A stretch of 64,000 nucleotides of DNA, taken from assembly GCA_032252755.1 (NCBI GenBank), contig JAVUPY010000011.1, forward strand, positions 1 to 64,000, given 5' to 3'. This document shows, in pieces, positions 1 to 64,000 of the stretch (positions are counted from its first letter, which is position 1; every line of letters begins with the position of its first letter). The stretch comes from Terriglobia bacterium (GTDB lineage: Bacteria > Acidobacteriota > Terriglobia > Terriglobales > Acidobacteriaceae). Made by a program: the position numbers and the translations under genes. The notes under the pieces were generated by a model. It made no database searches, had not been told where the DNA came from, and was given only the letters and a program-made list of their open reading frames with translations.

Positions 1-1823
1 GGCACCTCGTACACCTTGAGCCAGTAGACACGCCCGGTGTTCGTGAAGATCAGGATGTAGGCGTGCGTCGACGCGACGAAGAGATGCGAGACGAAATCCT
101 CTTCGCGCGTCTTCATCCCCGTGCGTCCTGCGCCTCCGCGACGCTGCTGGCGATAGGTCGTAACTGCCGTGCGCTTCAGGTATCCCTGGTGGCTGACAGT
201 GACCGCAACCTGCTCGTCGGCGATCAGGTCCTCGAGATGAATTTCTTTCGCTTCGTCCTGGATGATCGTTCGGCGCTCGTCGCCGAAGTCCTCCTTGATC
301 TGCTGCAGCTCTTTCGTGATAACGCCGCGCAGCTTCTTGTCGGAACCGAGGATCGACTCGTACTCGGTGATGCGCTCGCGGATTTCGCCTAGTTCCTTCA
401 TGATTTCGTCGATCGAGAGACGCGTCAAACGGTGTAACTGCAGTTCGAGAATCGCGTCGGCCTGCTTCGAGGTAAACGGCTTCTCGGGATCGACCTTCGG
501 TGCCTTCCCTGTCACGTTGATCGTGATCTTCTTGCCGCCGAAGTACGCGACCAGGTTGTCGCGAGCCTCGCCGCGGTTGTTGCTGGCGCGGATGATGGTA
601 ATCACCGCATCAAGATGATCGAGCGCCGTGACATACCCTTCCAAGACGTGCTCGCGTTCGCGCGCCTTGGCGAGCAGGAAGGCGGTGCGGCGGCGGACGA
701 CGTCGATGCGGTGATCGATGAAGTGCTGGATCGCCTGCACCAGCCCCATCTCCTTGGGTTGGCCATTCACGACCGCCAGGAAGATCATCGAGAAGCTTTC
801 CTGCATCGAGGTGTGCTTGTAGAGTTGGTTGAGCACGATCTGCGCTTCGGCGCCACGCTTCAGTTCGATGACGATTCGCATTCCCTCGCGGTCGCTCTCG
901 TCGCGAATGTCGCCGATATCATCGATGGTCTTGTCGTTCACCAGGTCGGCGATCCGCTCGATCAGCCGTGCCTTGTTCACCTGGTAAGGAATTTCGGTGA
1001 CGACGATGGCGTCTTTTTCCTTGTTGATGTGCTCGATGGCTGCCTTGGCGCGCATGATGAAGCGTCCGCGCCCGGTGCGGTAGGCGTTCAGAATCCCGCT
1101 GCGCCCGTTGATGTACGCGCCGGTTGGGAAGTCCGGTCCCTGTACGACCGTCATCATCTCTTCGAGCGTGGTCGAAGGCTTGTTCACCAGCATGATGCAG
1201 GCCTCGACGATCTCACTCATGTTGTGCGGCGGGATGTTCGTCGCCATGCCGACAGCAATACCGTTGGAACCGTTCACCAGCAGGTTTGGGAATTTCGTCG
1301 GGAGCACCGATGGCTCAACCGTGGTGTCATCGAAGTTCGCTGCCCAGTCGACAGTTTCCTTGTCGATATCCGCAAGCATCTCTTCGGCGAGCGCGGTCAT
1401 GCGCGCTTCGGTGTATCGATACGCCGCTGGAGGATCGCCGTCGACGGAGCCGAAGTTACCCTGGCCATCGACCAGTGGATAGCGCAGCGAGAAATTCTGT
1501 GCGAGACGCACCAGCGCGTCGTATACAGCGCTATCTCCGTGCGGGTGATATTTCTTCAAACACTCGCCGACGACACCGGCGCACTTCATGTGCTTGCGGT
1601 TGTGCAGCAAACCCATGTCATGCATCGCGTAAAGAATGCGGCGATGGACGGGCTTCAGCCCGTCACGAACGTCGGGAAGCGCGCGGCCGATGATGACCGA
1701 CATCGAGTAGTCGAGATACGATCGCCGCATCTCCTCTTCAATGTTGATGGGCTGCACATTCGCTGCGCCCGGACCGCCGCCGTCACCGCCAAGAGGAAGT
1801 TGTGGGTTCTGTTCGTCTGCCAT
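1..1823 (-). CDS. gyrA: DNA gyrase subunit A (3' end cut by window edge)
   Basis: Type II topoisomerase subunit that cuts and rejoins DNA while introducing negative supercoils, together with GyrB. About 607 codons are present. The quinolone-resistance region reads [17 protein letters not shown], with the Ser (about residue 98) and Asp (about 102) of the drug-sensitive type, and the catalytic Tyr is in AYRYTEARM (about 137). The motif QRRGGAG matches the GyrA box that separates gyrase from topoisomerase IV. A Gly/Pro-rich N-terminal extension of about 25 residues precedes the conserved start. The ATG at 1823 was chosen as the first in-frame start ahead of the conserved region. Confidence 0.97.
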
Positions 1824-1930
1824 AGAAGTCAGTTCTAAGTTCCTGGTTCTTCTTTCTTCCCAAACGCTCAGTCACGCCGTGGGTGCCCCACCCTGAGCCC
1901 GCAGTACTGTGGGAGAGTTACTTTTCCACG

Positions 1931-1950
1931 TGTAAATGCTTGCATTTACA
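1931..1950. promoter_or_regulatory. 20-bp inverted repeat in the gyrA leader
   Basis: TGTAAATGC and its exact reverse complement GCATTTACA are separated by TT. The repeat sits about 110 bp before the gyrA start and about 30 bp downstream of a TATAAT box. It could be a repressor site or a small leader hairpin. No regulator is identified. Confidence 0.4.
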
Positions 1951-1979
1951 GGAATTTAGCCGCCAGAAGAGCCACTCAA

Positions 1980-1985
1980 ATTATA
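1980..1985 (-). promoter_or_regulatory. Candidate -10 box for gyrA
   Basis: On the minus strand this reads TATAAT, a perfect -10 hexamer, about 157 bp upstream of the gyrA start. No good -35 is seen at 16-18 bp. It would give a leader of roughly 150 nt containing the palindrome at 1931-1950. Confidence 0.35.
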
Positions 1986-2047
1986 ACACGCGAGGGGACA
2001 CGCAATTCGGGCCGGGATGGTGGGCTAACTGTTGTATTTCTGGGTGC

Positions 2048-2806
2048 TTACGAGGCGTTCGGTACACGGAACTCGATCCCGCGGTCGTCATTCGCCCTTT
2101 CGGTTGCCGGCAGGTCCAAATCGGCCAGTGAAATCTTCCGATGATCGCCAGAGAACAGGTACAACGTCGAGCCCATGATCGCGTAGTTCGATACTTCCAT
2201 CTGCCGCCCATCTTTGAAAATGAGTATGGTCCGAGGTTCTTCTTCCGCACCGGCGGCACTGGACTGTGACGGCTGTTCCGGTTCCGCGGCAGGAGCTTGA
2301 GGCGCGGGTGGTTGTTCGGTCTTCCGCACGTAAACGTGTCCCTCGTTGTCGATCACCTCATTCGATTCAATGTATGGCCGGTACTGTGGGTATTCCACAT
2401 AGCCTTCATTCGCGGGCGGCTGCTGCTGCGTATTGAACGTGCCTGCACCCGGCAACGAAGAGCTGCCCTGAACGTAGGTGTCGTCGTAGCCGTATGAAAA
2501 CGGATCGTAGTAGTAGGCCGGGTAATACGGATACGAATAAAACCCGTTCTGGAAGTGATGTTCCCGGTGCTCACGGTGCTCGCGCTGCGGGTTGTACATC
2601 CGCGGTGCCGCAAACGAGCCGAACCGTTGCGTACCTCGCGGCGCGCTATCGCCGTAGCGCATGTTGTTGGGCGTCAGGATAGAAGCCGCAGGATAACCAA
2701 GGTGTGTGCCGTTCGTGATCGAAGGGGACACGCCTCTCTGCGCCAGCATCGGCACTGCCAGCGCCAGACCAGCAACCACCGCAAACGTGCGCAGAAGGGT
2801 TTTCAT
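2048..2806 (-). CDS. Secreted Tyr-rich protein, function unknown
   Basis: About 252 residues beginning with a signal peptide (MKTLLRTFAVVAGLALAVP, cleavage after LAQ). The middle contains a His/Arg/Glu-rich stretch and then a Tyr/Pro-rich stretch (NGFYSYPYYPAYYYDP). A Gln/Pro/Ala-rich linker follows. The last 60 residues form a compact domain (ILIFKDGRQMEVSNYAIMGS to NDDRGIEFRVP) of a kind I associate with Acidobacteria secreted proteins but cannot name. The ATG at 2806 is preferred over an upstream start at 2881 because it opens the signal peptide; a TATCAT -10-like box lies 6 nt before it, suggesting a leaderless mRNA. Confidence 0.7.
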   Translation of the reverse strand: MKTLLRTFAVVAGLALAVPMLAQRGVSPSITNGTHLGYPAASILTPNNMRYGDSAPRGTQRFGSFAAPRMYNPQREHREHREHHFQNGFYSYPYYPAYYYDPFSYGYDDTYVQGSSSLPGAGTFNTQQQPPANEGYVEYPQYRPYIESNEVIDNEGHVYVRKTEQPPAPQAPAAEPEQPSQSSAAGAEEEPRTILIFKDGRQMEVSNYAIMGSTLYLFSGDHRKISLADLDLPATERANDDRGIEFRVPNAS

Positions 2807-2890
2807 ACGTAAATGATAACCCCATTTCGGCACTGAAGTTGTAAAGCCGTGAATCGTGAATGCTGCATCGTGGATCGTCAATCCACGCTT

Positions 2891-4066
2891 CTACCTTGCG
2901 CTGCGGCTCATCTCTGCGAGGCTCATCAATCCAATTACCGCCTGCGTAAGCAGCACTCCCATTACCACGCCCAGGGCCAAACCCAGCTTGGGATGCTCCA
3001 GCACGTCCGTAAGAACTCCCGCCGAAAACAGCATAATGAACGTAAGCGCGACGAAGTAGAACCCATATCCCACTACCCCGGGCATGACGAATCCCAACAG
3101 GAGCGCCGCAATCAGCACCAGCAAAGGCGCCGTATTCCCGAAGAAGCGCGTGCGGGGCCAAACAACATAAACGAGTAGCGCAAGCGCTCCCAGCAGTGTT
3201 GCCGCCGGAGCCTGGTGCAGGTAGAAGAAGCCGGCCACCCTGTAGACGAACGGCGTAACCATCGCCTGCGCCGAAGCATGGAACCAGTCTGCCCTCATTA
3301 ACCCATGCCAGTACTGCGGAAGTCGAAACAGGTACGCTGCCGTGAGAAACATAAACCCGACCACAATGCCGGCGAAGAAGATCGCCAGCGCCGCTCCACG
3401 CCGTTCCGGTACAGCCCACAGCATGAAAGCCAGACCCAGTACCAGCAGCACCGCCGCCGAGAACAATCCTCCTACCATCAGGTAAACGCAGAACCCCAGC
3501 AAAAGAATCCGCCGCCAGTTCCAGAGGATCACCTCACGCGGAGCGTACAACGTGTGCGCCACTGCAATCGCCGTAAAAATCGCACCGAATGTTCCCCACG
3601 CTGTGATGACATCCGGGTTCGCGAAAGAGATATGCGACACCACCGCCGGATTGAACGCATACAGCCCCAGCGCAATGTAACCACCGGTATTCCCATACAG
3701 CCGTCGCGCCACGTACCACAACGACGCCCCAAGCAGCAGCCCGCAGATAACGAATGGAAATCGAATGATCCATCGGTGCGCATCAAGATAGAACTGGTTG
3801 GAAGTGTTCGAGAACACCTGCGGATACACGACCCGCAACGGAACCGCCGCCATCAGGGAAGTGAGCGGCGACCGGATCGTATCGAAGCTCACCGCGCTGT
3901 GCGACAGGTAGTCCAGTCCGCCGCCCACGTACGCGGCCTCCACCTCGGTCAGCGGCACCATCGAGATGAACCACGCGCACTGCCCCACCAGCGCAAGCAA
4001 CAGAAGCACCGCAATGGCCTGCGGCGTCCCAAATTGCTCGCGCTTGATCTTGATGAAGAAGGACAT
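2891..4066 (-). CDS. GT-C fold membrane glycosyltransferase (GT39/GT83-like)
   Basis: A 391-residue polytopic membrane protein with about nine hydrophobic helices. After the first helix the loop reads PLTEVEAAYVGGG, resembling the acidic first-loop motif of ArnT/PMT-type enzymes that transfer sugars from polyprenyl-phosphate donors at the outer face of the inner membrane. A later loop, RSPLTSLMAAVPLRVVYP, also fits this superfamily. The length is short for the family and there is no large C-terminal domain. The acceptor cannot be predicted. It is not obviously cotranscribed with the DUF4139 gene, since 114 bp separate them. Confidence 0.6.
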   Translation of the reverse strand: MSFFIKIKREQFGTPQAIAVLLLLALVGQCAWFISMVPLTEVEAAYVGGGLDYLSHSAVSFDTIRSPLTSLMAAVPLRVVYPQVFSNTSNQFYLDAHRWIIRFPFVICGLLLGASLWYVARRLYGNTGGYIALGLYAFNPAVVSHISFANPDVITAWGTFGAIFTAIAVAHTLYAPREVILWNWRRILLLGFCVYLMVGGLFSAAVLLVLGLAFMLWAVPERRGAALAIFFAGIVVGFMFLTAAYLFRLPQYWHGLMRADWFHASAQAMVTPFVYRVAGFFYLHQAPAATLLGALALLVYVVWPRTRFFGNTAPLLVLIAALLLGFVMPGVVGYGFYFVALTFIMLFSAGVLTDVLEHPKLGLALGVVMGVLLTQAVIGLMSLAEMSRSAR

Positions 4067-4180
4067 GAAATAACTAGACTAAATGATCGGACAGCAGAAC
4101 AGAAGATCGGGCCGACCGAACCTCACATTCCGACGTGCAGTTCTTCGGTTCACCCGATCCTCAGTTCTTCGGTTGCAGTC

Positions 4181-5776
4181 TTACCACCAATAGTGCACCG
4201 TATAGGTCACGACCTTCTCTCCGTCCGGCGGCACCTGCACCCGAAACTCGATATTCCGGCTGTCAAGTTTCCGGTACTGGTCCGACTGCGCCGTGAGCTT
4301 CCAGTTGTTCCACCGATAAAGGTGTTCGAGCACGCGCACCGTAACGGTTTCTTTCTTGTGGTTACGAACCTTGATCTGGTAGGTCTCATCGAGCCATCGC
4401 TGTCCGCTGTCGACATGGAAATCCGTCCGCTTGCGCTCGCCCGTGATGTCGAACGCGTTCCCGGTATAAACGCGGATCGTCTCGTCCTTCGGCGTATGGT
4501 CGATCGTGTTCTCGCCCGTAAACTCGAGATGACCATCGCTGTCGCGGCGATAGAAGCGCAACCGTCCCTTCGGCAGCGGAATCCCCAGGTGATTCGCCTC
4601 GGAGTTCACGAACTCCTGCATCACCGCGACCTTCGGGTTCGACTGCGTGCCGTAGTTGGGATCGTTTCCAACCTGCCAGTAGTAGCCGTACTGCGTGTCG
4701 CGCGAGCCGTCATACAGATAAAACCGTGTCGACTTCACGCCCGTCGCAGCGACGAACTCCACCTGCTTCGTCTCCTGGTCATGCAACGTCGTCGGCCGCG
4801 CGAGTGAATAGAGATGAAACTCGTCGAAGGATTTTTCAGTTACAGGTGCAGCCATCGCAACATCGGCAGTCTTCATTTCGGCGACAATCCCTCCGACGAC
4901 GCCGCGCGTTGGCTGGATCTTATTCACGTCTCCCGCCATAAGCTTGATGCGTGCATTGTCAAAAACCGTTCCCGAATGATTCTGGATCGTCACCCATCCG
5001 ACCAGGTCGATGGTGTCGCCCTTCTCCGGCGCCACCAGGTTGTAGTCGGCCTCCCAGCTCAGCCCGCCCGTTACGTAGCTGAGCTCGGCATCGAGTTTTC
5101 CGGGCTTGTCCGTCTGCACCAGCCAGTTCATCGAGGGCTTCAGCACCGTGTCGCCAATTAGCGACGGAAACATCGGCTGTCCCGGCAGACTGAACTGGAG
5201 CTGTCCATCGACCTCGATGATCGGCGTCGAACTCGCTTGCACGTAAGCATCGCTGTAGCCGGTCATCCGCGGAACATATCCTGCCCGAATCACCTTGCCC
5301 TTCACGTACTCCTGGTCGCCGCCGCGGCCGGTCTTGAACGTGATCGTCTGGCCCTTGTAGAGCGACAGCAGCAGTTCCTGCGTAACCGGGTCGTTGCGAT
5401 AGTTCTGCTCCCAGATCTGCACCTGCCTCGTGGCAAGCGGGTCACGCAGCATGACCGAATCCGGCTCGACGTGCGCGGTGATCCCACCGAACCGAACCGC
5501 ATTTACGCCCGGCCCCAGATCGAGCGGAAGCATCTCGCGCACGACCGCAAAGTTCGCGTTATAGATGGTGATCGCCGGCGGCTCGCTTGGCCTCACGTTC
5601 TGCACCTGTGATCCAGAACCCGTATCATCCTGAGCGGAGCGCGACGGAGTCGCGCGGAGTCGAAGAGCCTGCCCCAACCCCGCCGAGGGGACCTCTTGTT
5701 TCTCCTGCGCTTTCACCGGCAACTGCAACATCCTAAGCACCGAAAGAATCAGCAACAGCCCAATTCGTTTGCTCAT
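4181..5776 (-). CDS. DUF4139 domain secreted protein
   Basis: 531 residues with an N-terminal signal peptide ending near VKAQ. The bulk (about residues 70-531) matches the DUF4139 type of mostly beta-structured secreted protein, with features such as VTIQNHSGTVFDNARIKL and the terminal VVTYTVHYWW. A good ribosome site (GGAGAA) lies 8 nt before the ATG. Residues of about 37-53 (ALRLRATPSRSAQDDTGSG) are encoded by a dispersed intergenic-type repeat at 5624-5668, apparently inserted in frame just behind the signal peptide. The molecular role is unknown. Confidence 0.7.
   Translation of the reverse strand: MSKRIGLLLILSVLRMLQLPVKAQEKQEVPSAGLGQALRLRATPSRSAQDDTGSGSQVQNVRPSEPPAITIYNANFAVVREMLPLDLGPGVNAVRFGGITAHVEPDSVMLRDPLATRQVQIWEQNYRNDPVTQELLLSLYKGQTITFKTGRGGDQEYVKGKVIRAGYVPRMTGYSDAYVQASSTPIIEVDGQLQFSLPGQPMFPSLIGDTVLKPSMNWLVQTDKPGKLDAELSYVTGGLSWEADYNLVAPEKGDTIDLVGWVTIQNHSGTVFDNARIKLMAGDVNKIQPTRGVVGGIVAEMKTADVAMAAPVTEKSFDEFHLYSLARPTTLHDQETKQVEFVAATGVKSTRFYLYDGSRDTQYGYYWQVGNDPNYGTQSNPKVAVMQEFVNSEANHLGIPLPKGRLRFYRRDSDGHLEFTGENTIDHTPKDETIRVYTGNAFDITGERKRTDFHVDSGQRWLDETYQIKVRNHKKETVTVRVLEHLYRWNNWKLTAQSDQYRKLDSRNIEFRVQVPPDGEKVVTYTVHYWW
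5624..5668. repeat. Dispersed GAGCGGAGCG...GTCGAAG repeat inside a coding sequence
   Basis: The plus strand reads ATCCTGAGCGGAGCGCGACG and continues to GCGGAGTCGAAG. Related stretches with GCTCGGGATGACG occur between genes at about 60.8 and 61.8 kb. Here the repeat lies within the 5' part of the DUF4139 gene and stays in frame. Confidence 0.55.
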
Positions 5777-5922
5777 GAATTTCTCCAGACCTCATGAGCT
5801 TTGACACTGGTACCAGCGGAAGTGTTTCGAAGATCAGCACTCGAAATCAAAAATAAATAGTGTGCAAGAAATGAAGGCTTAAGCGTTCAAAGGCGTTTTC
5901 TAACCCCCCTTCCTTGTTTTTG

Positions 5923-5950
5923 TTGCGCAAATTTTCTGCACTGATATAGT
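5923..5950 (+). promoter_or_regulatory. Candidate serpin promoter
   Basis: TTGCGC and TATAGT are separated by 16 bp, ending 26 bp before the serpin ATG at 5977. A ribosome site (GGAGG) follows at 5967-5971. Confidence 0.35.
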
Positions 5951-5976
5951 TCGGTTCGCAGCCTTCGGAGGTGCGC

Positions 5977-7119
5977 ATGAAGACTTCCTCTGGAGCAGTC
6001 GCCACTCACCCCACCTCTTACTCATTTGCCCTCACTACTTTTCAAAAATTGTTGGAAAAGACACCTGCGACTGAGAATCTCTGTTACTCACCATTCGGTA
6101 TTCAACTCGTACTTTCTCTTATGCAAGATCTCTTACCGGCGGAGGCACGCGAGTCTTTCCTGAAAGTCTTCGAATACGGTTGGGATTCACCCGCTGAAAA
6201 TATGCGCGCTCTGCACAGAATTCGACGCGTCTACGCAGACGAGCCAGCTATCAAAGTTTTGAATTCTTTGTGGTTGCGAGATCCCCAGCAATTCACCTCG
6301 TCAGCGAGGGAAAAATTCATAGAGGAATACGGTTGCGAACTTTTCAATGGTGATTTCGGGCCGTCGACCGTCCGCGAACTGAATGGCTGGGTTGAACGAA
6401 ACACCGCCGGGCGCATTTCTGGGATCGTTAGTGATTTGTCGTTGGATCTGTTGCTCGCACTGAACGTCATCTACTTCTGTGGCAGATGGCTGAAGCCCTT
6501 CGAGGAATCGCTCACGGAAATACAGTGGTTCACGTTGGCTGATGGATCCAAGGTGCAGCATCCGCGAATGCAAATGGACCGGGGCTTCGCCTATCACGAG
6601 GATTCGGAATGCCAGGCCGTGAGCCTCAACTACGGCGGCAGTCCCCTCGGGCAATCCCGATTCGCGATGGTAGTCGTCTTACCAAAAGGCAGCGACTTGC
6701 CTGCGGTCTTAAGAGACCCAAGCGGACGAACATTGCGAGAGGATTTCGTACCTCGCCCAGGCCACTTGGAATGGCCGCGATTCACGTTCAAATGCGACCC
6801 GCGGCTCACTTTCGAGATGCTCGGCCTTCCAAGTTCACTCCGGATCGACCGGGCCAGCGTAACTGCTACGCTCAGAGATGAAGTCCCCGTCAGTATGAAG
6901 CAGCGAGTGTGGATTCGAGTTGACGAAGTCGGGACGGAGGCCGCAGCAGTCACCGGGGTCATGGTCATGAGCGCAGTAGGGAACTACAAGCCTCCCAAAC
7001 CCTTCCGCATGATCGTTGATCGACCCTTCTACTTCTTGATCATGGATAACTTCACCCGGGTGGTTGTCTTCATGGGGCGGGTTGCAAATCCTGCATCCCC
7101 ATCTTGGGGAGAACACTGA
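5977..7119 (+). CDS. Serpin (serine protease inhibitor family)
   Basis: 380 residues, the usual size of a serpin core. Family landmarks are the N-terminal NLCYSPFGIQLVLSLM, the middle LNVIYFCGRWLKPFE, and the C-terminal DRPFYFLIMD with VVFMGRVANP. The reactive-loop hinge reads DEVGTEAAAVTG, with the small residues needed for insertion into the beta sheet, so it should be inhibitory rather than a non-inhibitory relative. By analogy with alpha-1-antitrypsin spacing, the scissile bond falls near MSAV (small or Met P1), hinting at elastase-like targets; this is inference. No signal peptide is evident. The ATG at 5977 is used instead of the GTG at 5971 because GGAGG lies 5 nt before it. Confidence 0.93.
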   Translation: MKTSSGAVATHPTSYSFALTTFQKLLEKTPATENLCYSPFGIQLVLSLMQDLLPAEARESFLKVFEYGWDSPAENMRALHRIRRVYADEPAIKVLNSLWLRDPQQFTSSAREKFIEEYGCELFNGDFGPSTVRELNGWVERNTAGRISGIVSDLSLDLLLALNVIYFCGRWLKPFEESLTEIQWFTLADGSKVQHPRMQMDRGFAYHEDSECQAVSLNYGGSPLGQSRFAMVVVLPKGSDLPAVLRDPSGRTLREDFVPRPGHLEWPRFTFKCDPRLTFEMLGLPSSLRIDRASVTATLRDEVPVSMKQRVWIRVDEVGTEAAAVTGVMVMSAVGNYKPPKPFRMIVDRPFYFLIMDNFTRVVVFMGRVANPASPSWGEH

Positions 7120-7219
7120 GAAGGAGCACCGAACCAGACTGGAGCCGGAATCGAGCTGCGGGATGCGCAGTAATGGAGGACTTATGACGAGCGATGCTCC
7201 CCATGATGTTCCCTCGCTG

Positions 7220-8041
7220 TTACTGTTTATCGATTCTCGCCAGCTTGAACGTCAGCATTCCCCAGAACAAATGAGCCCGCATTTGGACCGGGATGTGGTT
7301 TGCGTCGTCGGTGTACCAGACCCAGACCTTTCCCTTGCTTTTGAGGACTCCTGACTCGGCTTCCGGTTGGACCCGGACCGTGTGGAAGGTGCCGGCATCG
7401 GTCTTGATGTCTTCGCGGGCCTCGACGTGAGCCTTCACATCGACGGTCTTACCGCCGTCGTTCAGCGGGAAGGTGTAGGAACGCCCCGGTTCCAGGGGCA
7501 GAGAAGCAACGTAGAATATCCCGGAGATAACGTCAGTAACGCAGCCGGGAGTGTCCTGCTCGACGTGCTTGGTTTCATTGTTACGAAGATTCTTTTCGTC
7601 GAGGATCGCTTTCCTGCGCACCTGGTCGAAGCGGATGTTGGTGTCGCGCTTGTGCAGGCCTTCTTCCGAATGCTTGTAGATGTGCGTCGAGCAGAAACTG
7701 TTGCGGTCCAGGTAGGCCTCGAAGCGGTCCGCAACTTTGTAAAGAAGCGATACGAAACCGGTGGAGTCAGCGGTCGCGGAGACCTTTTGCTCGGAGCCAG
7801 CCGGATCAATGCGCAAGGTTGCAACCCCGGCATCCCAGATTCGCCATTCCACCGTGTAATGCAAAACCTGGCCATTGGGGAAGTGATAGTTGGCGGGCGC
7901 GGGCCGAATGTATGACTGCGGGCCGATCGTATCCTGGGGCGCACTCGGGGGCTTCGCCGGCTGCGTCCGCGAGGGAGCTTGTGCCGTGGTTAGGCACACG
8001 ACCAGCAGCAGGAACAGGGGGATCAGTGCAATTCGCTGCAT
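7220..8041 (-). CDS. DUF3108 domain periplasmic or secreted protein
   Basis: 273 residues with a signal peptide (MQRIALIPLFLLLVVCLTTA, cleavage near AQA). The DUF3108 domain covers about residues 50-270, with markers FPNGQVLHYTVEWRIWDAG, a DTPGCVTDVISGIFYVASLP segment, and a final VWYTDDANHIPVQMRA. It is the last gene of the lipopolysaccharide operon, 15 bp after the methyltransferase gene, so a role in the envelope is likely, but the biochemical activity is unknown. Confidence 0.75.
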   Translation of the reverse strand: MQRIALIPLFLLLVVCLTTAQAPSRTQPAKPPSAPQDTIGPQSYIRPAPANYHFPNGQVLHYTVEWRIWDAGVATLRIDPAGSEQKVSATADSTGFVSLLYKVADRFEAYLDRNSFCSTHIYKHSEEGLHKRDTNIRFDQVRRKAILDEKNLRNNETKHVEQDTPGCVTDVISGIFYVASLPLEPGRSYTFPLNDGGKTVDVKAHVEAREDIKTDAGTFHTVRVQPEAESGVLKSKGKVWVWYTDDANHIPVQMRAHLFWGMLTFKLARIDKQ

Positions 8042-8056
8042 GTCTCTACTACGAGA

Positions 8057-8611
8057 CTACCAGACCAGCTTGATTATGAGCGCACAAACCATCACGACTG
8101 TACCAATCAGGGCATTGTATTCACGGTGCTGAATGTATAGCTGGCGGGAAAAAGAGCCCGGCTCACGCGAGGCCGATGTCAGGCGGGGCACCAGACGGGG
8201 CACTCGCGCCATGTAATCATCAAAATCGGCGAACTTGCCGCGCAGGAATTCTTCTTCCGCGCGAATGACCGGCAGATAGATCGCCAGGAAGAGCACAACC
8301 AGGCCGATCCCGATCCAGATGCTGCGTGCAGCGACCGCGAAGCCGATTGCGATGATGATCGACCCGAGGTAAAGCGGATTGCGAGTATACCCGTAAGGCC
8401 CTGTCGTCGTGAGTTCTTCGTTTTTGCGGACGTGACCTGAAGCAAGCGCGCGAATCAGGACTCCGAAGAGAGAAATGCCCACCCCCAGCGAGATGCTCCA
8501 CCAGGCCGGACGAGCGAGCCAGATATAAAGCCCCGCAAAGACGAAGCCCAGCGGCACCCGGATTCTTCGGGCGATCCGCCTCCACGTCCATCGCTTTGCG
8601 GTCTCAGCCAA
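8057..8611 (-). CDS. Isoprenylcysteine carboxyl methyltransferase family membrane protein
   Basis: 184 residues with four to five hydrophobic helices. The signature GPYGYTRNPLYLGSII followed by a C-terminal EEEFLRGKFADFDDYMARV is that of the ICMT/phospholipid methyltransferase-like family, which uses S-adenosylmethionine to methylate lipid or protein targets at the membrane. The substrate in bacteria is usually unknown. The start is TTG at 8611, overlapping the end of waaC by 8 bp, so translational coupling within the operon is likely. Confidence 0.75.
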   Translation of the reverse strand: MAETAKRWTWRRIARRIRVPLGFVFAGLYIWLARPAWWSISLGVGISLFGVLIRALASGHVRKNEELTTTGPYGYTRNPLYLGSIIIAIGFAVAARSIWIGIGLVVLFLAIYLPVIRAEEEFLRGKFADFDDYMARVPRLVPRLTSASREPGSFSRQLYIQHREYNALIGTVVMVCALIIKLVW

Positions 8612-9674
8612 TCGTTACTCCCAGGAGTTGCGCGGCTGCGCCGACGACCTCGCCCACGGTGACGGACTGCAGGCCGGGGTCAGGCGCGGCTACATGACTA
8701 TAGCTTGTGACGGAGCGGTCGCTGCGAAGGATCACCGAGCGCGTCCCGTAGGGGCCGTTGCGCGCCGGGTCGGTGGGTCCGAACAGCGCGACCACTGGGA
8801 CTTTCAACGCCGCCGCAAGGTGCAGTGGGCCAGTGTCGCCGCCGATGAAGAGCCCGGCTCGCCTCGTAAGAGCAATGAGCTGCGGGATGGTCGCGAACAC
8901 CGCACGCGCGGCGCCCTCGCTGAGCTTCGCAACCGAATTTGCGAGATCCTCTTCGCCTGGGCCGTAATTCACGATTGACATCGTTCCAATGCGCTGGAGC
9001 ACACGCGCAACCTCGGCGTAGCGTTCCGCAGGCCAGCACTTGGCGCCCCAACCCGAGCCCGGGTTCAGAATCGCAAACTTGCTGACAGCGAGTTCCTTCA
9101 GACTTTCTTCGCACCATCGCTCCCCTTCTGGGGATCGCGGCAGATCGAATTCGCCCGCGGTGAGCGCTTGGCGAACAGCCGCCGAACAGAGTTCCAGGTT
9201 CTGATCTATGACATGCGGGGTGTGCGTATCGACTTTGGTCGAGTAGACCAGCGTGGCGAGTTGCTCTCGTGGATGGGAGAACCCGTAAATCGATCGCGCA
9301 TGGCTGAACTTTGCGACGAGTGCACTCTTGCCCGCTCCTTGAAGGTCTATCGCCAGCTCGAATTTCTCCGCGCGTATGCAGCCGATTACGGTTCTGATGT
9401 CCTGCATGGTGGACGCATGCAGCGGATGCTTCCGCCACATGTGAGTGTCCACCACGTGAATGGAGTTGACCAGGTGGCGTTCTCCGCAGGTTGCAAGTCC
9501 GTCATCAGCGGATTTCAGCAGCTCAACCCAGCGCCGTTCAATAGCCCATCCAAGATGTGCCTCCGGCAACGCCCGCCGCAGTGCCGAAACCGCGGGCATC
9601 GCGTGCAACACGTCGCCCATTGCCCCAAGGCGGACGATGAGAATGCTTCCCGTAGTGGATGCGGACGGTGACAT
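8604..9674 (-). CDS. waaC: Lipopolysaccharide heptosyltransferase I
   Basis: 356 residues of glycosyltransferase family 9. Landmarks are the N-terminal ILIVRLGAMGDVLHAMPAV, the central AILNPGSGWGAKCWPAERYA, and GGDTGPLHLAAALKVPVVAL with LFGPTDPARNGPYG. The enzyme adds the first L-glycero-D-manno-heptose to Kdo of the inner core, using ADP-heptose. Its neighbours supply Kdo transfer (waaA) and ADP-heptose (hldE halves), supporting heptosyltransferase I rather than II. The ATG at 9674 follows the adenylyltransferase gene by 22 bp. Confidence 0.88.
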   Translation of the reverse strand: MSPSASTTGSILIVRLGAMGDVLHAMPAVSALRRALPEAHLGWAIERRWVELLKSADDGLATCGERHLVNSIHVVDTHMWRKHPLHASTMQDIRTVIGCIRAEKFELAIDLQGAGKSALVAKFSHARSIYGFSHPREQLATLVYSTKVDTHTPHVIDQNLELCSAAVRQALTAGEFDLPRSPEGERWCEESLKELAVSKFAILNPGSGWGAKCWPAERYAEVARVLQRIGTMSIVNYGPGEEDLANSVAKLSEGAARAVFATIPQLIALTRRAGLFIGGDTGPLHLAAALKVPVVALFGPTDPARNGPYGTRSVILRSDRSVTSYSHVAAPDPGLQSVTVGEVVGAAAQLLGVTIG

Positions 9675-9696
9675 TATCGGCGCAAAGTGAAGTTGT

Positions 9697-10188
9697 TCAC
9701 GGGTTGTTCTCGCTCCGCATCTGTCCGAGAAATACGGTTGTCGAGTGATTCTTCGGGTCGCCTACGATCGCGACGCGTCCGCCGTAAGCCATCACTTCGT
9801 CCCGCTCCGGCACCGACTCAAGGGTGTAATCCGTTCCCTTGGCTTGCACGTCCGGGTGAATCTCGCGAATGATCGCCCGCACATCGGGCTCGGGAAAGAT
9901 CACGACGGCATCGACGTCCGCGAGAGCAGCCAGTATCTCTGCACGCTCCTGTTCATTCATCAACGGACGCCCTTCACCTTTGAGTTGTCGAACGCTGGCA
10001 TCGGAATTCAACGCAATCACGACCTTGCCGCCGAGTTGCTTGGCGGCGTGTAGGTATCGGATGTGTCCCACGTGCAGCAGGTCGAAGCAACCGTTCGTGA
10101 GAATCACCTTATCGCCGGCGGTGCGCCAGTCTTCGACACGATGTCGAAGTTCCTCGCGCGAGACGATTTTGCCGGAGTGGTCGCTCAC
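9697..10188 (-). CDS. rfaE2: D-beta-D-heptose 1-phosphate adenylyltransferase (HldE C-terminal half as separate protein)
   Basis: 163 residues of the nucleotidyltransferase family with the HxGH motif in [17 protein letters not shown], then [20 protein letters not shown] and a final [17 protein letters not shown]. It forms ADP-D-glycero-beta-D-manno-heptose from the 1-phosphate. The start is GTG at 10188, directly abutting the stop of the kinase gene (TGA then GTG). The two functions are therefore split proteins that were not fused as in E. coli HldE. Confidence 0.92.
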
Positions 10189-11211
10189 TCAAAGCTCCGC
10201 ATGCTCGATGGCGTGAATGAGTTCCTGCGCAGAAACGGTCGCGGTGCCACGCTTCATCACGACGACGCCTCCAGCAAAGTTCGCCAGACGTGCGGCAGAT
10301 TCGGTGTCGGCTCCGGCAGCAAGTGCGGCTGTAAAGGTTGCGATCACCGTATCGCCCGCACCCGTTACATCCGCGACTTCGTCGGTTCCATGGATCGGGA
10401 TCTCGATCGGCTTGTGCTTCTTCTGAAAAGCCACCATGCCGTCGCTGCCGCGCGTTATGACGAGCGACTCCAACTTCATCTGCTTCATCAGTTCCGCGCC
10501 AGCCGAGAAGAGCTTTTCCTGGTCGTTGCCAATCTTCACTCTGAGCGCTGCTTCCACTTCAGGCTCATTCGGCGTGGCCGCCGTAACGCCTGTGTATTCC
10601 AGCATCCGGAAGCGCGAATCCAGCGTGATGGGCATACCGTCAAGCGAACCGTTCGAGCGGATAAACGTAAGCAGCCGTGGTGTCGCCGAACCATAGCCGT
10701 AGTCGGAGAGGAGGAAGCCATCGCTGGCGCGGGCGTACTCCCGCGCCGACGAAATCAATTCCAGCAGTGCCGGGTGATTCTCATGCAGAGGCTCGGGCTC
10801 ACGGTCGACGCGTACGACCTGCTGGCGCGCGGAGTGATTCTGTCCCGCGAGAATTCGCGTCTTAGTCGTCGTCGTGAATGTCTTCAGCTTCAGCACACCG
10901 CTGGTCGCGATCTTTTTCGCTTTGAAGGCCTGCATCAGAAGCCGGCCGGGTTCATCGTCCCCGATGATGCCGACTGGCAGAACATTGACGCCGAGATCGG
11001 CAAGATTCATCACGGCATTGGCGCCGCCGCCGGGAACGACCTTGCGTTCGCGATGGCGGAGAATCAGTACCGGGGCTTCACGCGACACTCGCGTGATCTC
11101 GCCATAGACAAATTCGTCGGCGACCAGATCGGCGAGCACCGTTATGGTGACGTTAGGAAACGACTGCACGATCTTGCGCAGGTGTTCGGATCCTTTGGAG
11201 AGCTGTTTCAT
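10189..11211 (-). CDS. rfaE1: D-glycero-beta-D-manno-heptose-7-phosphate kinase (HldE N-terminal half)
   Basis: About 340 residues of the PfkB/ribokinase family, with the anion-hole motif DVTGAGDTVIATFTAALAAG near the C-terminus and the N-terminal GGGANAVMNLADLG substrate motif. It phosphorylates heptose 7-phosphate at C1. The ATG at 11211 (MKQLSKG) is preferred; a second in-frame start lies at 11229. It is followed without a gap by the adenylyltransferase gene. Confidence 0.92.
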   Translation of the reverse strand: MKQLSKGSEHLRKIVQSFPNVTITVLADLVADEFVYGEITRVSREAPVLILRHRERKVVPGGGANAVMNLADLGVNVLPVGIIGDDEPGRLLMQAFKAKKIATSGVLKLKTFTTTTKTRILAGQNHSARQQVVRVDREPEPLHENHPALLELISSAREYARASDGFLLSDYGYGSATPRLLTFIRSNGSLDGMPITLDSRFRMLEYTGVTAATPNEPEVEAALRVKIGNDQEKLFSAGAELMKQMKLESLVITRGSDGMVAFQKKHKPIEIPIHGTDEVADVTGAGDTVIATFTAALAAGADTESAARLANFAGGVVVMKRGTATVSAQELIHAIEHAEL

Positions 11212-11250
11212 GCTTAAGGGCCAGTACAAATGACTGGAAGGTGGATTTTC

Positions 11251-12204
11251 TCACGAGGGACGGCTTCGGCGCGCCTCAATTGTCGAAAGCAGATGGTCAA
11301 GGCAGGCCTTAGCGTTCAGCAGTTCCATTTCCAGGATTGGGATTGCGATAGGGTCCAGGCGCTTCACCATGTCACCAAGATTCATCAGGTCCTTCTGGGT
11401 GGTCATGAAGCCGTCGGCACGGTTGCGGTCAGCAATCTTCCGCAGCTTGTCGATTTCTCCCAGTGAATAGCGATGGTGGTCCGGGAAAGCGACCATGGCG
11501 CAGGGCTTGATCCCACGCGTTTCCAGATCCTTGAAGAATCGCTGCGGCCTTGCCAGACCGCAAAACGCAAGCGGCCGGGTTGGCGCCTTTGGTGGCACTC
11601 GCATGGTGCGAATCACGCGCCAGATCGGTTTACCAAATGCGGAGAACCGTTCGCTCGACTGGTTCGACGGAATGACCAGGACATCCGACCGTTCGAGTGC
11701 GGAAACTGGTTCCCTCAAATGACCGGAAGGTAGCAGTCGGTCGTCAAGGTCCTCTTCATTCACCAGCACGATATCGAATTGGCGGGCAAGTTGCCGGTGC
11801 TGGAAGCCGTCGTCAAGCAGGTGCATCCCCGACATGAAGCGACGCTCGGCACGTACACCCGCCTGGTATCGATTGCTGCCGACGATCACCGGAACCGCCA
11901 GCCGCTTTGCGATCAACAAAGGTTCGTCACCGAACTCTGTGGCGCTGCCATTGGGATCGACAATCTTGATACCCGTGGATTCCCGACGGTAGCCGCGTGA
12001 CAGCACGTCGAATGGAATAGAACGCTGGTTCAGCAGACTCCCGAGCAGAATGGTAAACGGCGTTTTACCGGATCCTCCGACGCTGATGTTGCCGATGCTC
12101 ACAACCGGCGACTCGAGGCGTTTGGCCTCGCGCCTACCCTCGTCAAAACGCCGGTTGCGGGCATTGACGGCGGAGCCGTAGATGGCGGAAAACAGCTTCA
12201 TCAT
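11251..12204 (-). CDS. lpxK: Tetraacyldisaccharide 4'-kinase
   Basis: 317 residues. The P-loop reads GNISVGGSGKTPF, followed by the LpxK hallmarks VLSRGYRRES, GDEPLLIAKR and LLDDGFQHRQL. It phosphorylates the 4' position of the lipid A disaccharide at the inner membrane. The start ATG lies 5 bp after the waaA stop, so coupling is likely. The presence of lpxK with waaA shows a Kdo-lipid A outer membrane. Confidence 0.95.
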   Translation of the reverse strand: MMKLFSAIYGSAVNARNRRFDEGRREAKRLESPVVSIGNISVGGSGKTPFTILLGSLLNQRSIPFDVLSRGYRRESTGIKIVDPNGSATEFGDEPLLIAKRLAVPVIVGSNRYQAGVRAERRFMSGMHLLDDGFQHRQLARQFDIVLVNEEDLDDRLLPSGHLREPVSALERSDVLVIPSNQSSERFSAFGKPIWRVIRTMRVPPKAPTRPLAFCGLARPQRFFKDLETRGIKPCAMVAFPDHHRYSLGEIDKLRKIADRNRADGFMTTQKDLMNLGDMVKRLDPIAIPILEMELLNAKACLDHLLSTIEARRSRPS

Positions 12205-12209
12205 CGCGA

Positions 12210-13508
12210 TTATTGTATAAGGGCGCGAAGCGCCTCCAGAGTACGTTCGGTCGCGCCCATTTGCTCCTCAACCACCTTCCGGGCACGCTGCCCGAGGCCG
12301 CGCCGACCTTCATCGTTTCGCAAGAGTTCTAGCAATACGTCGGCCAGATCCTCCGGTTGAGCTACGCGTACGGCATCGGCCTGCCGAAAAATACCAACGA
12401 TGTCGCGAAAATTCTCGGTATGCGGGCCCACAACGGTTGCGACTCCCCAATGCGCGGGTTCGAGGATGTTGTGGCCGCCACGGGGCACTAGGCTACCCCC
12501 TACAAAGGCGACATCCGCGAGTGCATAGACCGACGCGAGTTCGCCGAGACTGTCGAGAAGAAGGACGGAGCCGGCAAGGGGTGAATTCCCATTCATCGCC
12601 GAACGAGCGACGAATGGGACGCTGGAGCGCGACAGGTGTTCATTCACGGCTGAAAATCGCTCCTTATGACGCGGTGCGAGAATCAGCAGCGCCTGCGGGT
12701 ACTGGCCGCGAATCTTCTCGAACGCCGCAAGGATCGGCTCTTCCTCTCCTTCGACCGTGCTCCCCGCGACGATAACCGGACCTGCTCCGCACTCGGAGAT
12801 TGCGCTGCCGAGTTCGGTAACCACAGGAGTTTCTTCCGGCGGCTTCACATCGAATTTCAGATTGCCGCTCACGTGCACGCGCTGTGCAGCAGCGCTGATT
12901 TCACGCAGGCGCCGCGCGTCTTCCTCGCTCTGTGCGAGAAAGAGATCGACATAGCTCAGGACTCGGGAGAGAAGCCCACGCCAGCGACGATACCTCGGGA
13001 ACGAACGGTCCGAAATTCGCGCATTCACGACGGCGACGCGCGCACCAGAGCCGCTCACAACGCGCAGGAAATTCGGCCAGAACTCGGTTTCGGCAACAAC
13101 GATAAGAGCAGGGCGCAGCGCCTTGACGTACGGGCGGATGCAGAAAGCGAAATCCAGCGGAAAATAGAAGACGTTCTCGGCCCCGAAGCGATCGCGCGCC
13201 ACTTTCTGGCCGGTGTACGTCGTGGTGGAGATCACGATCCGATAATCCGGCATCGCCCGCCTCAGCGCCGCCACGAGCCCGCTGATCGCCAGGACCTCCC
13301 CGACCGAGACGGCGTGAATCCATACCGCCGGCCGCGGGTCACCAGTCCGAATTCTCTCCGGCACGCGCCCAAAGCGCTCGGCCAGCCCCGCCCGATACTT
13401 CCCGAGTCGCAACATCTGAACGACCCAATACGGGGACGTCAAGACCAGGCCGACCGCCAGCAGCGCGCTGTAGAGAATGAACACTGGGAGCCATTCTATT
13501 GGTCTCAA
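12210..13508 (-). CDS. waaA: 3-deoxy-D-manno-octulosonic acid transferase
   Basis: 432 residues. An N-terminal membrane anchor (FILYSALLAVGLVLTSP) precedes a GT30 fold, with PAVWIHAVSVGEVLA (containing the catalytic Glu), ETEFWPNFL, SEEDARRL and the C-terminal VGGSLVPRGGHNILEPAHWG. It transfers Kdo from CMP-Kdo to lipid IVA. The start is TTG at 13508. It is the first gene of a seven-gene run reaching 7220 and is divergent from the gene at 13645. Confidence 0.95.
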   Translation of the reverse strand: MRPIEWLPVFILYSALLAVGLVLTSPYWVVQMLRLGKYRAGLAERFGRVPERIRTGDPRPAVWIHAVSVGEVLAISGLVAALRRAMPDYRIVISTTTYTGQKVARDRFGAENVFYFPLDFAFCIRPYVKALRPALIVVAETEFWPNFLRVVSGSGARVAVVNARISDRSFPRYRRWRGLLSRVLSYVDLFLAQSEEDARRLREISAAAQRVHVSGNLKFDVKPPEETPVVTELGSAISECGAGPVIVAGSTVEGEEEPILAAFEKIRGQYPQALLILAPRHKERFSAVNEHLSRSSVPFVARSAMNGNSPLAGSVLLLDSLGELASVYALADVAFVGGSLVPRGGHNILEPAHWGVATVVGPHTENFRDIVGIFRQADAVRVAQPEDLADVLLELLRNDEGRRGLGQRARKVVEEQMGATERTLEALRALIQ

Positions 13509-13609
13509 GTTCTCGCGTCACCGCTAATGTCCGAAAAGCGCCCAGCCGAGGCGGCTGGGCCTCCCTCAACCATCCAGCAGGAATTCTGCATCCAACCGTG
13601 CAGAGGCGG

Positions 13610-13638
13610 TTGTTCTCCGCGCTGTCACAACCGATAAT
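13610..13638 (+). promoter_or_regulatory. Promoter with -10 box 6 nt before the ATG
   Basis: TTGTTC at 13610-13615, a 17-bp spacer and GATAAT at 13633-13638; the ATG of the next gene is at 13645. Transcription would start at or next to the ATG, so the mRNA would be leaderless. No Shine-Dalgarno is present. Confidence 0.5.
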
Positions 13639-13644
13639 TCCTAT

Positions 13645-14295
13645 ATGCATCGTCGCATTGTGCTGTCGATTGCCCTAGTCCTCGTTTGCTCCGCCCTACT
13701 GTGGGCGAAGAAAGAGTTCCAGATGCCGCGCGCGGAAGACGCCAAGACGTATCCGGCGCACGATCAGCATCCCAAAGAGAAGGTCACAATCGCTGCCGAT
13801 CCCTACGACATGCCGGACAAGGCCTCGATCTTCACAATCAAGTATGCCGAGCACGACTTCCTGCCGGTTTACGTGATCATTACCAATGACGGCGACCAGC
13901 CGATAACGCTGACGAATATGGAAGCCACGTTGAAGTACCGCGACCGCAGCAAAGTGGCGCCTGCAACTGAGGACAACATCCTCGGCCGCATCACTCATAT
14001 CAAGAATCGTGGCGGCGAGTTGCCGCGCAGCTACCCGATCCCACTTCCCAAGAAATCCAAGGGCGGCATTCCCAAGGGCGCACTCGACGAACTCGACCAG
14101 GCAATGTTCAAAGTGAAGGCCGTGGAACCGCACGCAACCCGAGCCGGATTCATGTTCTTTGATTACAGCGGACTCTCGAATCCTGTCGCCGGGGCAACAC
14201 TCTACATCACCGGCGTGGACGACAACCACGGGAACGAGTTGATGTACTTCGAAATCCCGCTGGAAAAGTATCTCTCGGCCCAGCCGTCGCACTAA
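13645..14295 (+). CDS. Secreted protein, function unknown
   Basis: 216 residues with a clear signal peptide (MHRRIVLSIALVLVCSALLWA). The mature part has a beta-rich look, with DFLPVYVIITNDGDQPITLT resembling an immunoglobulin-like or chaperone-like fold, and ends IPLEKYLSAQPSH. I recognise no named family. It stands alone between the lipopolysaccharide operon and gatB; the promoter arrangement at 13610-13638 supports the chosen ATG. Confidence 0.7.
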   Translation: MHRRIVLSIALVLVCSALLWAKKEFQMPRAEDAKTYPAHDQHPKEKVTIAADPYDMPDKASIFTIKYAEHDFLPVYVIITNDGDQPITLTNMEATLKYRDRSKVAPATEDNILGRITHIKNRGGELPRSYPIPLPKKSKGGIPKGALDELDQAMFKVKAVEPHATRAGFMFFDYSGLSNPVAGATLYITGVDDNHGNELMYFEIPLEKYLSAQPSH

Positions 14296-14303
14296 TCGCG
14301 ATT

Positions 14304-14405
14304 CACCGAGAGCACAGAGCTTTTGGGGTCAAAACCTACACCCTGAAACTTGGGTTTTATAATCCTGAAACTCTGTGCCTCGGCGTCTCTGTGTCTCTGC
14401 GGTGG
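14304..14405. repeat. Inverted-repeat element (CACCGAGAGCACAGAG type)
   Basis: The left end reads CACCGAGAGCACAGAG and the right end CTCTGTGCCTCGGCGTCTCT then GTGTCTCTGCGGTGG, largely reverse-complementary over about 100 bp. A similar element with CACCACAGAGATGCAGAGG and CTCGGTGTCCCTGTGGTG occurs at 27978-28112. These look like small non-autonomous intergenic repeats. This copy ends just before the gatB -10 box. Confidence 0.5.
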
Positions 14406-14414
14406 ATCCCCCCG

Positions 14415-14420
14415 TATAAT
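14415..14420 (+). promoter_or_regulatory. Perfect -10 box directly before gatB
   Basis: TATAAT ends 6 nt before the ATG at 14427, with no ribosome-binding site between. This implies a leaderless gatB mRNA and supports 14427 rather than the GTG at 14391 as the start. Confidence 0.5.
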
Positions 14421-14426
14421 TGCAAC

Positions 14427-15899
14427 ATGCCGACCGCCTCCGCGATCACACCTAAGACAACAAAATACGAACCGGTGATCGGCCTTGAGGTCCATGTACA
14501 GCTCCTGACGCGGAGCAAGATTTTCTGCTCGTGCTCGACCGCTTTTGGCGCCCCGCCAAACTCCAATGTCTGCCCGGTGTGCCTTGGACTGCCTGGGGCG
14601 TTGCCGGTGCTGAACCGGCAGGCTGTCGAATTCGCCGTGCTTGCGGCAAAAGCGCTCAACTGCCGCGTTAATGAAACTTCGATTTTCGCGCGGAAGAACT
14701 ATTTCTATCCCGACCTGCCGAAGGGCTACCAGATTTCGCAGTACGACAAGCCCCTTGCCGAATACGGCTGGATCGATGTCGAGACGGCCGCAGGACGCAA
14801 GCGGATCGGCATTACCCGTCTGCACATGGAAGAGGACGCCGGCAAGAGCCTTCATGACGGAGTTGCGGACAGCTCGGAGAAGACATCCATCGACTTGAAC
14901 CGCTCCGGCGTGCCGCTGATCGAGATTGTCAGCGAACCCGACATTTCCTCGCCCGACGAGGCCTACGAGTACCTCACCCGTTTGAAGGAGATCATCCTCT
15001 ACACCGGCGTAAGCGACTGCAACATGGAAGAAGGCTCTCTGCGCTGCGACGCCAACGTCTCGATCCGTCCAAAGGGCCAGAAGGAATTCGGCACCAAGGC
15101 GGAAGTGAAGAACGTGAACTCGTTCCGCTTCATCCGGCAGGCACTGGAGTACGAGATCGAGCGCCAGGCGGAAGTGCTCGATGCGGGCGGCAAAATAGCA
15201 CAGGAAACTCGGCTCTATAACCCCCCCGAGGGGAAGACCTTCCCCATGCGCAGCAAGGAGCGCGCACACGATTACCGTTACTTCCCCGAGCCCGACCTCC
15301 TCCCGCTCATCGTAAACGCCAAGTGGCAGGCCGAGATCGAAGCCAGGATGCCCGAACTGCCCGACGCACTACGCCGGCGCCTCGTCGAGCAATATGGGGT
15401 CACCGAAGACGATGCGCAGACGCTCTCGGTAAGCCAGGCTCGCGCCGCATGGTTTGAAGAGGCAGCGAAGAAGGCGAAGAATCCGAAGCGCGTAGCGAAT
15501 CTCATCCTTACAGAATTGCTTGGCCGCCTGCGCGGGCGGAATCTCGAATTGGAACAGTCGCCGATCAGCATCGACGGCGTGGTGATGTCGGCCGATCTCG
15601 CCGAGGCCGGAACCATCAGTAGCAAGATGCTGAAGGACCTCTACGACAAGTCTTTCGAGCGCGGCGAAGACTTCCCGGCCGTCTACAAAAAAGAAAACCC
15701 GCAGCAGATTTCCGACACTGCCGAACTGGAGCGCATCATCGACGAGGTCATAGCCGGGAACCCCAAGCAGCTCGAGCAGTATCGCGGCGGCAAGACAACC
15801 GTCATCGCCTATTTTGTCGGACAGGTAATGAAGGCGTCGAAGGGAAAAGCCAACCCAACGCTGGTCAACGAGCTGCTGCCAAAGAAACTACAGGGCTGA
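14427..15899 (+). CDS. gatB: Asp-tRNA(Asn)/Glu-tRNA(Gln) amidotransferase subunit B
   Basis: 490 residues. Family markers include YEPVIGLEVHVQL, CPVCLGLPGALPVLN, KNYFYPDLPKGYQISQYD, HMEEDAGKSLHD, DLNRSGVPLIEIVSEPD and NSFRFIRQALEYE, ending with the GatB/YqeY tRNA-binding domain. With GatA and GatC it converts mischarged Glu-tRNA(Gln) to Gln-tRNA(Gln). gatA and gatC are not nearby. The gene is single, preceded by an inverted-repeat element and a TATAAT box. Confidence 0.97.
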   Translation: MPTASAITPKTTKYEPVIGLEVHVQLLTRSKIFCSCSTAFGAPPNSNVCPVCLGLPGALPVLNRQAVEFAVLAAKALNCRVNETSIFARKNYFYPDLPKGYQISQYDKPLAEYGWIDVETAAGRKRIGITRLHMEEDAGKSLHDGVADSSEKTSIDLNRSGVPLIEIVSEPDISSPDEAYEYLTRLKEIILYTGVSDCNMEEGSLRCDANVSIRPKGQKEFGTKAEVKNVNSFRFIRQALEYEIERQAEVLDAGGKIAQETRLYNPPEGKTFPMRSKERAHDYRYFPEPDLLPLIVNAKWQAEIEARMPELPDALRRRLVEQYGVTEDDAQTLSVSQARAAWFEEAAKKAKNPKRVANLILTELLGRLRGRNLELEQSPISIDGVVMSADLAEAGTISSKMLKDLYDKSFERGEDFPAVYKKENPQQISDTAELERIIDEVIAGNPKQLEQYRGGKTTVIAYFVGQVMKASKGKANPTLVNELLPKKLQG

Positions 15900-15968
15900 A
15901 CCGCGGATTTTCGCGGATAACCCCCCCGAAGAAAGACACGAAGTTTTACCTTCGTGGTTAATCCTTTT

Positions 15969-17294
15969 CTAGTTTCCTGATCCGCCCTCGAACACCTTCG
16001 TCATCTGGAACGGTGTCATCTGGTAGAGCACATAGCTGGCACCGGAATCGGTCGTCTTTCGGAAGAGCAGTTCGGCGCGATTGTCGCCGTTTGCGTCCAC
16101 CGCGTCGATCAGATCGAGGCGTGGCGTCAGGTCGAGGTGCAGCGAATCCGTAGGCAATGCCATAAGCTGGTTGAGTTGGTCCTGCGAATTCAGGCGCGCC
16201 ACCACGGTCACGTAAAACGTCGACAGTTGTGCCCGGGGAAGTGCTTCCTGCGCGACTTTCTTGTTTCTCGATAACTGCGGAGCCTCCACCGTCGGCTCGA
16301 CACGGCCCGTGAAGATCATGTACGGGGCATTGCTGTAATCGAGATCGAACGCCTTGATGTGCGTCTCGGCGAATTTTGCATTTGTGGGAAGTGGCGTGTT
16401 GGCCTGCGTCTGCGCATACTTACGCAGCGCATCCATACCCATCCTGGTCAATTGAGCTGCCCATTTCTGCTTCTCAGAAGGCGCCATATCGTAGTCGTAG
16501 GGACGGTTGTTCATCGCCGCTGCATCGGAGATGGCGACCAGGTACTTCGCTCCCTTTTCGCCGCGCTTTGGCGCGACGAGCGCCACCGGTTCATCGTTTT
16601 GCACCGGTTGTTTTCTTACCAGGATCGGCCGGTCGGGATCATTCTCCGAGGGGTCAATGTGGCTTTTTTCGCCGGTAGCCTCGGTTATCTGTTCTTGCGG
16701 CTTGGCTCCCTCTTTCGGCTTGCGAAGAATCGGGCGATCCGTATCGTTGTCAGGCTTGAAACCGCCGTTGTCGCTGGCCTCAGTCCTGGCGCCGCTCTTC
16801 TTATCATCCGGGCTCTTACCGTCGGCGCCCGGCGCCCTCTTCAGAATCGGCCGGCCGTCATCCTTGTCTCCGGCCTTGGTCTCGGCCTTTTTGGAGCTGT
16901 CATCCGATGTGCTATTCGGCTTCCAGTCTCCGATGCCCCACCAGACGGCACCGTCGGGAATCTGCTGCGCGGTATGCACAATGAACTTACCCACCGGCAT
17001 GCCATCGGAGAGAGCGATGTATTCCGTCTGGTCATAGAGCGACATGGGAACGGGCTTGGCGTAATAGAAGCGCGCGTCGTAATACTGGCCGTCGTGGTAA
17101 ATGCTGACGGGAAAGAGCCGTGTGGTCCCGTTCGGGAGTTGCTCGACGACGCCCAAAGCGCGCAGCGAAGTCTTCTTATCGATGGAACTCGAGGCGTACT
17201 GGGCGTGGCTCGGTACCGCGAGGGTGAGTTCCGCCAAAAATATTACGGCGAGGAAATTCCGTATCCACATGCGCCGTTTAAAGCCAACTCGCAT
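15969..17294 (-). CDS. Secreted protein with repeated RPIL motifs and a C-terminal FG-GAP-like loop
   Basis: About 441 residues from the ATG at 17294, or 433 from 17270, with a signal peptide (MWIRNFLAVIFLAELTLAV to SHAQ). An N-terminal domain contains LFPVSIYHDGQYYDARFYY. A low-complexity middle carries three spaced copies of a (D/G)RPIL(K/R/V) motif in Lys/Asp/Pro-rich linkers. The C-terminal part ends with DAVDANGDNRAELLFRK, resembling a calcium-binding FG-GAP loop, and SYVLYQMTPFQMTKVFEG. I cannot name the function. The start is only 13-37 bp from the divergent peroxiredoxin gene. Confidence 0.65.
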   Translation of the reverse strand: MRVGFKRRMWIRNFLAVIFLAELTLAVPSHAQYASSSIDKKTSLRALGVVEQLPNGTTRLFPVSIYHDGQYYDARFYYAKPVPMSLYDQTEYIALSDGMPVGKFIVHTAQQIPDGAVWWGIGDWKPNSTSDDSSKKAETKAGDKDDGRPILKRAPGADGKSPDDKKSGARTEASDNGGFKPDNDTDRPILRKPKEGAKPQEQITEATGEKSHIDPSENDPDRPILVRKQPVQNDEPVALVAPKRGEKGAKYLVAISDAAAMNNRPYDYDMAPSEKQKWAAQLTRMGMDALRKYAQTQANTPLPTNAKFAETHIKAFDLDYSNAPYMIFTGRVEPTVEAPQLSRNKKVAQEALPRAQLSTFYVTVVARLNSQDQLNQLMALPTDSLHLDLTPRLDLIDAVDANGDNRAELLFRKTTDSGASYVLYQMTPFQMTKVFEGGSGN

Positions 17295-17300
17295 TAGAAT
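17295..17300 (+). promoter_or_regulatory. -10 box directly before the selenoprotein bcp gene
   Basis: TAGAAT ends 7 nt before the ATG at 17308; no clear -35 at 17 bp. Leaderless transcription is suggested. The box lies immediately next to the start of the divergent gene (17294). Confidence 0.3.
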
Positions 17301-17307
17301 CTTCCGC

Positions 17308-17769
17308 ATGAAAGTTAAAGACAAAGCCCCTGAATTCAGTCTACCGGATGAGAATGGGAACACGGTGGAATTGAAGCAGTTTCGCGGCAAACCCGTCGTC
17401 CTGTTCTTCTACCCAAAAGCCAATACACCCGGTTGAACGATAGAAGCGTGCGGGTTCCGCGACGCATACAGCAAACTCACTCGGGCGGGTGTAACCGTGC
17501 TCGGCATTTCCGCCGACACCCCCTCGGCCCAGAAGAAGTTCAAAGAGAAGTACGAGCTGCCCTACACACTCCTTGCCGATAAGGATAAAACAGTTGCCAA
17601 ACAGTTTGATGTGATCAAAGAGAAGAACATGTATGGCAAAAAGGTGATGGGCATCGCGAGAACGACGTTTTTGATCGGCCCAGACGGCAAAATCGTCCAC
17701 ATTTTCGAGAACGTCAAACCCGATGGCCACGCCGAAGAGGTGCTGGCGGAGATCAAAGCCTCAAAGTAG
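17308..17769 (+). CDS. bcp: Bcp-type peroxiredoxin with selenocysteine at the peroxidatic position
   Basis: 153 residues read through an in-frame TGA at 17434-17436 (codon 43). The frame before and after the TGA is one uninterrupted Bcp/PrxQ protein: FSLPDENGNTVELKQFRGK and VVLFFYPKANTPG, then Sec, then TIEACGFRDAYSKL, and later GIARTTFLIGPDGKI. The TGA sits exactly where family members have the peroxidatic Cys (TPGCT), and Cys48, five residues on, is the resolving Cys. A stem-loop at 17446-17465 fits a bacterial SECIS. The protein should reduce peroxides through a selenenylsulfide. A TAGAAT box ends 7 nt before the ATG, and no ribosome site is seen. The alternative of a nonsense mutation is less likely given codon position and hairpin. 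Confidence 0.88.
17446..17465 (+). other. Candidate bacterial SECIS element of bcp
   Basis: GCGU and GCGG (17446-17453) pair with CCGC and ACGC (17457-17460, 17462-17465), with one bulged G at 17461 and a GUU apical loop at 17454-17456. The loop G is preceded by 17 nt after the UGA at 17434-17436, inside the range known for bacterial SECIS hairpins, which also need a G at the start of the loop. It lies within the coding sequence, as required in bacteria. Confidence 0.75.
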
Positions 17770-17782
17770 CAGACTGTATTTC

Positions 17783-17811
17783 AGTAGCCCCGGCCTCCCC
17801 CGGCCGGGGAT
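17783..17811. repeat. REP-like hairpin (AGTAGCCCCGGC family)
   Basis: AGTAGCCCCGGCC and GGCCGGGG form a hairpin between bcp and the glycosylase gene. Related copies lie at 23911-23938 (opposite orientation) and 39639-39665. Confidence 0.55.
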
Positions 17812-17845
17812 CCTCGCCGCAACGGTCGCAATTCAGGAACTCTCG

Positions 17846-18511
17846 ATGCATAAACATACTCCGAATGGCGCTCCCGACTCTGCGCTCAAACGGGCTCGCC
17901 CGTTGCTACCAAGGTTCTTCGATCGTGATCCGCGGAAGGTTGCGCAAGAACTGCTGGGAAAGCTGCTGATCCGTAACGAAAACGGTCACCTGCTGGCCGG
18001 ACGCGTTGTAGAGACGGAGGCCTACATGGGCGTGACCGACGCGGCCGCCCACAGCGCTGCCGGGCTCACGAAGCGCAATGCCGTTCTCTTTGGCCCGCCG
18101 GGACACGCTTACGTCTATTTCATCTACGGCAATCATTATTGCCTGAACGTGAGCTGCATGCCCGAAGGCGATGCCGGTTGCGTGCTCTTCCGGGCTATGG
18201 AACCGGTCGCCGGCTTACCTCGCATGGCGCGTTACCGCAATCTCGAACTCCCTCCCGAGCCTCGCGTCACGCAGCTTCGTGTGCTTACGTCAGGTCCCGG
18301 ACGAATGGCCGAGGCTCTGGATATTACCCGTGATCGCGACAATGGCAAGGACCTCACCGATCCCTCGCGTTCGGACCTCTGGCTCGCCGACGACAGCTTC
18401 CGCCCCGAGAGCGTGACTATCACTCCTCGGATCGGCATCACAAAAGCCATCGACGAACCGTTGCGCTTCGTCATCTCTGGCAATCCGTTTGTCAGCGGAA
18501 GACGCGTGTAG
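17846..18511 (+). CDS. 3-methyladenine DNA glycosylase (AAG/Mpg family)
   Basis: 221 residues. Core motifs are FFDRDPRKVAQELLGKLLI, GRVVETEAYMG (with the catalytic Glu), DAAAHSAAGLTKRNAVLFGP, GHAYVYFIYGNHYCLNV and the late SGPGRMAEALDI. It excises alkylated and deaminated purines in base excision repair. The ATG at 17846 with AGGA shortly upstream is preferred over the start at 17723, which would overlap bcp. It follows bcp by 76 bp containing a REP-like hairpin. Confidence 0.93.
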   Translation: MHKHTPNGAPDSALKRARPLLPRFFDRDPRKVAQELLGKLLIRNENGHLLAGRVVETEAYMGVTDAAAHSAAGLTKRNAVLFGPPGHAYVYFIYGNHYCLNVSCMPEGDAGCVLFRAMEPVAGLPRMARYRNLELPPEPRVTQLRVLTSGPGRMAEALDITRDRDNGKDLTDPSRSDLWLADDSFRPESVTITPRIGITKAIDEPLRFVISGNPFVSGRRV

Positions 18512-18587
18512 GCGCGCCTCTTTGTGGCGAGTGCGGCTCCGGTATTAAACTAGCTGGTTTGCATTTCGCAGCCGAAGAGGTTTGTGC

Positions 18588-19799
18588 ATGACCACGAGTA
18601 CTCGAACCGATCCACTCGCATTTCTCACCGACGAACTGAATGCTCTGAAGAAGAAGGGAACCTACTTCCGGCTGCGCGTCCTCGAAGACGAGCAAGCGTC
18701 GGTCTGCACCTTCGACGGCAAAAATGTAATTAACCTCGCCTCGAATAACTACCTCGGTCTGACCACCCACCCGAAGCTTCGCGAGGCGGCGCTGGAAGCG
18801 ACAAAGAAGTACGGAGTCGGCTCGGGCGCGGTGCGCACCATTGCCGGAACCATGTCGATCCACATGGAACTCGAAGAGAAGATCGCGCGCTTCAAGAACG
18901 TTGAGGCCTGCGTGGTCTTCCAGTCAGGCTTTACGGCAAACGCGGGAACGGTCTCAGCGATCCTCGGCAAAGATGATTTCATCATCAGCGACGAGCTGAA
19001 CCATGCCTCGATCATCGACGGCTGCCGCCTGTCGCGCGCCAAGATCCTCGTCTTCCGTCACAAGGACCTGGCGCATGCCGAGGAGCAGTTGGCGAGCGTG
19101 AAGGATCAACCCGGCAAAAAGTTGCTGATCACCGACGGCGTTTTCTCCATGGACGGCGACATTGGGCCGCTGCCCGGCTTGTGCGATCTGGCCGAGAAAT
19201 ACGGCGCGATCATGATGATCGACGACGCGCACTCTTCCGGCGTTCTGGGCCGGCAGGGGCGCGGGACCGTCGATCACTTTGGGCAGCACGGGCGCGTCGA
19301 CATCCAGGTCGGCACGCTGTCGAAGGCGATCGGCGCGCTCGGCGGATACGTCTGCGGGACACGCGATCTGATCGAGTTCCTCTACCATCGCGGGCGGCCG
19401 TTCCTGTTCTCGACCTCGCATCCGCCGTCGGTCGCGGCGACCTGTATCGCGGCCTTCGATGTTCTCCAGACAGAGCCGCAGTGGATGGAGCAGCTCTGGG
19501 ACAATACGAAGTACTTCAAGAAAGAACTCGGTCTGCTCGGATTCAACATCGGCGGGGTGAATACGCCGGCGAGCGAGACGCCGATCACGCCAATCATCAT
19601 CGGCGACGGCAAGACGACGATGGAGTTCTCTCGCGAGCTCTTCAAGAACGGCGTACTTGGAACCGGCATCGCGTTTCCGACGGTTCCGGAGGGCAAAGCC
19701 CGCATCCGCACCATCATGACCGCGACGCATACGCGCGAGCAGCTCGACCAGGCGCTGCAGGTACTGGAGAAGGTCGGGAAGAACATGGGGATTATCTAA
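18588..19799 (+). CDS. kbl: Glycine C-acetyltransferase (2-amino-3-ketobutyrate CoA ligase)
   Basis: 403 residues, PLP-dependent alpha-oxoamine synthase family. Motifs: NLASNNYLGLTTHPKL, GSGAVRTIAGT, DDAHSSGVLG and the lysine motif VGTLSKAIGALGGYVCG. The N-terminal and C-terminal sequence fits Kbl better than BioF. It catalyses the CoA-dependent step of threonine degradation to glycine and acetyl-CoA. A ribosome site (GAAGAGG) lies 7 nt before the ATG. Threonine dehydrogenase is not adjacent. BioF-like activity cannot be fully excluded. Confidence 0.88.
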   Translation: MTTSTRTDPLAFLTDELNALKKKGTYFRLRVLEDEQASVCTFDGKNVINLASNNYLGLTTHPKLREAALEATKKYGVGSGAVRTIAGTMSIHMELEEKIARFKNVEACVVFQSGFTANAGTVSAILGKDDFIISDELNHASIIDGCRLSRAKILVFRHKDLAHAEEQLASVKDQPGKKLLITDGVFSMDGDIGPLPGLCDLAEKYGAIMMIDDAHSSGVLGRQGRGTVDHFGQHGRVDIQVGTLSKAIGALGGYVCGTRDLIEFLYHRGRPFLFSTSHPPSVAATCIAAFDVLQTEPQWMEQLWDNTKYFKKELGLLGFNIGGVNTPASETPITPIIIGDGKTTMEFSRELFKNGVLGTGIAFPTVPEGKARIRTIMTATHTREQLDQALQVLEKVGKNMGII

Positions 19800-19852
19800 G
19801 AAGCCTGAAGGAACTTGATCAGGCCTAGACTCCTGATCCACCCCCCATTTTC

Positions 19853-20235
19853 GTGATTCCTGTTTTCAGAGACTTACGGAAATTCTCCGTGTAGATCTAT
19901 GAAAACACTCGGGTTAAATCTGAAAATACCCCGGTTACTGGTTAGTACCAAATTGGGGTACCCTACCCCTACCCCCCCGCCCCTCGAAACTTCAGAATCA
20001 GCAAGTTAGGTCACAGAATTGAACCAAATGCTCTGGAATCAGTGGATTAGGGGGAAATAATAGATTCCGAAGGGGTTGGCGTGGGAAGACGCCGCCGTTT
20101 CGACCGAATTGACGATTGTCCCATTGACGATCGAAAAGCATTGATTCGAGGCGTCCGCGGTCTTGGCGCTCGCAGACGGCGAAATTTCCAAAGAGCTAAT
20201 GACGACGGCACCCACAGAGGGCGCCGTTGTTGGAC
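19853..20235. repeat. Dispersed non-coding element, copy 1
   Basis: Contains the box CTTACGGAAATT (19873-19884) and, starting 42 nt later, TAAATCTGAAAATA (19915-19928). It ends with a hairpin formed by ACGGCACC (20205) and GGCGCCGT (20220-20227). The second copy (60040-60266) has the same boxes at the same 42-nt spacing and a perfect terminal hairpin, while the middle differs in length and sequence. Confidence 0.6.
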
Positions 20236-20430
20236 TGATCCATGGTCAGGATAGAGGGTGCTGCGGGGCGGTGTCTGTGATGTGAAGGGGAAAAAATCGG
20301 GTGGTTCCGAAATGGGAATGGAGTTCGTTGTTCGTTCTCAGTTCTTCGTTCGTTGTGAGAGTTGGAATAGGAGAACGGGTCAAAGGCCGTGAGTTGATCA
20401 ATTGAGGCTTGTGCCTGAACAAAGAAACTA

Positions 20431-20461
20431 CCCGCCCTAGCGAAGCTAGGACGGGGCACCC
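20431..20461. repeat. REP-like hairpin (CCCGCCCTAGCG family)
   Basis: CCCGCCCTAGCGAAGCTAGG followed by ACGGGGCACC; the CCTAGC/GCTAGG arms form a hairpin. Near-identical copies are at 60633-60663 and 61899-61929, with a diverged one at 60923-60951. Confidence 0.6.
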
Positions 20462-20522
20462 TCGGGGTTTTGAAGGAAGGGGTTCATCCGCGCATTTATA
20501 CTGAGCTTCGGAGAACGAAGCA

Positions 20523-20780
20523 TTGTTTGCCCGCAAAATTCGCGTCGAATACGAAGACGCCGGCCAGCGCCACCCCGCGCCCATTAAGTGGCTGGACAGT
20601 TTTGCCATGCGCAGTTTCACCAACGACCAGGTGTTTGACGACACTTTGCCGGTCAGTGATGGAGTGATTGAGATCGGGACGCGGGTGCCACTGGAATTGC
20701 TGCGCGAGCGGATGGAAGACTGGTTTCGGCGGAAGAGCTATCTGGCGAAAGAAGCGAAGTTGGTTGTAGAAGAAGGCTGA
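20523..20780 (+). CDS. Small conserved-looking protein, function unknown
   Basis: 85 residues from a TTG start at 20523, with GGAG 9 nt upstream. The sequence (KIRVEYEDAGQRHPAPIKWL, then VPLELLRERMEDWFRRKSYL) has normal amino-acid composition and ordinary codon use, unlike the shadow ORFs around it. No family is recognised. It stands alone between two repeat-rich stretches. Confidence 0.5.
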   Translation: MFARKIRVEYEDAGQRHPAPIKWLDSFAMRSFTNDQVFDDTLPVSDGVIEIGTRVPLELLRERMEDWFRRKSYLAKEAKLVVEEG

Positions 20781-21114
20781 CTCATCCGAGGGCACGAAAA
20801 CACTGCCTCTGTCGTCGCTGAAGCGACTCTGCCGCAATCCAGGGCGGTCGTTCCCCGCACTGACGTGCGGGGCTACTTTCTAAAACCGCATTCTCGCACA
20901 GGCTCTCACGTGCGACCGTAATTTCTCCGAGCAGGTTCTCACACGGACTCTGACGTGCGGGGCTACTTTCTAAAACCGCATTCTCGCACAGGCTCTCACG
21001 TGCGACCGTAATTTCTCCGAGCAGGTTCTCACACGGACTCTGACGTGCGGGGCTACTTTCTAGAACCGCTGATTCCAGCCTAGGACCGCTGATCCAGCGT
21101 TTTCCTGGATTTCC
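20781..21114. other. Intergenic tandem-repeat region
   Basis: No gene. It consists mainly of a 90-bp direct tandem repeat (20861-21062) and smaller repeats next to the end of the phosphatase gene. A hairpin CCCCGCA...TGCGGGG lies at 20853-20872. Confidence 0.7.
20861..21062. repeat. 90-bp tandem repeat, two full copies plus a partial third
   Basis: Units start at 20861, 20951 and 21041 with TGACGTGCGGGGCTACTTTC. The first two are identical over 90 bp, and the third stops after about 22 bp. Identity without drift suggests a recent duplication. Confidence 0.9.
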
Positions 21115-22923
21115 CTAGCTCGTAGCCTGCTGTGGTTCCCCGGAACTCGTAGCCTGCTGTAATTCCCCGGATGCCGTGACTTTGATCAGCATGAGGACTT
21201 TGTCGTCCTGGTGGGGACCACCGCGGGAGAAGGCCGTCACCTCGTCGAGGACGGCGTCGACAATCTGCTGCGCAGATTTGGCGCGATGCAGCGCAACGCA
21301 TTTTGCGAGGCCCTCGATCCCGAACTCTTCTTCTTTTGTGTTACAGGCCTCGGTGATGCCGTCGGTACAGCAGACGAGAATATCTCCAGGCTCAAGCGGT
21401 GTGGAGCCGCGCTGGTATTGACTGTCCGGGAACAGGCCGACGACGGTGCCGCCGGTCGAGAGTTCTTGGTGCGAGCCGTCCTTGCCGCGCACGACGATCG
21501 GCGGGCAGTGCCCAGCGTTGATGTAATGAAGGCCATTGCGGCGCGTGTCGATCAGTCCAAGGAAGCAGCTCAGGAATTTTTCGCTCTTGGTGTCGTTGTA
21601 GATCATTTCGTTGAGCGAGAGCATGAGCACTTCGAGGGAGTGCAGGTGCATGGCGAGCGCGCGCAGCGTCGCCTGCAAATTCGACATTACCAGTGCCGAA
21701 CCGACGCCTTTTCCTTCCACGTCGGCGACGACTGCAAGCAGAGTCTGCGGGCCAAGATTCAGGAAGTCGTAGTAATCGCCGCCGCATTCGAAGCAAGGCT
21801 CGTTTAAGACAGCGATGTCGTATCCCTGCAGTACCGGCGGATGCTCGGGCAACAGCGAGCGCTGAATCTGGCGGGCAACGGCGAGGTCGCGTTCCATGCG
21901 CTGCTTCTCGAGGGCCTCGCGATGCAGGCGCGCGTTCTCCAGAGCCATTGCCATGTGGCCACTGAGCTTGTTGAGGAACTCCTCGTCCTTCTTCGTGAAT
22001 TTGCCGTCGACGGTCTGATTCAACAATTGCAACACGCCGACGATCTCGCCCGACTTGTGGCGGATTGGCAGGCAGAGCAACGACTTGGTTCGGTAACCGA
22101 ATTTCTGGTCAAAGCTGGGATCGAAGAACGGAAGCTCATACGCGTCGGCCACGTTCAGCATCTCGCCAGTTTCGGCGACATGGCCGGCGACACCGCGCCC
22201 GAAAGGAACGCGGATCTCCTGGCTTTCGAGACCTTGCGCGACGATGGACCACAATTCTTTCTTCTGCTTGTCGACGAGGAATACGGTGCCGCGGTCGGCC
22301 TTCACCTCGGTGCGGGCGATGCGCAGGATGAGTTCCAGCAACTCGGCGAGATCGAGCGTCGAATTCAGCAGTCGCGTGGCTTCGAAGAGAAGCGACAGCT
22401 GTTGGATCTGGCGCTGGCTTTCTTCGGTTGAGAGTGCGCGGCTTACGGCGAATCCCGCGATTTCGGAATACGCGTGCCACCAGGAGATGACTTCATCAGC
22501 GGTTGGACCGTCGCTGTAATTCGCGATTACCCCGACCAGCTTCTTTCCGGCATTTAGCGGGAACACGGAAACGTGGGTTAGTTGCGCCTGGGTGAGTTCG
22601 ATGTCTGTAGCGCTGAGCGGCACGTTATGCTCTTCACGGCGAGCCTGCGCGACGCGCCCGAGAACTCCGGCGCCGATTGAAACGTAATCTTTGCGATGGC
22701 TGGCTTCCGCACCCGCCGAGTGCGTCAGGTATCCCGAGCCCTTGCCGGATTCATCCCACAGCCAAAGCTCCGAACGCACCGCCTCGAAGTCCTTCCAGAG
22801 GAGCGCGGGGACCTGCGACAAAATTTCTTCGTGAGAGGTTTGAGTGCCAAGACAGGTCAACGCATTCGCGAAAGCGCCGATGTAGTCCTGGGGTTTTCCT
22901 TTGACAGCTCCTGAGGCTTCCAC
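21115..22923 (-). CDS. GAF-domain PP2C-type serine phosphatase (RsbU/SpoIIE family)
   Basis: 602 residues. A GAF-like domain occupies about residues 20-160, a second GAF domain about 200-345 (GTVFLVDKQKKELWSIVAQG to GVLQLLNQTVDG), then a linker helix (RDLAVARQIQRSLLPEHPP) and a SpoIIE phosphatase domain about 375-585, with metal-binding motifs GGDYYDF, DVEGKG and GGPHQDDKVLMLIKV. Such proteins dephosphorylate anti-sigma-factor antagonists in partner-switching control. No anti-sigma gene is adjacent. The last 19 residues derive from a 27-bp tandem repeat at 21119-21172 that runs over the 3' end. Confidence 0.9.
   Translation of the reverse strand: MEASGAVKGKPQDYIGAFANALTCLGTQTSHEEILSQVPALLWKDFEAVRSELWLWDESGKGSGYLTHSAGAEASHRKDYVSIGAGVLGRVAQARREEHNVPLSATDIELTQAQLTHVSVFPLNAGKKLVGVIANYSDGPTADEVISWWHAYSEIAGFAVSRALSTEESQRQIQQLSLLFEATRLLNSTLDLAELLELILRIARTEVKADRGTVFLVDKQKKELWSIVAQGLESQEIRVPFGRGVAGHVAETGEMLNVADAYELPFFDPSFDQKFGYRTKSLLCLPIRHKSGEIVGVLQLLNQTVDGKFTKKDEEFLNKLSGHMAMALENARLHREALEKQRMERDLAVARQIQRSLLPEHPPVLQGYDIAVLNEPCFECGGDYYDFLNLGPQTLLAVVADVEGKGVGSALVMSNLQATLRALAMHLHSLEVLMLSLNEMIYNDTKSEKFLSCFLGLIDTRRNGLHYINAGHCPPIVVRGKDGSHQELSTGGTVVGLFPDSQYQRGSTPLEPGDILVCCTDGITEACNTKEEEFGIEGLAKCVALHRAKSAQQIVDAVLDEVTAFSRGGPHQDDKVLMLIKVTASGELQQATSSGEPQQATS
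21119..21172. repeat. 27-bp tandem repeat at the phosphatase 3' end
   Basis: Two units beginning CTCGTAGCCTGCTGT at 21119 and 21146, differing at a few positions. On the minus strand they code for near-duplicate (S)GE(L/P)QQATS nonapeptides at the C-terminus of the RsbU-type protein. Confidence 0.7.
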
Positions 22924-23061
22924 ACGTAACCTTTCGCGGGGAATTGGTCGAAACAGTTTAGTGCGACAGTTCCGGCTTAGGCAATGGAACGATAACCATG
23001 AAGGACACTAATGAACACGAAGGCATCTTCTCTTTGTGTCCCTTGGCGGCCCTGGTGGTGG

Positions 23062-23604
23062 CTATTTGTCGTAATGCAGGAGTGAGTACACGTCGTAATT
23101 GCCGAGCTTCTCGCGCCCCTTCAGGAAGTCGAGTTCGATGGCAAATCCAAGCCCGCAGATTTCGCCGCCGAGGGAGCTTGCCAGTTCCGCCGTCGCTTTC
23201 GCGGTTCCGCCGGTGGCGAGCAGGTCGTCGACGATGATGATGCGTTGGCCGGGGGCAATCGCGTCCTTATGGATTTCCAGCGTGTCGGAGCCGTACTCGA
23301 GTTCGTAGGTCCAGCGAACGGTTTCGGCCGGCAGCTTTTTGGGTTTCCGCACCGGCACAAAGCCAGCGTTGAGCCGATAGGCGAGCGCCGGACCGAAGAT
23401 GAATCCGCGCGCTTCGATTCCGATCACAAGATCGATGTCCTTGTTGATGTAGTACTCCGTCAGCGAATCGATCAGGGTCGCAAAACCCAGCTTGTCCTTA
23501 AGTAGCGTGGTGATGTCGTAGAAGAGAATGCCGGGCTTGGGAAAGTCGGGGACTTCGCGAACGAGTTTTTTCAGGGAATCACAGGTGGTTTTTGGCTGGT
23601 GCAT
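23062..23604 (-). CDS. apt: Adenine phosphoribosyltransferase
   Basis: 180 residues of the type I phosphoribosyltransferase fold. The PRPP loop reads [19 protein letters not shown]. Other markers are [36 protein letters not shown] and [15 protein letters not shown]. It salvages adenine to AMP. Directly upstream, with a 3-bp gap, is acyP. Confidence 0.96.
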
Positions 23605-23607
23605 TCG

Positions 23608-23895
23608 TCACCAAGCTCCTTCGATACGGAATGTACCGCTGTCCTTCAGGGGCGCTGCTTCTTCCACTTCCACGTTGTCGACCCGCGAGGCGCGCGGCCC
23701 TGCCTTGAGCTTGTCATACAAGGCGTTCAGCTGCTGGTTTGAGCCCGCGGCCAGAACTTCGACGCTGCCGTCAGCACGATTACGCACCCAACCGCCGAGG
23801 CCAAGGGCCCGGGCTTCGCGCTCGACATACCAGCGGAAGCCGACGCCCTGAACGCGGCCGGTCACGACGTAGCGACGAGTTTGCGTAGCAGCCAT
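23608..23895 (-). CDS. acyP: Acylphosphatase
   Basis: 95 residues with the signature GRVQGVGFRWYVEREA and GGWVRNRADGSVEV (catalytic Arg and Asn). It hydrolyses acyl phosphates in the cytosol. It lies 3 bp upstream of apt in the same direction; a REP-like hairpin (23911-23938) precedes it. Confidence 0.95.
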   Translation of the reverse strand: MAATQTRRYVVTGRVQGVGFRWYVEREARALGLGGWVRNRADGSVEVLAAGSNQQLNALYDKLKAGPRASRVDNVEVEEAAPLKDSGTFRIEGAW

Positions 23896-23910
23896 TGAAC
23901 TCTCAACAGA

Positions 23911-23938
23911 ACCCCGGCCGACGTGGCCGGGGCTACTG
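23911..23938. repeat. REP-like hairpin (AGTAGCCCCGGC family, inverted)
   Basis: ACCCCGGCCGACGTGGCCGG followed by GGCTACT, between efp and acyP. It is the reverse orientation of the copies at 17783 and 39639. Confidence 0.55.
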
Positions 23939-23950
23939 AAACATCATGCG

Positions 23951-24511
23951 CTATGCGCGACTCAGGTAGGCGCCTTCGCTCGTATCAACCTTGATGCGGT
24001 CGCCCTCGTTGATAAACGGCGGCACCTGGACGACCAGGCCGGTTTCGGTCTTGGCCGGTTTTGTAACGCTGGAGGCGGTCGCTGATTTCAAGCCAGGCTC
24101 GGTCTCAATCACCGTCAAGTCCACGGTTTGCGGCAGCTCAATTCCCACGGGCTTTCCGTCGAAGAACTCGACAGTGATCTGCAGGTTGGCGGTGAGGTAC
24201 TCTACCGCGTCGCCGAGTGTGTCGCGCTTAAGATTAGTCTGCTCGTAGGTGCCGGTATCCATGAAGTAGTAGTCGTCGCCGTCGTTGTAGAGGAATTCCA
24301 TCTTCACTTCGTCAACGGTAATCTTCTCGATGCCGTCAGCCGAACGGAAACGGTGTTCGAACATTGCGCCGGTACGCAGGTTACGCAGCTTGGCCTGGAT
24401 AAAGGCACGGAGGTTTCCCGGGGTACGGTGTTCGACGCTGAACACTGAGTGCAGATCATTGTTGTGCTTGATGATCATGCCGGGACGCAGTTGGGTGGCC
24501 GGGATCGCCAT
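23951..24511 (-). CDS. efp: Elongation factor P
   Basis: 186 residues with three OB-type domains. Markers: QLRPGMIIKHNNDLHSVFSV, FIQAKLRNLRTGAMFEHRF, TYEQTNLKRDTLGDA and the C-terminal TGLVVQVPPFINEGDRIKVD. It relieves ribosome stalling at polyproline. The loop that carries the modified residue reads RTPGNLRAF, so Asn33 stands where E. coli has the beta-lysylated Lys34 and other species a rhamnosylated Arg. The start at 24511 (MAIPATQLRPG) is preferred over TTG at 24520. Confidence 0.96.
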   Translation of the reverse strand: MAIPATQLRPGMIIKHNNDLHSVFSVEHRTPGNLRAFIQAKLRNLRTGAMFEHRFRSADGIEKITVDEVKMEFLYNDGDDYYFMDTGTYEQTNLKRDTLGDAVEYLTANLQITVEFFDGKPVGIELPQTVDLTVIETEPGLKSATASSVTKPAKTETGLVVQVPPFINEGDRIKVDTSEGAYLSRA

Positions 24512-24849
24512 GGGATACAAAGGCTCCTATCGTAGATTTCGCGTTTGTTTGCTCATATCCGCCGAAGTAACCTGCATCCGCTCACGCGGCGGATGTAGGG
24601 CAACAAGTCGACGGAGCGGCTCTCAAGGCGGCGCGCTCGCGCCCGGAAGAATTCCCGTTGAGGAACGCCCTTCGCGGATTCCGATTACAGAACTGCCGCG
24701 CGCTGGAGAGACGAACACTTGATTGTACAGGCTGGGCATGAGGTTTGGAAACCGGCGACGGGGCAGAGTAAAGCAGTTGAAATCCGGGGGCAACAGCCGC
24801 CGTTCCCCATCGTTCTAAGTTTGAGAAAACGCCTGCCGAGGAGTCCCCC
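24512..24849. other. Intergenic region between divergent efp and the CBS gene
   Basis: 338 bp holding the promoters of two divergent genes. No RNA gene, repeat family member or convincing small gene is seen. Confidence 0.5.
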
Positions 24850-25434
24850 ATGAAGGTCCGCGAACTCATGACTACCGACATAACTACTGCCGAGCTGGGA
24901 AGCACGCTCGAAGAGATTGCTACCATCATGCGCCACGAAGACATCGGCGCTGTGCCAATTGTCGATGATGACGAACTCGTCGGAATCGTCACCGATCGTG
25001 ACATCGTGTTGCGCTGCGTCGCTGAAGGCGGCGATCCCGGCGAATCCACAGCGGAAGACGTTCTGACCGAAGGTTTGGTGACGGTCTCTCCGGAAGCCAA
25101 CGTTCAGGAAGCGGAGGAGTTGATGGCGCGTCACCAAATCCGCCGCTTACCCGTGGTTCATGAAGGACGCTTAGAGGGCATAATTTCGCTTGGCGACCTC
25201 GCCATAAAGGAAGAAAGAAAGAGAGGTCCTGAACATGTCCTTGAAGGTGTCTCCAGAGGCGTGAAGTGGCGATCGCAGCAGCCCACACTGCGTGCACAGC
25301 GGGCCGAAGAGCAGCAGGGTATTGGTAACCGCCGTGTTGATGAAAGGATACAGCGTCAGGATCGAGTAGTGCCGATCAAATCCAGCGAGAAAGCCCCCGG
25401 TGCACGGCGCAATCCGCGCCGCAAGTCCGGTTAG
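24850..25434 (+). CDS. CBS-domain pair protein
   Basis: 194 residues. Two CBS motifs (about residues 1-65 and 68-125; VKVRELMTTD-type start MKVRELMTTDITTAELGSTL, then GIVTDRDIVLR and GIISLGDLAIKEE) form an adenosine-nucleotide-binding Bateman module. After about residue 138 the sequence becomes Arg/Gln-rich and disordered, unlike the usual short end of this family; this tail may be a read-through of a former stop. GAGGAG lies 7 nt before the ATG. Function not predictable. Confidence 0.85.
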   Translation: MKVRELMTTDITTAELGSTLEEIATIMRHEDIGAVPIVDDDELVGIVTDRDIVLRCVAEGGDPGESTAEDVLTEGLVTVSPEANVQEAEELMARHQIRRLPVVHEGRLEGIISLGDLAIKEERKRGPEHVLEGVSRGVKWRSQQPTLRAQRAEEQQGIGNRRVDERIQRQDRVVPIKSSEKAPGARRNPRRKSG

Positions 25435-25511
25435 TCTCGCACAGTGATATTTGAGGTGGAGCTCTCGGTAGCATCCGCCGGAGTAAAATTCAGCAGGAGG
25501 ATCAGAACTCC

Positions 25512-25811
25512 ATGAGCGATTACGGCACCTTTGGCGAATACAAGTACTCGGATAAGAACAGCAGCAGCACCGCAACCGCGCTGACTTTTTTGTTCATAGG
25601 GGTGGGCATCGGCACCGTTGTTGCACTGCTATTTGCGCCGAAATCCGGCCGTCAGATGCGCCGCACCATTCGGCGCAAGTACGAGGACGCACGCGATGTG
25701 TTTGACGATCTAAGCGACCAGGCTGGCGACTACATGGATCGCGGCCGCGAGTGGGCGAATACTGCGAAAGAAAAAGTCGCCCCCATCGCCAAGAAGATGC
25801 GACGCGACTAG
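25512..25811 (+). CDS. YtxH-domain protein
   Basis: 99 residues. An N-terminal membrane helix (ALTFLFIGVGIGTVVALLF) followed by APKSGRQMRRTIRRKYEDA and an amphipathic tail is the YtxH (gas vesicle GvpP-like stress) architecture. A perfect AGGAGG lies 11 nt before the ATG. It ends 31 bp before a bidirectional terminator. Confidence 0.85.
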   Translation: MSDYGTFGEYKYSDKNSSSTATALTFLFIGVGIGTVVALLFAPKSGRQMRRTIRRKYEDARDVFDDLSDQAGDYMDRGREWANTAKEKVAPIAKKMRRD

Positions 25812-25841
25812 CACGAGCGCCGGCGTGCTCACCAAACTTAA

Positions 25842-25866
25842 AAGGCAGAAGCTAAGCTTCTGCCTT
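25842..25866. terminator. Bidirectional terminator
   Basis: AAGGCAGAAGC and GCTTCTGCCTT are perfect 11-bp arms around TAA, between the ends of the convergent YtxH and TonB genes, with A/T-rich flanks on both sides. Confidence 0.8.
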
Positions 25867-25887
25867 CATGATTTCTTTGTTTCGAAT

Positions 25888-26766
25888 CTAGTAAAGCCGG
25901 AAGTTGACTTCTACGTTGACCTGCACGGCGACGGGCTGTCCGTCTTTCTTGGCCGGCTCAAAACGCCAAGTCTTCACCGCCTCGATCGCCTTTTCGTCCA
26001 GACCCATTCCCAGCGAGCGCTGGATGCGTATGTCACGCGGCCTTCCGTCGGGACCGATTACTACCCAGAGCACAACCGTACCCTGCCACTTCGCTTTACG
26101 CGCTTCCTCCGAATACTCGGGATCGGGCGCGTAGATCGCGCGGGGTTCGCTGACGCCGCCGCCAACTCGATAAGCGCCGCCACCGATGCCGCCGCCCCAT
26201 CCTGGACCAACACCGGGACCCCGGCCGCTGCCGACGCCGCCGCCAGAACCGCTGCCAATGCCACCGCCCGAGCCAGTACCGTTCGAAGCCAAGGTCACAT
26301 GCGAAAGCGGATCACCGAGCGGGCCGACCTGCGGCAGGTTCATCTGCGGGACGACAACCTCAGGCGGAACTGCAAGCTTCGGATTGTCATTGCGAACGAC
26401 AACCACCGGCGGCGTAATCTGCTGACGCGAGAGTTTTGGCAGCGCGCCCTTGGAGGCCTGTAACTTGTCGCGATCGCCGCCGCCACCACCGCCACCAGAA
26501 GCATCCTTGGCGGGGGGCATCACATACGGGCTGATCTCTATGGCCTGGTCGAGTACTACTTTCTTGATCTGTTCTTTGTTCTGCCAGGCGAAGGAACCGA
26601 TGAGGACGCACCCAACTACAAACAGCGTGTTCAGCAGGAACGAGAGGATAAACGAATTCCTCTGGACCTTGTAAATACCGTACCCTTCACCGAAAAGGGT
26701 CGGCAGGACAGGGTCGAACTTCTGCGCCGCCGGGCTTGGCGTCTGCGACATGGTGGGACTGGACAT
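25888..26766 (-). CDS. TonB-family energy transducer
   Basis: 292 residues. Cytoplasmic N-terminus, one membrane helix (FILSFLLNTLFVVGCVLIGSF, about 38-58), a long periplasmic linker with Gly-rich tracts and conserved proline-rich parts, and a C-terminal TonB domain (about 210-292: YAPDPEYSEEARKAKWQGTV, AIEAVKTWRFEPAKKDGQPV). It would couple inner-membrane proton force to outer-membrane transporters. ExbB/ExbD are not adjacent. The start is separated from a TATACT box by about 11 nt. Confidence 0.9.
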   Translation of the reverse strand: MSSPTMSQTPSPAAQKFDPVLPTLFGEGYGIYKVQRNSFILSFLLNTLFVVGCVLIGSFAWQNKEQIKKVVLDQAIEISPYVMPPAKDASGGGGGGGDRDKLQASKGALPKLSRQQITPPVVVVRNDNPKLAVPPEVVVPQMNLPQVGPLGDPLSHVTLASNGTGSGGGIGSGSGGGVGSGRGPGVGPGWGGGIGGGAYRVGGGVSEPRAIYAPDPEYSEEARKAKWQGTVVLWVVIGPDGRPRDIRIQRSLGMGLDEKAIEAVKTWRFEPAKKDGQPVAVQVNVEVNFRLY

Positions 26767-26945
26767 GTTTCTTCATCAGTATAGACCCGCTACACACAAA
26801 ATTGTTTCAGAAACTTCTCTGGATTGCCTCAGTCATACACTCGGACATTCCCAGTAGCTCTGCACGTAACAGGCTCAAATTAAACCATTTACATTGAGAA
26901 TTACGTTCGGTGTCCCACTAAAGTTCCACTTTGGGCAGCAGCGGT

Positions 26946-27947
26946 TTAGACGATCAGACGAAGCGAGTGCGGACGCACTCGAATTTCAGCCGGGGTGTCA
27001 CAGATATACTCACCGTCGGCGTAGATTGGAAGCGGGGATTCGCTCTCCAACCACAAATCTTTGGCGGTGAAGTATTCAACTTCCGGCAGCGACACATGAT
27101 CGCCGCGGAAAACTGTATGCAGTACTCGCAGGATTCGCAGCGTCCCAGCTTGACGAACAAAGCAGACATCCAGTGCGCCGTCATCCAACTGAGCGTGGCC
27201 GGCAATTCGCATTCCGCCTCCATACGATGGACTGTTGCCTATGGCCACGAACAACGCTGGCTCTGAAATGCGCACGCGAAACGATCCTTCTCCGTCCGGA
27301 AGCGACACCGTCATGCGCTGCGGTCGATAGCGCAATAGCGAGTAGACGGCACAGGTAAGGTAGCCACCAATTTTCCGCATCCAGCCCGGCAACCGATTCG
27401 CAATTCGATTCGTTTCAGAATCAAGCCCCGCGCCGGCAACGCAACAGAAGTATCTTTCGGAATTGATGGCGTCGTAGAGAAAGTGGAGATGCTGGCGCAT
27501 GATCGCCGGGGCCAGTTTCTCACTCGGCTTTTCAAATGTTCCATCTTCGCGAATGAATGTCCGGCTCTGCACCGGGACAGCATCTTCGTCCTGCACCGGC
27601 GGACGCTCCGTCATTGGCGTGATCAGGCCGATGTCGATGGTGCGGATCTTCCCCTCTGCTTTGAGAAAGGCCTTCCAGGCGCGCAATGCATCGTCAACCG
27701 TTCGCATTCCGATTGCATTGGCAAAATCATTTCCGCTTCCGGTCGGGACAACCAGCAATGGACATTCGGATCCGGCAAGTGCCTGGATCACGCGATGCAC
27801 GCTACCGTCCCCACCAAACACAATTGCTGCATCCGGCAGATCGCCCGCCTCGAGCGAGTTTCCGCGAAAGACATTCGCGCCGGGCAGCCGGAAAGGCGTG
27901 AGAAGACGGTCGTTTTCGTAAGGATGGAGGATGGCCGCAACGCGCAC
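26946..27947 (-). CDS. Diacylglycerol kinase catalytic-domain lipid kinase (YegS/DgkB-like)
   Basis: About 334 residues. Motifs: DAAIVFGGDGSVHRVIQALA (nucleotide-binding GGDGT-type loop, here GGDGS), LLVVPTGSGNDFANAIGM, and the C-terminal YADGEYICDTPAEIRV. It phosphorylates diacylglycerol or a similar lipid. The start is uncertain: GTG at 27947 gives a natural N-terminus (VRVAAILHP), while an upstream GTG pair at 27980-27983 lies inside an inverted-repeat element (27978-28112) and is doubted. Confidence 0.85.
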   Translation of the reverse strand: MRVAAILHPYENDRLLTPFRLPGANVFRGNSLEAGDLPDAAIVFGGDGSVHRVIQALAGSECPLLVVPTGSGNDFANAIGMRTVDDALRAWKAFLKAEGKIRTIDIGLITPMTERPPVQDEDAVPVQSRTFIREDGTFEKPSEKLAPAIMRQHLHFLYDAINSERYFCCVAGAGLDSETNRIANRLPGWMRKIGGYLTCAVYSLLRYRPQRMTVSLPDGEGSFRVRISEPALFVAIGNSPSYGGGMRIAGHAQLDDGALDVCFVRQAGTLRILRVLHTVFRGDHVSLPEVEYFTAKDLWLESESPLPIYADGEYICDTPAEIRVRPHSLRLIV

Positions 27948-27977
27948 CGCTGGATTGTAAAGGACGAAAAAACAATT

Positions 27978-28112
27978 CACCACAGAGATGCAGAGGGGAC
28001 AGGGGTTTCAAGGCAGAACTGCGAAAATTCAAAACTGCGATAACTATTGGCCCTCGAAGATTGGGCTTTCATGATTCACTAGTTCTGTGTCTCGGTGTCC
28101 CTGTGGTGAGTA
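27978..28112. repeat. Inverted-repeat element (CACCACAGAGATGCAGAGG type)
   Basis: The left end CACCACAGAGATGCAGAGGG and right end TCTGTGTCTCGGTGTCCCTG then TGGTG are reverse complements with mismatches. It is the sibling of the element at 14304-14405 and sits between ogt and the lipid kinase. Confidence 0.5.
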
Positions 28113-28115
28113 GGT

Positions 28116-28619
28116 TTAAAGCAGAGTCGGCTGTAAGGCCCCTTCCAGTTCCAGCAGTTTGCGCTTGACCTCCAGGCCCCCGCCGTAGCCGCCGAGTGTG
28201 CCATCGGACGCGAGTACGCGATGGCACGGAACAACGATTGGCACCGGATTATCGTGATTCGCCATGCCGACGGCGCGAAAGCCCCGCGGCTTCCCGACTG
28301 ATTTTGCAATCTGGGCGTACGTCCGGGTCTGGCCGTATGGAATGTTCAGCAGCGCTCGCCAGCACTTCTTCTGAAACTCCGTGCCGTGAAGATCGACCTT
28401 TACATCGAAGACCTGGCGTTTTCCAGCGAAATACTCCCGCAGTTGCCGCTTCGCTGCCATGGTGCGCTCCTCCGACTCCTGCCATTCCGCCATGCGCGCA
28501 AGACGACTTTCCGGGAACTCACCGCGATCCCATTCGATTAGGGCGAGGCCTTCCTGCGACACGCCGATTACGAGTGGTCCAATCGGTGACTCCATCCGGG
28601 AGTAGTACAGGGCGAGCAT
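28116..28619 (-). CDS. ogt: Methylated-DNA--protein-cysteine methyltransferase
   Basis: 167 residues. The acceptor motif IVVPCHRVLASDGTLGGYGG carries the active Cys, with the upstream helix-turn-helix part IPYGQTRTYAQIAKSVGKPR. It removes O6-alkyl groups from guanine in a one-time reaction. The N-terminal start at 28619 (MLALYYSRMESPIGPLVIG) fits the family. No Ada regulator is fused. Confidence 0.94.
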   Translation of the reverse strand: MLALYYSRMESPIGPLVIGVSQEGLALIEWDRGEFPESRLARMAEWQESEERTMAAKRQLREYFAGKRQVFDVKVDLHGTEFQKKCWRALLNIPYGQTRTYAQIAKSVGKPRGFRAVGMANHDNPVPIVVPCHRVLASDGTLGGYGGGLEVKRKLLELEGALQPTLL

Positions 28620-28671
28620 GCGACCAGCCTAGCGAGTCGGAAGGCGATTGGGAAGAGGGGTAGGAGAGATT

Positions 28672-30753
28672 CTACGACGCTTTCTCCTTCGCGTTATCCA
28701 GCACTCGTCGAATCGTCTTCGCCAACGTATCGAAGCTGAAAGGCTTCTGCAGAAACTCCATGCCTAGCTCAAGAGCGTTGTTGTCCAGTGCGCGATCTGT
28801 GTATCCGGACATCAGGATAATTTTTACCTGAGGCAACAGCTTGGTTGCATATGCTGCCAAAGCGGGCCCGCCCAGCTCCGGCATGACTACGTCGCTGACC
28901 AGAACAGCTATATCGGGGTGGGTTCTGCAGATTTCCAGCGCCTGAACGCCATTGGAGGCCTCGAGCACTCGATAACCCTTCGCCTGCAGGAACGTGGAAG
29001 TGAGTTCGCGAAGAGTCGCTTCATCTTCGACGAGCAGCACCCTTTCCGATCCACCCGGATGCGGCATGGCGAGAGTCCTGGCCTCGGCCACCTCTGCTGC
29101 CGCCTCGAGCGCCGGGAAGTAAAGCTTGAACGACGACCCCCGTCCTACTTCGCTGTAGACCCAGATAAAACCGCCGCTCTGCCGAACCGTGCCGTACACG
29201 CTTGCCAGGCCGAGTCCGGTCCCCTTGCCAACCTCTTTGGTCGTGAAGAACGGCTCGAAGATCTGCGACTGCACTTCCGGCGTCATGCCGACTCCGGTGT
29301 CGCTGATCGCCAGCATTACATACTCGCCTGGAGATATTTCCGTCGAGCGTTGCTGGGCATATTGGGCGTCCAGTTCGACGATCTTGGTCTCGATGGTCAG
29401 GCGGCCCCCGTTCGGCATCGCATCACGCGCATTGACGGAGAGATTCATCAGCGCCTGCTCGATCTGCCCACGATCGGCGTAGATCTTCTTGAGGCCATCA
29501 TCCAGTCCGAGTACAACCTCAACGTCCTCGCCCAGCAGGCGAGGGAGTAGCCGGCAGATATCGATCACAACGTCATTGAGGGAAATTACCGCCGGCTGCA
29601 ATACCTGCTGTCGACTGAATGCCAGTAACCGGCGCGTGAGTACGGCAGCCTTATCCGTCGCGCTGCGAACGATAGTCGTGTAATGGTCGACCTTCGCGGG
29701 ATCGTGCTTGGCGTCCTGCACCATCTGCGCCGAACTGCCGATGACCATCAGCAGATTGTTGAAGTCGTGTGCCACGCCGCCCGCCAGGCGGCCGACAGCT
29801 TCCATTCTCTGCGCCTGCTGGAACTGCTTCTCCAGCACTCGCTGTTCAGTGACGTTTTCGACGAAAACCTCGTGCATTGGCGCGCTTCCTTCTGGAGAGA
29901 TGCGCCGGCCCACGAGACGAACCGTGATCAGTTTCCCGTCTTTACGCTTCCACTTGGTCTCGATCGGATCCGGACGCGCTATCGCATCCCAGAAACCTAC
30001 GGCATTCTGCCGATCATGAGGATCCGCATAGATATTGCGAACCGTGTTCAGTTGAAGTACCTCGTCTACCGACTCGTAACCCAGCATCTGCACGAGTGCA
30101 GGGTTCGCCCAGACGATGTTGCCCGACAAGTCGGCGGCGTAGATGCCGTATGGAGAACGCTCGACCATGGTCTGGAAATGCTCTTCTGAAAAACGAAGCT
30201 GGTTCTCGGCGCGGTCGCGCTCTACCCTCAGGCTCGCTGTTTCTGCCAGCCGCAGAGCCGCGAGTTCTTCATTGGTTCGGCTGAGCTGATCCACGTTTTC
30301 TCGGAGTTGCTGGTTCAGGATCTTCAGCTGCTCCTGCGTCCGCTTCCGATCGGTGATGTCGCGAATCGCCGCAATGGTGAAATTTCCGTTGTCGGTCTTC
30401 AATGGGCTCAGGCTGATCTCAACCGGGAACTCCTTGGAGCCTTTTCGCAAGCCGAACAGTTCCAGGCCCATACCCATCGGCCGTACCCGCGCGTCGGCCG
30501 CAAATTCTGCCCGGTGTTCCGCATGCCGACCGTGGTAGCGTTCCGGGATAAGGACTTCGACCGGTTTTCCAACAAGATCCTGACGCGCAATACCAAACAA
30601 GGTCTCCGCTTGAGAATTGGCTAATGTGATCTGACCTGCCTCGTTGACGACGAGCATCGCGTCTGGCGCGGCATCCAGGAGCAGACGGAAGTTCGCCTCG
30701 ACCCATTCCGGCAGGTTCATTCTCTTTGGTGATTGTGACGATTGCTGGGCCAT
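28672..30753 (-). CDS. Hybrid sensor histidine kinase (PAS-PAS-HisKA-HATPase-REC)
   Basis: 693 residues with no membrane segment. PAS 1 about 17-135, a coiled coil about 136-190, PAS 2 about 190-305, HisKA with the phospho-accepting His329 ([15 protein letters not shown]), HATPase about 435-550 ([27 protein letters not shown]), and a C-terminal receiver about 570-690 with Asp621 ([13 protein letters not shown]). It is a cytosolic sensor; the signal is unknown and no cognate output regulator lies next to it. The start has a following [10 protein letters not shown] typical of the PAS boundary. Confidence 0.95.
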
Positions 30754-30906
30754 TGGAGTTCGGGGTCAAAACCTCCCATCAGGATCCGGCTGCGGGGAGC
30801 CAGCTTCAGTCCTGAGAGCCCCGCGATTGTGCACTTGAAAGTCGAGATTTTGGCATCTAGATGAGGGGCAAGTCAATGCAACGTAGCCTCACCCCCCAAA
30901 CGACAG

Positions 30907-30932
30907 AAAAGCCCCTCGCCGAAGCGAGGGGC
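30907..30932 (-). terminator. Rho-independent terminator of the OmpA-family gene
   Basis: On the minus strand: GCCCCTCGC, loop TTCG, GCGAGGGGC, then TTTTCTG. It is a 9-bp perfect stem with the stable TTCG tetraloop, starting about 52 bp beyond the stop at 30985. Confidence 0.85.
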
Positions 30933-30984
30933 GGTCTCCCGGAACGCAAACCCCCCTGAAGGCCGCGTTCCCGGATCTTGAAAG

Positions 30985-31908
30985 TTACTGCGGAGTCTGC
31001 GACATCTGTTGAGGCTGCTGCGACTGGGGCTGGGCCTCGGCGCCAGTCTGGCTGGTGGCGAGCTGGTCGATGCCGTTCTTCATCAGCGTCACGTCAACCT
31101 TGCTGTAGCGGAGGCGGGTTTCCTTGCCCTCGGCGTTCTGCATCGGAGCATTGCCCATGCCAACCGTGAAGATCCGGTACACCGGAATCTCGTGGTTGAG
31201 AACGAGGTAACGAACTACGGAGTCGGCCATCGCCTTGGAGTGCGCGACCGCGGCCGAACCACGGCCCGGAGCAAAGCCCTGGACCTCGATGATGTAGCCA
31301 TTCTGGCCCTTCAGGTTCTGGGCCATGTCATCGAGAGCTTCCTTGGCTTTCGTGCTCAGAGCAGTCTGGCCCGGACGGAAGCGGATTTCGGCCTGCGTCG
31401 ACGGCTTGTACTGATCGATGTTCCCGACCACGGTTGAAACCGTCTGGAGACGCGCACCAGCCTGGGTTGCAGTCTGGTTCGCCTGCTGCGCGGCATTGCC
31501 GGCCGCGACTGCATGCTGATCCGCGGTATCGGCCTTCGCGTTGGCTTCCTTCAGACCTTCGGTCGTACGCGCATCGAGATCCGTCAGCGCCTTCGAGTTG
31601 TTAGCGGTCAGCTCATCAAGCTCATTGACGCGGTTGCGGATGGGCGAGATCTGACGCTCAAGGTACTTCTTACGGGCAAATGGGTTCAGGTGACCCCAGA
31701 ATCCCTGCTTCAGCTGGGGCTGGAGCGGTTGGCGCGCGCTGGTGTTTTGATCGCTCGAGGCGTTCTGATCCTGCGTGTTCTGGGCTGGTGCGCTCTGGGT
31801 CGTTGTCGCCGCCGGTTGCTGGTTGTCAGTCGATGAGCTCTGCTGCGCCATAGCGGGGATCATCATTGTCGCAGCTAGCGGCAGCACAAGTAGAAATCGG
31901 TTCTTCAT
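30985..31908 (-). CDS. OmpA-family outer membrane protein
   Basis: 307 residues. Signal peptide MKNRFLLVLPLAATMMIPAM with cleavage near MAQQ, then a Gln/Ser/Thr-rich stretch, a helical coiled-coil region (about 80-175, including RNRVNELDELTANNSKALTD) and an OmpA-like peptidoglycan-binding domain (about 185-285, AEIRFRPGQTALSTKAKEAL, NGYIIEVQGFAPGRG). It anchors the outer membrane to peptidoglycan. The ATG at 31908 is preferred because GGAGG lies upstream and it starts the signal peptide. Confidence 0.88.
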   Translation of the reverse strand: MKNRFLLVLPLAATMMIPAMAQQSSSTDNQQPAATTTQSAPAQNTQDQNASSDQNTSARQPLQPQLKQGFWGHLNPFARKKYLERQISPIRNRVNELDELTANNSKALTDLDARTTEGLKEANAKADTADQHAVAAGNAAQQANQTATQAGARLQTVSTVVGNIDQYKPSTQAEIRFRPGQTALSTKAKEALDDMAQNLKGQNGYIIEVQGFAPGRGSAAVAHSKAMADSVVRYLVLNHEIPVYRIFTVGMGNAPMQNAEGKETRLRYSKVDVTLMKNGIDQLATSQTGAEAQPQSQQPQQMSQTPQ

Positions 31909-32264
31909 GGTCTTCGATCCTCCGGCGGTGGGTATTGCCTGGGTGCTTCGCCCCCGGTCCGCCCGGCACATTCCGTGTGCCAATCGCAAAATTGCGGGCC
32001 ATCCCTCTGGGTCGAACGGGCCATCTTGCGGCCCGTCGATCCCGAGAGCCCCTACCGAGTCGCGTCTTGGTAAACGCGAGCACCTTGGCCTAGTACACGT
32101 CAGGTGCCAAACAGGAACAGCTTGTTTTCACACTTAAGTCTTTTATTTTCTTTGTGTATCAACTTGACCTGCTCGGCTCCAACAGGAAGGAAAAGCCTAA
32201 GGCAGGTAAATTTGTAAGTAGAAGTGCTCACTGGCGATGGTCGAGGTCGGTCAAAAATGCACAC
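31909..32264. other. Intergenic region between the OmpA-family and TPR genes
   Basis: 356 bp. It contains a ribosome site for the OmpA-family gene next to its start, and A/T-rich stretches near 32130-32160 that may hold its promoter. Nothing else is recognised. Confidence 0.5.
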
Positions 32265-33545
32265 CTATTCCGTCTTGGGCACTGGTGGAACCACCACTTC
32301 ATCCAGGTAGCGGATGAGCACGTCCCGATGATCCTTCCGGTAGCCCTCGTAGTCCCGGGCGATGGCCGCGTCCGCGGCATTCAGCAGAATATATGGTTCC
32401 AGCAGTCCCGCTTTGTTGAATCTGACCAGGGCGGCGAGGTCGGCATTCAGCTTCTCGGGTTTCTTCCCGGTAGCGAGTGAATCGGCCGTCTCAGCGACTA
32501 CCGAGAGGGCCTGGAACTCTTCTTTCAAGCTATGGCGGTACTCCTTCTCGTTCGGGAAATTCTTCTTGAACTCATCTCCCTGCCAAACAGCGCGCGTCAT
32601 CTCGTACATCATCCAGGCGCTGCTGCCGTCCTTCTTATTCAATGAAGACGAGTCGATATTGATGTTGATGTCGTTTTTTCCTTCTGCATTCTTTCCCTTT
32701 ACTTCGTGCGAGTTCGGCGATTGAAAGTGGTACCAGGTGATGGGCTGCTTAGCGTATTGCAGCCACTTGTTGATCCCATTCCAACTGGAGCGCTTGTAGG
32801 GCTCGGCGACAACGGCCTCTATGTATTTGTGGCGGGCTTCCGGTAGCTTTCCAGCCATTGCGAGGGCGTCACCCCAATACCTGTACGCAACTTCGCGATT
32901 CGGATCGATGTTGATTGCGCGTGAATACCACTGCCCGGCGGCTACGCTGTCGCGTTTCGCGAAATAGATATCGCCCATGAAGAGCACAGCGTCATAGTTG
33001 TTCGGTTCCAACAAGATCGCCTGTAAATATCCCTGCTTGGCTGCGTCATAGTTACCTGCGGCAAAATCGGCTTCTGCGTGCTTCATAATCCGGTCAACTT
33101 CAGCATTGTCGGAGAACGCGGGATCGGCAGCGTCTGGTGGAATCCCCGCGATCAGGGTCTCAAGATAGTCGGAACTGTATCCCAACTTTTGCGCTTGCAG
33201 TAACAACTGGCGCGTCCGAAGTACTTCCGCTTTTTTCTCTCCCGCATTCGTCAGCGTCGCCGAGTGTGCGTAAAGACATTCAGCCAAACTCACCAGGACC
33301 TCGGCATCATTTGGTGCCGCTTTCGCAAGTTTGTCCAGCCAGGGCAAAGCCTCCAGAAACTTGTTCTTGCTGACCAATTCCATTGAATAGCGACGATCTT
33401 TTTCCAACTCCGGCGAAAGCTGTGGGTGAACGTACTCGCTCTTAGGAGTGGCTTGAATGATAGTGCCGGATGACTTGGGATCGCTTTGGGCCAGAACGGC
33501 CGTCAGTGCAAGAAGTACAACCAATGGAACAAGCGAGCGCCGCAT
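32265..33545 (-). CDS. Secreted tetratricopeptide-repeat protein
   Basis: 426 residues. Signal peptide MRRSLVPLVVLLALTAVLA. Several TPR-type helix pairs follow (for example AAPNDAEVLVSLAECLYAHS, NYDAAKQGYLQAILLEPNNY, DSVAAGQWYSRAINIDPNRE). The second half (about 270-420) is not clearly repeated. It probably acts as a protein scaffold outside the cytosol; partner unknown. The ATG at 33545 with GAGGAAAC before it is preferred over the start at 33560. Confidence 0.8.
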   Translation of the reverse strand: MRRSLVPLVVLLALTAVLAQSDPKSSGTIIQATPKSEYVHPQLSPELEKDRRYSMELVSKNKFLEALPWLDKLAKAAPNDAEVLVSLAECLYAHSATLTNAGEKKAEVLRTRQLLLQAQKLGYSSDYLETLIAGIPPDAADPAFSDNAEVDRIMKHAEADFAAGNYDAAKQGYLQAILLEPNNYDAVLFMGDIYFAKRDSVAAGQWYSRAINIDPNREVAYRYWGDALAMAGKLPEARHKYIEAVVAEPYKRSSWNGINKWLQYAKQPITWYHFQSPNSHEVKGKNAEGKNDININIDSSSLNKKDGSSAWMMYEMTRAVWQGDEFKKNFPNEKEYRHSLKEEFQALSVVAETADSLATGKKPEKLNADLAALVRFNKAGLLEPYILLNAADAAIARDYEGYRKDHRDVLIRYLDEVVVPPVPKTE

Positions 33546-33849
33546 GTTTCCTCCACTCACTTCTCACATCTAGAGACACTGGCTAACTACAAACTGTTCC
33601 GGAAGATTTGCGAATAAACATTGTGTGCCGATGATCGGAACTGCTTTTAACTCTAATTACAGAAAAATAAGTCTAAAACCAGTAGTAACAGTAGGGGCTG
33701 CGGAAAAGTGGAAATCTGAATCGTGAGTAGATTATTCGCGATCAGGACGTGATTTCCACGCTGGAAATCGATCCAGCTCCAGCGATGCTACCTGTGTCTA
33801 AACTGACCTTCGATCGTTGAATCACCCGTTCTTGCACGCCTTCCACAAG

Positions 33850-33858
33850 TCATCCACA
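33850..33858. promoter_or_regulatory. Near-consensus DnaA box
   Basis: TCATCCACA differs from TTATCCACA at one base, with CCTTCCACA just upstream (33839-33847). Confidence 0.35.
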
Positions 33859-33913
33859 ACTCTTCCTTCGAAAACTCGGAATTCCGTGGAACACATGTTC
33901 CTCAAAAAGCGAA

Positions 33914-33938
33914 AGCCCCACAGCAGTGACGTGGGGCT
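33914..33938 (-). terminator. Rho-independent terminator of dnaA
   Basis: AGCCCCAC and GTGGGGCT form an 8-bp stem with a 9-nt loop; on the minus strand the stem is followed by TTCGCTTTTTG. It lies 22 bp after the dnaA stop. Confidence 0.75.
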
Positions 33939-33959
33939 CGGCTAAAGCATAGAACGGTT

Positions 33960-35369
33960 CTAGTTGCTCAGTTGCTCCGAAAGTTTATTGAGCAAACGGT
34001 TCAGATCTTTGTCGTTCTTCCGCTGCTCTTCGATTTTCTCAATGGAGTGCAGAACCGTTGTATGGTGCTTTCCACCAAACTGACGCCCAATCTCCGGCAG
34101 CGATGCTTCCGTCATGTGCTTAGCCAGGTACATCGCAATCTGCCGTGGGAAAACGATCTGCCGTGAGTTGTTCTTGGCCTTGATCTCAGGCAGACGCAAA
34201 CCGAACTGCTCCGCCACCTGCTTCTGAATCGCCTCGATCGTGACCTTTCGGCTCTGCTGATCGATAAAGTTCTTCAGCACCTGCTGCGTGGTAATCAGGT
34301 TGATTTCCACGCCGGTGAGTGAAGCGTAGGCGATCAGACGAATGAGTGCGCCTTCCAGTTCGCGCACGTTGCTGCGAATGTTCGAAGCGATGTACTGGGC
34401 GACATCTCCGGGTAGTGTGACCTTTTCCGTTTCCGCTTTCTTCTGCAGGATAGCGATTTTCGTCTCAAGATCCGGCGGCTGAATGTCGGCAATAAGACCC
34501 CATTCGAAACGGCTACGCAAGCGGTCTTCAATCTCGGCGAGTTCCTTCGGCGGCCGGTCGCTGGCAATCACGATCTGCTTCATCGACTCGTGCAGCGCGT
34601 TAAACGTATGGAAGAACTCTTCCTGGGTACGCTCTTTCTGCGCCAGGAACTGAATGTCGTCGATAAGCAGCACATCGACCGTGCGGAACTTGTCGCGGAA
34701 GCTGCTCATCTTGTCGTAGCGCAACGAGTTGATCATCTCGTTGGTGAACTTTTCGGACGACACGTACGAAATCGATGCTTCCGGATTGAGCTGCTTTACC
34801 TCGTGCCCGATCGCCTGCATCAGGTGGGTCTTGCCCATACCGACGCCGCCATACAGGAAGAGCGGGTTGTAGGCCTTAGATGGCCGCTCGGCAACGGCCC
34901 TGGCCGCAGCGTGTGCGAACTGGTTTCCGGAGCCGATGACGAAGTTATCGAACGTGTACTTTGGGTTGAGTTGCGCCGCGCCGTCGAAGTCGAAACGCAC
35001 CTGTGTCGCCGGACGCGCGCCATTTGAGCCAACCGAAGCCGGGGGGAATCCGCCATCATGACGAACCGGCGTGGCGGTCGCAACCGAAGACGCCGAATTT
35101 TCTTCGGGAGTTCTGGTTACGAACTCGACGTCCTGGAACTCAAGTCCGAGATCGTCCATCGCTTCGTGGATAAGGTCGGCATAGCGCTCGCCGATGTGGC
35201 GAAATTCAACAGTAGGGACTTGTATGAAGAGAATTCCTTTATCGGCGTGGCTGTATTTCGTCGGCTTGAGCCACGTCTCGTAGGAGTGGCGGTTAATTTT
35301 CTTTTCGAGGGCATCGAGGATTCGAAGCCATGGGTTTCCGGAGGCGGTAGCTAATGAGGAAGCAGACAT
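33960..35369 (-). CDS. dnaA: Chromosomal replication initiator protein DnaA
   Basis: 469 residues. Domain I about 1-90, a linker, the AAA+ domain about 140-345 with Walker A GGVGMGKTHLMQAIGHE and the Walker B IDDIQFLAQKERTQEE, and domain IV ending FGGKHHTTVLHSIEKIEEQ, the box-binding signature. The start at 35369 (MSASSLATASG) is used; an upstream in-frame start exists at 35429. It is the boundary gene of the origin region, opposite to rpmH. Confidence 0.96.
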   Translation of the reverse strand: MSASSLATASGNPWLRILDALEKKINRHSYETWLKPTKYSHADKGILFIQVPTVEFRHIGERYADLIHEAMDDLGLEFQDVEFVTRTPEENSASSVATATPVRHDGGFPPASVGSNGARPATQVRFDFDGAAQLNPKYTFDNFVIGSGNQFAHAAARAVAERPSKAYNPLFLYGGVGMGKTHLMQAIGHEVKQLNPEASISYVSSEKFTNEMINSLRYDKMSSFRDKFRTVDVLLIDDIQFLAQKERTQEEFFHTFNALHESMKQIVIASDRPPKELAEIEDRLRSRFEWGLIADIQPPDLETKIAILQKKAETEKVTLPGDVAQYIASNIRSNVRELEGALIRLIAYASLTGVEINLITTQQVLKNFIDQQSRKVTIEAIQKQVAEQFGLRLPEIKAKNNSRQIVFPRQIAMYLAKHMTEASLPEIGRQFGGKHHTTVLHSIEKIEEQRKNDKDLNRLLNKLSEQLSN

Positions 35370-35835
35370 GAATAATACCGTTCGGAGTCGCTCTTGGGCG
35401 GCCCTTCTAATGTTTCGTTGTCTAAGCAATCGAATTATTGCTGTGGAAGGGTATCAGCTTTCCACAGGTCATTGTGATTCAACTGCTGAAGTCAACGTGT
35501 TGAAGAACTGAATTTCGAATGCACCAAATGTTGGGCAGAGCCTGATTTTTTCGACTTCCGGATACTAGCACGAATGAAAGCACCAAGTGCAATGATGGTT
35601 TCACCTGATTTTTTTATTTGAGCGCTCACCTTACGCCGAATGGAGGAGTTGTCAAGTGGCAGGTTTATAACTGCCGCGAGGACAGTGCAAATACATTTCG
35701 CAAGCAAGAAAATGATGCAGTGACGACTAGCAGAGATGAGTGTGATGAATCAAATCCCATCCGCTCCTATCAAGAGCGAGAGTCACCTTCGAACCCAATA
35801 CCAGAGGACAGAGAGCATTGGAAGCAACATGATAA
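35370..35835. other. Intergenic region upstream of dnaA; origin and promoter candidate
   Basis: 466 bp. It holds an inverted repeat CTGTGGAA (35441-35448) and TTCCACAG (35460-35467) whose arms resemble DnaA boxes, and A/T-rich sequence around 35580-35680. A short ORF at 35492-35707 on the minus strand has no protein character. It is probably the dnaA promoter region, and possibly part of the origin. Confidence 0.45.
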
Positions 35836-36123
35836 CTAAACTACGACGAACACTAGACCGAGGACAACAGGGGTCATAAAAATCCAGGTACCCAAATTCA
35901 CTATTCCCGGCTTGCGTTCTCGTTGTTTTCCATTGTCGAACCAATTGAAGGCTGCGCAGATCATGAGCACTGGGATAATTAACCAGAATTCGTTGGCAGA
36001 CTGCCGCCAACCTGCACCATTGCGTAGATGCTCGTAACAGACCAGCGACGAAAACACGACAATGATGTACAGGGACCAAAACCACGAGTAGTTGCTGTGT
36101 ATCCAGGCACCTAGTCGGTCCAT
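35836..36123 (-). CDS. Small membrane protein, function unknown
   Basis: 95 residues with three hydrophobic segments (WFWSLYIIVVFSSLVCY, FWLIIPVLMICAAFNWF, IFMTPVVLGLVFVVV). No family recognised. Reality is supported by a good promoter directly upstream: TTGATA (36152-36157 as reverse complement), 16-bp spacer, TACAAT 6 nt before the ATG, with no Shine-Dalgarno, so a leaderless mRNA is likely. Its A/T content is higher than the neighbouring genes. Confidence 0.6.
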   Translation of the reverse strand: MDRLGAWIHSNYSWFWSLYIIVVFSSLVCYEHLRNGAGWRQSANEFWLIIPVLMICAAFNWFDNGKQRERKPGIVNLGTWIFMTPVVLGLVFVVV

Positions 36124-36210
36124 ACTTAAATTGTAGGCTTGGAAGACGTGATATCAACTCAATTTGCTAACAGCTAAGTCCTCTGGGGACGCCACCGGGC
36201 AAAACGCGGT

Positions 36211-36240
36211 TTGCTGATATCCGGGCCTTTCCTTTATACT
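36211..36240 (+). promoter_or_regulatory. Promoter of the rpmH operon
   Basis: TTGCTG, 18-bp spacer, TATACT (36235-36240), about 51 bp before the rpmH ATG; GAGGAG follows in the leader. Confidence 0.5.
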
Positions 36241-36290
36241 TTTCATTTGCTTAGCATCCATTTTGCCCAGTAGAGGAGCGCCGTTTTTCC

Positions 36291-36446
36291 ATGCCCAAGC
36301 GCACATTCCAACCCAACCGCCGCAAACGTGCCAAGAAGCACGGTTTCCGTAGCCGCATGAAGACCAAGAGCGGTCAGGCGGTACTTTCGCGTCGTCGCGC
36401 CAAAGGGCGTAAGCGCGTTTCAGTGAAGCCCGGCTATCGCGAGTAA
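36291..36446 (+). CDS. rpmH: 50S ribosomal protein L34
   Basis: 51 residues, [20 protein letters not shown] at the start and ending [10 protein letters not shown]: the full L34 pattern of basic residues. It is too short for a 60-residue ORF cut-off. It leads rpmH-rnpA-yidD-yidC-jag, the conserved order next to bacterial origins. Confidence 0.97.
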
Positions 36447-36531
36447 CTCCCCCGCTGCCAGGCGAATTCTTTGCTGCTATGGTTTACGTCGTCGAATCCG
36501 GGCATCGTTTGAATGCCGGACCGGTTCAACC

Positions 36532-36939
36532 GTGAGCGGCGTTTCTGGAACCCCGTTTCCCAAGTCGGCGCACCTGCTGAAGCATGCTGACTTTCAGCGC
36601 GTGTACCAAGATGGGAAGCGCCATTTTTCAGGGAACCTGACTACCTTCTACTTGCGGCGCCATGGCGCCGGCGAAGCTAGTCGGGTTCGAGTTGGTTTCA
36701 CCGTGGGGAAGGTGCTCGGCGGAGCCGTCGAGCGTAACCGTATTCGGCGGCGAACCCGTGAGGCGGTTCGTTATCACCTGAACGACCTGAACGGAATTTC
36801 GGATTCGGTGGATATCATCCTCCATCCGAAAAAGTCGGTCCTGGGGCTCGGCTTTTCCGTATTGTCGGAAGAGGTTGCCAAGGCCTTCCAGGTGGTAAAG
36901 AAGAACGTGGAACGCCAGGGAAAGGCACAGGCTGAGTAA
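36532..36939 (+). CDS. rnpA: Ribonuclease P protein component
   Basis: 135 residues from a GTG start. Markers: [38 protein letters not shown] and [14 protein letters not shown] (the basic RNR motif that binds RNA). It supports the catalytic RNA in tRNA 5' processing. It lies 85 bp after rpmH, and its TAA overlaps the start of yidD. Confidence 0.96.
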
Positions 36940-37214
36940 TGGAGACCATCATTCTCGCCGTCTTGCGCGCGTATAAGCGATACCTCTCGCCTATGCTCCC
37001 AACTGCCTGCAGGTATGTGCCGACCTGCTCGGAGTACGCCATGGAGGCCATTGAGCGCAAGGGAGTGCTGCGCGGTAGTACGCAGGCGATCTGGCGATTG
37101 CTGCGATGCAATCCGCTCGGCGGCCACGGCTACGACCCGGTGAAGGGAAACGACTGCAAGTGCCACGAACGGCCCCGGCCAAGAGATGCCTGGATGGGGC
37201 ACCAGGAATTCTAA
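36939..37214 (+). CDS. yidD: Membrane protein insertion efficiency factor
   Basis: 91 residues with the pattern [20 protein letters not shown] followed by [11 protein letters not shown] and [13 protein letters not shown]. The ATG overlaps the TAA of rnpA (TAATG). It is a small basic membrane-associated protein that aids YidC. Confidence 0.95.
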
Positions 37215-37257
37215 GCAGTAGAGGCGCGAACGTGAATCCGCGCCGGAACGGTGAAGC

Positions 37258-39024
37258 TTGAGCGAGTACCACAATCCACAACAAGAACCAGGAATGAATC
37301 GAAATCTCATCCTGGTGTTCGTCGTGATGGCGGTTATCGTCATCATCAGCGAGCAGTTCTTTTTCAAGAAGCCAGAACCGGCGCAGCAATCCGGCCAGAA
37401 GCAGCAACAGAGCCAGCAGCAACCGCAGGCCGCACCCACCAAGCCAGCGGCCGCCACGACCACCCCGGCTCCTGTTCCTCCTCCAGGCTCGAGAACGAAG
37501 GCCGTCGAAGAAGGCAAAGCGGAGACCGGAACCGTCGTCGAAAACGATCTCTACAAAATCACCTTCTCTAACAAGGGCGGCTTGGTTAAGTCATGGGTCC
37601 TGAAGAAGTACAAAGACGACAAGGGCAATCCACTCGAACTGGTCAACGACAAAGCCGCTCCGCAATACGGATATCCTCTGTCGCTCTACACCAATGACCA
37701 GAACCTCCGCGACAAGCTGAATTCAGTTCTCTACGTCACCGGCGCCGGCCCTAAACTAACCGTCCCCGGCAAGCTTACCTTCGATTATTCCGACGGCGAC
37801 ATTACTGTTCACAAAGAGTTCACGTTCGACAACTCATACGTGATCGGCGTCCATACGTCGGTCGTCCGCAACGGCAATTACGTGACCGCTCTCCCCGCGT
37901 GGCCAAGCAGCTTCGGGGATATGACTATCCCGGGAACGTACGCCGCACAGAAAAATGATTATTTCAACGGCAATGATGTACAACGGTTGAGCCCTGATAA
38001 GAGCGGCAAGTCAATTAGCGGTGGCCGCGTGATGCAGCCGCCCTTCCAGTGGGCTGGAGTCTCGGACCAGTATTTCGCAGCCATTTTCATGCCGGATAAC
38101 CCGCAGCAGGCTGCGATGATCCAGTTGCGCAACGCCATTCAGGTTCCAAAGACTCCGAAGGATCCGAACGATACAGCGCCAGTCCAGGTGCTCGGTGCCG
38201 CCGTTGGACCTCTCGGAGCCCCGGTAAACGAAAGAATGTTTGTCGGCCCGAAGGCGCTGGATGTGTTGGGAACCGTCCACCCCACGACTCCTGGCCAGCA
38301 TTGGGATCTGCGCCCGGTAGTCGACTTCGGCCGCTTCAGCTTCATTGCACGCCCGCTGTTCCTGTGGCTGCACTGGACCTACGATCACTGGATCCCCAAC
38401 TGGGGCTGGGCGATCATTTTCCTGACGGTTGTCATCAACGCGGCTCTGCTTCCGCTCCGTATCATGGCGATGCGTTCCGCGCTGAAGATGCAGAAGATTG
38501 CGCCGCAAGTGCAGTCAATCAACGACAAGTACAAGAAGTACTCGCTGAAGGATCCGCGACGTCAGGAAGCGCAAAAGGAAATCAGCGCGCTGTACAAAGA
38601 ACACGATGTCAATCCGGCCGGCGGCTGCCTGCCATTGCTCGTACAGATGCCCTTCCTGTTCGCCTTCTGGACCATGCTCTCCGCGGCCATCGAACTGCGC
38701 GGCGCTCACTGGCTCTGGCTTACGGATCTTTCTCAGCCCGACCACCTGTACCTGATCCCGATCACGATCGTCATCTCCACCCTCATCATGCAGCGAATGA
38801 CGCCGCAGGCCGGTATGAATCCGGAGCAGGCGAGGATGATGAACCTGATGATGCCACTGATGCTCGGATTCATGAGCTGGTCGGTAGCCTCAGGGCTTGG
38901 ACTTTACTGGCTGACGGGTACAATCGTGGGCGTGATACAGCAGTGGGCCATGAACCGGACCGCCTTGGGCAAGGAAATCCGCGCGATCCAGGAAAAACGT
39001 GCGGCCAAGCACGCCAAGAAGTAG
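37258..39024 (+). CDS. yidC: Membrane protein insertase YidC
   Basis: 588 residues from TTG at 37258 (MSEYHNPQQEPG); an ATG at 37294 is the alternative. A first membrane helix (LILVFVVMAVIVIISEQF), a Gln/Pro/Ala-rich linker, a periplasmic beta domain (about 80-345), and the conserved insertase core of five helices, with WGWAIIFLTVVINAALLPLR and LPLLVQMPFLFAFWTML. The C-terminal tail is basic (KRAAKHAKK), as in ribosome-binding YidC. Confidence 0.95.
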   Translation: MSEYHNPQQEPGMNRNLILVFVVMAVIVIISEQFFFKKPEPAQQSGQKQQQSQQQPQAAPTKPAAATTTPAPVPPPGSRTKAVEEGKAETGTVVENDLYKITFSNKGGLVKSWVLKKYKDDKGNPLELVNDKAAPQYGYPLSLYTNDQNLRDKLNSVLYVTGAGPKLTVPGKLTFDYSDGDITVHKEFTFDNSYVIGVHTSVVRNGNYVTALPAWPSSFGDMTIPGTYAAQKNDYFNGNDVQRLSPDKSGKSISGGRVMQPPFQWAGVSDQYFAAIFMPDNPQQAAMIQLRNAIQVPKTPKDPNDTAPVQVLGAAVGPLGAPVNERMFVGPKALDVLGTVHPTTPGQHWDLRPVVDFGRFSFIARPLFLWLHWTYDHWIPNWGWAIIFLTVVINAALLPLRIMAMRSALKMQKIAPQVQSINDKYKKYSLKDPRRQEAQKEISALYKEHDVNPAGGCLPLLVQMPFLFAFWTMLSAAIELRGAHWLWLTDLSQPDHLYLIPITIVISTLIMQRMTPQAGMNPEQARMMNLMMPLMLGFMSWSVASGLGLYWLTGTIVGVIQQWAMNRTALGKEIRAIQEKRAAKHAKK

Positions 39025-39057
39025 GCAATGAATGAGGACGAGTAGTTCGGAGCAGAG

Positions 39058-39606
39058 ATGACGATCCAGGACAAGATCGCAACCGCGAAACGAATCAACG
39101 AGCTGCTCACCGGCATTATCAAGTATGGCGATTTTCGCCTCAAATACCGCATCACCGTCGATCCGCCGGTCCCGGAAGACCGAGACTGGGAGCGCCCCGT
39201 GATTCTGGTGGACTTCAGCGGTGCCGACAGCGGGATGCTTCTGGAGCGCGGCGGCGAATTGCTCCGCTCCATCGAAACCGTCGTGATCGAATCGCTTCAC
39301 ATCGGCTCCGAAGAGCACGATCGCGTTGCCTTCGACTGCATGGGTTTCCGCGCGGCACGTATCGAGGAACTCAAGCTTGCGGCCGGCGTCGCGGCAGAAA
39401 AGGTAAAGACTTCAAAGATGCCATACTCGTTTGCGCCGATGTCGTCCCGTGAACGACGCATCGTCCACCTGGCTCTCCGTGACGATGCGGAACTACGCAC
39501 CGAGAGCGAAGGCGAGGGTCCGCAGCGCCACCTCGTGGTATATCCCAAGGACTACAAGGGAAAAGTGGCCGCACCGGTAATGCGGCGAGGCAGGGGAAGA
39601 AGATAA
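39058..39606 (+). CDS. jag: KH-R3H RNA-binding protein (Jag/KhpB family)
   Basis: 182 residues. The first part is KH-like (ITVDPPVPED, SGADSGMLLERGGELL), followed by an R3H-like segment with SSRERRIVHLALRDD. The N-terminal Jag domain is absent. Position after yidC is the classical jag place. It likely binds RNA and affects cell-wall or division gene expression, as in other phyla. The end is very basic (RRGRGRR). Confidence 0.85.
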   Translation: MTIQDKIATAKRINELLTGIIKYGDFRLKYRITVDPPVPEDRDWERPVILVDFSGADSGMLLERGGELLRSIETVVIESLHIGSEEHDRVAFDCMGFRAARIEELKLAAGVAAEKVKTSKMPYSFAPMSSRERRIVHLALRDDAELRTESEGEGPQRHLVVYPKDYKGKVAAPVMRRGRGRR

Positions 39607-39638
39607 GAAAGCCGCAATAGCGCAAAGATACATGTTTT

Positions 39639-39665
39639 AGTAGCCCCGGTCGCCTCGGCCGGGTT
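39639..39665. repeat. REP-like hairpin (AGTAGCCCCGGC family)
   Basis: AGTAGCCCCGGTCGCCTCGG then CCGGGTT, between jag and the amidohydrolase gene. Third copy of the family. Confidence 0.5.
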
Positions 39666-39740
39666 CTTGTTTTGGGGGTCCGATTGCTTCTCCCTGCTCC
39701 TTGCGAGAAAATCGCGAGCTGACGATTGAGAGGCAAAAGA

Positions 39741-41054
39741 ATGAGGCGACTCCTCTGCGCTTTGGGTTGTATCGTGATTTCCTGTATGACTGTCTCCGCT
39801 CAACAAATTGATCCTCAACTCATGTCCTACATCGACTCCATCCAGGCGATCGATAATCACGCCCACGTCGTTGCGCCCGACCTTGCACACGACGTCAACT
39901 ACGACGCCCTTCGCTGCGAGATCCTGCCCGCTGCAACCGGACTCGCACCTGCGAACACGCGCTTCGGCCCCGACGTGATGGCTGCGTGGAAAGCGCTCTA
40001 CGATGTGGTGGCCGATTCCGATTCCCCGGCGAACGTCAAGAAGGTCGACGCGGCCCAGCAGGCAGTTCGCCAAAGAGAGGGCGCCAACTACTTCGATTGG
40101 GTCTTGAAACAGGCAGGATTCGACGTAGTTCTGGCGAATCGTGTCGCGATGGCGCCACAACTCGACGCAAGGCACTTCAAGTGGGTTCCATATGATGACG
40201 CACTGTTGTTTCCTCTGAACAACGAAGCGGAGAAGGCCGTCTCACCGGATCGCAAGGTTCTATACGGAGCCGAAGAGGATCACCTGAAAGCCTATCTTCA
40301 GACGGCCGGCATGCAATCGATTCCCACCACCCTTGACGCCTACCTCGACAAGGTGGTCCTGCCGATCTTGCAGTCGCAGAAAAAGGCCGGCGCGGTGGCG
40401 ATTAAATTCGAAGTTGCCTACCTGCGTCCGCTCGACTTTGCTCCAGCGACCCAGGCCGACGCGGCGCGGATCTATGCACAGCATCTCAATAGCGGAGTTC
40501 CTTCGAATACCGACTATAAAGTCCTGCAGGACTATCTCTTTCACTACATTGCCGAGCACGCTGGCGAGCTTGGCCTTGCGGTTCACATCCACACCGGAGT
40601 CGGTTGCGGCGAGTACTTCGAAACCCGCGGCTCCGACCCCATGCTGCTCGAGGGCGTTTTGAACGACCCTTCTTTGCGCAAGACGAACTTTGTCCTGCTC
40701 CATGGCGGCAGTCCCTTCGAGCGCCACAACGCGGCTCTCATTATGAAGCCGAATGTCTATGTCGATACCTCCGTCCTTGAACTCTTCTATTCCCCAGCGG
40801 AGCTTGCGCACATCCTGCGTCCCTGGCTCGAGGTTATGCCCGAGCACGTCATTTTCGGAACAGATTCCGGTCCCTTCGGCCCGGGCTTTAACTGGGAGGA
40901 AACGGCGTGGGTGGGATCTCGAAATGCCCGGCGCGCCCTGGGGATCGTTCTCACGCAGATGATGAACGATGGCGCTATCACTCGAACTCGCGCGAAAGAG
41001 ATCGCCGAGGACGTCCTGCGAAAGAACGCAGCCGAACTCTACAAGATTCAATAG
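39741..41054 (+). CDS. Secreted metal-dependent amidohydrolase
   Basis: 437 residues. Signal peptide MRRLLCALGCIVISCMTVSA. The TIM-barrel amidohydrolase-2 (COG2159) fold shows DNHAHVVAPD (metal-binding HxH), GLAVHIHTGVGCGEY, FVLLHGGSPFERHNAAL and VIFGTDSGPFGPG. The substrate cannot be predicted. The ATG at 39741 is used; a TTG exists at 39726. It begins a plus-strand run with the next two genes, 118 bp apart. Confidence 0.85.
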   Translation: MRRLLCALGCIVISCMTVSAQQIDPQLMSYIDSIQAIDNHAHVVAPDLAHDVNYDALRCEILPAATGLAPANTRFGPDVMAAWKALYDVVADSDSPANVKKVDAAQQAVRQREGANYFDWVLKQAGFDVVLANRVAMAPQLDARHFKWVPYDDALLFPLNNEAEKAVSPDRKVLYGAEEDHLKAYLQTAGMQSIPTTLDAYLDKVVLPILQSQKKAGAVAIKFEVAYLRPLDFAPATQADAARIYAQHLNSGVPSNTDYKVLQDYLFHYIAEHAGELGLAVHIHTGVGCGEYFETRGSDPMLLEGVLNDPSLRKTNFVLLHGGSPFERHNAALIMKPNVYVDTSVLELFYSPAELAHILRPWLEVMPEHVIFGTDSGPFGPGFNWEETAWVGSRNARRALGIVLTQMMNDGAITRTRAKEIAEDVLRKNAAELYKIQ

Positions 41055-41171
41055 CTGCGAATTGCCGTCTCATTCGTCAATGCGAAATTCGTCATTTCGT
41101 CACTCGTGTAGCAACAAGTCCTATAGTTTCGTCCCAACCCGGTGCTACCATTCCGCCCACGCGAGCGCACC

Positions 41172-43100
41172 ATGGTATCGCCCCACTCCACCTCGGTCGT
41201 GCTGGATGCCGTCACCGATTTCCTGAAGGCCATTCCCCCGTTCCAGTTTCTTTCCGCCTCCGAACTCAAGACGCTCGCCAGGACCATGTCGCAGGAGTAT
41301 TTCCCGCGCGATACCGTCATCCTTAGCGCCGGCTGCGAAGCCGCCGATTCGCTCTACGTAATCAAGAAGGGTGGAGTAAAGCTATCGATCGCCAGCGGCG
41401 AAGGCACGGACGTTATCCTCGACATGCGGAGCGAGGGGGAACTGTTTGGCCTGCTTTCGATGCTCGGGGGAGATGTTACCCGGCTGAATGTCACCGCGGT
41501 TGAGGACACCATCTGCTACACCGTACCGGGCGACCAGGTTCGACAACACCTGCTAAGCCATCCCGAGGCAGCAGGCTATCTCGTGAAGACCTCCGTCACT
41601 CGCTACATCGACCGCAGTCTCAACGAAATCCGCGAGCGTACACGCCTCCTCGGCGACGGCGAACGCCTGCTCTATTCTCTGTCCGCGAGTGACGTCGCTA
41701 CGCGTCCTGTTTTTCTGTGCACTCCGGAAACGACAATCCGCGCCGCCGCCCAATTGATGGCTGCTACGAAATCAACGTGTGTATTCGTGGCCGACGGCAA
41801 GAAACACGCGATCGGGGTCGTGACCGACAACGATTTCGCGGAGAAGGTCGTTGCCTCCGCCAGGCCACTCGATGCGCCCGTGACCGAGATCATGAGCAGC
41901 CCCGTAATCTCCGTCGAAGCCACCGACCCGGTCTTCTATGCGTTGTTGCAAATGCTGAACCACAACATCCACCATCTGCTGATCACTCGTGCGGGGGTCG
42001 CCGAGTCGGTTCTGAGCAACCACGACTTGCTGCTGTTACAGGGGAAATCGCCATTGACCCTCATGCGCCACGTCGGAGAACAGTCGACTCTGGACGACCT
42101 GGTAGCCGCACAGGCACGCACGTCGGAACTGATTCCGCTGCTGATGCGCGAGGGCGCGAAGCCAAGCCACATCACTCGCGTAGTCGCCGAACTTAACGAC
42201 CGGGTGGTTGCGAAAATCCTCGAACTCGCCGAGAAGGAGCTGGGAACGCCTCCCGGCCCGTACTGCTGGGTTGTAATGGGCAGCGAGGGCCGCCAGGAGC
42301 AGACTTTCAAAACCGACCAGGACAACGGATTGATATATGACGATATACAGGAGAGGTCGGTCACCGAAAAGTATTTCGAAAGACTGGCCCAATTCGTGAG
42401 CGCGGCCCTGCAACGCTGCGGTTATCCGCCTTGTGAAGGCGGCTTCATGGCTACCAACCCTCGTTGGCGCCAGCCATTGAGTGCCTGGAAACACAACTTC
42501 ACCACCTGGATCACGGACCCAGTGCAGGCAACCGCTGAAGATGCATTCATCCTATTCGACATGCGTCCCGTTGCGGGTTCACCTCATCTCCACGAGGAAC
42601 TGTGGAAGCACAACCGCGAGTTGCTGGATTCGGCTAACCTCTTCAAGTCGATCTTCGCCTTCATCTCCATCAATCACAAACCGCCGCTCGGGTTCTTTCG
42701 CCAGCTTGTCGTGGAACGAAGCGGCCAGCACAAGCACGAGTTCGACCTGAAGCTGAAGGGAACTGGCCCGATCGTGAACGCTGCTCGCATGTGGAGCCTC
42801 GAGGCGGGTGTAGAGGAGACAAACACGATCGACCGTCTGCGTGCGCTCGATGGAGTAGGTACCGTCGATACCAAGCTGCTCGCCGAACTTCGCGATGGTC
42901 TCGAGTTCCTTACCTCGCTGCGCCTGGAGCACCAGCTCCAGCAGGCCAAGAGCGGTATCCCAATCAGTAATTACATCAATCCCGCTGTACTCTCACCCTT
43001 GCAAAGAGGTCTGCTGAAAGAGGCCTTCGAAGCGATCGCCGCCGCCCAGGCCTTGATCAAATCGAAATTCGAGACATGGGTGTGGACGCAATTGCGATGA
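41172..43100 (+). CDS. cNMP-binding/CBS-pair/DUF294 nucleotidyltransferase-like protein
   Basis: 642 residues. A cyclic-nucleotide-binding-type domain (about 20-140), CBS pair (about 175-290), the DUF294 nucleotidyltransferase-like domain with MGSEGRQEQTFKTDQDNGLI, and a C-terminal DUF294_C helical region (about 480-640). Such proteins are thought to transfer nucleotides to a signalling partner. The exonuclease gene overlaps its end by ATGA (43097), which argues for coupled function. The ATG at 41172 (MVSPHSTS) is used instead of GTG at 41142. Confidence 0.85.
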   Translation: MVSPHSTSVVLDAVTDFLKAIPPFQFLSASELKTLARTMSQEYFPRDTVILSAGCEAADSLYVIKKGGVKLSIASGEGTDVILDMRSEGELFGLLSMLGGDVTRLNVTAVEDTICYTVPGDQVRQHLLSHPEAAGYLVKTSVTRYIDRSLNEIRERTRLLGDGERLLYSLSASDVATRPVFLCTPETTIRAAAQLMAATKSTCVFVADGKKHAIGVVTDNDFAEKVVASARPLDAPVTEIMSSPVISVEATDPVFYALLQMLNHNIHHLLITRAGVAESVLSNHDLLLLQGKSPLTLMRHVGEQSTLDDLVAAQARTSELIPLLMREGAKPSHITRVVAELNDRVVAKILELAEKELGTPPGPYCWVVMGSEGRQEQTFKTDQDNGLIYDDIQERSVTEKYFERLAQFVSAALQRCGYPPCEGGFMATNPRWRQPLSAWKHNFTTWITDPVQATAEDAFILFDMRPVAGSPHLHEELWKHNRELLDSANLFKSIFAFISINHKPPLGFFRQLVVERSGQHKHEFDLKLKGTGPIVNAARMWSLEAGVEETNTIDRLRALDGVGTVDTKLLAELRDGLEFLTSLRLEHQLQQAKSGIPISNYINPAVLSPLQRGLLKEAFEAIAAAQALIKSKFETWVWTQLR

Positions 43101-43756
43101 TGCCCTGTTGGCTCAAGTCGCTGATCAGGGGGGAGTACGCTGGAGCATTTCCCCCCAGCACTCCGCTGGAGCACGTCCGCTTCGCTGTGCTCGACACCGA
43201 ACTGACGTCTCTCGACAAGCGAACAAACCGGTTGCTCTCCGTCGGCGCCGTGTCAATGCAGGGGAGCAAGATCAACTTTGGAGAAGAGTTCTACCGAGTC
43301 GTAAATCCCGGCGTGGAGATTCCCGCCGAGAGCATCCTCGTGCACGGCCTCCGTCCGGCCGATGTCGCACGGGGCGACCCGACGGAGACTGTGCTCCGCG
43401 ATCTGCGGGAGTTCCTGAAATCGTCAGTGATCGTCGGGCATTTTGTCGGAATCGACAGAAAGGTCCTGCTCAAGGAGCTGCGCGGCAAAGGAAAGGCTGC
43501 CCTGGATTGTGTGCTCGATACCGCTGCGGCACATCGCTGGCTGGAACAGCACGAACACCACGTACGCGGCCTCGACGACATGCCAGGTCATTGCGATCTC
43601 GCAACCTTGGCCAGCGAGTACGGTTTGGAAATGCGCGACGCGCACCACGCGCTCTACGACGCTTACATCACCGCGCAACTCTGGCAGAAGGTTCTGGTGC
43701 GGTTGCAGCACGCAGGAATCACCACGCTAGGCAGAGCGCTTCGAGTCGCTCGCTAA
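43097..43756 (+). CDS. 3'-5' exonuclease (DnaQ-like, DEDDh)
   Basis: 219 residues. The DEDD residues are visible: FAVLDTELTSLD, IVGHFVGIDRKVL and HALYDAYITAQL. Start ATGATG at 43097-43102, overlapping the stop of the upstream DUF294 gene. In Proteobacteria, a cNMP/CBS/DUF294 gene is also followed by a DnaQ-like exonuclease near acetate genes; here no acs or actP is present. It is short for DnaQ itself and probably not the replicative proofreader. Confidence 0.85.
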   Translation: MMPCWLKSLIRGEYAGAFPPSTPLEHVRFAVLDTELTSLDKRTNRLLSVGAVSMQGSKINFGEEFYRVVNPGVEIPAESILVHGLRPADVARGDPTETVLRDLREFLKSSVIVGHFVGIDRKVLLKELRGKGKAALDCVLDTAAAHRWLEQHEHHVRGLDDMPGHCDLATLASEYGLEMRDAHHALYDAYITAQLWQKVLVRLQHAGITTLGRALRVAR

Positions 43757-43826
43757 AACATATCTACAAATGAGAATCTCTGATATATCGACAAATATCG
43801 ATTAGATAAGATTTCGACATCCGCTA

Positions 43827-44723
43827 TTACTTCTTGATCCCCATCGCGTCGAGGATCCGGTCGAAATCTTCCAGGGACTTGTACTCGAACTGGATCCTGC
43901 CGCGGCCGTTCTTGTCGGTAATCATGACGCGCACGCCCAATGTTCGCTGCAGTTCGCGCTCGACCTCGCGCACGTTGGGATCCACGACTCGCTCCGCCTT
44001 CTCCTGCTTGGGGCCGGGATTCATCAGGTTCGAAACCGCGCCCTCTGTCTGTCGAACCGACATGGACAACGTCACAACTCGCTGCGCGAGCTTGGTCATG
44101 GCATCCGGCGAATCGAGCCCCATGAGGGCTTTCGCGTGCCCGAACGTCAGCTTCTCTTCTTCTATTAAGGTCTGCACGCCTTCCGGAAGCTTCAGCAGCC
44201 GCAGGAAGTTCGACACGGACGAGCGGTCTTTTCCTGTCCGCTGTGCCATCTGCTCCTGGGTCAGATTGAATTCCCTTCCGAGACGGTCGTATGCCCGGGC
44301 CTGCTCCATCGGGTTGAGATCTTCGCGCTGAAGATTCTCGACGATGGTCATCTCCATCGCCTGCTCGTTCGAGACCTGGCGAATGATAGCCGGAACCGAC
44401 ACCTTTCCCGCACGCTGCGATGCCAGCCACCGACGCTCACCGGCGATCAACTGATATCGACCATTCGACTGCGGCCTGACCACAACTGGCTGTACAACGC
44501 CGCTGGATTTGATGCTGGCGGCGAGCTCGTTGAGGGCCTCTTCGCCGAAACGGCTCCTGGTCTGATAGGGGTTGCGGTCTATCTGTTCGACCGAGATCTC
44601 TTTTACGAGATCGCCGGTCATTGCGGTTGCGTGCGCTGGCGGCGCGACTGCGATGGTGGCCGTACGGGAGGCCGGAAGCAAAGTTTCCAGGCCTCGGCCG
44701 AGGACATTTCTCTTGTTATCCAT
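43827..44723 (-). CDS. parB: Chromosome-partitioning protein ParB
   Basis: 298 residues. Markers: box II YQTRSRFGEEALNELAASIK, QLIAGERRWLASQRAGK, ENLQREDLNPMEQARAYDRL and a helix-turn-helix region (LTQEQMAQRTGKDRSSVSNF). It is a CTP-dependent clamp that loads at parS and spreads. parA lies 2 bp upstream in the same direction. Two parS sites occur beyond parA. Confidence 0.95.
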   Translation of the reverse strand: MDNKRNVLGRGLETLLPASRTATIAVAPPAHATAMTGDLVKEISVEQIDRNPYQTRSRFGEEALNELAASIKSSGVVQPVVVRPQSNGRYQLIAGERRWLASQRAGKVSVPAIIRQVSNEQAMEMTIVENLQREDLNPMEQARAYDRLGREFNLTQEQMAQRTGKDRSSVSNFLRLLKLPEGVQTLIEEEKLTFGHAKALMGLDSPDAMTKLAQRVVTLSMSVRQTEGAVSNLMNPGPKQEKAERVVDPNVREVERELQRTLGVRVMITDKNGRGRIQFEYKSLEDFDRILDAMGIKK

Positions 44724-44725
44724 GC

Positions 44726-45544
44726 TTAGACACTCGCTTCAGGGCTGATTTCAACTTTATCGCTCATTGGCACTTCCTTCAGTTGATTCCGCTCCATGAT
44801 CTCTTTCGCCAGGCGAATGTAACTCTCGGCGCCACGGGATCGCGGATCATAAAGGAGAGCGGGCTTACCGTGGCTGGGCGCCTCGGCGAGACGGACGTTT
44901 CGAGGGATCGTAGATTGGCATAGCAGCTCGCCAAAGTAGTTTTTCAGCTCGTTTGTGACGCTCTGTGCCAGATTGGTCCGGTCGTCATACATAGTCAACA
45001 CAACCCCTTCGACGGCCAGATTCGGGTTCAGCCCGATCTTGATTCGATCGATTGTGTCCAGCAACTCGGAAATGCCTTCGAGGGCGAAGTACTCCGCCTG
45101 CATAGGGATTAGGACAGAGTCTGCCGCAACCAGCGAGTTGAGCGTAAGCAGGTCCAGCGCCGGCGGGCAGTCGATCACGATGAACTGATAGTGGTCCCGA
45201 ATCGAATCGAGGGCATCACGGAGCCTGTACTCACGTCGCTCGATCGAGACCAGTTCGAAGTTGGCCCCCGTCAGATTCTTACTGGAGGGCATAACGAACA
45301 AGTTATCGAGCGGACCCTGCAGAACCACCTGTTCGGCGGTGGCATCCCCGACCAAGAGTTGATAGGTGCTCAGGCGCTCCGGGTCTTTAACGAAGCCGGT
45401 CGAAGAAGACGAATTCGACTGCGGATCGCAATCCACCAGGAGAGTTGGGACCTCGGCGGCGGCAAAAGAGGCCGCCAGATTGACGGCGGTCGTGGTTTTC
45501 CCCACACCACCCTTTTGATTCGCTACAGCAAGAATTCTGGCCAT
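44726..45544 (-). CDS. parA: Chromosome-partitioning ATPase ParA
   Basis: 272 residues. The deviant Walker A motif reads ANQKGGVGKTTTAVNLAA at the very N-terminus. Other features are LLVDCDPQSNSSS and VIDCPPALDLLTLNSL. The ATG at 45544 (MARILAVANQKGG) is preferred over the start at 45625. It separates origin regions with ParB and parS. Confidence 0.96.
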   Translation of the reverse strand: MARILAVANQKGGVGKTTTAVNLAASFAAAEVPTLLVDCDPQSNSSSSTGFVKDPERLSTYQLLVGDATAEQVVLQGPLDNLFVMPSSKNLTGANFELVSIERREYRLRDALDSIRDHYQFIVIDCPPALDLLTLNSLVAADSVLIPMQAEYFALEGISELLDTIDRIKIGLNPNLAVEGVVLTMYDDRTNLAQSVTNELKNYFGELLCQSTIPRNVRLAEAPSHGKPALLYDPRSRGAESYIRLAKEIMERNQLKEVPMSDKVEISPEASV

Positions 45545-45653
45545 GATGATGGTTGAAGCAGACTCGTTGAGACTACCCGAGGTGGCCGGGGCGAGGCAAT
45601 TGTCCCAGCCTGTGCGAAACCGCAAAATCTTGTGGATTCAGTGGATAAGTAGA

Positions 45654-45669
45654 TGTTCCACGTGGAACA
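45654..45669. promoter_or_regulatory. parS site 1
   Basis: TGTTCCACGTGGAACA, a perfect palindrome close to the parS consensus TGTTTCACGTGAAACA, about 110 bp from parA. Confidence 0.95.
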
Positions 45670-45697
45670 GGGTGAACAGCGGCAGGCAACTACAACC

Positions 45698-45713
45698 TGT
45701 TCCACGTGGAACA
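45698..45713. promoter_or_regulatory. parS site 2
   Basis: TGTTCCACGTGGAACA, identical to site 1 and 44 bp from it. Confidence 0.95.
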
Positions 45714-46022
45714 CTGCGACGATTTCCCACTTCGCTTCCGAGAGGCAAGCGCGCCAGAAGCACACAACAACTCGCAAAACCTGAACTCTAGTCCCACTTT
45801 TGACCTGAAACGGAAAGAATTGTCAGATAGATCCAACGCTCCGTCCCGAAAGTCTGGTTCCATATCCCACAAATTACTAACTTGATCCCCAGTCGCACCC
45901 ATGGTGGTCGTCATCGCACTTTTCCCACTTTTCAGAAGTATCGCCCTGGGTATTACTAATCCTGATTCCGGGGTTATCTTTCCTGGTTCACGGGTTCAAA
46001 TTTCGCGAAAACGTGCTCCAAA

Positions 46023-46655
46023 TCACCCTCTTTGCCAGATTTTGAGCACTCTTTCGCGAGAATTCGGAATGGGGACTGAATCCAACCAGCTATCTCTCAG
46101 CACCTTCTCTGCTGCACTGGCCTGACCGGCTCCGATCAGTAGCGCCAACCGACCGCGAGGAGCAACCAGGGCCGCAGCAACCGGCAGGATCAGTTCGAAC
46201 TTTTCAACCGCTCGCAGCGTCACCAGTTCGGCTGTCTTCCCCCAGTCTTCGGCACGCCCCGCAAATACATCGACATTCGTAAATTTAATCTCGCGGCATA
46301 CCTCGCGCAAAAACGTCGCCTTCTTCCCATGCGACTCAATCAGCGTGCTATGCAGTCCGTACGCGTAGATCTTCATCGGAATCCCCGGGAACCCGGCGCC
46401 GGAACCGAGGTCGGCGGCATTGACGGTGCTGTCCCTGGCAACCAGGTTCCGTGCGGCAAACAGCGATTCGCCAAAATGTCGCTGCACGATCTGCTCCGGA
46501 TCGCGCACCGCGGTCAGGTTCATTCGCGCATTCCACTTCATGAGCATATCGATGTATGTAGATACTTTGTTCAGCTGATCTTCTGTCAGCTTCTCTTCCC
46601 CAACATATGGTCCCAGCAATTCCGAGATTCGCGTTGCATCCATTGCCAGCAGCAT
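46023..46655 (-). CDS. rsmG: 16S rRNA (guanine527-N7)-methyltransferase
   Basis: 210 residues with the RsmG motif NAADLGSGAGFPGIPMKIYA and WNARMNLTAVRDPEQIVQRH. It methylates G527 of 16S rRNA. The start at 46655 or the ATG at 46643 are both possible. It lies upstream of parA in the same direction, as in the usual rsmG-parA-parB order. Confidence 0.95.
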   Translation of the reverse strand: MLLAMDATRISELLGPYVGEEKLTEDQLNKVSTYIDMLMKWNARMNLTAVRDPEQIVQRHFGESLFAARNLVARDSTVNAADLGSGAGFPGIPMKIYAYGLHSTLIESHGKKATFLREVCREIKFTNVDVFAGRAEDWGKTAELVTLRAVEKFELILPVAAALVAPRGRLALLIGAGQASAAEKVLRDSWLDSVPIPNSRERVLKIWQRG

Positions 46656-46741
46656 ACCTGAAGGATTGAACGAAGCCGAGTGTCGCGGCTATCATGAGAA
46701 CAATCGGGCGTGGGGGCCCGCACCTTCTCAGGACTGATTCA

Positions 46742-47395
46742 ATGCCAGAACGATCCGCATACCTAACTTTGTCCGGCCTGCCGCTGACGTTTGAATTCCA
46801 GTGGCCATTCCATAAATCCACATCGGGCGCCGATTTCTGGGTGTTACACGGCGTTGCGTTTCTCGAAGACGGATCCAACCTGCGATCCGATTTCTCGATC
46901 CATCTCACGCAAACCATGCATCCGATGATGCCCGGCATGAATGCCGACACAGCGCTGCCATACGTCATCAACGTCGTGCGCCGCATGGTCGACACCAAGG
47001 ACCTGGAGTTTCTGCGTTCGGGCAAGCGCCAGCCGATCGACCTCTCCAGCCGCTTCAAAAACTTCAAAACCGGGGCCTGGCACTTCGCCACAACGAATGA
47101 TGACGAAGTCCGTGAATTACTGCGGCAGTCAGCCTATTGGATCGGAGTCAAACTCGGGCGCGAGCGCTTTAGCCTTGCCGATGAAACGAACGCTCTCTAC
47201 CTCGGAATGAGCAAAGAGAATCTCTTGAGGCTTGCGAAGAAGCTTGAGAGCGAAGGATGGCTGCGGCTCGAAGGCGAGTTCGCCATTGCGACGGAGAAGA
47301 CGAAGTCGAGCGCAGCAGAGTTCGAAAAACTCGAGCAGGAGAACCTGGCGAAGCTGCAACAGAAGCACGCCTTCGAAAGCGCCCACAAAATGTAA
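46742..47395 (+). CDS. Protein of unknown function, possible winged helix
   Basis: 217 residues from ATG at 46742 (MPERSAY); an upstream start at 46694 exists. The C-terminal half contains ALYLGMSKENLLRLAKKLES then EGWLRLEG, resembling a winged-helix/MarR-type pattern, followed by a charged helix. The N-terminal half has HLTQTMHPMMPGMNADTALP. No family recognised. It is followed by a terminator. Confidence 0.55.
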   Translation: MPERSAYLTLSGLPLTFEFQWPFHKSTSGADFWVLHGVAFLEDGSNLRSDFSIHLTQTMHPMMPGMNADTALPYVINVVRRMVDTKDLEFLRSGKRQPIDLSSRFKNFKTGAWHFATTNDDEVRELLRQSAYWIGVKLGRERFSLADETNALYLGMSKENLLRLAKKLESEGWLRLEGEFAIATEKTKSSAAEFEKLEQENLAKLQQKHAFESAHKM

Positions 47396-47419
47396 GCGAG
47401 AGGGCAGAGGGCAAAGGGA

Positions 47420-47448
47420 AGAACGGTACGATTTCCGTTCTGCCTTTT
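47420..47448 (+). terminator. Rho-independent terminator
   Basis: AGAACGG (47420-47426) and CCGTTCT (47435-47441) form a 7-bp stem followed by GCCTTTTTT. An outer inverted repeat (GGGCAGAGGGCAAAGG and CCTCTGCCCTTTGCC) surrounds it, so it may work for both convergent genes. Confidence 0.75.
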
Positions 47449-47468
47449 TTCCTCTGCCCTTTGCCTTT

Positions 47469-48578
47469 TTACAGTCCCGGATGGCTGGCTTCGTTCGCCG
47501 ACGGAACCAGTTGCATGTATATCTGCCGCGGGAGCTTCGTGTCCCAATGTCCTGAGAGCTTCGCATAGCTCACCAGGCCGAGGAAAAGTATCGCAATCGT
47601 CGCAGCGACTACGGACGGCGAGAGACGCTTGCGGCGCGGCAGTTCGAAGTTCAACGCATCTTTAGCCGGGCACACGGCAACGCATTCCAGGCAGGCAGTA
47701 CATTCCGCGCTGCGAATCTGCACCAGCGTGTCCACCGGCAGCCGCGACGGACATGCTTTCGCACACTTAGCGCAATCGATGCAGGCCTGCTCGTTGCGGC
47801 GAATCCTTGCCGGACTGAACAGGGACACAAGCCCCATCAACGCGCCATACGGGCACAAGAACCGGCACCAGAAGTTCTGAATGAAGATCGACAGGATCGC
47901 CAGCACACCGATCGTGATCGCGGCCGTCTCGCTCATGAAGCGAAAGAAGTTGAGCATCTTCACATCCGCGATCAGCCCGTAAGGGCTGCTAAGAAAATCG
48001 CGGATCGTTGTCGCATCCATCTTCGCAATCACCCAGACGAAGAATCCGAGCAACAAATACTTCAGTCCCCGCAGAGGAATGTCGAGCCAGCGCGGGAGTG
48101 ACAAGTTGCGGCGAAACGTACGTCGTCCCAACTTCCAAAGGTATTCCGAGAACGTTCCGACCGGGCACAGCCAGGAGCAGAACGACTTTCGCAACAGGAA
48201 TGACATCGCGAGAAACGCGATCAGCAGAAACATGCCCGCCGGATGAATCGTCGGGATCGCTCCGGTCAGAACGAAGTACTTGAGATTCATCAGCGCCGCG
48301 ATCGGAAGCCAGCCTTCAACTCCCGCTGGCCGCGACTCGAAACGGGATGCGCCCGAAGTCTCGTAGAACCGAACCCAATTGTAGAACTGCACGCCTATAT
48401 AAATGTTAAGCGCAATGAAAGCGAACTGCACCGCACGGCGGATCTGCTGCGAGTGATCGAAGTCGGTGCGCCGGACAAGTTTCTTCCTGGGCTTTGCTCC
48501 CGGCTGAGCCGGAAATCCAAGGTCCTCCCGAAGCATTTTCGAGAGCGGCGACTCCGTAATATGAGGTTGCGCAGACAT
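47469..48578 (-). CDS. 4Fe-4S membrane protein (NapH/CcoG-like polyferredoxin)
   Basis: 369 residues. About five membrane segments with the motifs FCSWLCPVGTFSEYLWKL and WCRFLCPYGALMG (CxxxCP type), then two 4Fe-4S sites, CIDCAKCAKACP and CTACLECVAVCP, and a C-terminal helix. Such proteins pass electrons from membrane carriers to periplasmic or cytosolic partners, or help copper/oxidase assembly (CcoG). No oxidase or nitrate genes are adjacent, so the exact partner is unknown. Confidence 0.85.
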   Translation of the reverse strand: MSAQPHITESPLSKMLREDLGFPAQPGAKPRKKLVRRTDFDHSQQIRRAVQFAFIALNIYIGVQFYNWVRFYETSGASRFESRPAGVEGWLPIAALMNLKYFVLTGAIPTIHPAGMFLLIAFLAMSFLLRKSFCSWLCPVGTFSEYLWKLGRRTFRRNLSLPRWLDIPLRGLKYLLLGFFVWVIAKMDATTIRDFLSSPYGLIADVKMLNFFRFMSETAAITIGVLAILSIFIQNFWCRFLCPYGALMGLVSLFSPARIRRNEQACIDCAKCAKACPSRLPVDTLVQIRSAECTACLECVAVCPAKDALNFELPRRKRLSPSVVAATIAILFLGLVSYAKLSGHWDTKLPRQIYMQLVPSANEASHPGL

Positions 48579-48748
48579 AGTTTCTTTACCTTCAGGTCAA
48601 GAATAAAAAGTGCCTATCCCGCCGCCTATGACTTAGGTCACAATCTCCCAGATGTCTTCGGCTGGGCCAGAAAAGCCGGCCGAGCCGCCGCTGGGCGCGA
48701 ATCCCCCTCGCGACGCCCACCGCGGCTGCCTCATCAAGGAGGCGCATC

Positions 48749-49333
48749 ATGCGACGCATTCTAATTGCCCTCATATTTCTGGTTTTCACCTCCGAAGCGC
48801 TCGCCCAGGACTACATTCCCAAAGTCGAGCTCGGATTCGGATACTCGTATTCCTACATGCGCGTTCCCAACAGCAGCACGCGGGTCAACATGAATGGCCT
48901 CCTTTTCAGTGGAACGTTCAACGCCAATCGTTGGCTCGGCGCCGAAGCCGAGTTTGGCACACATTACCATTGCATCTCCGGCTGTTGGATTTACGGATAT
49001 CGCGTCGAAAATCCGGACGAGACGAATGACTCCCTCTCGTTCCTCGCCGGTCCCCGGGTGAGCCTCGCGCCAAACCGAACTGTGCAGCCCTGGATTCACG
49101 CGCTTGCCGGTGTGACCCGCACCGCGTACAGCAACCACCTGATCGACTACAAAGTTTCGACCAGCGGTTTCGGTTGGGCCGCCGGTGGCGGATTGGATGT
49201 GCCTTATCACGGCGTGACCATTCGTGCCATCCAGGTCGATTTCACGCGTTATGCCGCCGAGCCCGAGAACTTCAACAATGTCCGGATCGGCGCCGGAATC
49301 ATATTCCGCATCGGACGAAGAGAACTTCGTTGA
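48749..49333 (+). CDS. Outer-membrane beta-barrel protein
   Basis: 194 residues with a signal peptide (MRRILIALIFLVFTSEALA) and alternating polar/aromatic strands (ELGFGYSYSYMRVPNSSTRV, FSGTFNANRWLGAEAEFGTH, FGWAAGGGLDVPYHGVTI). It resembles small OmpW/OmpA-like barrels. A strong AAGGAGG precedes the ATG. Its TGA at 49331 overlaps the promoter of the PadR gene. Confidence 0.8.
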   Translation: MRRILIALIFLVFTSEALAQDYIPKVELGFGYSYSYMRVPNSSTRVNMNGLLFSGTFNANRWLGAEAEFGTHYHCISGCWIYGYRVENPDETNDSLSFLAGPRVSLAPNRTVQPWIHALAGVTRTAYSNHLIDYKVSTSGFGWAAGGGLDVPYHGVTIRAIQVDFTRYAAEPENFNNVRIGAGIIFRIGRRELR

Positions 49334-49371
49334 CACATAGTACGTATCGTACTATAGTACGCTACGTACTA
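49330..49371 (+). promoter_or_regulatory. PadR promoter embedded in a 34-bp palindrome
   Basis: TTGACA (49330-49335), 17-bp spacer, TATAGT (49353-49358). A palindrome spans 49338-49371: TAGTACGTA and TACGTACTA are perfect outer arms, the centre CGTACTATAGTACG is a perfect 14-bp palindrome, and only one base pair (47/62) mismatches. It covers the -10 box and ends at the A of the ATG at 49371, so transcription starts about 6 nt before the ATG. Autorepression by PadR is inferred. Confidence 0.85.
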
Positions 49372-49916
49372 TGCCAACCGCCTCTACTCTCGAATACGCG
49401 CTGCTCGGTCTGCTGCGGCAGAGCCCGCAATCCGGTTACGACCTGCGCAGGACTTTCGCAAGTACACCCATGCGCCACTTCAGCGATAGTCCCGGGTCCA
49501 TCTACCCGGCTCTTCGCCGATTGGACTCGCGTGGCTGGATTACCGCAAAGCCCGAGCCGGAAACTGCGCGCAGGCGCCAGGTTTACCGAGTTACACCCGC
49601 CGGCCGAAAAGCGCTGCTGGCGTGGCTTGCGCTCCCCATTGCCTGCGAAGACGTCATACACAATCTCGATGAACTGATGCTGCGGTTTGCTTTTCACGGA
49701 GAGAACATTGAGCGCGAAGCAACGCTGAAGTTCGTGGCTCAAATGGAAGCAGCGCTCAAGGAATACATCGCCGAACTGCATCAGTACTACAAAACTGCTG
49801 TACCCCACATCGCCAGCATAACCGGCAGGCTTGCGTTCGAAAGCGGAATCCTTTCGTATGAAGCGACCTTGGAGTGGACACGCAGGGCACGCAAGCAGAT
49901 AGAGAGACAATTATGA
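49371..49916 (+). CDS. PadR-family transcriptional regulator
   Basis: 181 residues. N-terminal winged helix (EYALLGLLRQSPQSGYDLRR, GSIYPALRRLDSRGWI, YRVTPAGRKALLAWL) and a C-terminal helical effector/dimer domain. The 34-bp palindrome at its start codon suggests autoregulation. It overlaps the next gene by ATGA (49913), so both are coexpressed. Confidence 0.92.
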   Translation: MPTASTLEYALLGLLRQSPQSGYDLRRTFASTPMRHFSDSPGSIYPALRRLDSRGWITAKPEPETARRRQVYRVTPAGRKALLAWLALPIACEDVIHNLDELMLRFAFHGENIEREATLKFVAQMEAALKEYIAELHQYYKTAVPHIASITGRLAFESGILSYEATLEWTRRARKQIERQL

Positions 49917-50782
49917 AGACTGTGGCTAAGCTGGTAGTTTGTGCGGTTGCATACATGCTTGGTGTGTCTTTGACGTGGACGCTTGTTGGGGCATTGCATC
50001 TGCCCGCGCCGCACCCAATTCCCGGAGTCACAACCGGCGGGCTTCTGTTTGGAATGTCCTTGGGAACGCTACTGCTCGCGGCTGGACTCGTGCCGCTGGC
50101 TGTCGGACTGGGCGGTAGTCGACCTCGGCGTTCAGGCGCACTCTTCGTGGTGATCCTTGTTGCAGTCGGACTGAACACCATGATCGAGGCGACGGTCTTC
50201 AGCACATTTGTCACGGTCGGCATTGCGTGGATGACGGCCCAATATGTTCTGCCATCCCTGCTGCTGGCGACTGCACTGGCGGTCCTGTTCAGCAAAAACG
50301 AGAAACAATCGGAACCCCCACGATTCTCTGCAGCACAGTGGGCCTGGCGTCTGGTAGTGGCCTGGGTTGCGTTTCCCGCCATTTATTGGGTCTTCGGGAT
50401 GTGTGTCGCACCATTCGTGCTGTTCGCCTACCGCGCTGGAATCGCGGGGCTTACGGTACCCCCGGTGCCGGTGATTTTGAGGACTGTCTTCATTCGTAGT
50501 GCCCTATTCCTCGTTTCGTCCCTGCCGATAATCGCGCTATGGTCGGGATCGCGGCGAAGTCTTTTCATCGCCTTTGGGGTTGCTGAATCGATGATGGTGG
50601 GTATCTTCGGCCTGGTCCAAGCCTCATGGTTTCCCATGACCCTGCGCGTAGCACACAGCATTGAAATCACGTTAGATTCCTTCGCCTACATCGGAGTGCT
50701 CGTGTTGCTATTTGCCGCGCGAAAGCAAAGTGGGACAGCGAACGCTGATGCTGCGAACCTACGGGAAAATGTGGTGGCTTAG
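49913..50782 (+). CDS. Polytopic membrane protein controlled with PadR
   Basis: 289 residues with about eight hydrophobic segments; no family recognised. The ATG overlaps the PadR stop. The PadR pair layout is common for export pumps or membrane lipids, but I see no ABC motif or efflux signature. It ends one base before the stop of mnmG on the other strand. Confidence 0.7.
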   Translation: MKTVAKLVVCAVAYMLGVSLTWTLVGALHLPAPHPIPGVTTGGLLFGMSLGTLLLAAGLVPLAVGLGGSRPRRSGALFVVILVAVGLNTMIEATVFSTFVTVGIAWMTAQYVLPSLLLATALAVLFSKNEKQSEPPRFSAAQWAWRLVVAWVAFPAIYWVFGMCVAPFVLFAYRAGIAGLTVPPVPVILRTVFIRSALFLVSSLPIIALWSGSRRSLFIAFGVAESMMVGIFGLVQASWFPMTLRVAHSIEITLDSFAYIGVLVLLFAARKQSGTANADAANLRENVVA

Positions 50783-52771
50783 TTAGACCGCGCTCCGCGC
50801 CTGTTGCCGCTGTCGCCCTTGGATCTCGATATAGACGTTGATCAGCGAGACCGCGGCCGGTGTCACGCCGGGGATTCGGCTAGCCTGCCCAAGGGTTCGC
50901 GGACGAACGCGGTGCAGCTTCTCATTCATCTCGCGGGAAAGGCCACTGACGGATTTGTAGTCGAACCAGTCGGGAATGATCTTCTCTTCCGACTTTTTCA
51001 GCCGCTCGATCGCTTTTTCCTGCTGGCTGAGATAACCAGCGTACTTGATCTCGGTCTCAACCGACTTCAGCTCATTGCGGATATCCGCTGAGAGATGCGC
51101 GTCGGGCCCTGAAACACCGTTGCGGTCGAAGAACTCCGGCACCACCGTACGAATTGCCGGCACCAGGTCTTCGATCCCGACCTCTGGTCGCTTCAGCAAT
51201 TGCGCGAAGGTCGACCCCATCACTGCCGTCGTACCGCCAACTTTCTCCGCGAGCGCCGACGGCAAATCTTCCTTCACGCGAGTCTTCTCGATCCACTCCC
51301 GCAGCGCTTCCATGCGCTCCTGCTTCGCGAGATACTCGCGCCAGGCTTCGTCGGAAATTAATCCCACGCGCCGACCATAAGGAGTCAAACGCCGGTCAGC
51401 GTTGTCGATGCGCAAGTGCAGCCGAAACTCTGCGCGCGAGGTGAACATGCGGTAGGGCTCGTTCGTCCCCTTGCTGATCAGGTCGTCGATCAGGATCGCC
51501 GTGTAGGCCTCGGTGCGATCCAGCGTCAGCGGCCCCTCGCCTTTAATCGCCAATGCGGCGTTGATCCCAGCCATGATTCCCTGGCACGCTGCCTCTTCAT
51601 ACCCACTCGTTCCGTTGATCTGCCCGGCCAGGTAGAGCCCAGCAATCTTCTTCGTCTCGAGCGTCCGCTGCAATTCTGTCGGATCGATCGCGTCGTACTC
51701 AATCGCATAGCCCGGCCGCAGCATCTCCGCCGTCTCAAGCCCGGGTATGGACTTGATCATCGCCAGTTGTACTTCCACTGGCATCGATGTGCTCATCCCG
51801 TTCACATAGATCTCGTTGGTGTGCAGGCCCTCGGGCTCGAGATAGAGCTGGTGCGTCACCTTGTCCGGGAACTTGACGATCTTGTCCTCGATGCTGGGAC
51901 AATAGCGCGGCCCAATCGACTGAATCTGCCCGCTATACATCGGTGAGCGATGCACGTTTTCGCGAATGATGCGATGCGTCTCGTCGGTCGTGAACGCGAT
52001 GTAGCAGGAGATCTGCTTCTGCTCGATCTTCTTCGTCCGGAAGCTGAACGGAGTCGGATCCTCGTCTCCCGGCTGCTCCTGGAACTTGCTCCAGTCGATG
52101 GTCCGCCCATGCAGGCGCGGCGGCGTGCCTGTCTTGAGGCGACACCCGCGCAACCCTAACGTCTTCAGCGATTCTCCGAGCAGAACCGACGGTGGCTCGC
52201 CGCTGCGGCCTGCTGAATATTTCTGCTCGCCGCAATGAATCAGCCCGTTAAGAAATGTCCCCGTCGTGACGATGACAGCCCGTGCGCGAATCATTCGCCC
52301 ATCGCGCAACCGAACTCCGGCACAGACTCGCGTCCGTTCCAGGGTCTCGCTCCGCTGCCCATCGCCAGCCGGCAACTCCTCGATGAGCAGTTCCGCAACC
52401 TCAGCCTGCTTGATCGTCAGTTCCGGTTGCGATTCCAACACCTCTTTCATCTTCACACGGTACTGCTGCTTGTCGCATTGCGCCCGCGGAGACCACACCG
52501 CCGGTCCCCGAGAGGTGTTGAGCAGGCGGAACTGTATTCCGACAGCATCGGTGACTTCGCCCATGACGCCGCCGAGCGCATCCACTTCGCGCACGAGGTG
52601 TCCCTTGGCAATTCCCCCGACCGCAGGATTGCACGACATTTGGGCGATCAAGTCGGCGTTCAGAGTCGCCAAAGCGGTTTTTAGCCCCATTCTTGCCGTG
52701 GCCATAGCCGCTTCACATCCCGCATGACCGGCCCCAACTACAACTACGTCGTATTGTTCCGTGTATTGCAT
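50783..52771 (-). CDS. mnmG: tRNA uridine-5-carboxymethylaminomethyl modification enzyme MnmG
   Basis: 662 residues, usual for GidA. Motifs: [20 protein letters not shown] (FAD binding), [36 protein letters not shown] and the C-terminal [20 protein letters not shown]. With MnmE it makes the cmnm5 modification at tRNA U34. mnmE is not in the window, unlike the usual mnmE-mnmG-rsmG arrangement. Confidence 0.97.
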
Positions 52772-52955
52772 TCTGCGGCACTAAAGAGACACAACTTAGA
52801 GTGATTCCGTGGGTTCGACCAAGAAGCTCCACCGCTCCCCACGCGCGGCTGAATTTGGCGCGAAACCGTACTATCATTTTACCAAGAGAGTAATGCTATA
52901 AGGCGCATTCTGCGCATCGTACTGAGCAGCTACTCACAGATGGACGAAGTTGGCC

Positions 52956-53165
52956 ATGATATTTAGCTCCACATATCGCCAGTGTCCTCACTGTGGAAGC
53001 ACCGCAGTTCGCAGCTCGCAAGTGCATCCCTGGTCGGAAAGCATGGGCAAGCGCATTTGGCTGACCGTAACGCTGCAGCGCCCCTATCGCTGCCTGGACT
53101 GCGACGAGCGGTTCTTTGACCTCCGTTTCAAAAAGCGAGTCGACTTTTTTCGCCACGCCGCCTGA
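52956..53165 (+). CDS. Small zinc-ribbon protein
   Basis: 69 residues from ATG at 52956 (or TTG at 52950). Two CxxC knuckles (QCPHCGSTAV and YRCLDCDERFFD) form a zinc ribbon. Function unknown; such small ribbons often bind nucleic acid or act as chaperone-like factors. It is followed by a bidirectional hairpin at 53190. Confidence 0.65.
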   Translation: MIFSSTYRQCPHCGSTAVRSSQVHPWSESMGKRIWLTVTLQRPYRCLDCDERFFDLRFKKRVDFFRHAA

Positions 53166-53189
53166 CAAAAAGCCGCGTAAGAAATGAAA

Positions 53190-53213
53190 GAGCCGAGCCC
53201 GCGGGCCCGGCTC
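53190..53213. terminator. Bidirectional terminator-like hairpin
   Basis: GAGCCGAGCCC and GGGCCCGGCTC pair with one mismatch around GC, between the ends of the zinc-ribbon and SYLF genes; T-rich sequence follows on the minus strand. Confidence 0.65.
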
Positions 53214-53233
53214 CTCGTTCTTCCGCTCCAACC

Positions 53234-53974
53234 CTACTTTGTCGCGTTTGCCTCGCGGAAGTTGGTCCGCACCGATGCCAGAAAATCGCGAGCCTGCGGC
53301 GGCGGGGCCACATTTCCGGCCAGCAGCGTACGGAAGCTGTATTCCTTTCCGTAGAACGCTTGAGTTGAGTCATCGTCCTGCCGAATGTTCGCGCCGCTCA
53401 GCGTCAATCCAGCGAACAATCCACGCGTCCGCGAATACGTCAGTACCTGGGACCGGAGCTTCCAGTCGGTGTTAGCACTGGCGTCTCGCCCCACCGGACC
53501 CGCGGCCACCGAAGCCCCGGCGCCGAGCTTCCAGTTCGCCGATAGCAATTGATCCATGCCCTTCTGGTTCATAATGAGCATTACGAGATCTACGGATTCA
53601 ACTCCGATCTGCGCTCCCCAACTACCGCCGGTCAAGGTGAAGAACGCAGGAGTAGACCAGCGACCGTTCGCGGTCCGGCAGGTGGCGACGCCACGTCCGT
53701 GCTGTGCGCCCACCACGAAGCCGCCTTTAACCATATCGGGAACGATGGCCACGCACTTCGCATCCGCTAGTACATTCTCAGGGATGCCCTGATCGGGTGC
53801 AGACGTCAGTTGTGTAAGAATCTTTCCCGAATCCGACATGCGGCTCAGGACATCTGCACGCGCTTCTGTAACCGGTTGCCCTGCGGCATTAACATGTGTC
53901 GTCTCGTGGTGAGCGCATCCCACAAACGCCAGGGCCATTACGCTGAACACGGCTGATACGGCAATTCTCTTCAT
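53234..53974 (-). CDS. SYLF (Ysc84)-domain lipoprotein
   Basis: 246 residues. Probable lipoprotein signal (LAFVGC with Cys). The SYLF domain runs to about residue 220, with CVAIVPDMVKGGFVVGAQHG, GVATCRTANGRWSTPAFFTL and GSWGAQIGVESVDLVMLIMN. Members bind phosphoinositides in eukaryotes; the bacterial role is not established. GGGGGAG lies before the ATG. Confidence 0.88.
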   Translation of the reverse strand: MKRIAVSAVFSVMALAFVGCAHHETTHVNAAGQPVTEARADVLSRMSDSGKILTQLTSAPDQGIPENVLADAKCVAIVPDMVKGGFVVGAQHGRGVATCRTANGRWSTPAFFTLTGGSWGAQIGVESVDLVMLIMNQKGMDQLLSANWKLGAGASVAAGPVGRDASANTDWKLRSQVLTYSRTRGLFAGLTLSGANIRQDDDSTQAFYGKEYSFRTLLAGNVAPPPQARDFLASVRTNFREANATK

Positions 53975-54156
53975 AGAATCTCCCCCTCTAAATACACCGC
54001 TCGTCTTTATTTGGAAGGGTCATGAAGGGCAGGGGTTTTCAGAAAGGCCAAGAGAATTGTCTTTATATTCAGAGAGGCTCGGCAGAGCTGCAGGCGAACA
54101 GCCCCGGTTGGTGGAGTAAAAGGGGGCACCTGAGTTGACTTCCCGAACTTAGCGTT

Positions 54157-54630
54157 TCAGGCGCGCTTTTTCGCTCCTGCACTCACCTTCGCCGCTTCCC
54201 AAGGACGCTTCGGTCGCGACTGCTCGGGAAGGTCCCGATCTTTGACGCGGTCATAGTGATACGACTCGCTCACGGTTCCCAGCGACTCGTTATAAAGGCT
54301 GTTCAAGCCCATCGCGTCTTTCAATTCCTCGCTGAATGAATGCAATGCCTTGAGATGATCCGCCGTCGCCGCGATTTCCGTCTTGGTTGTCTTCAAGAAC
54401 TTCTGGTAGCCGCGATCCACGAGCTTGGAGATTTCGCCGCCGACCAGGTATCCCGGGTAAGCAAATATTTTCACGCCACCGTTGGCTGTCCGCTCGATCG
54501 CCGCCGAAACGTTATATTTCTTCAAGAACACGCGACCCTGTGTCCCTGGTGCTTCCAGCAGATCAAATGCGTGATCGCGCAGCCAAGCTGTAGCGTCATC
54601 AAATTTCTTCGGTTGAACTTTCTTTGTCAT
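54157..54630 (-). CDS. Conserved hypothetical basic protein
   Basis: 157 residues. Markers: GYLVGGEISKLVDRGYQKFL, and a highly charged tail (KKVQPKK at start, AKVSAGAKKRA at the end). No family named. The start is preceded by AGCAGG. It is located alone. Confidence 0.65.
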   Translation of the reverse strand: MTKKVQPKKFDDATAWLRDHAFDLLEAPGTQGRVFLKKYNVSAAIERTANGGVKIFAYPGYLVGGEISKLVDRGYQKFLKTTKTEIAATADHLKALHSFSEELKDAMGLNSLYNESLGTVSESYHYDRVKDRDLPEQSRPKRPWEAAKVSAGAKKRA

Positions 54631-54895
54631 GAATACCTGCTTCTGTCGCCCTTCGCGCCCAGCCTCTTACCTGACTTCCAATTGCGTTGCAGGGTTGTCT
54701 CACCCCGAAGCGGCACGAGAAATATCAGGACACAACGGAACCTTCGCTTCTCTAATCTACAAAACCTGTAAAACGACGTCGCTCTTACAAAACTCGGCGA
54801 CCCGGTTAGAATGTCGCACATCGGAGGCGTTCCAGCAAGACGGATCCCTTGTACCCTATATCGTGAGGTCGAGCACCCGAGTAACCTGAATCACA

Positions 54896-55357
54896 ATGCT
54901 GGTACTGTCGCAGAACAATTTCGACATGATCCGCACCCATGGCGAATTGACCTATCCCAATGAGTGCTGTGGAGTTCTGCTCGGCCACGTCGCGGGCGCA
55001 CACCACCTCGTCAGCGAAGTCGTGCGCTGCTCAAACACCCGCGGCCAATCGGCCCGCACTCGCTACAGGATTGCCCCAAAAGAGCTAATAGACGTTCAGC
55101 GCGAGGCCCGCGATCGCGGCCTGAGCATCGTCGGCTTCTATCACTCGCATCCCGATGCCCCGCCTCATTTCTCGCGCAACGATCTCGACGAGGCGTATTG
55201 GATGGGCTGCTCCTACGTCATCGCCAGCGTACTCCGTGGATGCGCAGCAGACGTCCGATCGTATTTGCTGGAAGGCGGCGAGGATAAGCGCAATTTCGAG
55301 GAAGAAGGCATCCGTGTTCTGCCCAACGACCGTGGCCGAAACGGCAAAATCCATTAA
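54896..55357 (+). CDS. JAMM/MPN-family metallopeptidase (M67)
   Basis: 153 residues. The JAMM motif is present: Glu23 in YPNECCGVLLG, the metal histidines in GFYHSHPDAPPHFSRNDLDE. Bacterial relatives (Mec) remove a C-terminal extension from sulfur-carrier proteins of the MoaD/ThiS type. A rhodanese gene follows, consistent with sulfur trafficking, but no carrier protein gene is in the window. Confidence 0.88.
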   Translation: MLVLSQNNFDMIRTHGELTYPNECCGVLLGHVAGAHHLVSEVVRCSNTRGQSARTRYRIAPKELIDVQREARDRGLSIVGFYHSHPDAPPHFSRNDLDEAYWMGCSYVIASVLRGCAADVRSYLLEGGEDKRNFEEEGIRVLPNDRGRNGKIH

Positions 55358-55432
55358 CAGAATCGCGTCCGATCCACCGTCCCGCTCATCCATTCAGAAG
55401 ACAGCAGCGGCTACTGCCGCCGAGGTACACGT

Positions 55433-55759
55433 TTGTCCGATGTCCCACAAATGCACGCAGAAGATCTGAAACAGCGACTCGATGCCCAAGATGACGTTTT
55501 CGTCCTCGATGTTCGTGAACCGCACGAATATCAGGCCGGCAATATCGGCGGCCACCTGATCCCACTCAACGACCTCCCTGGGAGACTTGGCGAATTAGAT
55601 CCTGATCGGGAGACGGTTGTGTACTGCCGCTCCGGTGTGCGCAGCACCAGGGCAGTCGAATTCCTGCGCGCCCAAGGCTTCAGCAACGTGAAGAATCTCA
55701 CCGGCGGCATTCTCGCCTGGGCGGAAAAAGTGGATCCGCGTCTGAAGGGGAGAGTATGA
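55433..55759 (+). CDS. Rhodanese-domain sulfurtransferase
   Basis: 108 residues from a TTG at 55433 with GAGG 7 nt before it. The active loop is VVYCRSGVRSTRAVEFLRAQ, with Cys as the persulfide site. The ending (NVKNLTGGILAWAEKVDP) resembles the MoeB/ThiF-linked rhodanese tail. The final bases overlap the start of the DinB gene (ATGA). Confidence 0.88.
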   Translation: MSDVPQMHAEDLKQRLDAQDDVFVLDVREPHEYQAGNIGGHLIPLNDLPGRLGELDPDRETVVYCRSGVRSTRAVEFLRAQGFSNVKNLTGGILAWAEKVDPRLKGRV

Positions 55760-56220
55760 ATGAGCAGACATATTTCCGCCGCCTCGCCGCACACGACGAG
55801 TGGGCGAATCGCAAACTCATCGAAGCCTTGCGGAACCTGACTTCCCCGCCGCAGCGCGCCCTCGACATCATGGCCCATATTCTCGGCACGGAGTGGACGT
55901 GGCTGGGCCGCATCCACGGCTCCACGCCGGCGATGAAAGTCTGGCCCGGAATCTCCCTCGACGCGTGCGACCAGGAATTGCCGAAACTTCGCGAGGCATG
56001 GGACAACTTGCTCCGCTCCACCGAGTTCGATTCGACGTACCCTTACACGAACACCAAGGGCGAACACTTCGAAAGCAACGTTCGCGACACCCTGACGCAC
56101 GTATTCCTGCACTCGCACTATCACCGCGGCCAGGTTGTCCGTATCATCCGGGAACTTGGCGTTGAGCCGCCCTACATCGACTTCATCGAATCGGTTCGAA
56201 AGGGCTATGTTACAGGTTGA
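55756..56220 (+). CDS. DinB-like four-helix metalloprotein
   Basis: 154 residues. DinB/YfiT motifs: LAAHDEWANRKLIEALRNL, MAHILGTEWTWLGRIHG and HVFLHSHYHRGQVVRIIREL (metal-binding His). It may be a thiol transferase (bacillithiol or similar) or act in detoxification. ATGA overlap with the rhodanese gene. selD starts 60 bp later. Confidence 0.85.
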   Translation: MNEQTYFRRLAAHDEWANRKLIEALRNLTSPPQRALDIMAHILGTEWTWLGRIHGSTPAMKVWPGISLDACDQELPKLREAWDNLLRSTEFDSTYPYTNTKGEHFESNVRDTLTHVFLHSHYHRGQVVRIIRELGVEPPYIDFIESVRKGYVTG

Positions 56221-56280
56221 GGCAATCCGCCCTGCTCCGCGAAATCCGCGGTTGCTGTCCGGCATGATTAAAATAGTGTA

Positions 56281-57321
56281 ATGACCGACAAACGAGTGCG
56301 CCTGACCGAACAGGTCAAGGCGGCCGGTTGAGCTAGCAAGCTAAGTCCGGCGGTGCTGGACTCGGTGCTTGGGAAATTAGCCCGGCAACAGGACGCGAAT
56401 GTGCTGGTTGGCTTCGACAAAGCCGACGACGCTGGCGTGTACCTCATCGCGCCCAACCTCGCCTTGGTTCAGACTGTCGATTTCTTTACGCCAATCGTGG
56501 ACGATCCCTACACCTTCGGGCAGGTCGCCGCAGTCAATGCGCTGAGCGACGTTTACGCGATGGGCGGCAAGCCCGTCTCCGCACTCGCAATGGTCTGCTT
56601 CCCCGAGAAAGGCGATTTCGAAATTCTTGAGCAGATCCTCGCCGGGGGGCTCAGCAAGATGGTCGAGGCCAGTTGCACCGTCATTGGCGGCCACTCCATC
56701 CGCGATCCAGAAATCAAGTTCGGCTATGCCGTCACCGGCACCATCGACCCCAATCGGATCATGGCCAACTCTGGCGCGCGTCCCGGAGACCGCCTCATCC
56801 TCACCAAGCCTCTCGGCACCGGCGTAATCTCCACGGCCATCAAGCAGGGCAAAGCGGCGTCGGAGTGGATCGCATCTGCAACCGCATCGATGACGACGCT
56901 GAACAAGCACGCCTCGGAAATCGCGCTCAAATACGATGTCCACGGCATGACCGACATCACCGGCTTCGGCCTCATCGGCCACGCCCGCGAACTCGCGCTG
57001 GCGTCTGGGGTAAGCCTGGAAATTGAAAGTCGCGAACTCCCCGTCCTTCCTGGCGCGCTCGAAGCCATCCGCGCCGGTTTCATCCCCGGCGGCCTGAACG
57101 CCAACCGCGACTTCGCCGAATGTGTTGTTGCTGGGAAGGAAAGAATTTCCCGCGATCTATGGACGCTGCTCTTCGATCCGCAGACCGCCGGCGGTTTACT
57201 GATCTCGGTGACCGAAAGTGATTGCGAGAGGCTGGTGAGCGAGCTTCAGAATGGTGGAGTCAAAGCGACGGCCATTGGCAGGGTTCTGCCCGAAGGCAAG
57301 CCGTTAATCAAGGTCGTCTGA
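56281..57321 (+). CDS. selD: Selenophosphate synthetase, itself a selenoprotein (Sec17)
   Basis: 346 residues including an in-frame TGA at 56329-56331 (codon 17). Before it, 16 codons from the ATG at 56281; after it, the frame is open to the stop. The sequence reads VKAAG, Sec, ASKLSP, so Sec17 and Lys20 match the E. coli Cys17 and Lys20 exactly. The rest shows GFDKADDAGVYLIAPNLALV, DPYTFGQVAAVNALSDVYAM and GGHSIRDPEIKFGYAVTGTI. It makes selenophosphate from selenide and ATP. A SECIS hairpin lies at 56344-56362. A TAAAAT box 6 nt before the ATG with no Shine-Dalgarno suggests a leaderless mRNA. Confidence 0.92.
56344..56362 (+). other. Candidate bacterial SECIS element of selD
   Basis: AGUCCGGC pairs with GCUGGACU (8 bp, one G-U) around a GGU apical loop at 56352-56354. 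The loop G starts 20 nt after the UGA, in the known range, and is part of the codons for VLDS-type residues that follow. It fits the bSECIS shape as well as the bcp one. Confidence 0.78.
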
Positions 57322-58053
57322 TTACTGCACCGTCACCGGTTTCGGGCTCTCATCCAGTGCCGGCACTGCGTTTGGGAACCGCTCCTGGAACTTCCAGTTC
57401 AGCCACATTTCCAGTGCCGCCTGGTTCGACTTCGACATCCCGTTGAAGCGCAACCCCATTCGCTGATCCCGTTTCCATGCGACCTCGCACGCTCCCGTAA
57501 TGTCTGCGCGGGTTTCCGGCAGCGTGAAGCGGAAGGTACCCTGTAAATCCAGCTCGAGATCGGCCGGGCAGCTCAGCATCGCCCCGCCCTGGCTCAAGTC
57601 GCGCATCTGTGCCATCACCGCGCTGTAGCCCGGGAAGTCGAGATAAACAGGCACACTGATACTGTGCCGGTAATACCGTCGTCGTTCCCCGACCATCAGC
57701 CCGCAAGCGGCCTTGAAGCAACGCGCTGCGCGTTCCATGTTCAGCGGTTTCTCCAGCACGAAATTCGCGCCCATGCTGAAGGCGTCGCTCATCGTCGTCG
57801 AGTCGTGCACGATCGCGAACACGATCGCGTTTTTTGTGTATCCTTCGCCGCGAAGGATCGAAAGCAGGTCGGCACCGCAATCAATGTCGTCGCAGTCAAC
57901 GATGATGCCTTCAAACTTTTTTGATTTGAGCATGCGAAGGCCGGCGGCCGGTGCGGTGCAGACTTCGGTGCGAATTCCAACGTTCCCAAGTACGCGCCGT
58001 AACATCGTGTGCGCGCGGGCGTCGGTGCTGAGGAGGAGGGCAGTCAGCTCCAT
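57322..58053 (-). CDS. Receiver-like plus PilZ domain protein
   Basis: 243 residues. The N-terminal receiver-like domain (about 1-125) has Asp53 (IIVDCDD) and the terminal Lys (FVLEKPLNM); the first acid pair of a true receiver is missing (STDA at its place), so phosphorylation is doubtful. The PilZ domain (about 130-225) has RRRYYRHSISVPV and DLSQGGAML, the c-di-GMP-binding RxxxR and DxSxxG. It ends adjacent to selD on the opposite strand. Confidence 0.8.
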   Translation of the reverse strand: MELTALLLSTDARAHTMLRRVLGNVGIRTEVCTAPAAGLRMLKSKKFEGIIVDCDDIDCGADLLSILRGEGYTKNAIVFAIVHDSTTMSDAFSMGANFVLEKPLNMERAARCFKAACGLMVGERRRYYRHSISVPVYLDFPGYSAVMAQMRDLSQGGAMLSCPADLELDLQGTFRFTLPETRADITGACEVAWKRDQRMGLRFNGMSKSNQAALEMWLNWKFQERFPNAVPALDESPKPVTVQ

Positions 58054-58251
58054 ATGCCCTCATGCTAGTCCCATCCTCCTTTGTATCTAAGATCACGAAA
58101 GTAATTGCACGTGCGGACCTTGTATCTTCCGTAACGCCACTTGTGATGCTGAGCACAGCGCCCTTTTGTCATGATGAGATGCGGCCCAGAGCCCTCCCGC
58201 GGCAGTCTGCTATCCTGGCGCAGCGAAGGATACTTTGAACTCTCGCGCTGT

Positions 58252-58731
58252 CTAGAGTTTCTTCACCGCCGCGCGGCCCAGTATCCCATCCCTCAATTGC
58301 ACAACCGTGTTTCCCAGTGAAGGATGCCGTACCTCTGGCGCGATCTCCGCCAGCGGTGCCAGCACAAACATGCGCTCGGGCAAGCCCGGGTGAGGAACCG
58401 TCAGCCCCGGCTCGTCCACCAACTGGTCACCATATAGCAGGATATCGATGTCGATATTTCGCGGGCCCTTCGGCCGCGTACGCTCGCGACCCATGGATCG
58501 CTCAATCGCCAACACGCCCGCAAGAAGCTCCTGTGGCGACCGGCTCGTGACCAGTTTCACCGCGCAGTTGATGAACCACGGCTGATCCGTAACCTCGACA
58601 GGCTCCGTCTCATAAAACGAGGACACCGCCTCAACGTGCCCCAGTTGCTTCAGCCGTTCAATCGCCGCGCGGAGGTTCCCCTCGCGGTCGCCCACGTTCG
58701 AGCCCAGCGAAAGGTATGCCGTCGCTTCCAT
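58252..58731 (-). CDS. folK: 2-amino-4-hydroxy-6-hydroxymethyldihydropteridine pyrophosphokinase
   Basis: 159 residues. YLSLGSNVGDREGNLRAAIE, RERTRPKGPRNIDIDILLYG and PGLPERMFVLAPLAEIAPE are the FolK signatures. It pyrophosphorylates the folate precursor. The gene before it ends 10 bp upstream, so they may be one operon. Confidence 0.96.
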   Translation of the reverse strand: MEATAYLSLGSNVGDREGNLRAAIERLKQLGHVEAVSSFYETEPVEVTDQPWFINCAVKLVTSRSPQELLAGVLAIERSMGRERTRPKGPRNIDIDILLYGDQLVDEPGLTVPHPGLPERMFVLAPLAEIAPEVRHPSLGNTVVQLRDGILGRAAVKKL

Positions 58732-58741
58732 GAGAAACGAG

Positions 58742-59398
58742 TCAGGGAATGATCAAGCTGCTCTTCGCATCCGGCGCGGTCGCATTCGAGGCCGTCTGCG
58801 CAGGGAACTGTGCCCGCAGCGAATCCAAGAAGGCCCGCGACTTCCGCCGCCCATTCGTGCGCGAGTGTCCCATGCGCACGAGGAACACGAGCACCCGAAC
58901 CACGCCAGAGTCTTTCAACTGGAAATATCCGAGATGCTGTTCTTCCAGTTGCCGATACTGCGCAATCATCTTGTCGAGTTCTTCCTGGAGCGCCTGCTGC
59001 ATCGGGTTCGGCGAGTTCTCCGTCACGATCAGCCCCGACCCGGCGCGCGTCGCCGCCGTCCGCGTGATCGCCGTCAACGCCCGCAGGAACTCCTGGTCCG
59101 TCCAGTCCTTCTGCCGCGCCGCCAGTTGCGCTATGCCAAACATCAGCCCGGCGATCAGGTGCTCGTGATCATAGAAGAAGCGCTGCTCCAGATTCACGTC
59201 GCGAAACAACTCTTCGCTGGCCAGCGATTCCACGGATCTCGGCTTCTCATGCTGCCTTGCCTGCTGCAGATACGTGCAGTCGCTCGAACAATCGAGGCTC
59301 GTCTCGCGCTCCGTCCCGCAGCATTGCGCACAAATTCGGTCGTGCACCGCCAGGCAGAAGCGCTTCTCTTTCCGGGTTTCACAAAGAGAACAGCTCAA
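58742..59398 (-). CDS. Protein with N-terminal Cys-rich zinc-binding motif, function unknown
   Basis: 218 residues. The N-terminus has the pattern MSCSLCETRKEKRFCLAVHD then ICAQCCGTERETSLDC, a likely zinc-binding module. The middle and end are helical, with LEQRFFYDHEHLIAGLMFGI. No family named. It is 10 bp upstream of folK in the same direction. Confidence 0.6.
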   Translation of the reverse strand: MSCSLCETRKEKRFCLAVHDRICAQCCGTERETSLDCSSDCTYLQQARQHEKPRSVESLASEELFRDVNLEQRFFYDHEHLIAGLMFGIAQLAARQKDWTDQEFLRALTAITRTAATRAGSGLIVTENSPNPMQQALQEELDKMIAQYRQLEEQHLGYFQLKDSGVVRVLVFLVRMGHSRTNGRRKSRAFLDSLRAQFPAQTASNATAPDAKSSLIIP

Positions 59399-59563
59399 GA
59401 TCCACTCCCATTCCCATTATGGCACCCTCCAGAGGACAATCCACAATCCACGACTTACGATCCACGGCTTCACCTTGTTGTTATTTTTCTCTCACCATTT
59501 TTGCTGTTCCACTGCCTCAACCCCCGCAAAGGGGCGTAAATAGAGGCCTTTTCGGGGTAGGCC

Positions 59564-59572
59564 TGTGGAAAA
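59564..59572. promoter_or_regulatory. DnaA-box-like 9-mer upstream of HU
   Basis: TGTGGAAAA is one mismatch from TGTGGATAA. It lies about 110 bp before the HU start. Weak evidence; may be chance. Confidence 0.2.
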
Positions 59573-59675
59573 CCCGCATAAAATCAGGCAAATAACGCTT
59601 TCCATGCTTCTTCCGCGAGTATAAGATACGACGCTTGGGTAGTCGTTTTACCCATATTCAAGGAGGATATATTCC

Positions 59676-59969
59676 ATGGCAGCAGGCATGACCAAGACAC
59701 AGCTCGTGCGCCTGATGGCTGAGAAGGCGGAAGTCAGCAACAAGACCGCCGCGGCATTTCTGGCGAACCTCGCCGAAGTAGCCGTGAAGGAAACCAAGAA
59801 GAACGGCGTGTTCGTTCTCCCCGGCCTCGGCCGCCTCAAGAAGTCGGCGCGCAAGGCTCGCATGGGCCGCAACCCGCAGACCGGCGAACCGATCAAGATC
59901 CCGGCCAAGACGGTTTGCAAGTTCTACGTCGCGAAGGCCGTGAAGGACGCGGTCGCTCCCAAGAAGTAG
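59676..59969 (+). CDS. HU-family DNA-binding protein
   Basis: 97 residues with the HU/IHF body: MTKTQLVRLMAEKAEVSNKT, PGLGRLKKSARKARMGRNPQ then TGEPIKIPAKTVCKFYV. An excellent AAGGAGG lies 10 nt before the ATG. It bends and packs chromosomal DNA. Slight atypical end (VAPKK). Confidence 0.95.
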   Translation: MAAGMTKTQLVRLMAEKAEVSNKTAAAFLANLAEVAVKETKKNGVFVLPGLGRLKKSARKARMGRNPQTGEPIKIPAKTVCKFYVAKAVKDAVAPKK

Positions 59970-59991
59970 TTCCGGGTCCGTTAAGAGTCGC

Positions 59992-60016
59992 AAGGCCGGC
60001 TGCATCTGCCGGCCTT
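59992..60016 (+). terminator. Terminator of the HU gene
   Basis: AAGGCCGGC and GCCGGCCTT form a 9-bp stem with a 7-nt loop, 23 bp after the stop, followed by CTGCTTTAG. The T-run is short, so termination strength is uncertain. Confidence 0.65.
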
Positions 60017-60039
60017 CTGCTTTAGCCCCACCCCCTGTT

Positions 60040-60266
60040 TTGGTTCCTCCGGTTTTCAATCACTTACGGAAATTAGGGCGCGAGACGTATGAGAACAAAG
60101 GTTTTAAATCTGAAAATATCAGAGTGCCTTTTGTTCGCAAGGATTTGCGCACGAAAAATGTGATTTTTGCCGCATTTCGGCACGGCTAAAGGATACGGGT
60201 GCGCGGGTTGAGAAAGATCGCAAATAGCGACGGCGCCCGGTAAAGGCGCCGTTCGATGGAACTCTG
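60040..60266. repeat. Dispersed non-coding element, copy 2
   Basis: CTTACGGAAATT (60063-60074) and TAAATCTGAAAATA (60105-60118), again 42 nt apart, then a perfect terminal hairpin ACGGCGCC (60230-60237) and GGCGCCGT (60245-60252). Homologous ends and spacing with copy 1 at 19853-20235. Confidence 0.6.
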
Positions 60267-60632
60267 TCCGAATACATTATATCAAATTGAGGAGTGATTT
60301 CTGAGGTTTTGGTTGAAACTATATTTCGAGTGCGCTGAATATTTTGCGAGGAATTGTGAGGTGTGCACGGTTGACAGGTGATAACGGCGTTCTCAGTTCC
60401 CGGCTGGTTGTTCGTTCTTCGTTCAGCGTTCTTCGTTTTAACCCGCATCTGGTGACTGCGGCAGTTTGCCCCGCTTCGGTTCATAATGAATTCTTAACTG
60501 CAATGCGCATGAATACCTATCAGTGTCGACTTCGTTAATGCAAGGGAATTGGACTCTAGGATGCGGTCAGGTGAACCGCCGAAGAGGTTGGGCTGTTCGA
60601 GGATCGATGTAGGCGTTGAGAAAAGCAAAAGA

Positions 60633-60663
60633 CCCGCCCTAGCGGAGCTAGGACGGGGCACCC
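60633..60663. repeat. REP-like hairpin (CCCGCCCTAGCG family)
   Basis: CCCGCCCTAGCGGAGCTAGG then ACGGGGCACCC, nearly identical to the copy at 20431. Confidence 0.6.
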
Positions 60664-60726
60664 GAAGGACTCTTAAAGTGTGGTTAGGGTGGGTCAGCCG
60701 CCACAGGAGAGTTCATACTTGGGAGG

Positions 60727-60747
60727 AATGCAGGTCACCTCGACTCC
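60727..60747. repeat. Repeat box AATGCAGGTCACCTCGACTC, copy 1
   Basis: Identical over about 21 bp to 61696-61716, each followed by G/C-rich sequence with GCTCGGGATGACG boxes. Confidence 0.6.
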
Positions 60748-60922
60748 GCGCGCAACCACCCCAGCAGCGGAGCTGCCGGGGGCCCCGGTCGCGCGCTCCG
60801 CTCGGGATGACGACTTTGGGGGTGGCGTGCCTCCGCTCGGGATCACGAGGTTGGGGGGGCGGTTCCGCTCGGGATGACGGGGTTGGGATTAATCAACGGG
60901 ACAGTGGTAAGAAAATCAAGAA

Positions 60923-60951
60923 CCCCACCCTACCAAGCCAGGGCGGGGCAC
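60923..60951. repeat. REP-like hairpin, diverged copy
   Basis: CCCCACCCTACCAAGCCAGG followed by GCGGGGCAC; the arms are diverged from the family. It lies just after the end of the secreted-protein gene at 60986. Confidence 0.45.
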
Positions 60952-60985
60952 TCGGCGTTACCAGTCCGTGGTTCTGAGAAGAGGA

Positions 60986-61516
60986 TTACTTCACCAGTTC
61001 CGCCGAGAGAGTGTTGAAGCCGAGCGTGATGGTGTCGTTCTCGGCAAAGAAATCGACTCCACCTCCGCAAACCGTGACTACGTTGGGGCCCTTGGCGAGT
61101 TTGTAGTCGCCGGGCATGATTACCCATCGGAAGGTTGCCGGCGAGAATGACGCCTGGTTTTCCGGAGAGAAGGTCGGAACATTCGCAGGTCCGTAGAACG
61201 CACACACTCCATCATTGAGGCGGAGACCAGCGTAGAACGGCGCGGTCGCGCGGTAGTCCACGCTGAAGGTGACTACGATCGGGACCAGCTTGTCTTGCGG
61301 TTCTGTGACGGTGATGGACGCATCCCAGAGTTTGCAGCAACGTCCGACGTGGGTTTCGCCCTGGTAAACCGTGCGCACAACCTTGGGCGGAGCCTGGGTG
61401 GCATCCGAATTTTGCAGATTCTGGGCAGCAACTGAAATTGATGCCATTGTGAACGCGCAAACCAATAGCGCCAGCAGCACCAGGTTGCGCTTGTTGAGCA
61501 CTGACCACAGTTTCAT
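60986..61516 (-). CDS. Secreted protein, function unknown
   Basis: 176 residues with a signal peptide (after MKLWSVLNKRN, a hydrophobic LVLLALLVCAFTMASISVA, cleavage near AAQ). The mature part is beta-rich, with the Cys pair RCCKLWDASITV and a single Cys in NDGVCAFYGP and VTVCGGGVDFF. No family recognised. It lies between repeat blocks. Confidence 0.65.
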   Translation of the reverse strand: MKLWSVLNKRNLVLLALLVCAFTMASISVAAQNLQNSDATQAPPKVVRTVYQGETHVGRCCKLWDASITVTEPQDKLVPIVVTFSVDYRATAPFYAGLRLNDGVCAFYGPANVPTFSPENQASFSPATFRWVIMPGDYKLAKGPNVVTVCGGGVDFFAENDTITLGFNTLSAELVK

Positions 61517-61695
61517 TTCCTTCTCCTCACCTGTTTTGAATTTTGCCTGTCTTGGCTGAAGGGAGATTAGGGCAAGGGCGGAGGGAGAGTCCTTGAAGGA
61601 ATCTGGTTTTTTTCTGAAAAAACGCTGAGAAGAGAGTTGGGTTCTGAAAGGAGGTCTGGGGCGCTGGGAAAATCAGGTTCGTGGTGTCCGGAGAG

Positions 61696-61716
61696 AATGC
61701 AGGTCACCTCGACTCC
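61696..61716. repeat. Repeat box AATGCAGGTCACCTCGACTC, copy 2
   Basis: Identical over about 21 bp to 60727-60747. Confidence 0.6.
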
Positions 61717-61898
61717 GACGCGACCGCGCTAAACCACCCAGCGCGCCAAAAGCGGGCGTGCCGGGGACCCCGGTAAAGTCCGGCGCGGAAAAACCCAAAT
61801 CGCGGATCCGCTCGGGATGACGAGTTCAGGGTGCGTCCAGCTCCGCTCGGGATGACGATCTTGGGATGATCAGCAGGATGTGGTGACAGAAGCAAAAA

Positions 61899-61929
61899 CC
61901 CCGCCCTAGCGGAGCCAGGACTGGGCACC
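61899..61929. repeat. REP-like hairpin (CCCGCCCTAGCG family)
   Basis: CCCCGCCCTAGCGGAGCCAG then GACTGGGCACC, third close copy. Confidence 0.55.
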
Positions 61930-61982
61930 CAAGTCGTGGTTATCAGTTCTTCGGTTCGCGGGCTCTTCAGTTCTTCGGTTGC

Positions 61983-62648
61983 CTACTGGTTCACCGGGAT
62001 CTTGATGATCTTCTTCTGGATGGCGTACGTCACCAGTTGGGCCTTGTTATGGATGTCGAGTTTGCGCATGAGGTTGAACTTGTGGGCTTCGACGGTTTTC
62101 ACGCTCAGGCCCAGCAGCACGGCGATTTCTTTGACGGAATTGCCTTCGGCGAGGAGCTTGAGGATTTCGCGTTCGCGCGGCGTCAGGGTGGAGATGCGCG
62201 GGCGCATTTTGGCGTCGCGGACGCGGGCGCGGAAGTCTTCGACGAGTTTGCCGAGGACCTGCGAGCTGAGGTATTTGCCGCCCTTGTAGACGTCGCGCAC
62301 GGCGGTGACGAGTTGGGGCGCGGGCGTGTCCTTGAGAACGTAGCCGGCGGCGCCGACTTCGAGGCATTGCACGAGATAGTCCTCGTCCTCGTACATGGTG
62401 AGGAATAGGACCTTGGTCTCGGGACGGTTCTTGCGGACCTGGCGCGCGGCTTCAAAGGAAGAGAGGCCGGGCATGCCGATATCCATGAGGACGATGTCGG
62501 GGCGCAGGTCGCGGGCTTTCTCGACGGCGTCGCCGGCGTCGGGCGATTCGCCCACGACTTCGAAATCGCTCTCGGTCTCGAGCAGGCGTCGTACGCCCTG
62601 ACGGAACAAGGTGTGATCGTCTACCAGTAAACATCTGATCTTCGGCAT
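61983..62648 (-). CDS. NarL/FixJ-family response regulator
   Basis: 221 residues. Receiver about 1-120 with Asp10/Asp11, phospho-accepting Asp56 (VLMDIGMPG), Thr84 and Lys106 (VLKD). LuxR-type helix-turn-helix about 150-215 (TPREREILKLLAEGNSVKEI, LSVKTVEAHKFNLMRKL). It pairs with the sensor kinase 14 bp upstream, so both form a two-component system. Target genes unknown. Confidence 0.95.
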   Translation of the reverse strand: MPKIRCLLVDDHTLFRQGVRRLLETESDFEVVGESPDAGDAVEKARDLRPDIVLMDIGMPGLSSFEAARQVRKNRPETKVLFLTMYEDEDYLVQCLEVGAAGYVLKDTPAPQLVTAVRDVYKGGKYLSSQVLGKLVEDFRARVRDAKMRPRISTLTPREREILKLLAEGNSVKEIAVLLGLSVKTVEAHKFNLMRKLDIHNKAQLVTYAIQKKIIKIPVNQ

Positions 62649-62662
62649 AGTCCCTCTGTCCT

Positions 62663-64000
62663 CTAGTTCGTGCCTGTTCCAGTAGCCGAATGAACCTGGC
62701 TACTTGGGATGACTATTTTCGTGCTTTCGGCTGCTTCGCTGCTGTTCGAAACTGGTACATTGACCGTAATTCTGGTTCCTTGACCCTTGCGGGAATTTAC
62801 GCGGATTGTGCCGCCGAGAGCAGAGATGCGCTCGCGCATTCCGGCCAGGCCGAAGGTTCGGCGCTGCGGATTCTGAGACGAGCCGGGAATTCCCACGCCG
62901 TCGTCTTCGACGATGGCCTTGATGCCCTTGGCGTCACGCGTGACCTGCACGCTTACAATTTTTGCCTGCGCGTGCTTGGCGATGTTGTGCAGCGCCTCCT
63001 GCACCACGCGATAGATGGCGGTCTCGACCTCGGGCTCGAGGCGACCGATGTCTTCCGCGAGCGCGACCTCGGTTTCCACGCCGGTGTTCCGGGAGAAGTC
63101 CTTAACTTCTTTGCGGATGGCCGCGAGCATGCCTAGCTCCTGAAGCAACAAAGGTGAGAGTCGGGCGATGATGCGGCGGATGCCTTCGATGGTGCGGTCG
63201 ACGACGTCGAGGAGTTCGTGAATCTTCGTCTTGGGCGCCTTGCCGCTGACGGTTGACTCGAGCATGCCGAGGTAGAGGCGGATGACCATGAGCGCCTGGC
63301 CGGTTTCGTCGTGCAACTCGCGGCTGATGCGCTTGCGCTCTTCTTCCTGGGCCTTGAGCAGGTGGCCGGAAAGTTCGGCGATTCGCATTTCGCGCTCGCG
63401 TACGGCGTCCATGATGGCGGCGCGGTCGATGGCGAGAGCTGAGCGGTCGGCAATGGCGCGGAGAAGGTCGCGCTCGGTCGGCAGCCATTGATAGGGTCGC
63501 TCGAAGCCGATCACGATGACTCCAATAACACGGTCGTTGGCTTTCAGCGGCATCCCCCACAGGGCCTTGGCGTGGTTGCGCAGCACGGGATTGAGCAGAC
63601 CGCTGGAAGCGTTGAGATCGGGGAGGATTCCAGGTTCGCCGGATTCGGCAATTTGGCCAGTGAATCCGCGACCGAGTTCGATGGCGAGGTGCTCGTTCAG
63701 TTCGTCTCTGCCGAGTCCGACGGCGGCCTTCACGCGCAGGACGGAAGTCTCCGAATCGAGAAGGAGAATTACACCGACGCTGGCGTTGAAGGTCCTGGTC
63801 GTGATTTCCAGGACGCGCTCCAGGATCGCCGGAAGACTCTGCGCAGAGAGCTCGGCATCTAGCAGAGCGAGTAATGCGGCAGAGGCGCGGTTCTGCGTGT
63901 CGAAGTAGGCACCGGAGACGGCTACGAAGGACGCGGAACTGAGCGTTTGCAGGGCTGCGAGAACGCGCTCGGCCTTCGCCTCAGGATGGATTTCCTGGAC
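62663..64000 (-). CDS. GAF-HisKA_3 sensor histidine kinase (5' end cut by window edge)
   Basis: The frame is open from 64000 to the stop at 62663 (about 445 residues visible). A GAF domain runs upstream of an in-frame Met at 63733 (AILERVLEITTRTFNASVGV and onward), so the protein starts beyond the window. After it comes HisKA_3 with the phospho-His in KRISRELHDETGQALMVIRL and an HATPase domain ending ALGGTIRVNSRKGQGTRI. It is the NarX/DesK type and should phosphorylate the regulator downstream. Confidence 0.93.
   Translation of the reverse strand, partial: VQEIHPEAKAERVLAALQTLSSASFVAVSGAYFDTQNRASAALLALLDAELSAQSLPAILERVLEITTRTFNASVGVILLLDSETSVLRVKAAVGLGRDELNEHLAIELGRGFTGQIAESGEPGILPDLNASSGLLNPVLRNHAKALWGMPLKANDRVIGVIVIGFERPYQWLPTERDLLRAIADRSALAIDRAAIMDAVREREMRIAELSGHLLKAQEEERKRISRELHDETGQALMVIRLYLGMLESTVSGKAPKTKIHELLDVVDRTIEGIRRIIARLSPLLLQELGMLAAIRKEVKDFSRNTGVETEVALAEDIGRLEPEVETAIYRVVQEALHNIAKHAQAKIVSVQVTRDAKGIKAIVEDDGVGIPGSSQNPQRRTFGLAGMRERISALGGTIRVNSRKGQGTRITVNVPVSNSSEAAESTKIVIPSSQVHSATGTGTN

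Follow-up and report, generated by a model that had tools for sequence, protein, structure and literature searches.

A Bcp/PrxQ peroxiredoxin gene of a probable acidobacterium with a predicted selenocysteine at the peroxidatic position

Does a TGA codon within an otherwise ordinary gene end the protein, or does it encode an amino acid, and if so which one? The question is raised by a gene of the Bcp/PrxQ family at positions 17308-17769, forward strand, of the window (the whole 64-kb stretch of DNA analysed here). A single TGA, at 17434-17436, is in frame both with the ATG at 17308 and with the terminal TAG at 17767-17769. It is the only in-frame stop before that TAG, and the frame is intact on either side of it. 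If the TGA is read as selenocysteine (Sec, U), the gene encodes 153 residues, and codon 43 becomes the peroxidatic residue of a TPGUT motif, surrounded by PKANTPGUTIEACGFRD. An earlier note on this DNA had proposed just this: a Bcp frame broken by one TGA, with homology continuing unshifted on both sides. The readthrough product bears this out. The note had also claimed that the resolving Cys is kept five residues later; a Cys is indeed present there (C48, codon TGC at 17449-17451), and it is the sole Cys of the protein, but its resolving role is presumed. As the note expected of automatic annotation, the listing of open reading frames divides the gene into two pieces in its frame, 17101-17436 and 17497-17769.

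The predicted product as a whole fits this family. It scores 150.1 bits against Pfam PF00578 (AhpC-TSA; cut-off 26) and 170.7 bits against NCBIfam PRK09437.1, the Cys-type thioredoxin-dependent thiol peroxidase (cut-off 140). The latter is the only NCBIfam model passed; the PrxU model NF040737 stays below its cut-off, at 52.8 bits against 270. An AlphaFold2 model based on 29 aligned sequences has a mean pLDDT of 93.7 and places residues 43 and 48 in the same helix, 41-59. Its best matches in the PDB are Bcp/PrxQ structures. Xanthomonas PrxQ, of which the PDB contains a C84S mutant, has its resolving Cys at position 84. P36, T40 and position 43 of the PxxxTxxC/U motif, along with R118, which we take to be the catalytic Arg, are invariant among the 29 sequences. 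The role of this motif is given in the part of PMC13188914 that we cite. Purifying selection acts on the portion of the gene 3' of the TGA: of eight comparisons, two have a saturated dS, and the other six give dN/dS values of 0.06, 0.09, 0.11, 0.11, 0.12 and 0.14.

If codon 43 encodes selenocysteine, its relatives should pair U with C at this column. We examined the codon in two sets of orthologues. The first set consists of 100 genomes (our own and 99 relatives), of which 90 contain a usable orthologue; the ten without a clear full-length orthologue (G007, G016, G056, G061, G064, G066, G068, G072, G073 and G082) were omitted. Codon 43 is TGA in 42 of the 90, TGC in 41 and TGT in seven. The second set, drawn from named genome contigs, consists of 80 loci, the best among at least 571 relatives, and here the codon is TGA in 15, TGC in 63 and TGT in two. 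The titles of these best 80 of at least 571 refer to Acidobacteriota taxa in all but two cases (Nitrospira, Nitrospirae), the nearest named relatives among them being Acidobacteriaceae and Acidobacteriota MAGs, which makes the host of the window gene a probable acidobacterium. Eight of the 80 were duplicates of loci already included; with these removed, 162 non-redundant genes remain. Across these 162 genes codon 43 is TGA in 54, TGC in 99 and TGT in nine, and nothing else; that is, the 54 TGAs are set against 108 Cys codons at the position that the note had assigned to the catalytic Cys of TPGCT. Moreover, the only in-frame stops anywhere in codons 5-147 are those 54 TGAs, every one of them at codon 43.

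The gene downstream of bcp, presumably a 3-methyladenine-DNA glycosylase, has a homologue in 9/15 TGA loci and 42/65 Cys loci, each locus reaching at most 3 kb each way. Since this neighbour is common to TGA and Cys loci, it supports their orthology. Acidobacteriota at large seldom have the Sec form: in a spread sample of 60 genomes, 40 have a match at E <= 1e-30, and among these 40 only two best matches contain a TGA, at any position, namely that of our own genome and a distant one in G123. More remote peroxiredoxin-like matches, at 35-47% identity and with an in-frame TGA somewhere, also occur in G075, G080, G081, G088, G089, G095, G096 and G098; one such match in G089 has a TAG in addition to the TGA. 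A tree of the orthologues, built by a brief search over 149 columns and containing many unresolved forks, requires 15 changes between Sec and Cys, at least five of them forced by starred branches, and gives no direction for them. Because the rows are related, sign tests were made on the starred branches; these offer only five independent U/C pairs, and the tests are underpowered and not significant.

We turn next to the RNA that follows the codon. A hairpin of eight base pairs with one bulged base occupies 17446-17465 on the forward strand, 10-29 nt downstream of the UGA. Its 5' arm (17446-17453) contains codon 48, its 3' arm (17457-17465) includes the one unpaired base, and its apical loop, GUU, lies at 17454-17456. 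The stem-loop described in the earlier note, with a loop starting with G 17 nt past the TGA, is thus found as described. Folding of the 47 nt at 17434-17480, which the note had suggested as a check, does produce the hairpin; equally good folds arise in 26/200 dinucleotide shuffles of this segment, as compared with 7/200 for 36 nt and 91/200 for 63 nt, while the 20-nt hairpin core is matched by 92/2000 synonymous-codon shuffles. Taken by itself, then, the hairpin in this one sequence is modestly better than chance. Since such single-sequence tests are weak, we place the weight instead on the comparison with Cys orthologues, on synonymous shuffles of the whole set, and on silent sites.

By comparison with Cys-type genes the hairpin is clearly associated with the TGA. 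The complete 8-bp form with one bulge occurs in 35/54 Sec genes versus 1/108 Cys genes, the GUU loop in 51/54 versus 26/108, and a minimum-free-energy fold with a G within the first two loop bases and a loop 14-37 nt past the codon in 51/54 versus 32/108. The note's question of whether the hairpin is conserved with the codon is accordingly answered in favour of the association, but not without exception, for the strict form is incomplete in 19/54 TGA genes, and the first loop base is not G in 3/54. Relative to synonymous shuffles, the stability of the core has a mean z of -1.84 in Sec genes and -0.23 in Cys genes, with 20/54 and 5/108 single genes, respectively, falling under p 0.05.

The same association is visible in the choice of codons. 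Gly49 is GGG in 37/38 Sec genes versus 8/66 Cys genes, against a use of GGG at the other Gly positions of these genes of 80/530 (Sec) and 145/957 (Cys). Ala47 is GCG in 42/52 versus 10/98, and Ala53 is GCA in 29/41 versus 1/14; for Phe50 (TTC) and Arg51 (CGC) no difference in codon choice between Sec and Cys genes is present in the 162-gene set. The loop-closing pair in Sec genes is G-C in 38, A-U in 11, A-C in three, G-U in none and another pair in two. Its two sides covary in Sec genes (Fisher p 6e-9), as opposed to Cys genes (p 0.66). When the hairpin constraint is corrected for the tree, only five independent Sec/Cys pairs on supported branches are available, and the result is not significant. 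Two TGA loci at 40-42% identity, L106 and L107, were retained whereas Cys-type or stop-free matches at 43% (G007, G016) were not; without the two, 88 genomes contain 40 TGA and 48 Cys codons, and in the merged set C48 is found in 26/52 Sec genes, the complete hairpin in 33/52, GGG at Gly49 in 37/38 and GCG at Ala47 in 40/50.

The comparison with Cys orthologues thus makes a strong case that the hairpin is a bSECIS element, and we predict that it binds SelB. A search of the 64-kb window with Rfam gave no match at gathering thresholds. One TGA orthologue, L071 in genome G053, has a hairpin without the outer stem and with a loop that begins with C, in a genome that contains selA, selB and tRNA-Sec; an atypical SECIS and a recent change from Cys to Sec are both possible readings of this locus.

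The genome that contains the window encodes selB (380.9 bits), selA (563.2 bits) and selD (374.7 bits), each over its cut-off, as well as a tRNA-Sec with anticodon TCA (65.8 bits, over cut-off). The tRNA-Sec lies on another contig, and ARAGORN finds no tRNA in the 64-kb window. All of selA, selB and selC, whose absence the note would have counted against its reading, are therefore found, with selD in addition. The selD gene, for the selenophosphate synthetase that supplies the selenium donor, is in the window itself, at 56281-57321 on the forward strand, and carries a TGA of its own at codon 17 (56329-56331). This codon aligns with C17 of PDB 3u0o, which we take to be catalytic, and it is followed by a hairpin with a GGU loop starting 20 nt past the TGA. 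Thus, selD is probably a second selenoprotein gene in the window. The ORF listing places its start too late. Elsewhere in the genome, two formate dehydrogenase alpha genes over cut-off contain one in-frame TGA each (C16:39502-42660 and C91:24520-27525).

Among the 90 genomes with an orthologue, with tRNA-Sec counted from 58 bits upwards, 41/42 TGA genomes contain two or all three of selA, selB and tRNA-Sec, and 36/42 contain all three. The sole exception, G071, is 73% complete; all three fall below threshold, selA being represented by a piece at a contig end whose score of 261.5 falls short of the cut-off, 267.9. Of the 48 Cys genomes, 27 have at least two of the three, one has one and 20 have none; the 27 indicate that Cys forms occur alongside the Sec machinery as well. 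In G079, two selA and two selB genes exceed the cut-off (contigs C197, C183 and C17), and on C197 selA, selB and tRNA-Sec adjoin one another.

How else might the TGA be explained? A young pseudogene, or a sequencing error, would likewise present a single stop in a normal-looking bcp, and one might suppose a nonsense mutation in a gene formerly of the Cys type. Such an event would not account for a TGA that is the sole premature stop, always at codon 43, in 54/162 orthologues, nor for purifying selection past the TGA or a constraint on silent sites and hairpin that tracks the TGA; the recurrence of the identical codon in dozens of independently assembled genomes argues against error in particular. 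We regard this explanation as very improbable, and we give just as little credence to the idea that TGA stands for an ordinary amino acid here, by a reassigned code or a suppressor tRNA. The frame is, of course, open as soon as TGA is taken as sense, but the genome encodes release factor 2 (prfB, over cut-off), and TGA therefore serves as an ordinary stop as well. Of 51 ORFs of 150 aa or longer, picked automatically in the window by a crude filter that includes shadow ORFs, nine terminate in TGA. Furthermore, the non-stop TGAs that we see are confined to the Cys/Sec codons of known Sec families (the present gene, selD and the formate dehydrogenases), and the tRNA that we found with a TCA anticodon is tRNA-Sec. 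Given the dN/dS values, the 54 shared TGAs, prfB and the TGA-ending ORFs, we reject pseudogene, sequencing error and code reassignment alike.

A further alternative grants the insertion of Sec but sees in the UGA mainly a selenium-dependent switch, by which only a truncated product would be made under selenium shortage. At every UGA, Sec insertion has termination as a competitor. The strong selection on the full protein, however, makes it unlikely that this is the main function of the codon, and no sequence feature suggesting a separate regulatory use came to light in passing. The intact gene, the U/C column, the constraint at the RNA level and the machinery genes together point instead to a functional selenoprotein, a Bcp/PrxQ peroxiredoxin with Sec predicted at the peroxidatic position. 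From the comparative evidence of these sequences we consider this conclusion very nearly certain; it is also what the earlier note had proposed, and the codon-43 column, the association of the hairpin and the sel genes all speak for it.

Under the selenoprotein reading, SelB and Sec-tRNA(Sec) would decode the UGA at 17434-17436, aided by the hairpin downstream. The steps that follow are modelled on the chemistry of PrxQ. Sec43 would attack H2O2 or an organic hydroperoxide and become a selenenic acid; Cys48, which shares a helix with Sec43 in the model, would resolve it into a selenenylsulfide once the site has unfolded locally; and Sec43 would be regenerated by a reductant of the thioredoxin type.

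The resolving step may not be shared by all relatives. Cys48 is kept in 26/54 Sec genes versus 105/108 Cys genes; that is, it is absent from 28/54 versus 3/108, and 18 of those 28 Sec genes have no Cys at all within residues 1 to about 151. With Cys48 absent from so many Sec forms, many of these relatives may be one-Sec peroxidases. Counted by rows (90 genes, the rows being related), the loss of Cys48 is associated with Sec at a Fisher p of 9e-7; on independent tree pairs the association is not significant. By parsimony, the state of C48 changes five times in Sec rows, whose branch lengths sum to 19.5, and twice in Cys rows, where the sum is 27.5.

In the Sec genes Cys48 is replaced by Ser in 12 (TCC or AGC), Arg in 12 (CGC), Asn in three and Ile in one. 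Codon 48 is part of the stem, and the register of the bulge follows it (24 for TGC, 23 for TCC, 25 for CGC), so that the stem often persists; rows with AGC, AAC or ATC match none of the three registers. The one Cys gene of 108 with a complete hairpin, L064 in genome G028, is a TGT type whose genome also encodes selA, selB and tRNA-Sec. It may represent a recent change from Sec to Cys with a relic SECIS; its three nearest rows in the tree are Cys types, and the tree is silent on direction. We tentatively suggest, with rather less than even confidence, that Sec relaxes the need for a resolving Cys, so that Sec-Bcp lineages would repeatedly become one-Sec peroxidases, and that the SECIS stem overlapping codon 48 would channel the replacements towards Ser (TCC) and Arg (CGC) by moves of the bulge. 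The clade would then amount to a natural experiment in Sec/Cys exchange, with L064 as a possible relic.

Since ORF calling splits genes of this type, a whole peroxide-defence enzyme, and with it the selenium dependence of a lineage, can escape notice. The clade, in which 54 orthologues are of the Sec and 108 of the Cys type, offers a means of testing why some lineages keep selenocysteine and others lose it, and whether Sec makes the resolving Cys dispensable. The Sec-Bcp type itself is known; it is the exchange of Sec and Cys, together with the loss of Cys48 across the clade, that is worth following.

Sec in the TxxU motif of COG1225/Bcp is, according to the parts of the literature cited here, an already established selenoprotein family, to which the window gene adds a member. 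PMC9312934 places the peroxiredoxin COG1225 (Bcp), TxxU, before the families headed 'Predicted', as does PMC13188914 (as PF00578, TxxU), and both cite the Eubacterium acidaminophilum enzyme (Sohling 2001) for Sec-Prx. The passages concerned report 43 COG1225 Sec-Prx sequences from the Sargasso Sea (PMC1088965), 253 Prx TxxU selenoproteins from ocean sampling (PMC2398784), and five Cys-to-Sec changes in Prx, along with Acidobacteria having four selenoproteins of three families (PMC1794560). For the acidobacterium Occallatibacter riparius, three known selenoprotein genes are recorded in the cited part of PMC12013277. In the open-access literature we found no account of the present Acidobacteriota group or of the loss of the resolving Cys in Sec-Bcp, which is weak evidence of absence, all the more since PMC1794560 already records selenoproteins in Acidobacteria.

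Compared with these systems, the hairpin resembles known bSECIS elements in lying directly downstream of the UGA, within the coding region, and in its small apical loop with a G, the position just past the UGA and the small G-containing loop being features described in the relevant part of PMC1088965; it differs in that the bulge of the window-type 8-bp stem occupies one of three registers as codon 48 varies. The protein shares with the Sec-Prx of COG1225 its COG and Pfam family and the predicted Sec in TxxU at the peroxidatic position, but it comes from a different lineage, and it passes the Cys-type model PRK09437.1 while falling short of the PrxU model NF040737. Its fold is that of the Cys-type Bcp/PrxQ enzymes, the model having TM-scores of 0.89-0.94 to PDB 5enu, 5iiz and 3gkn chain A, with 38-42% identity in the structural alignment; what would set it apart from them is the Sec at the peroxidatic site, with C48 as its only Cys.
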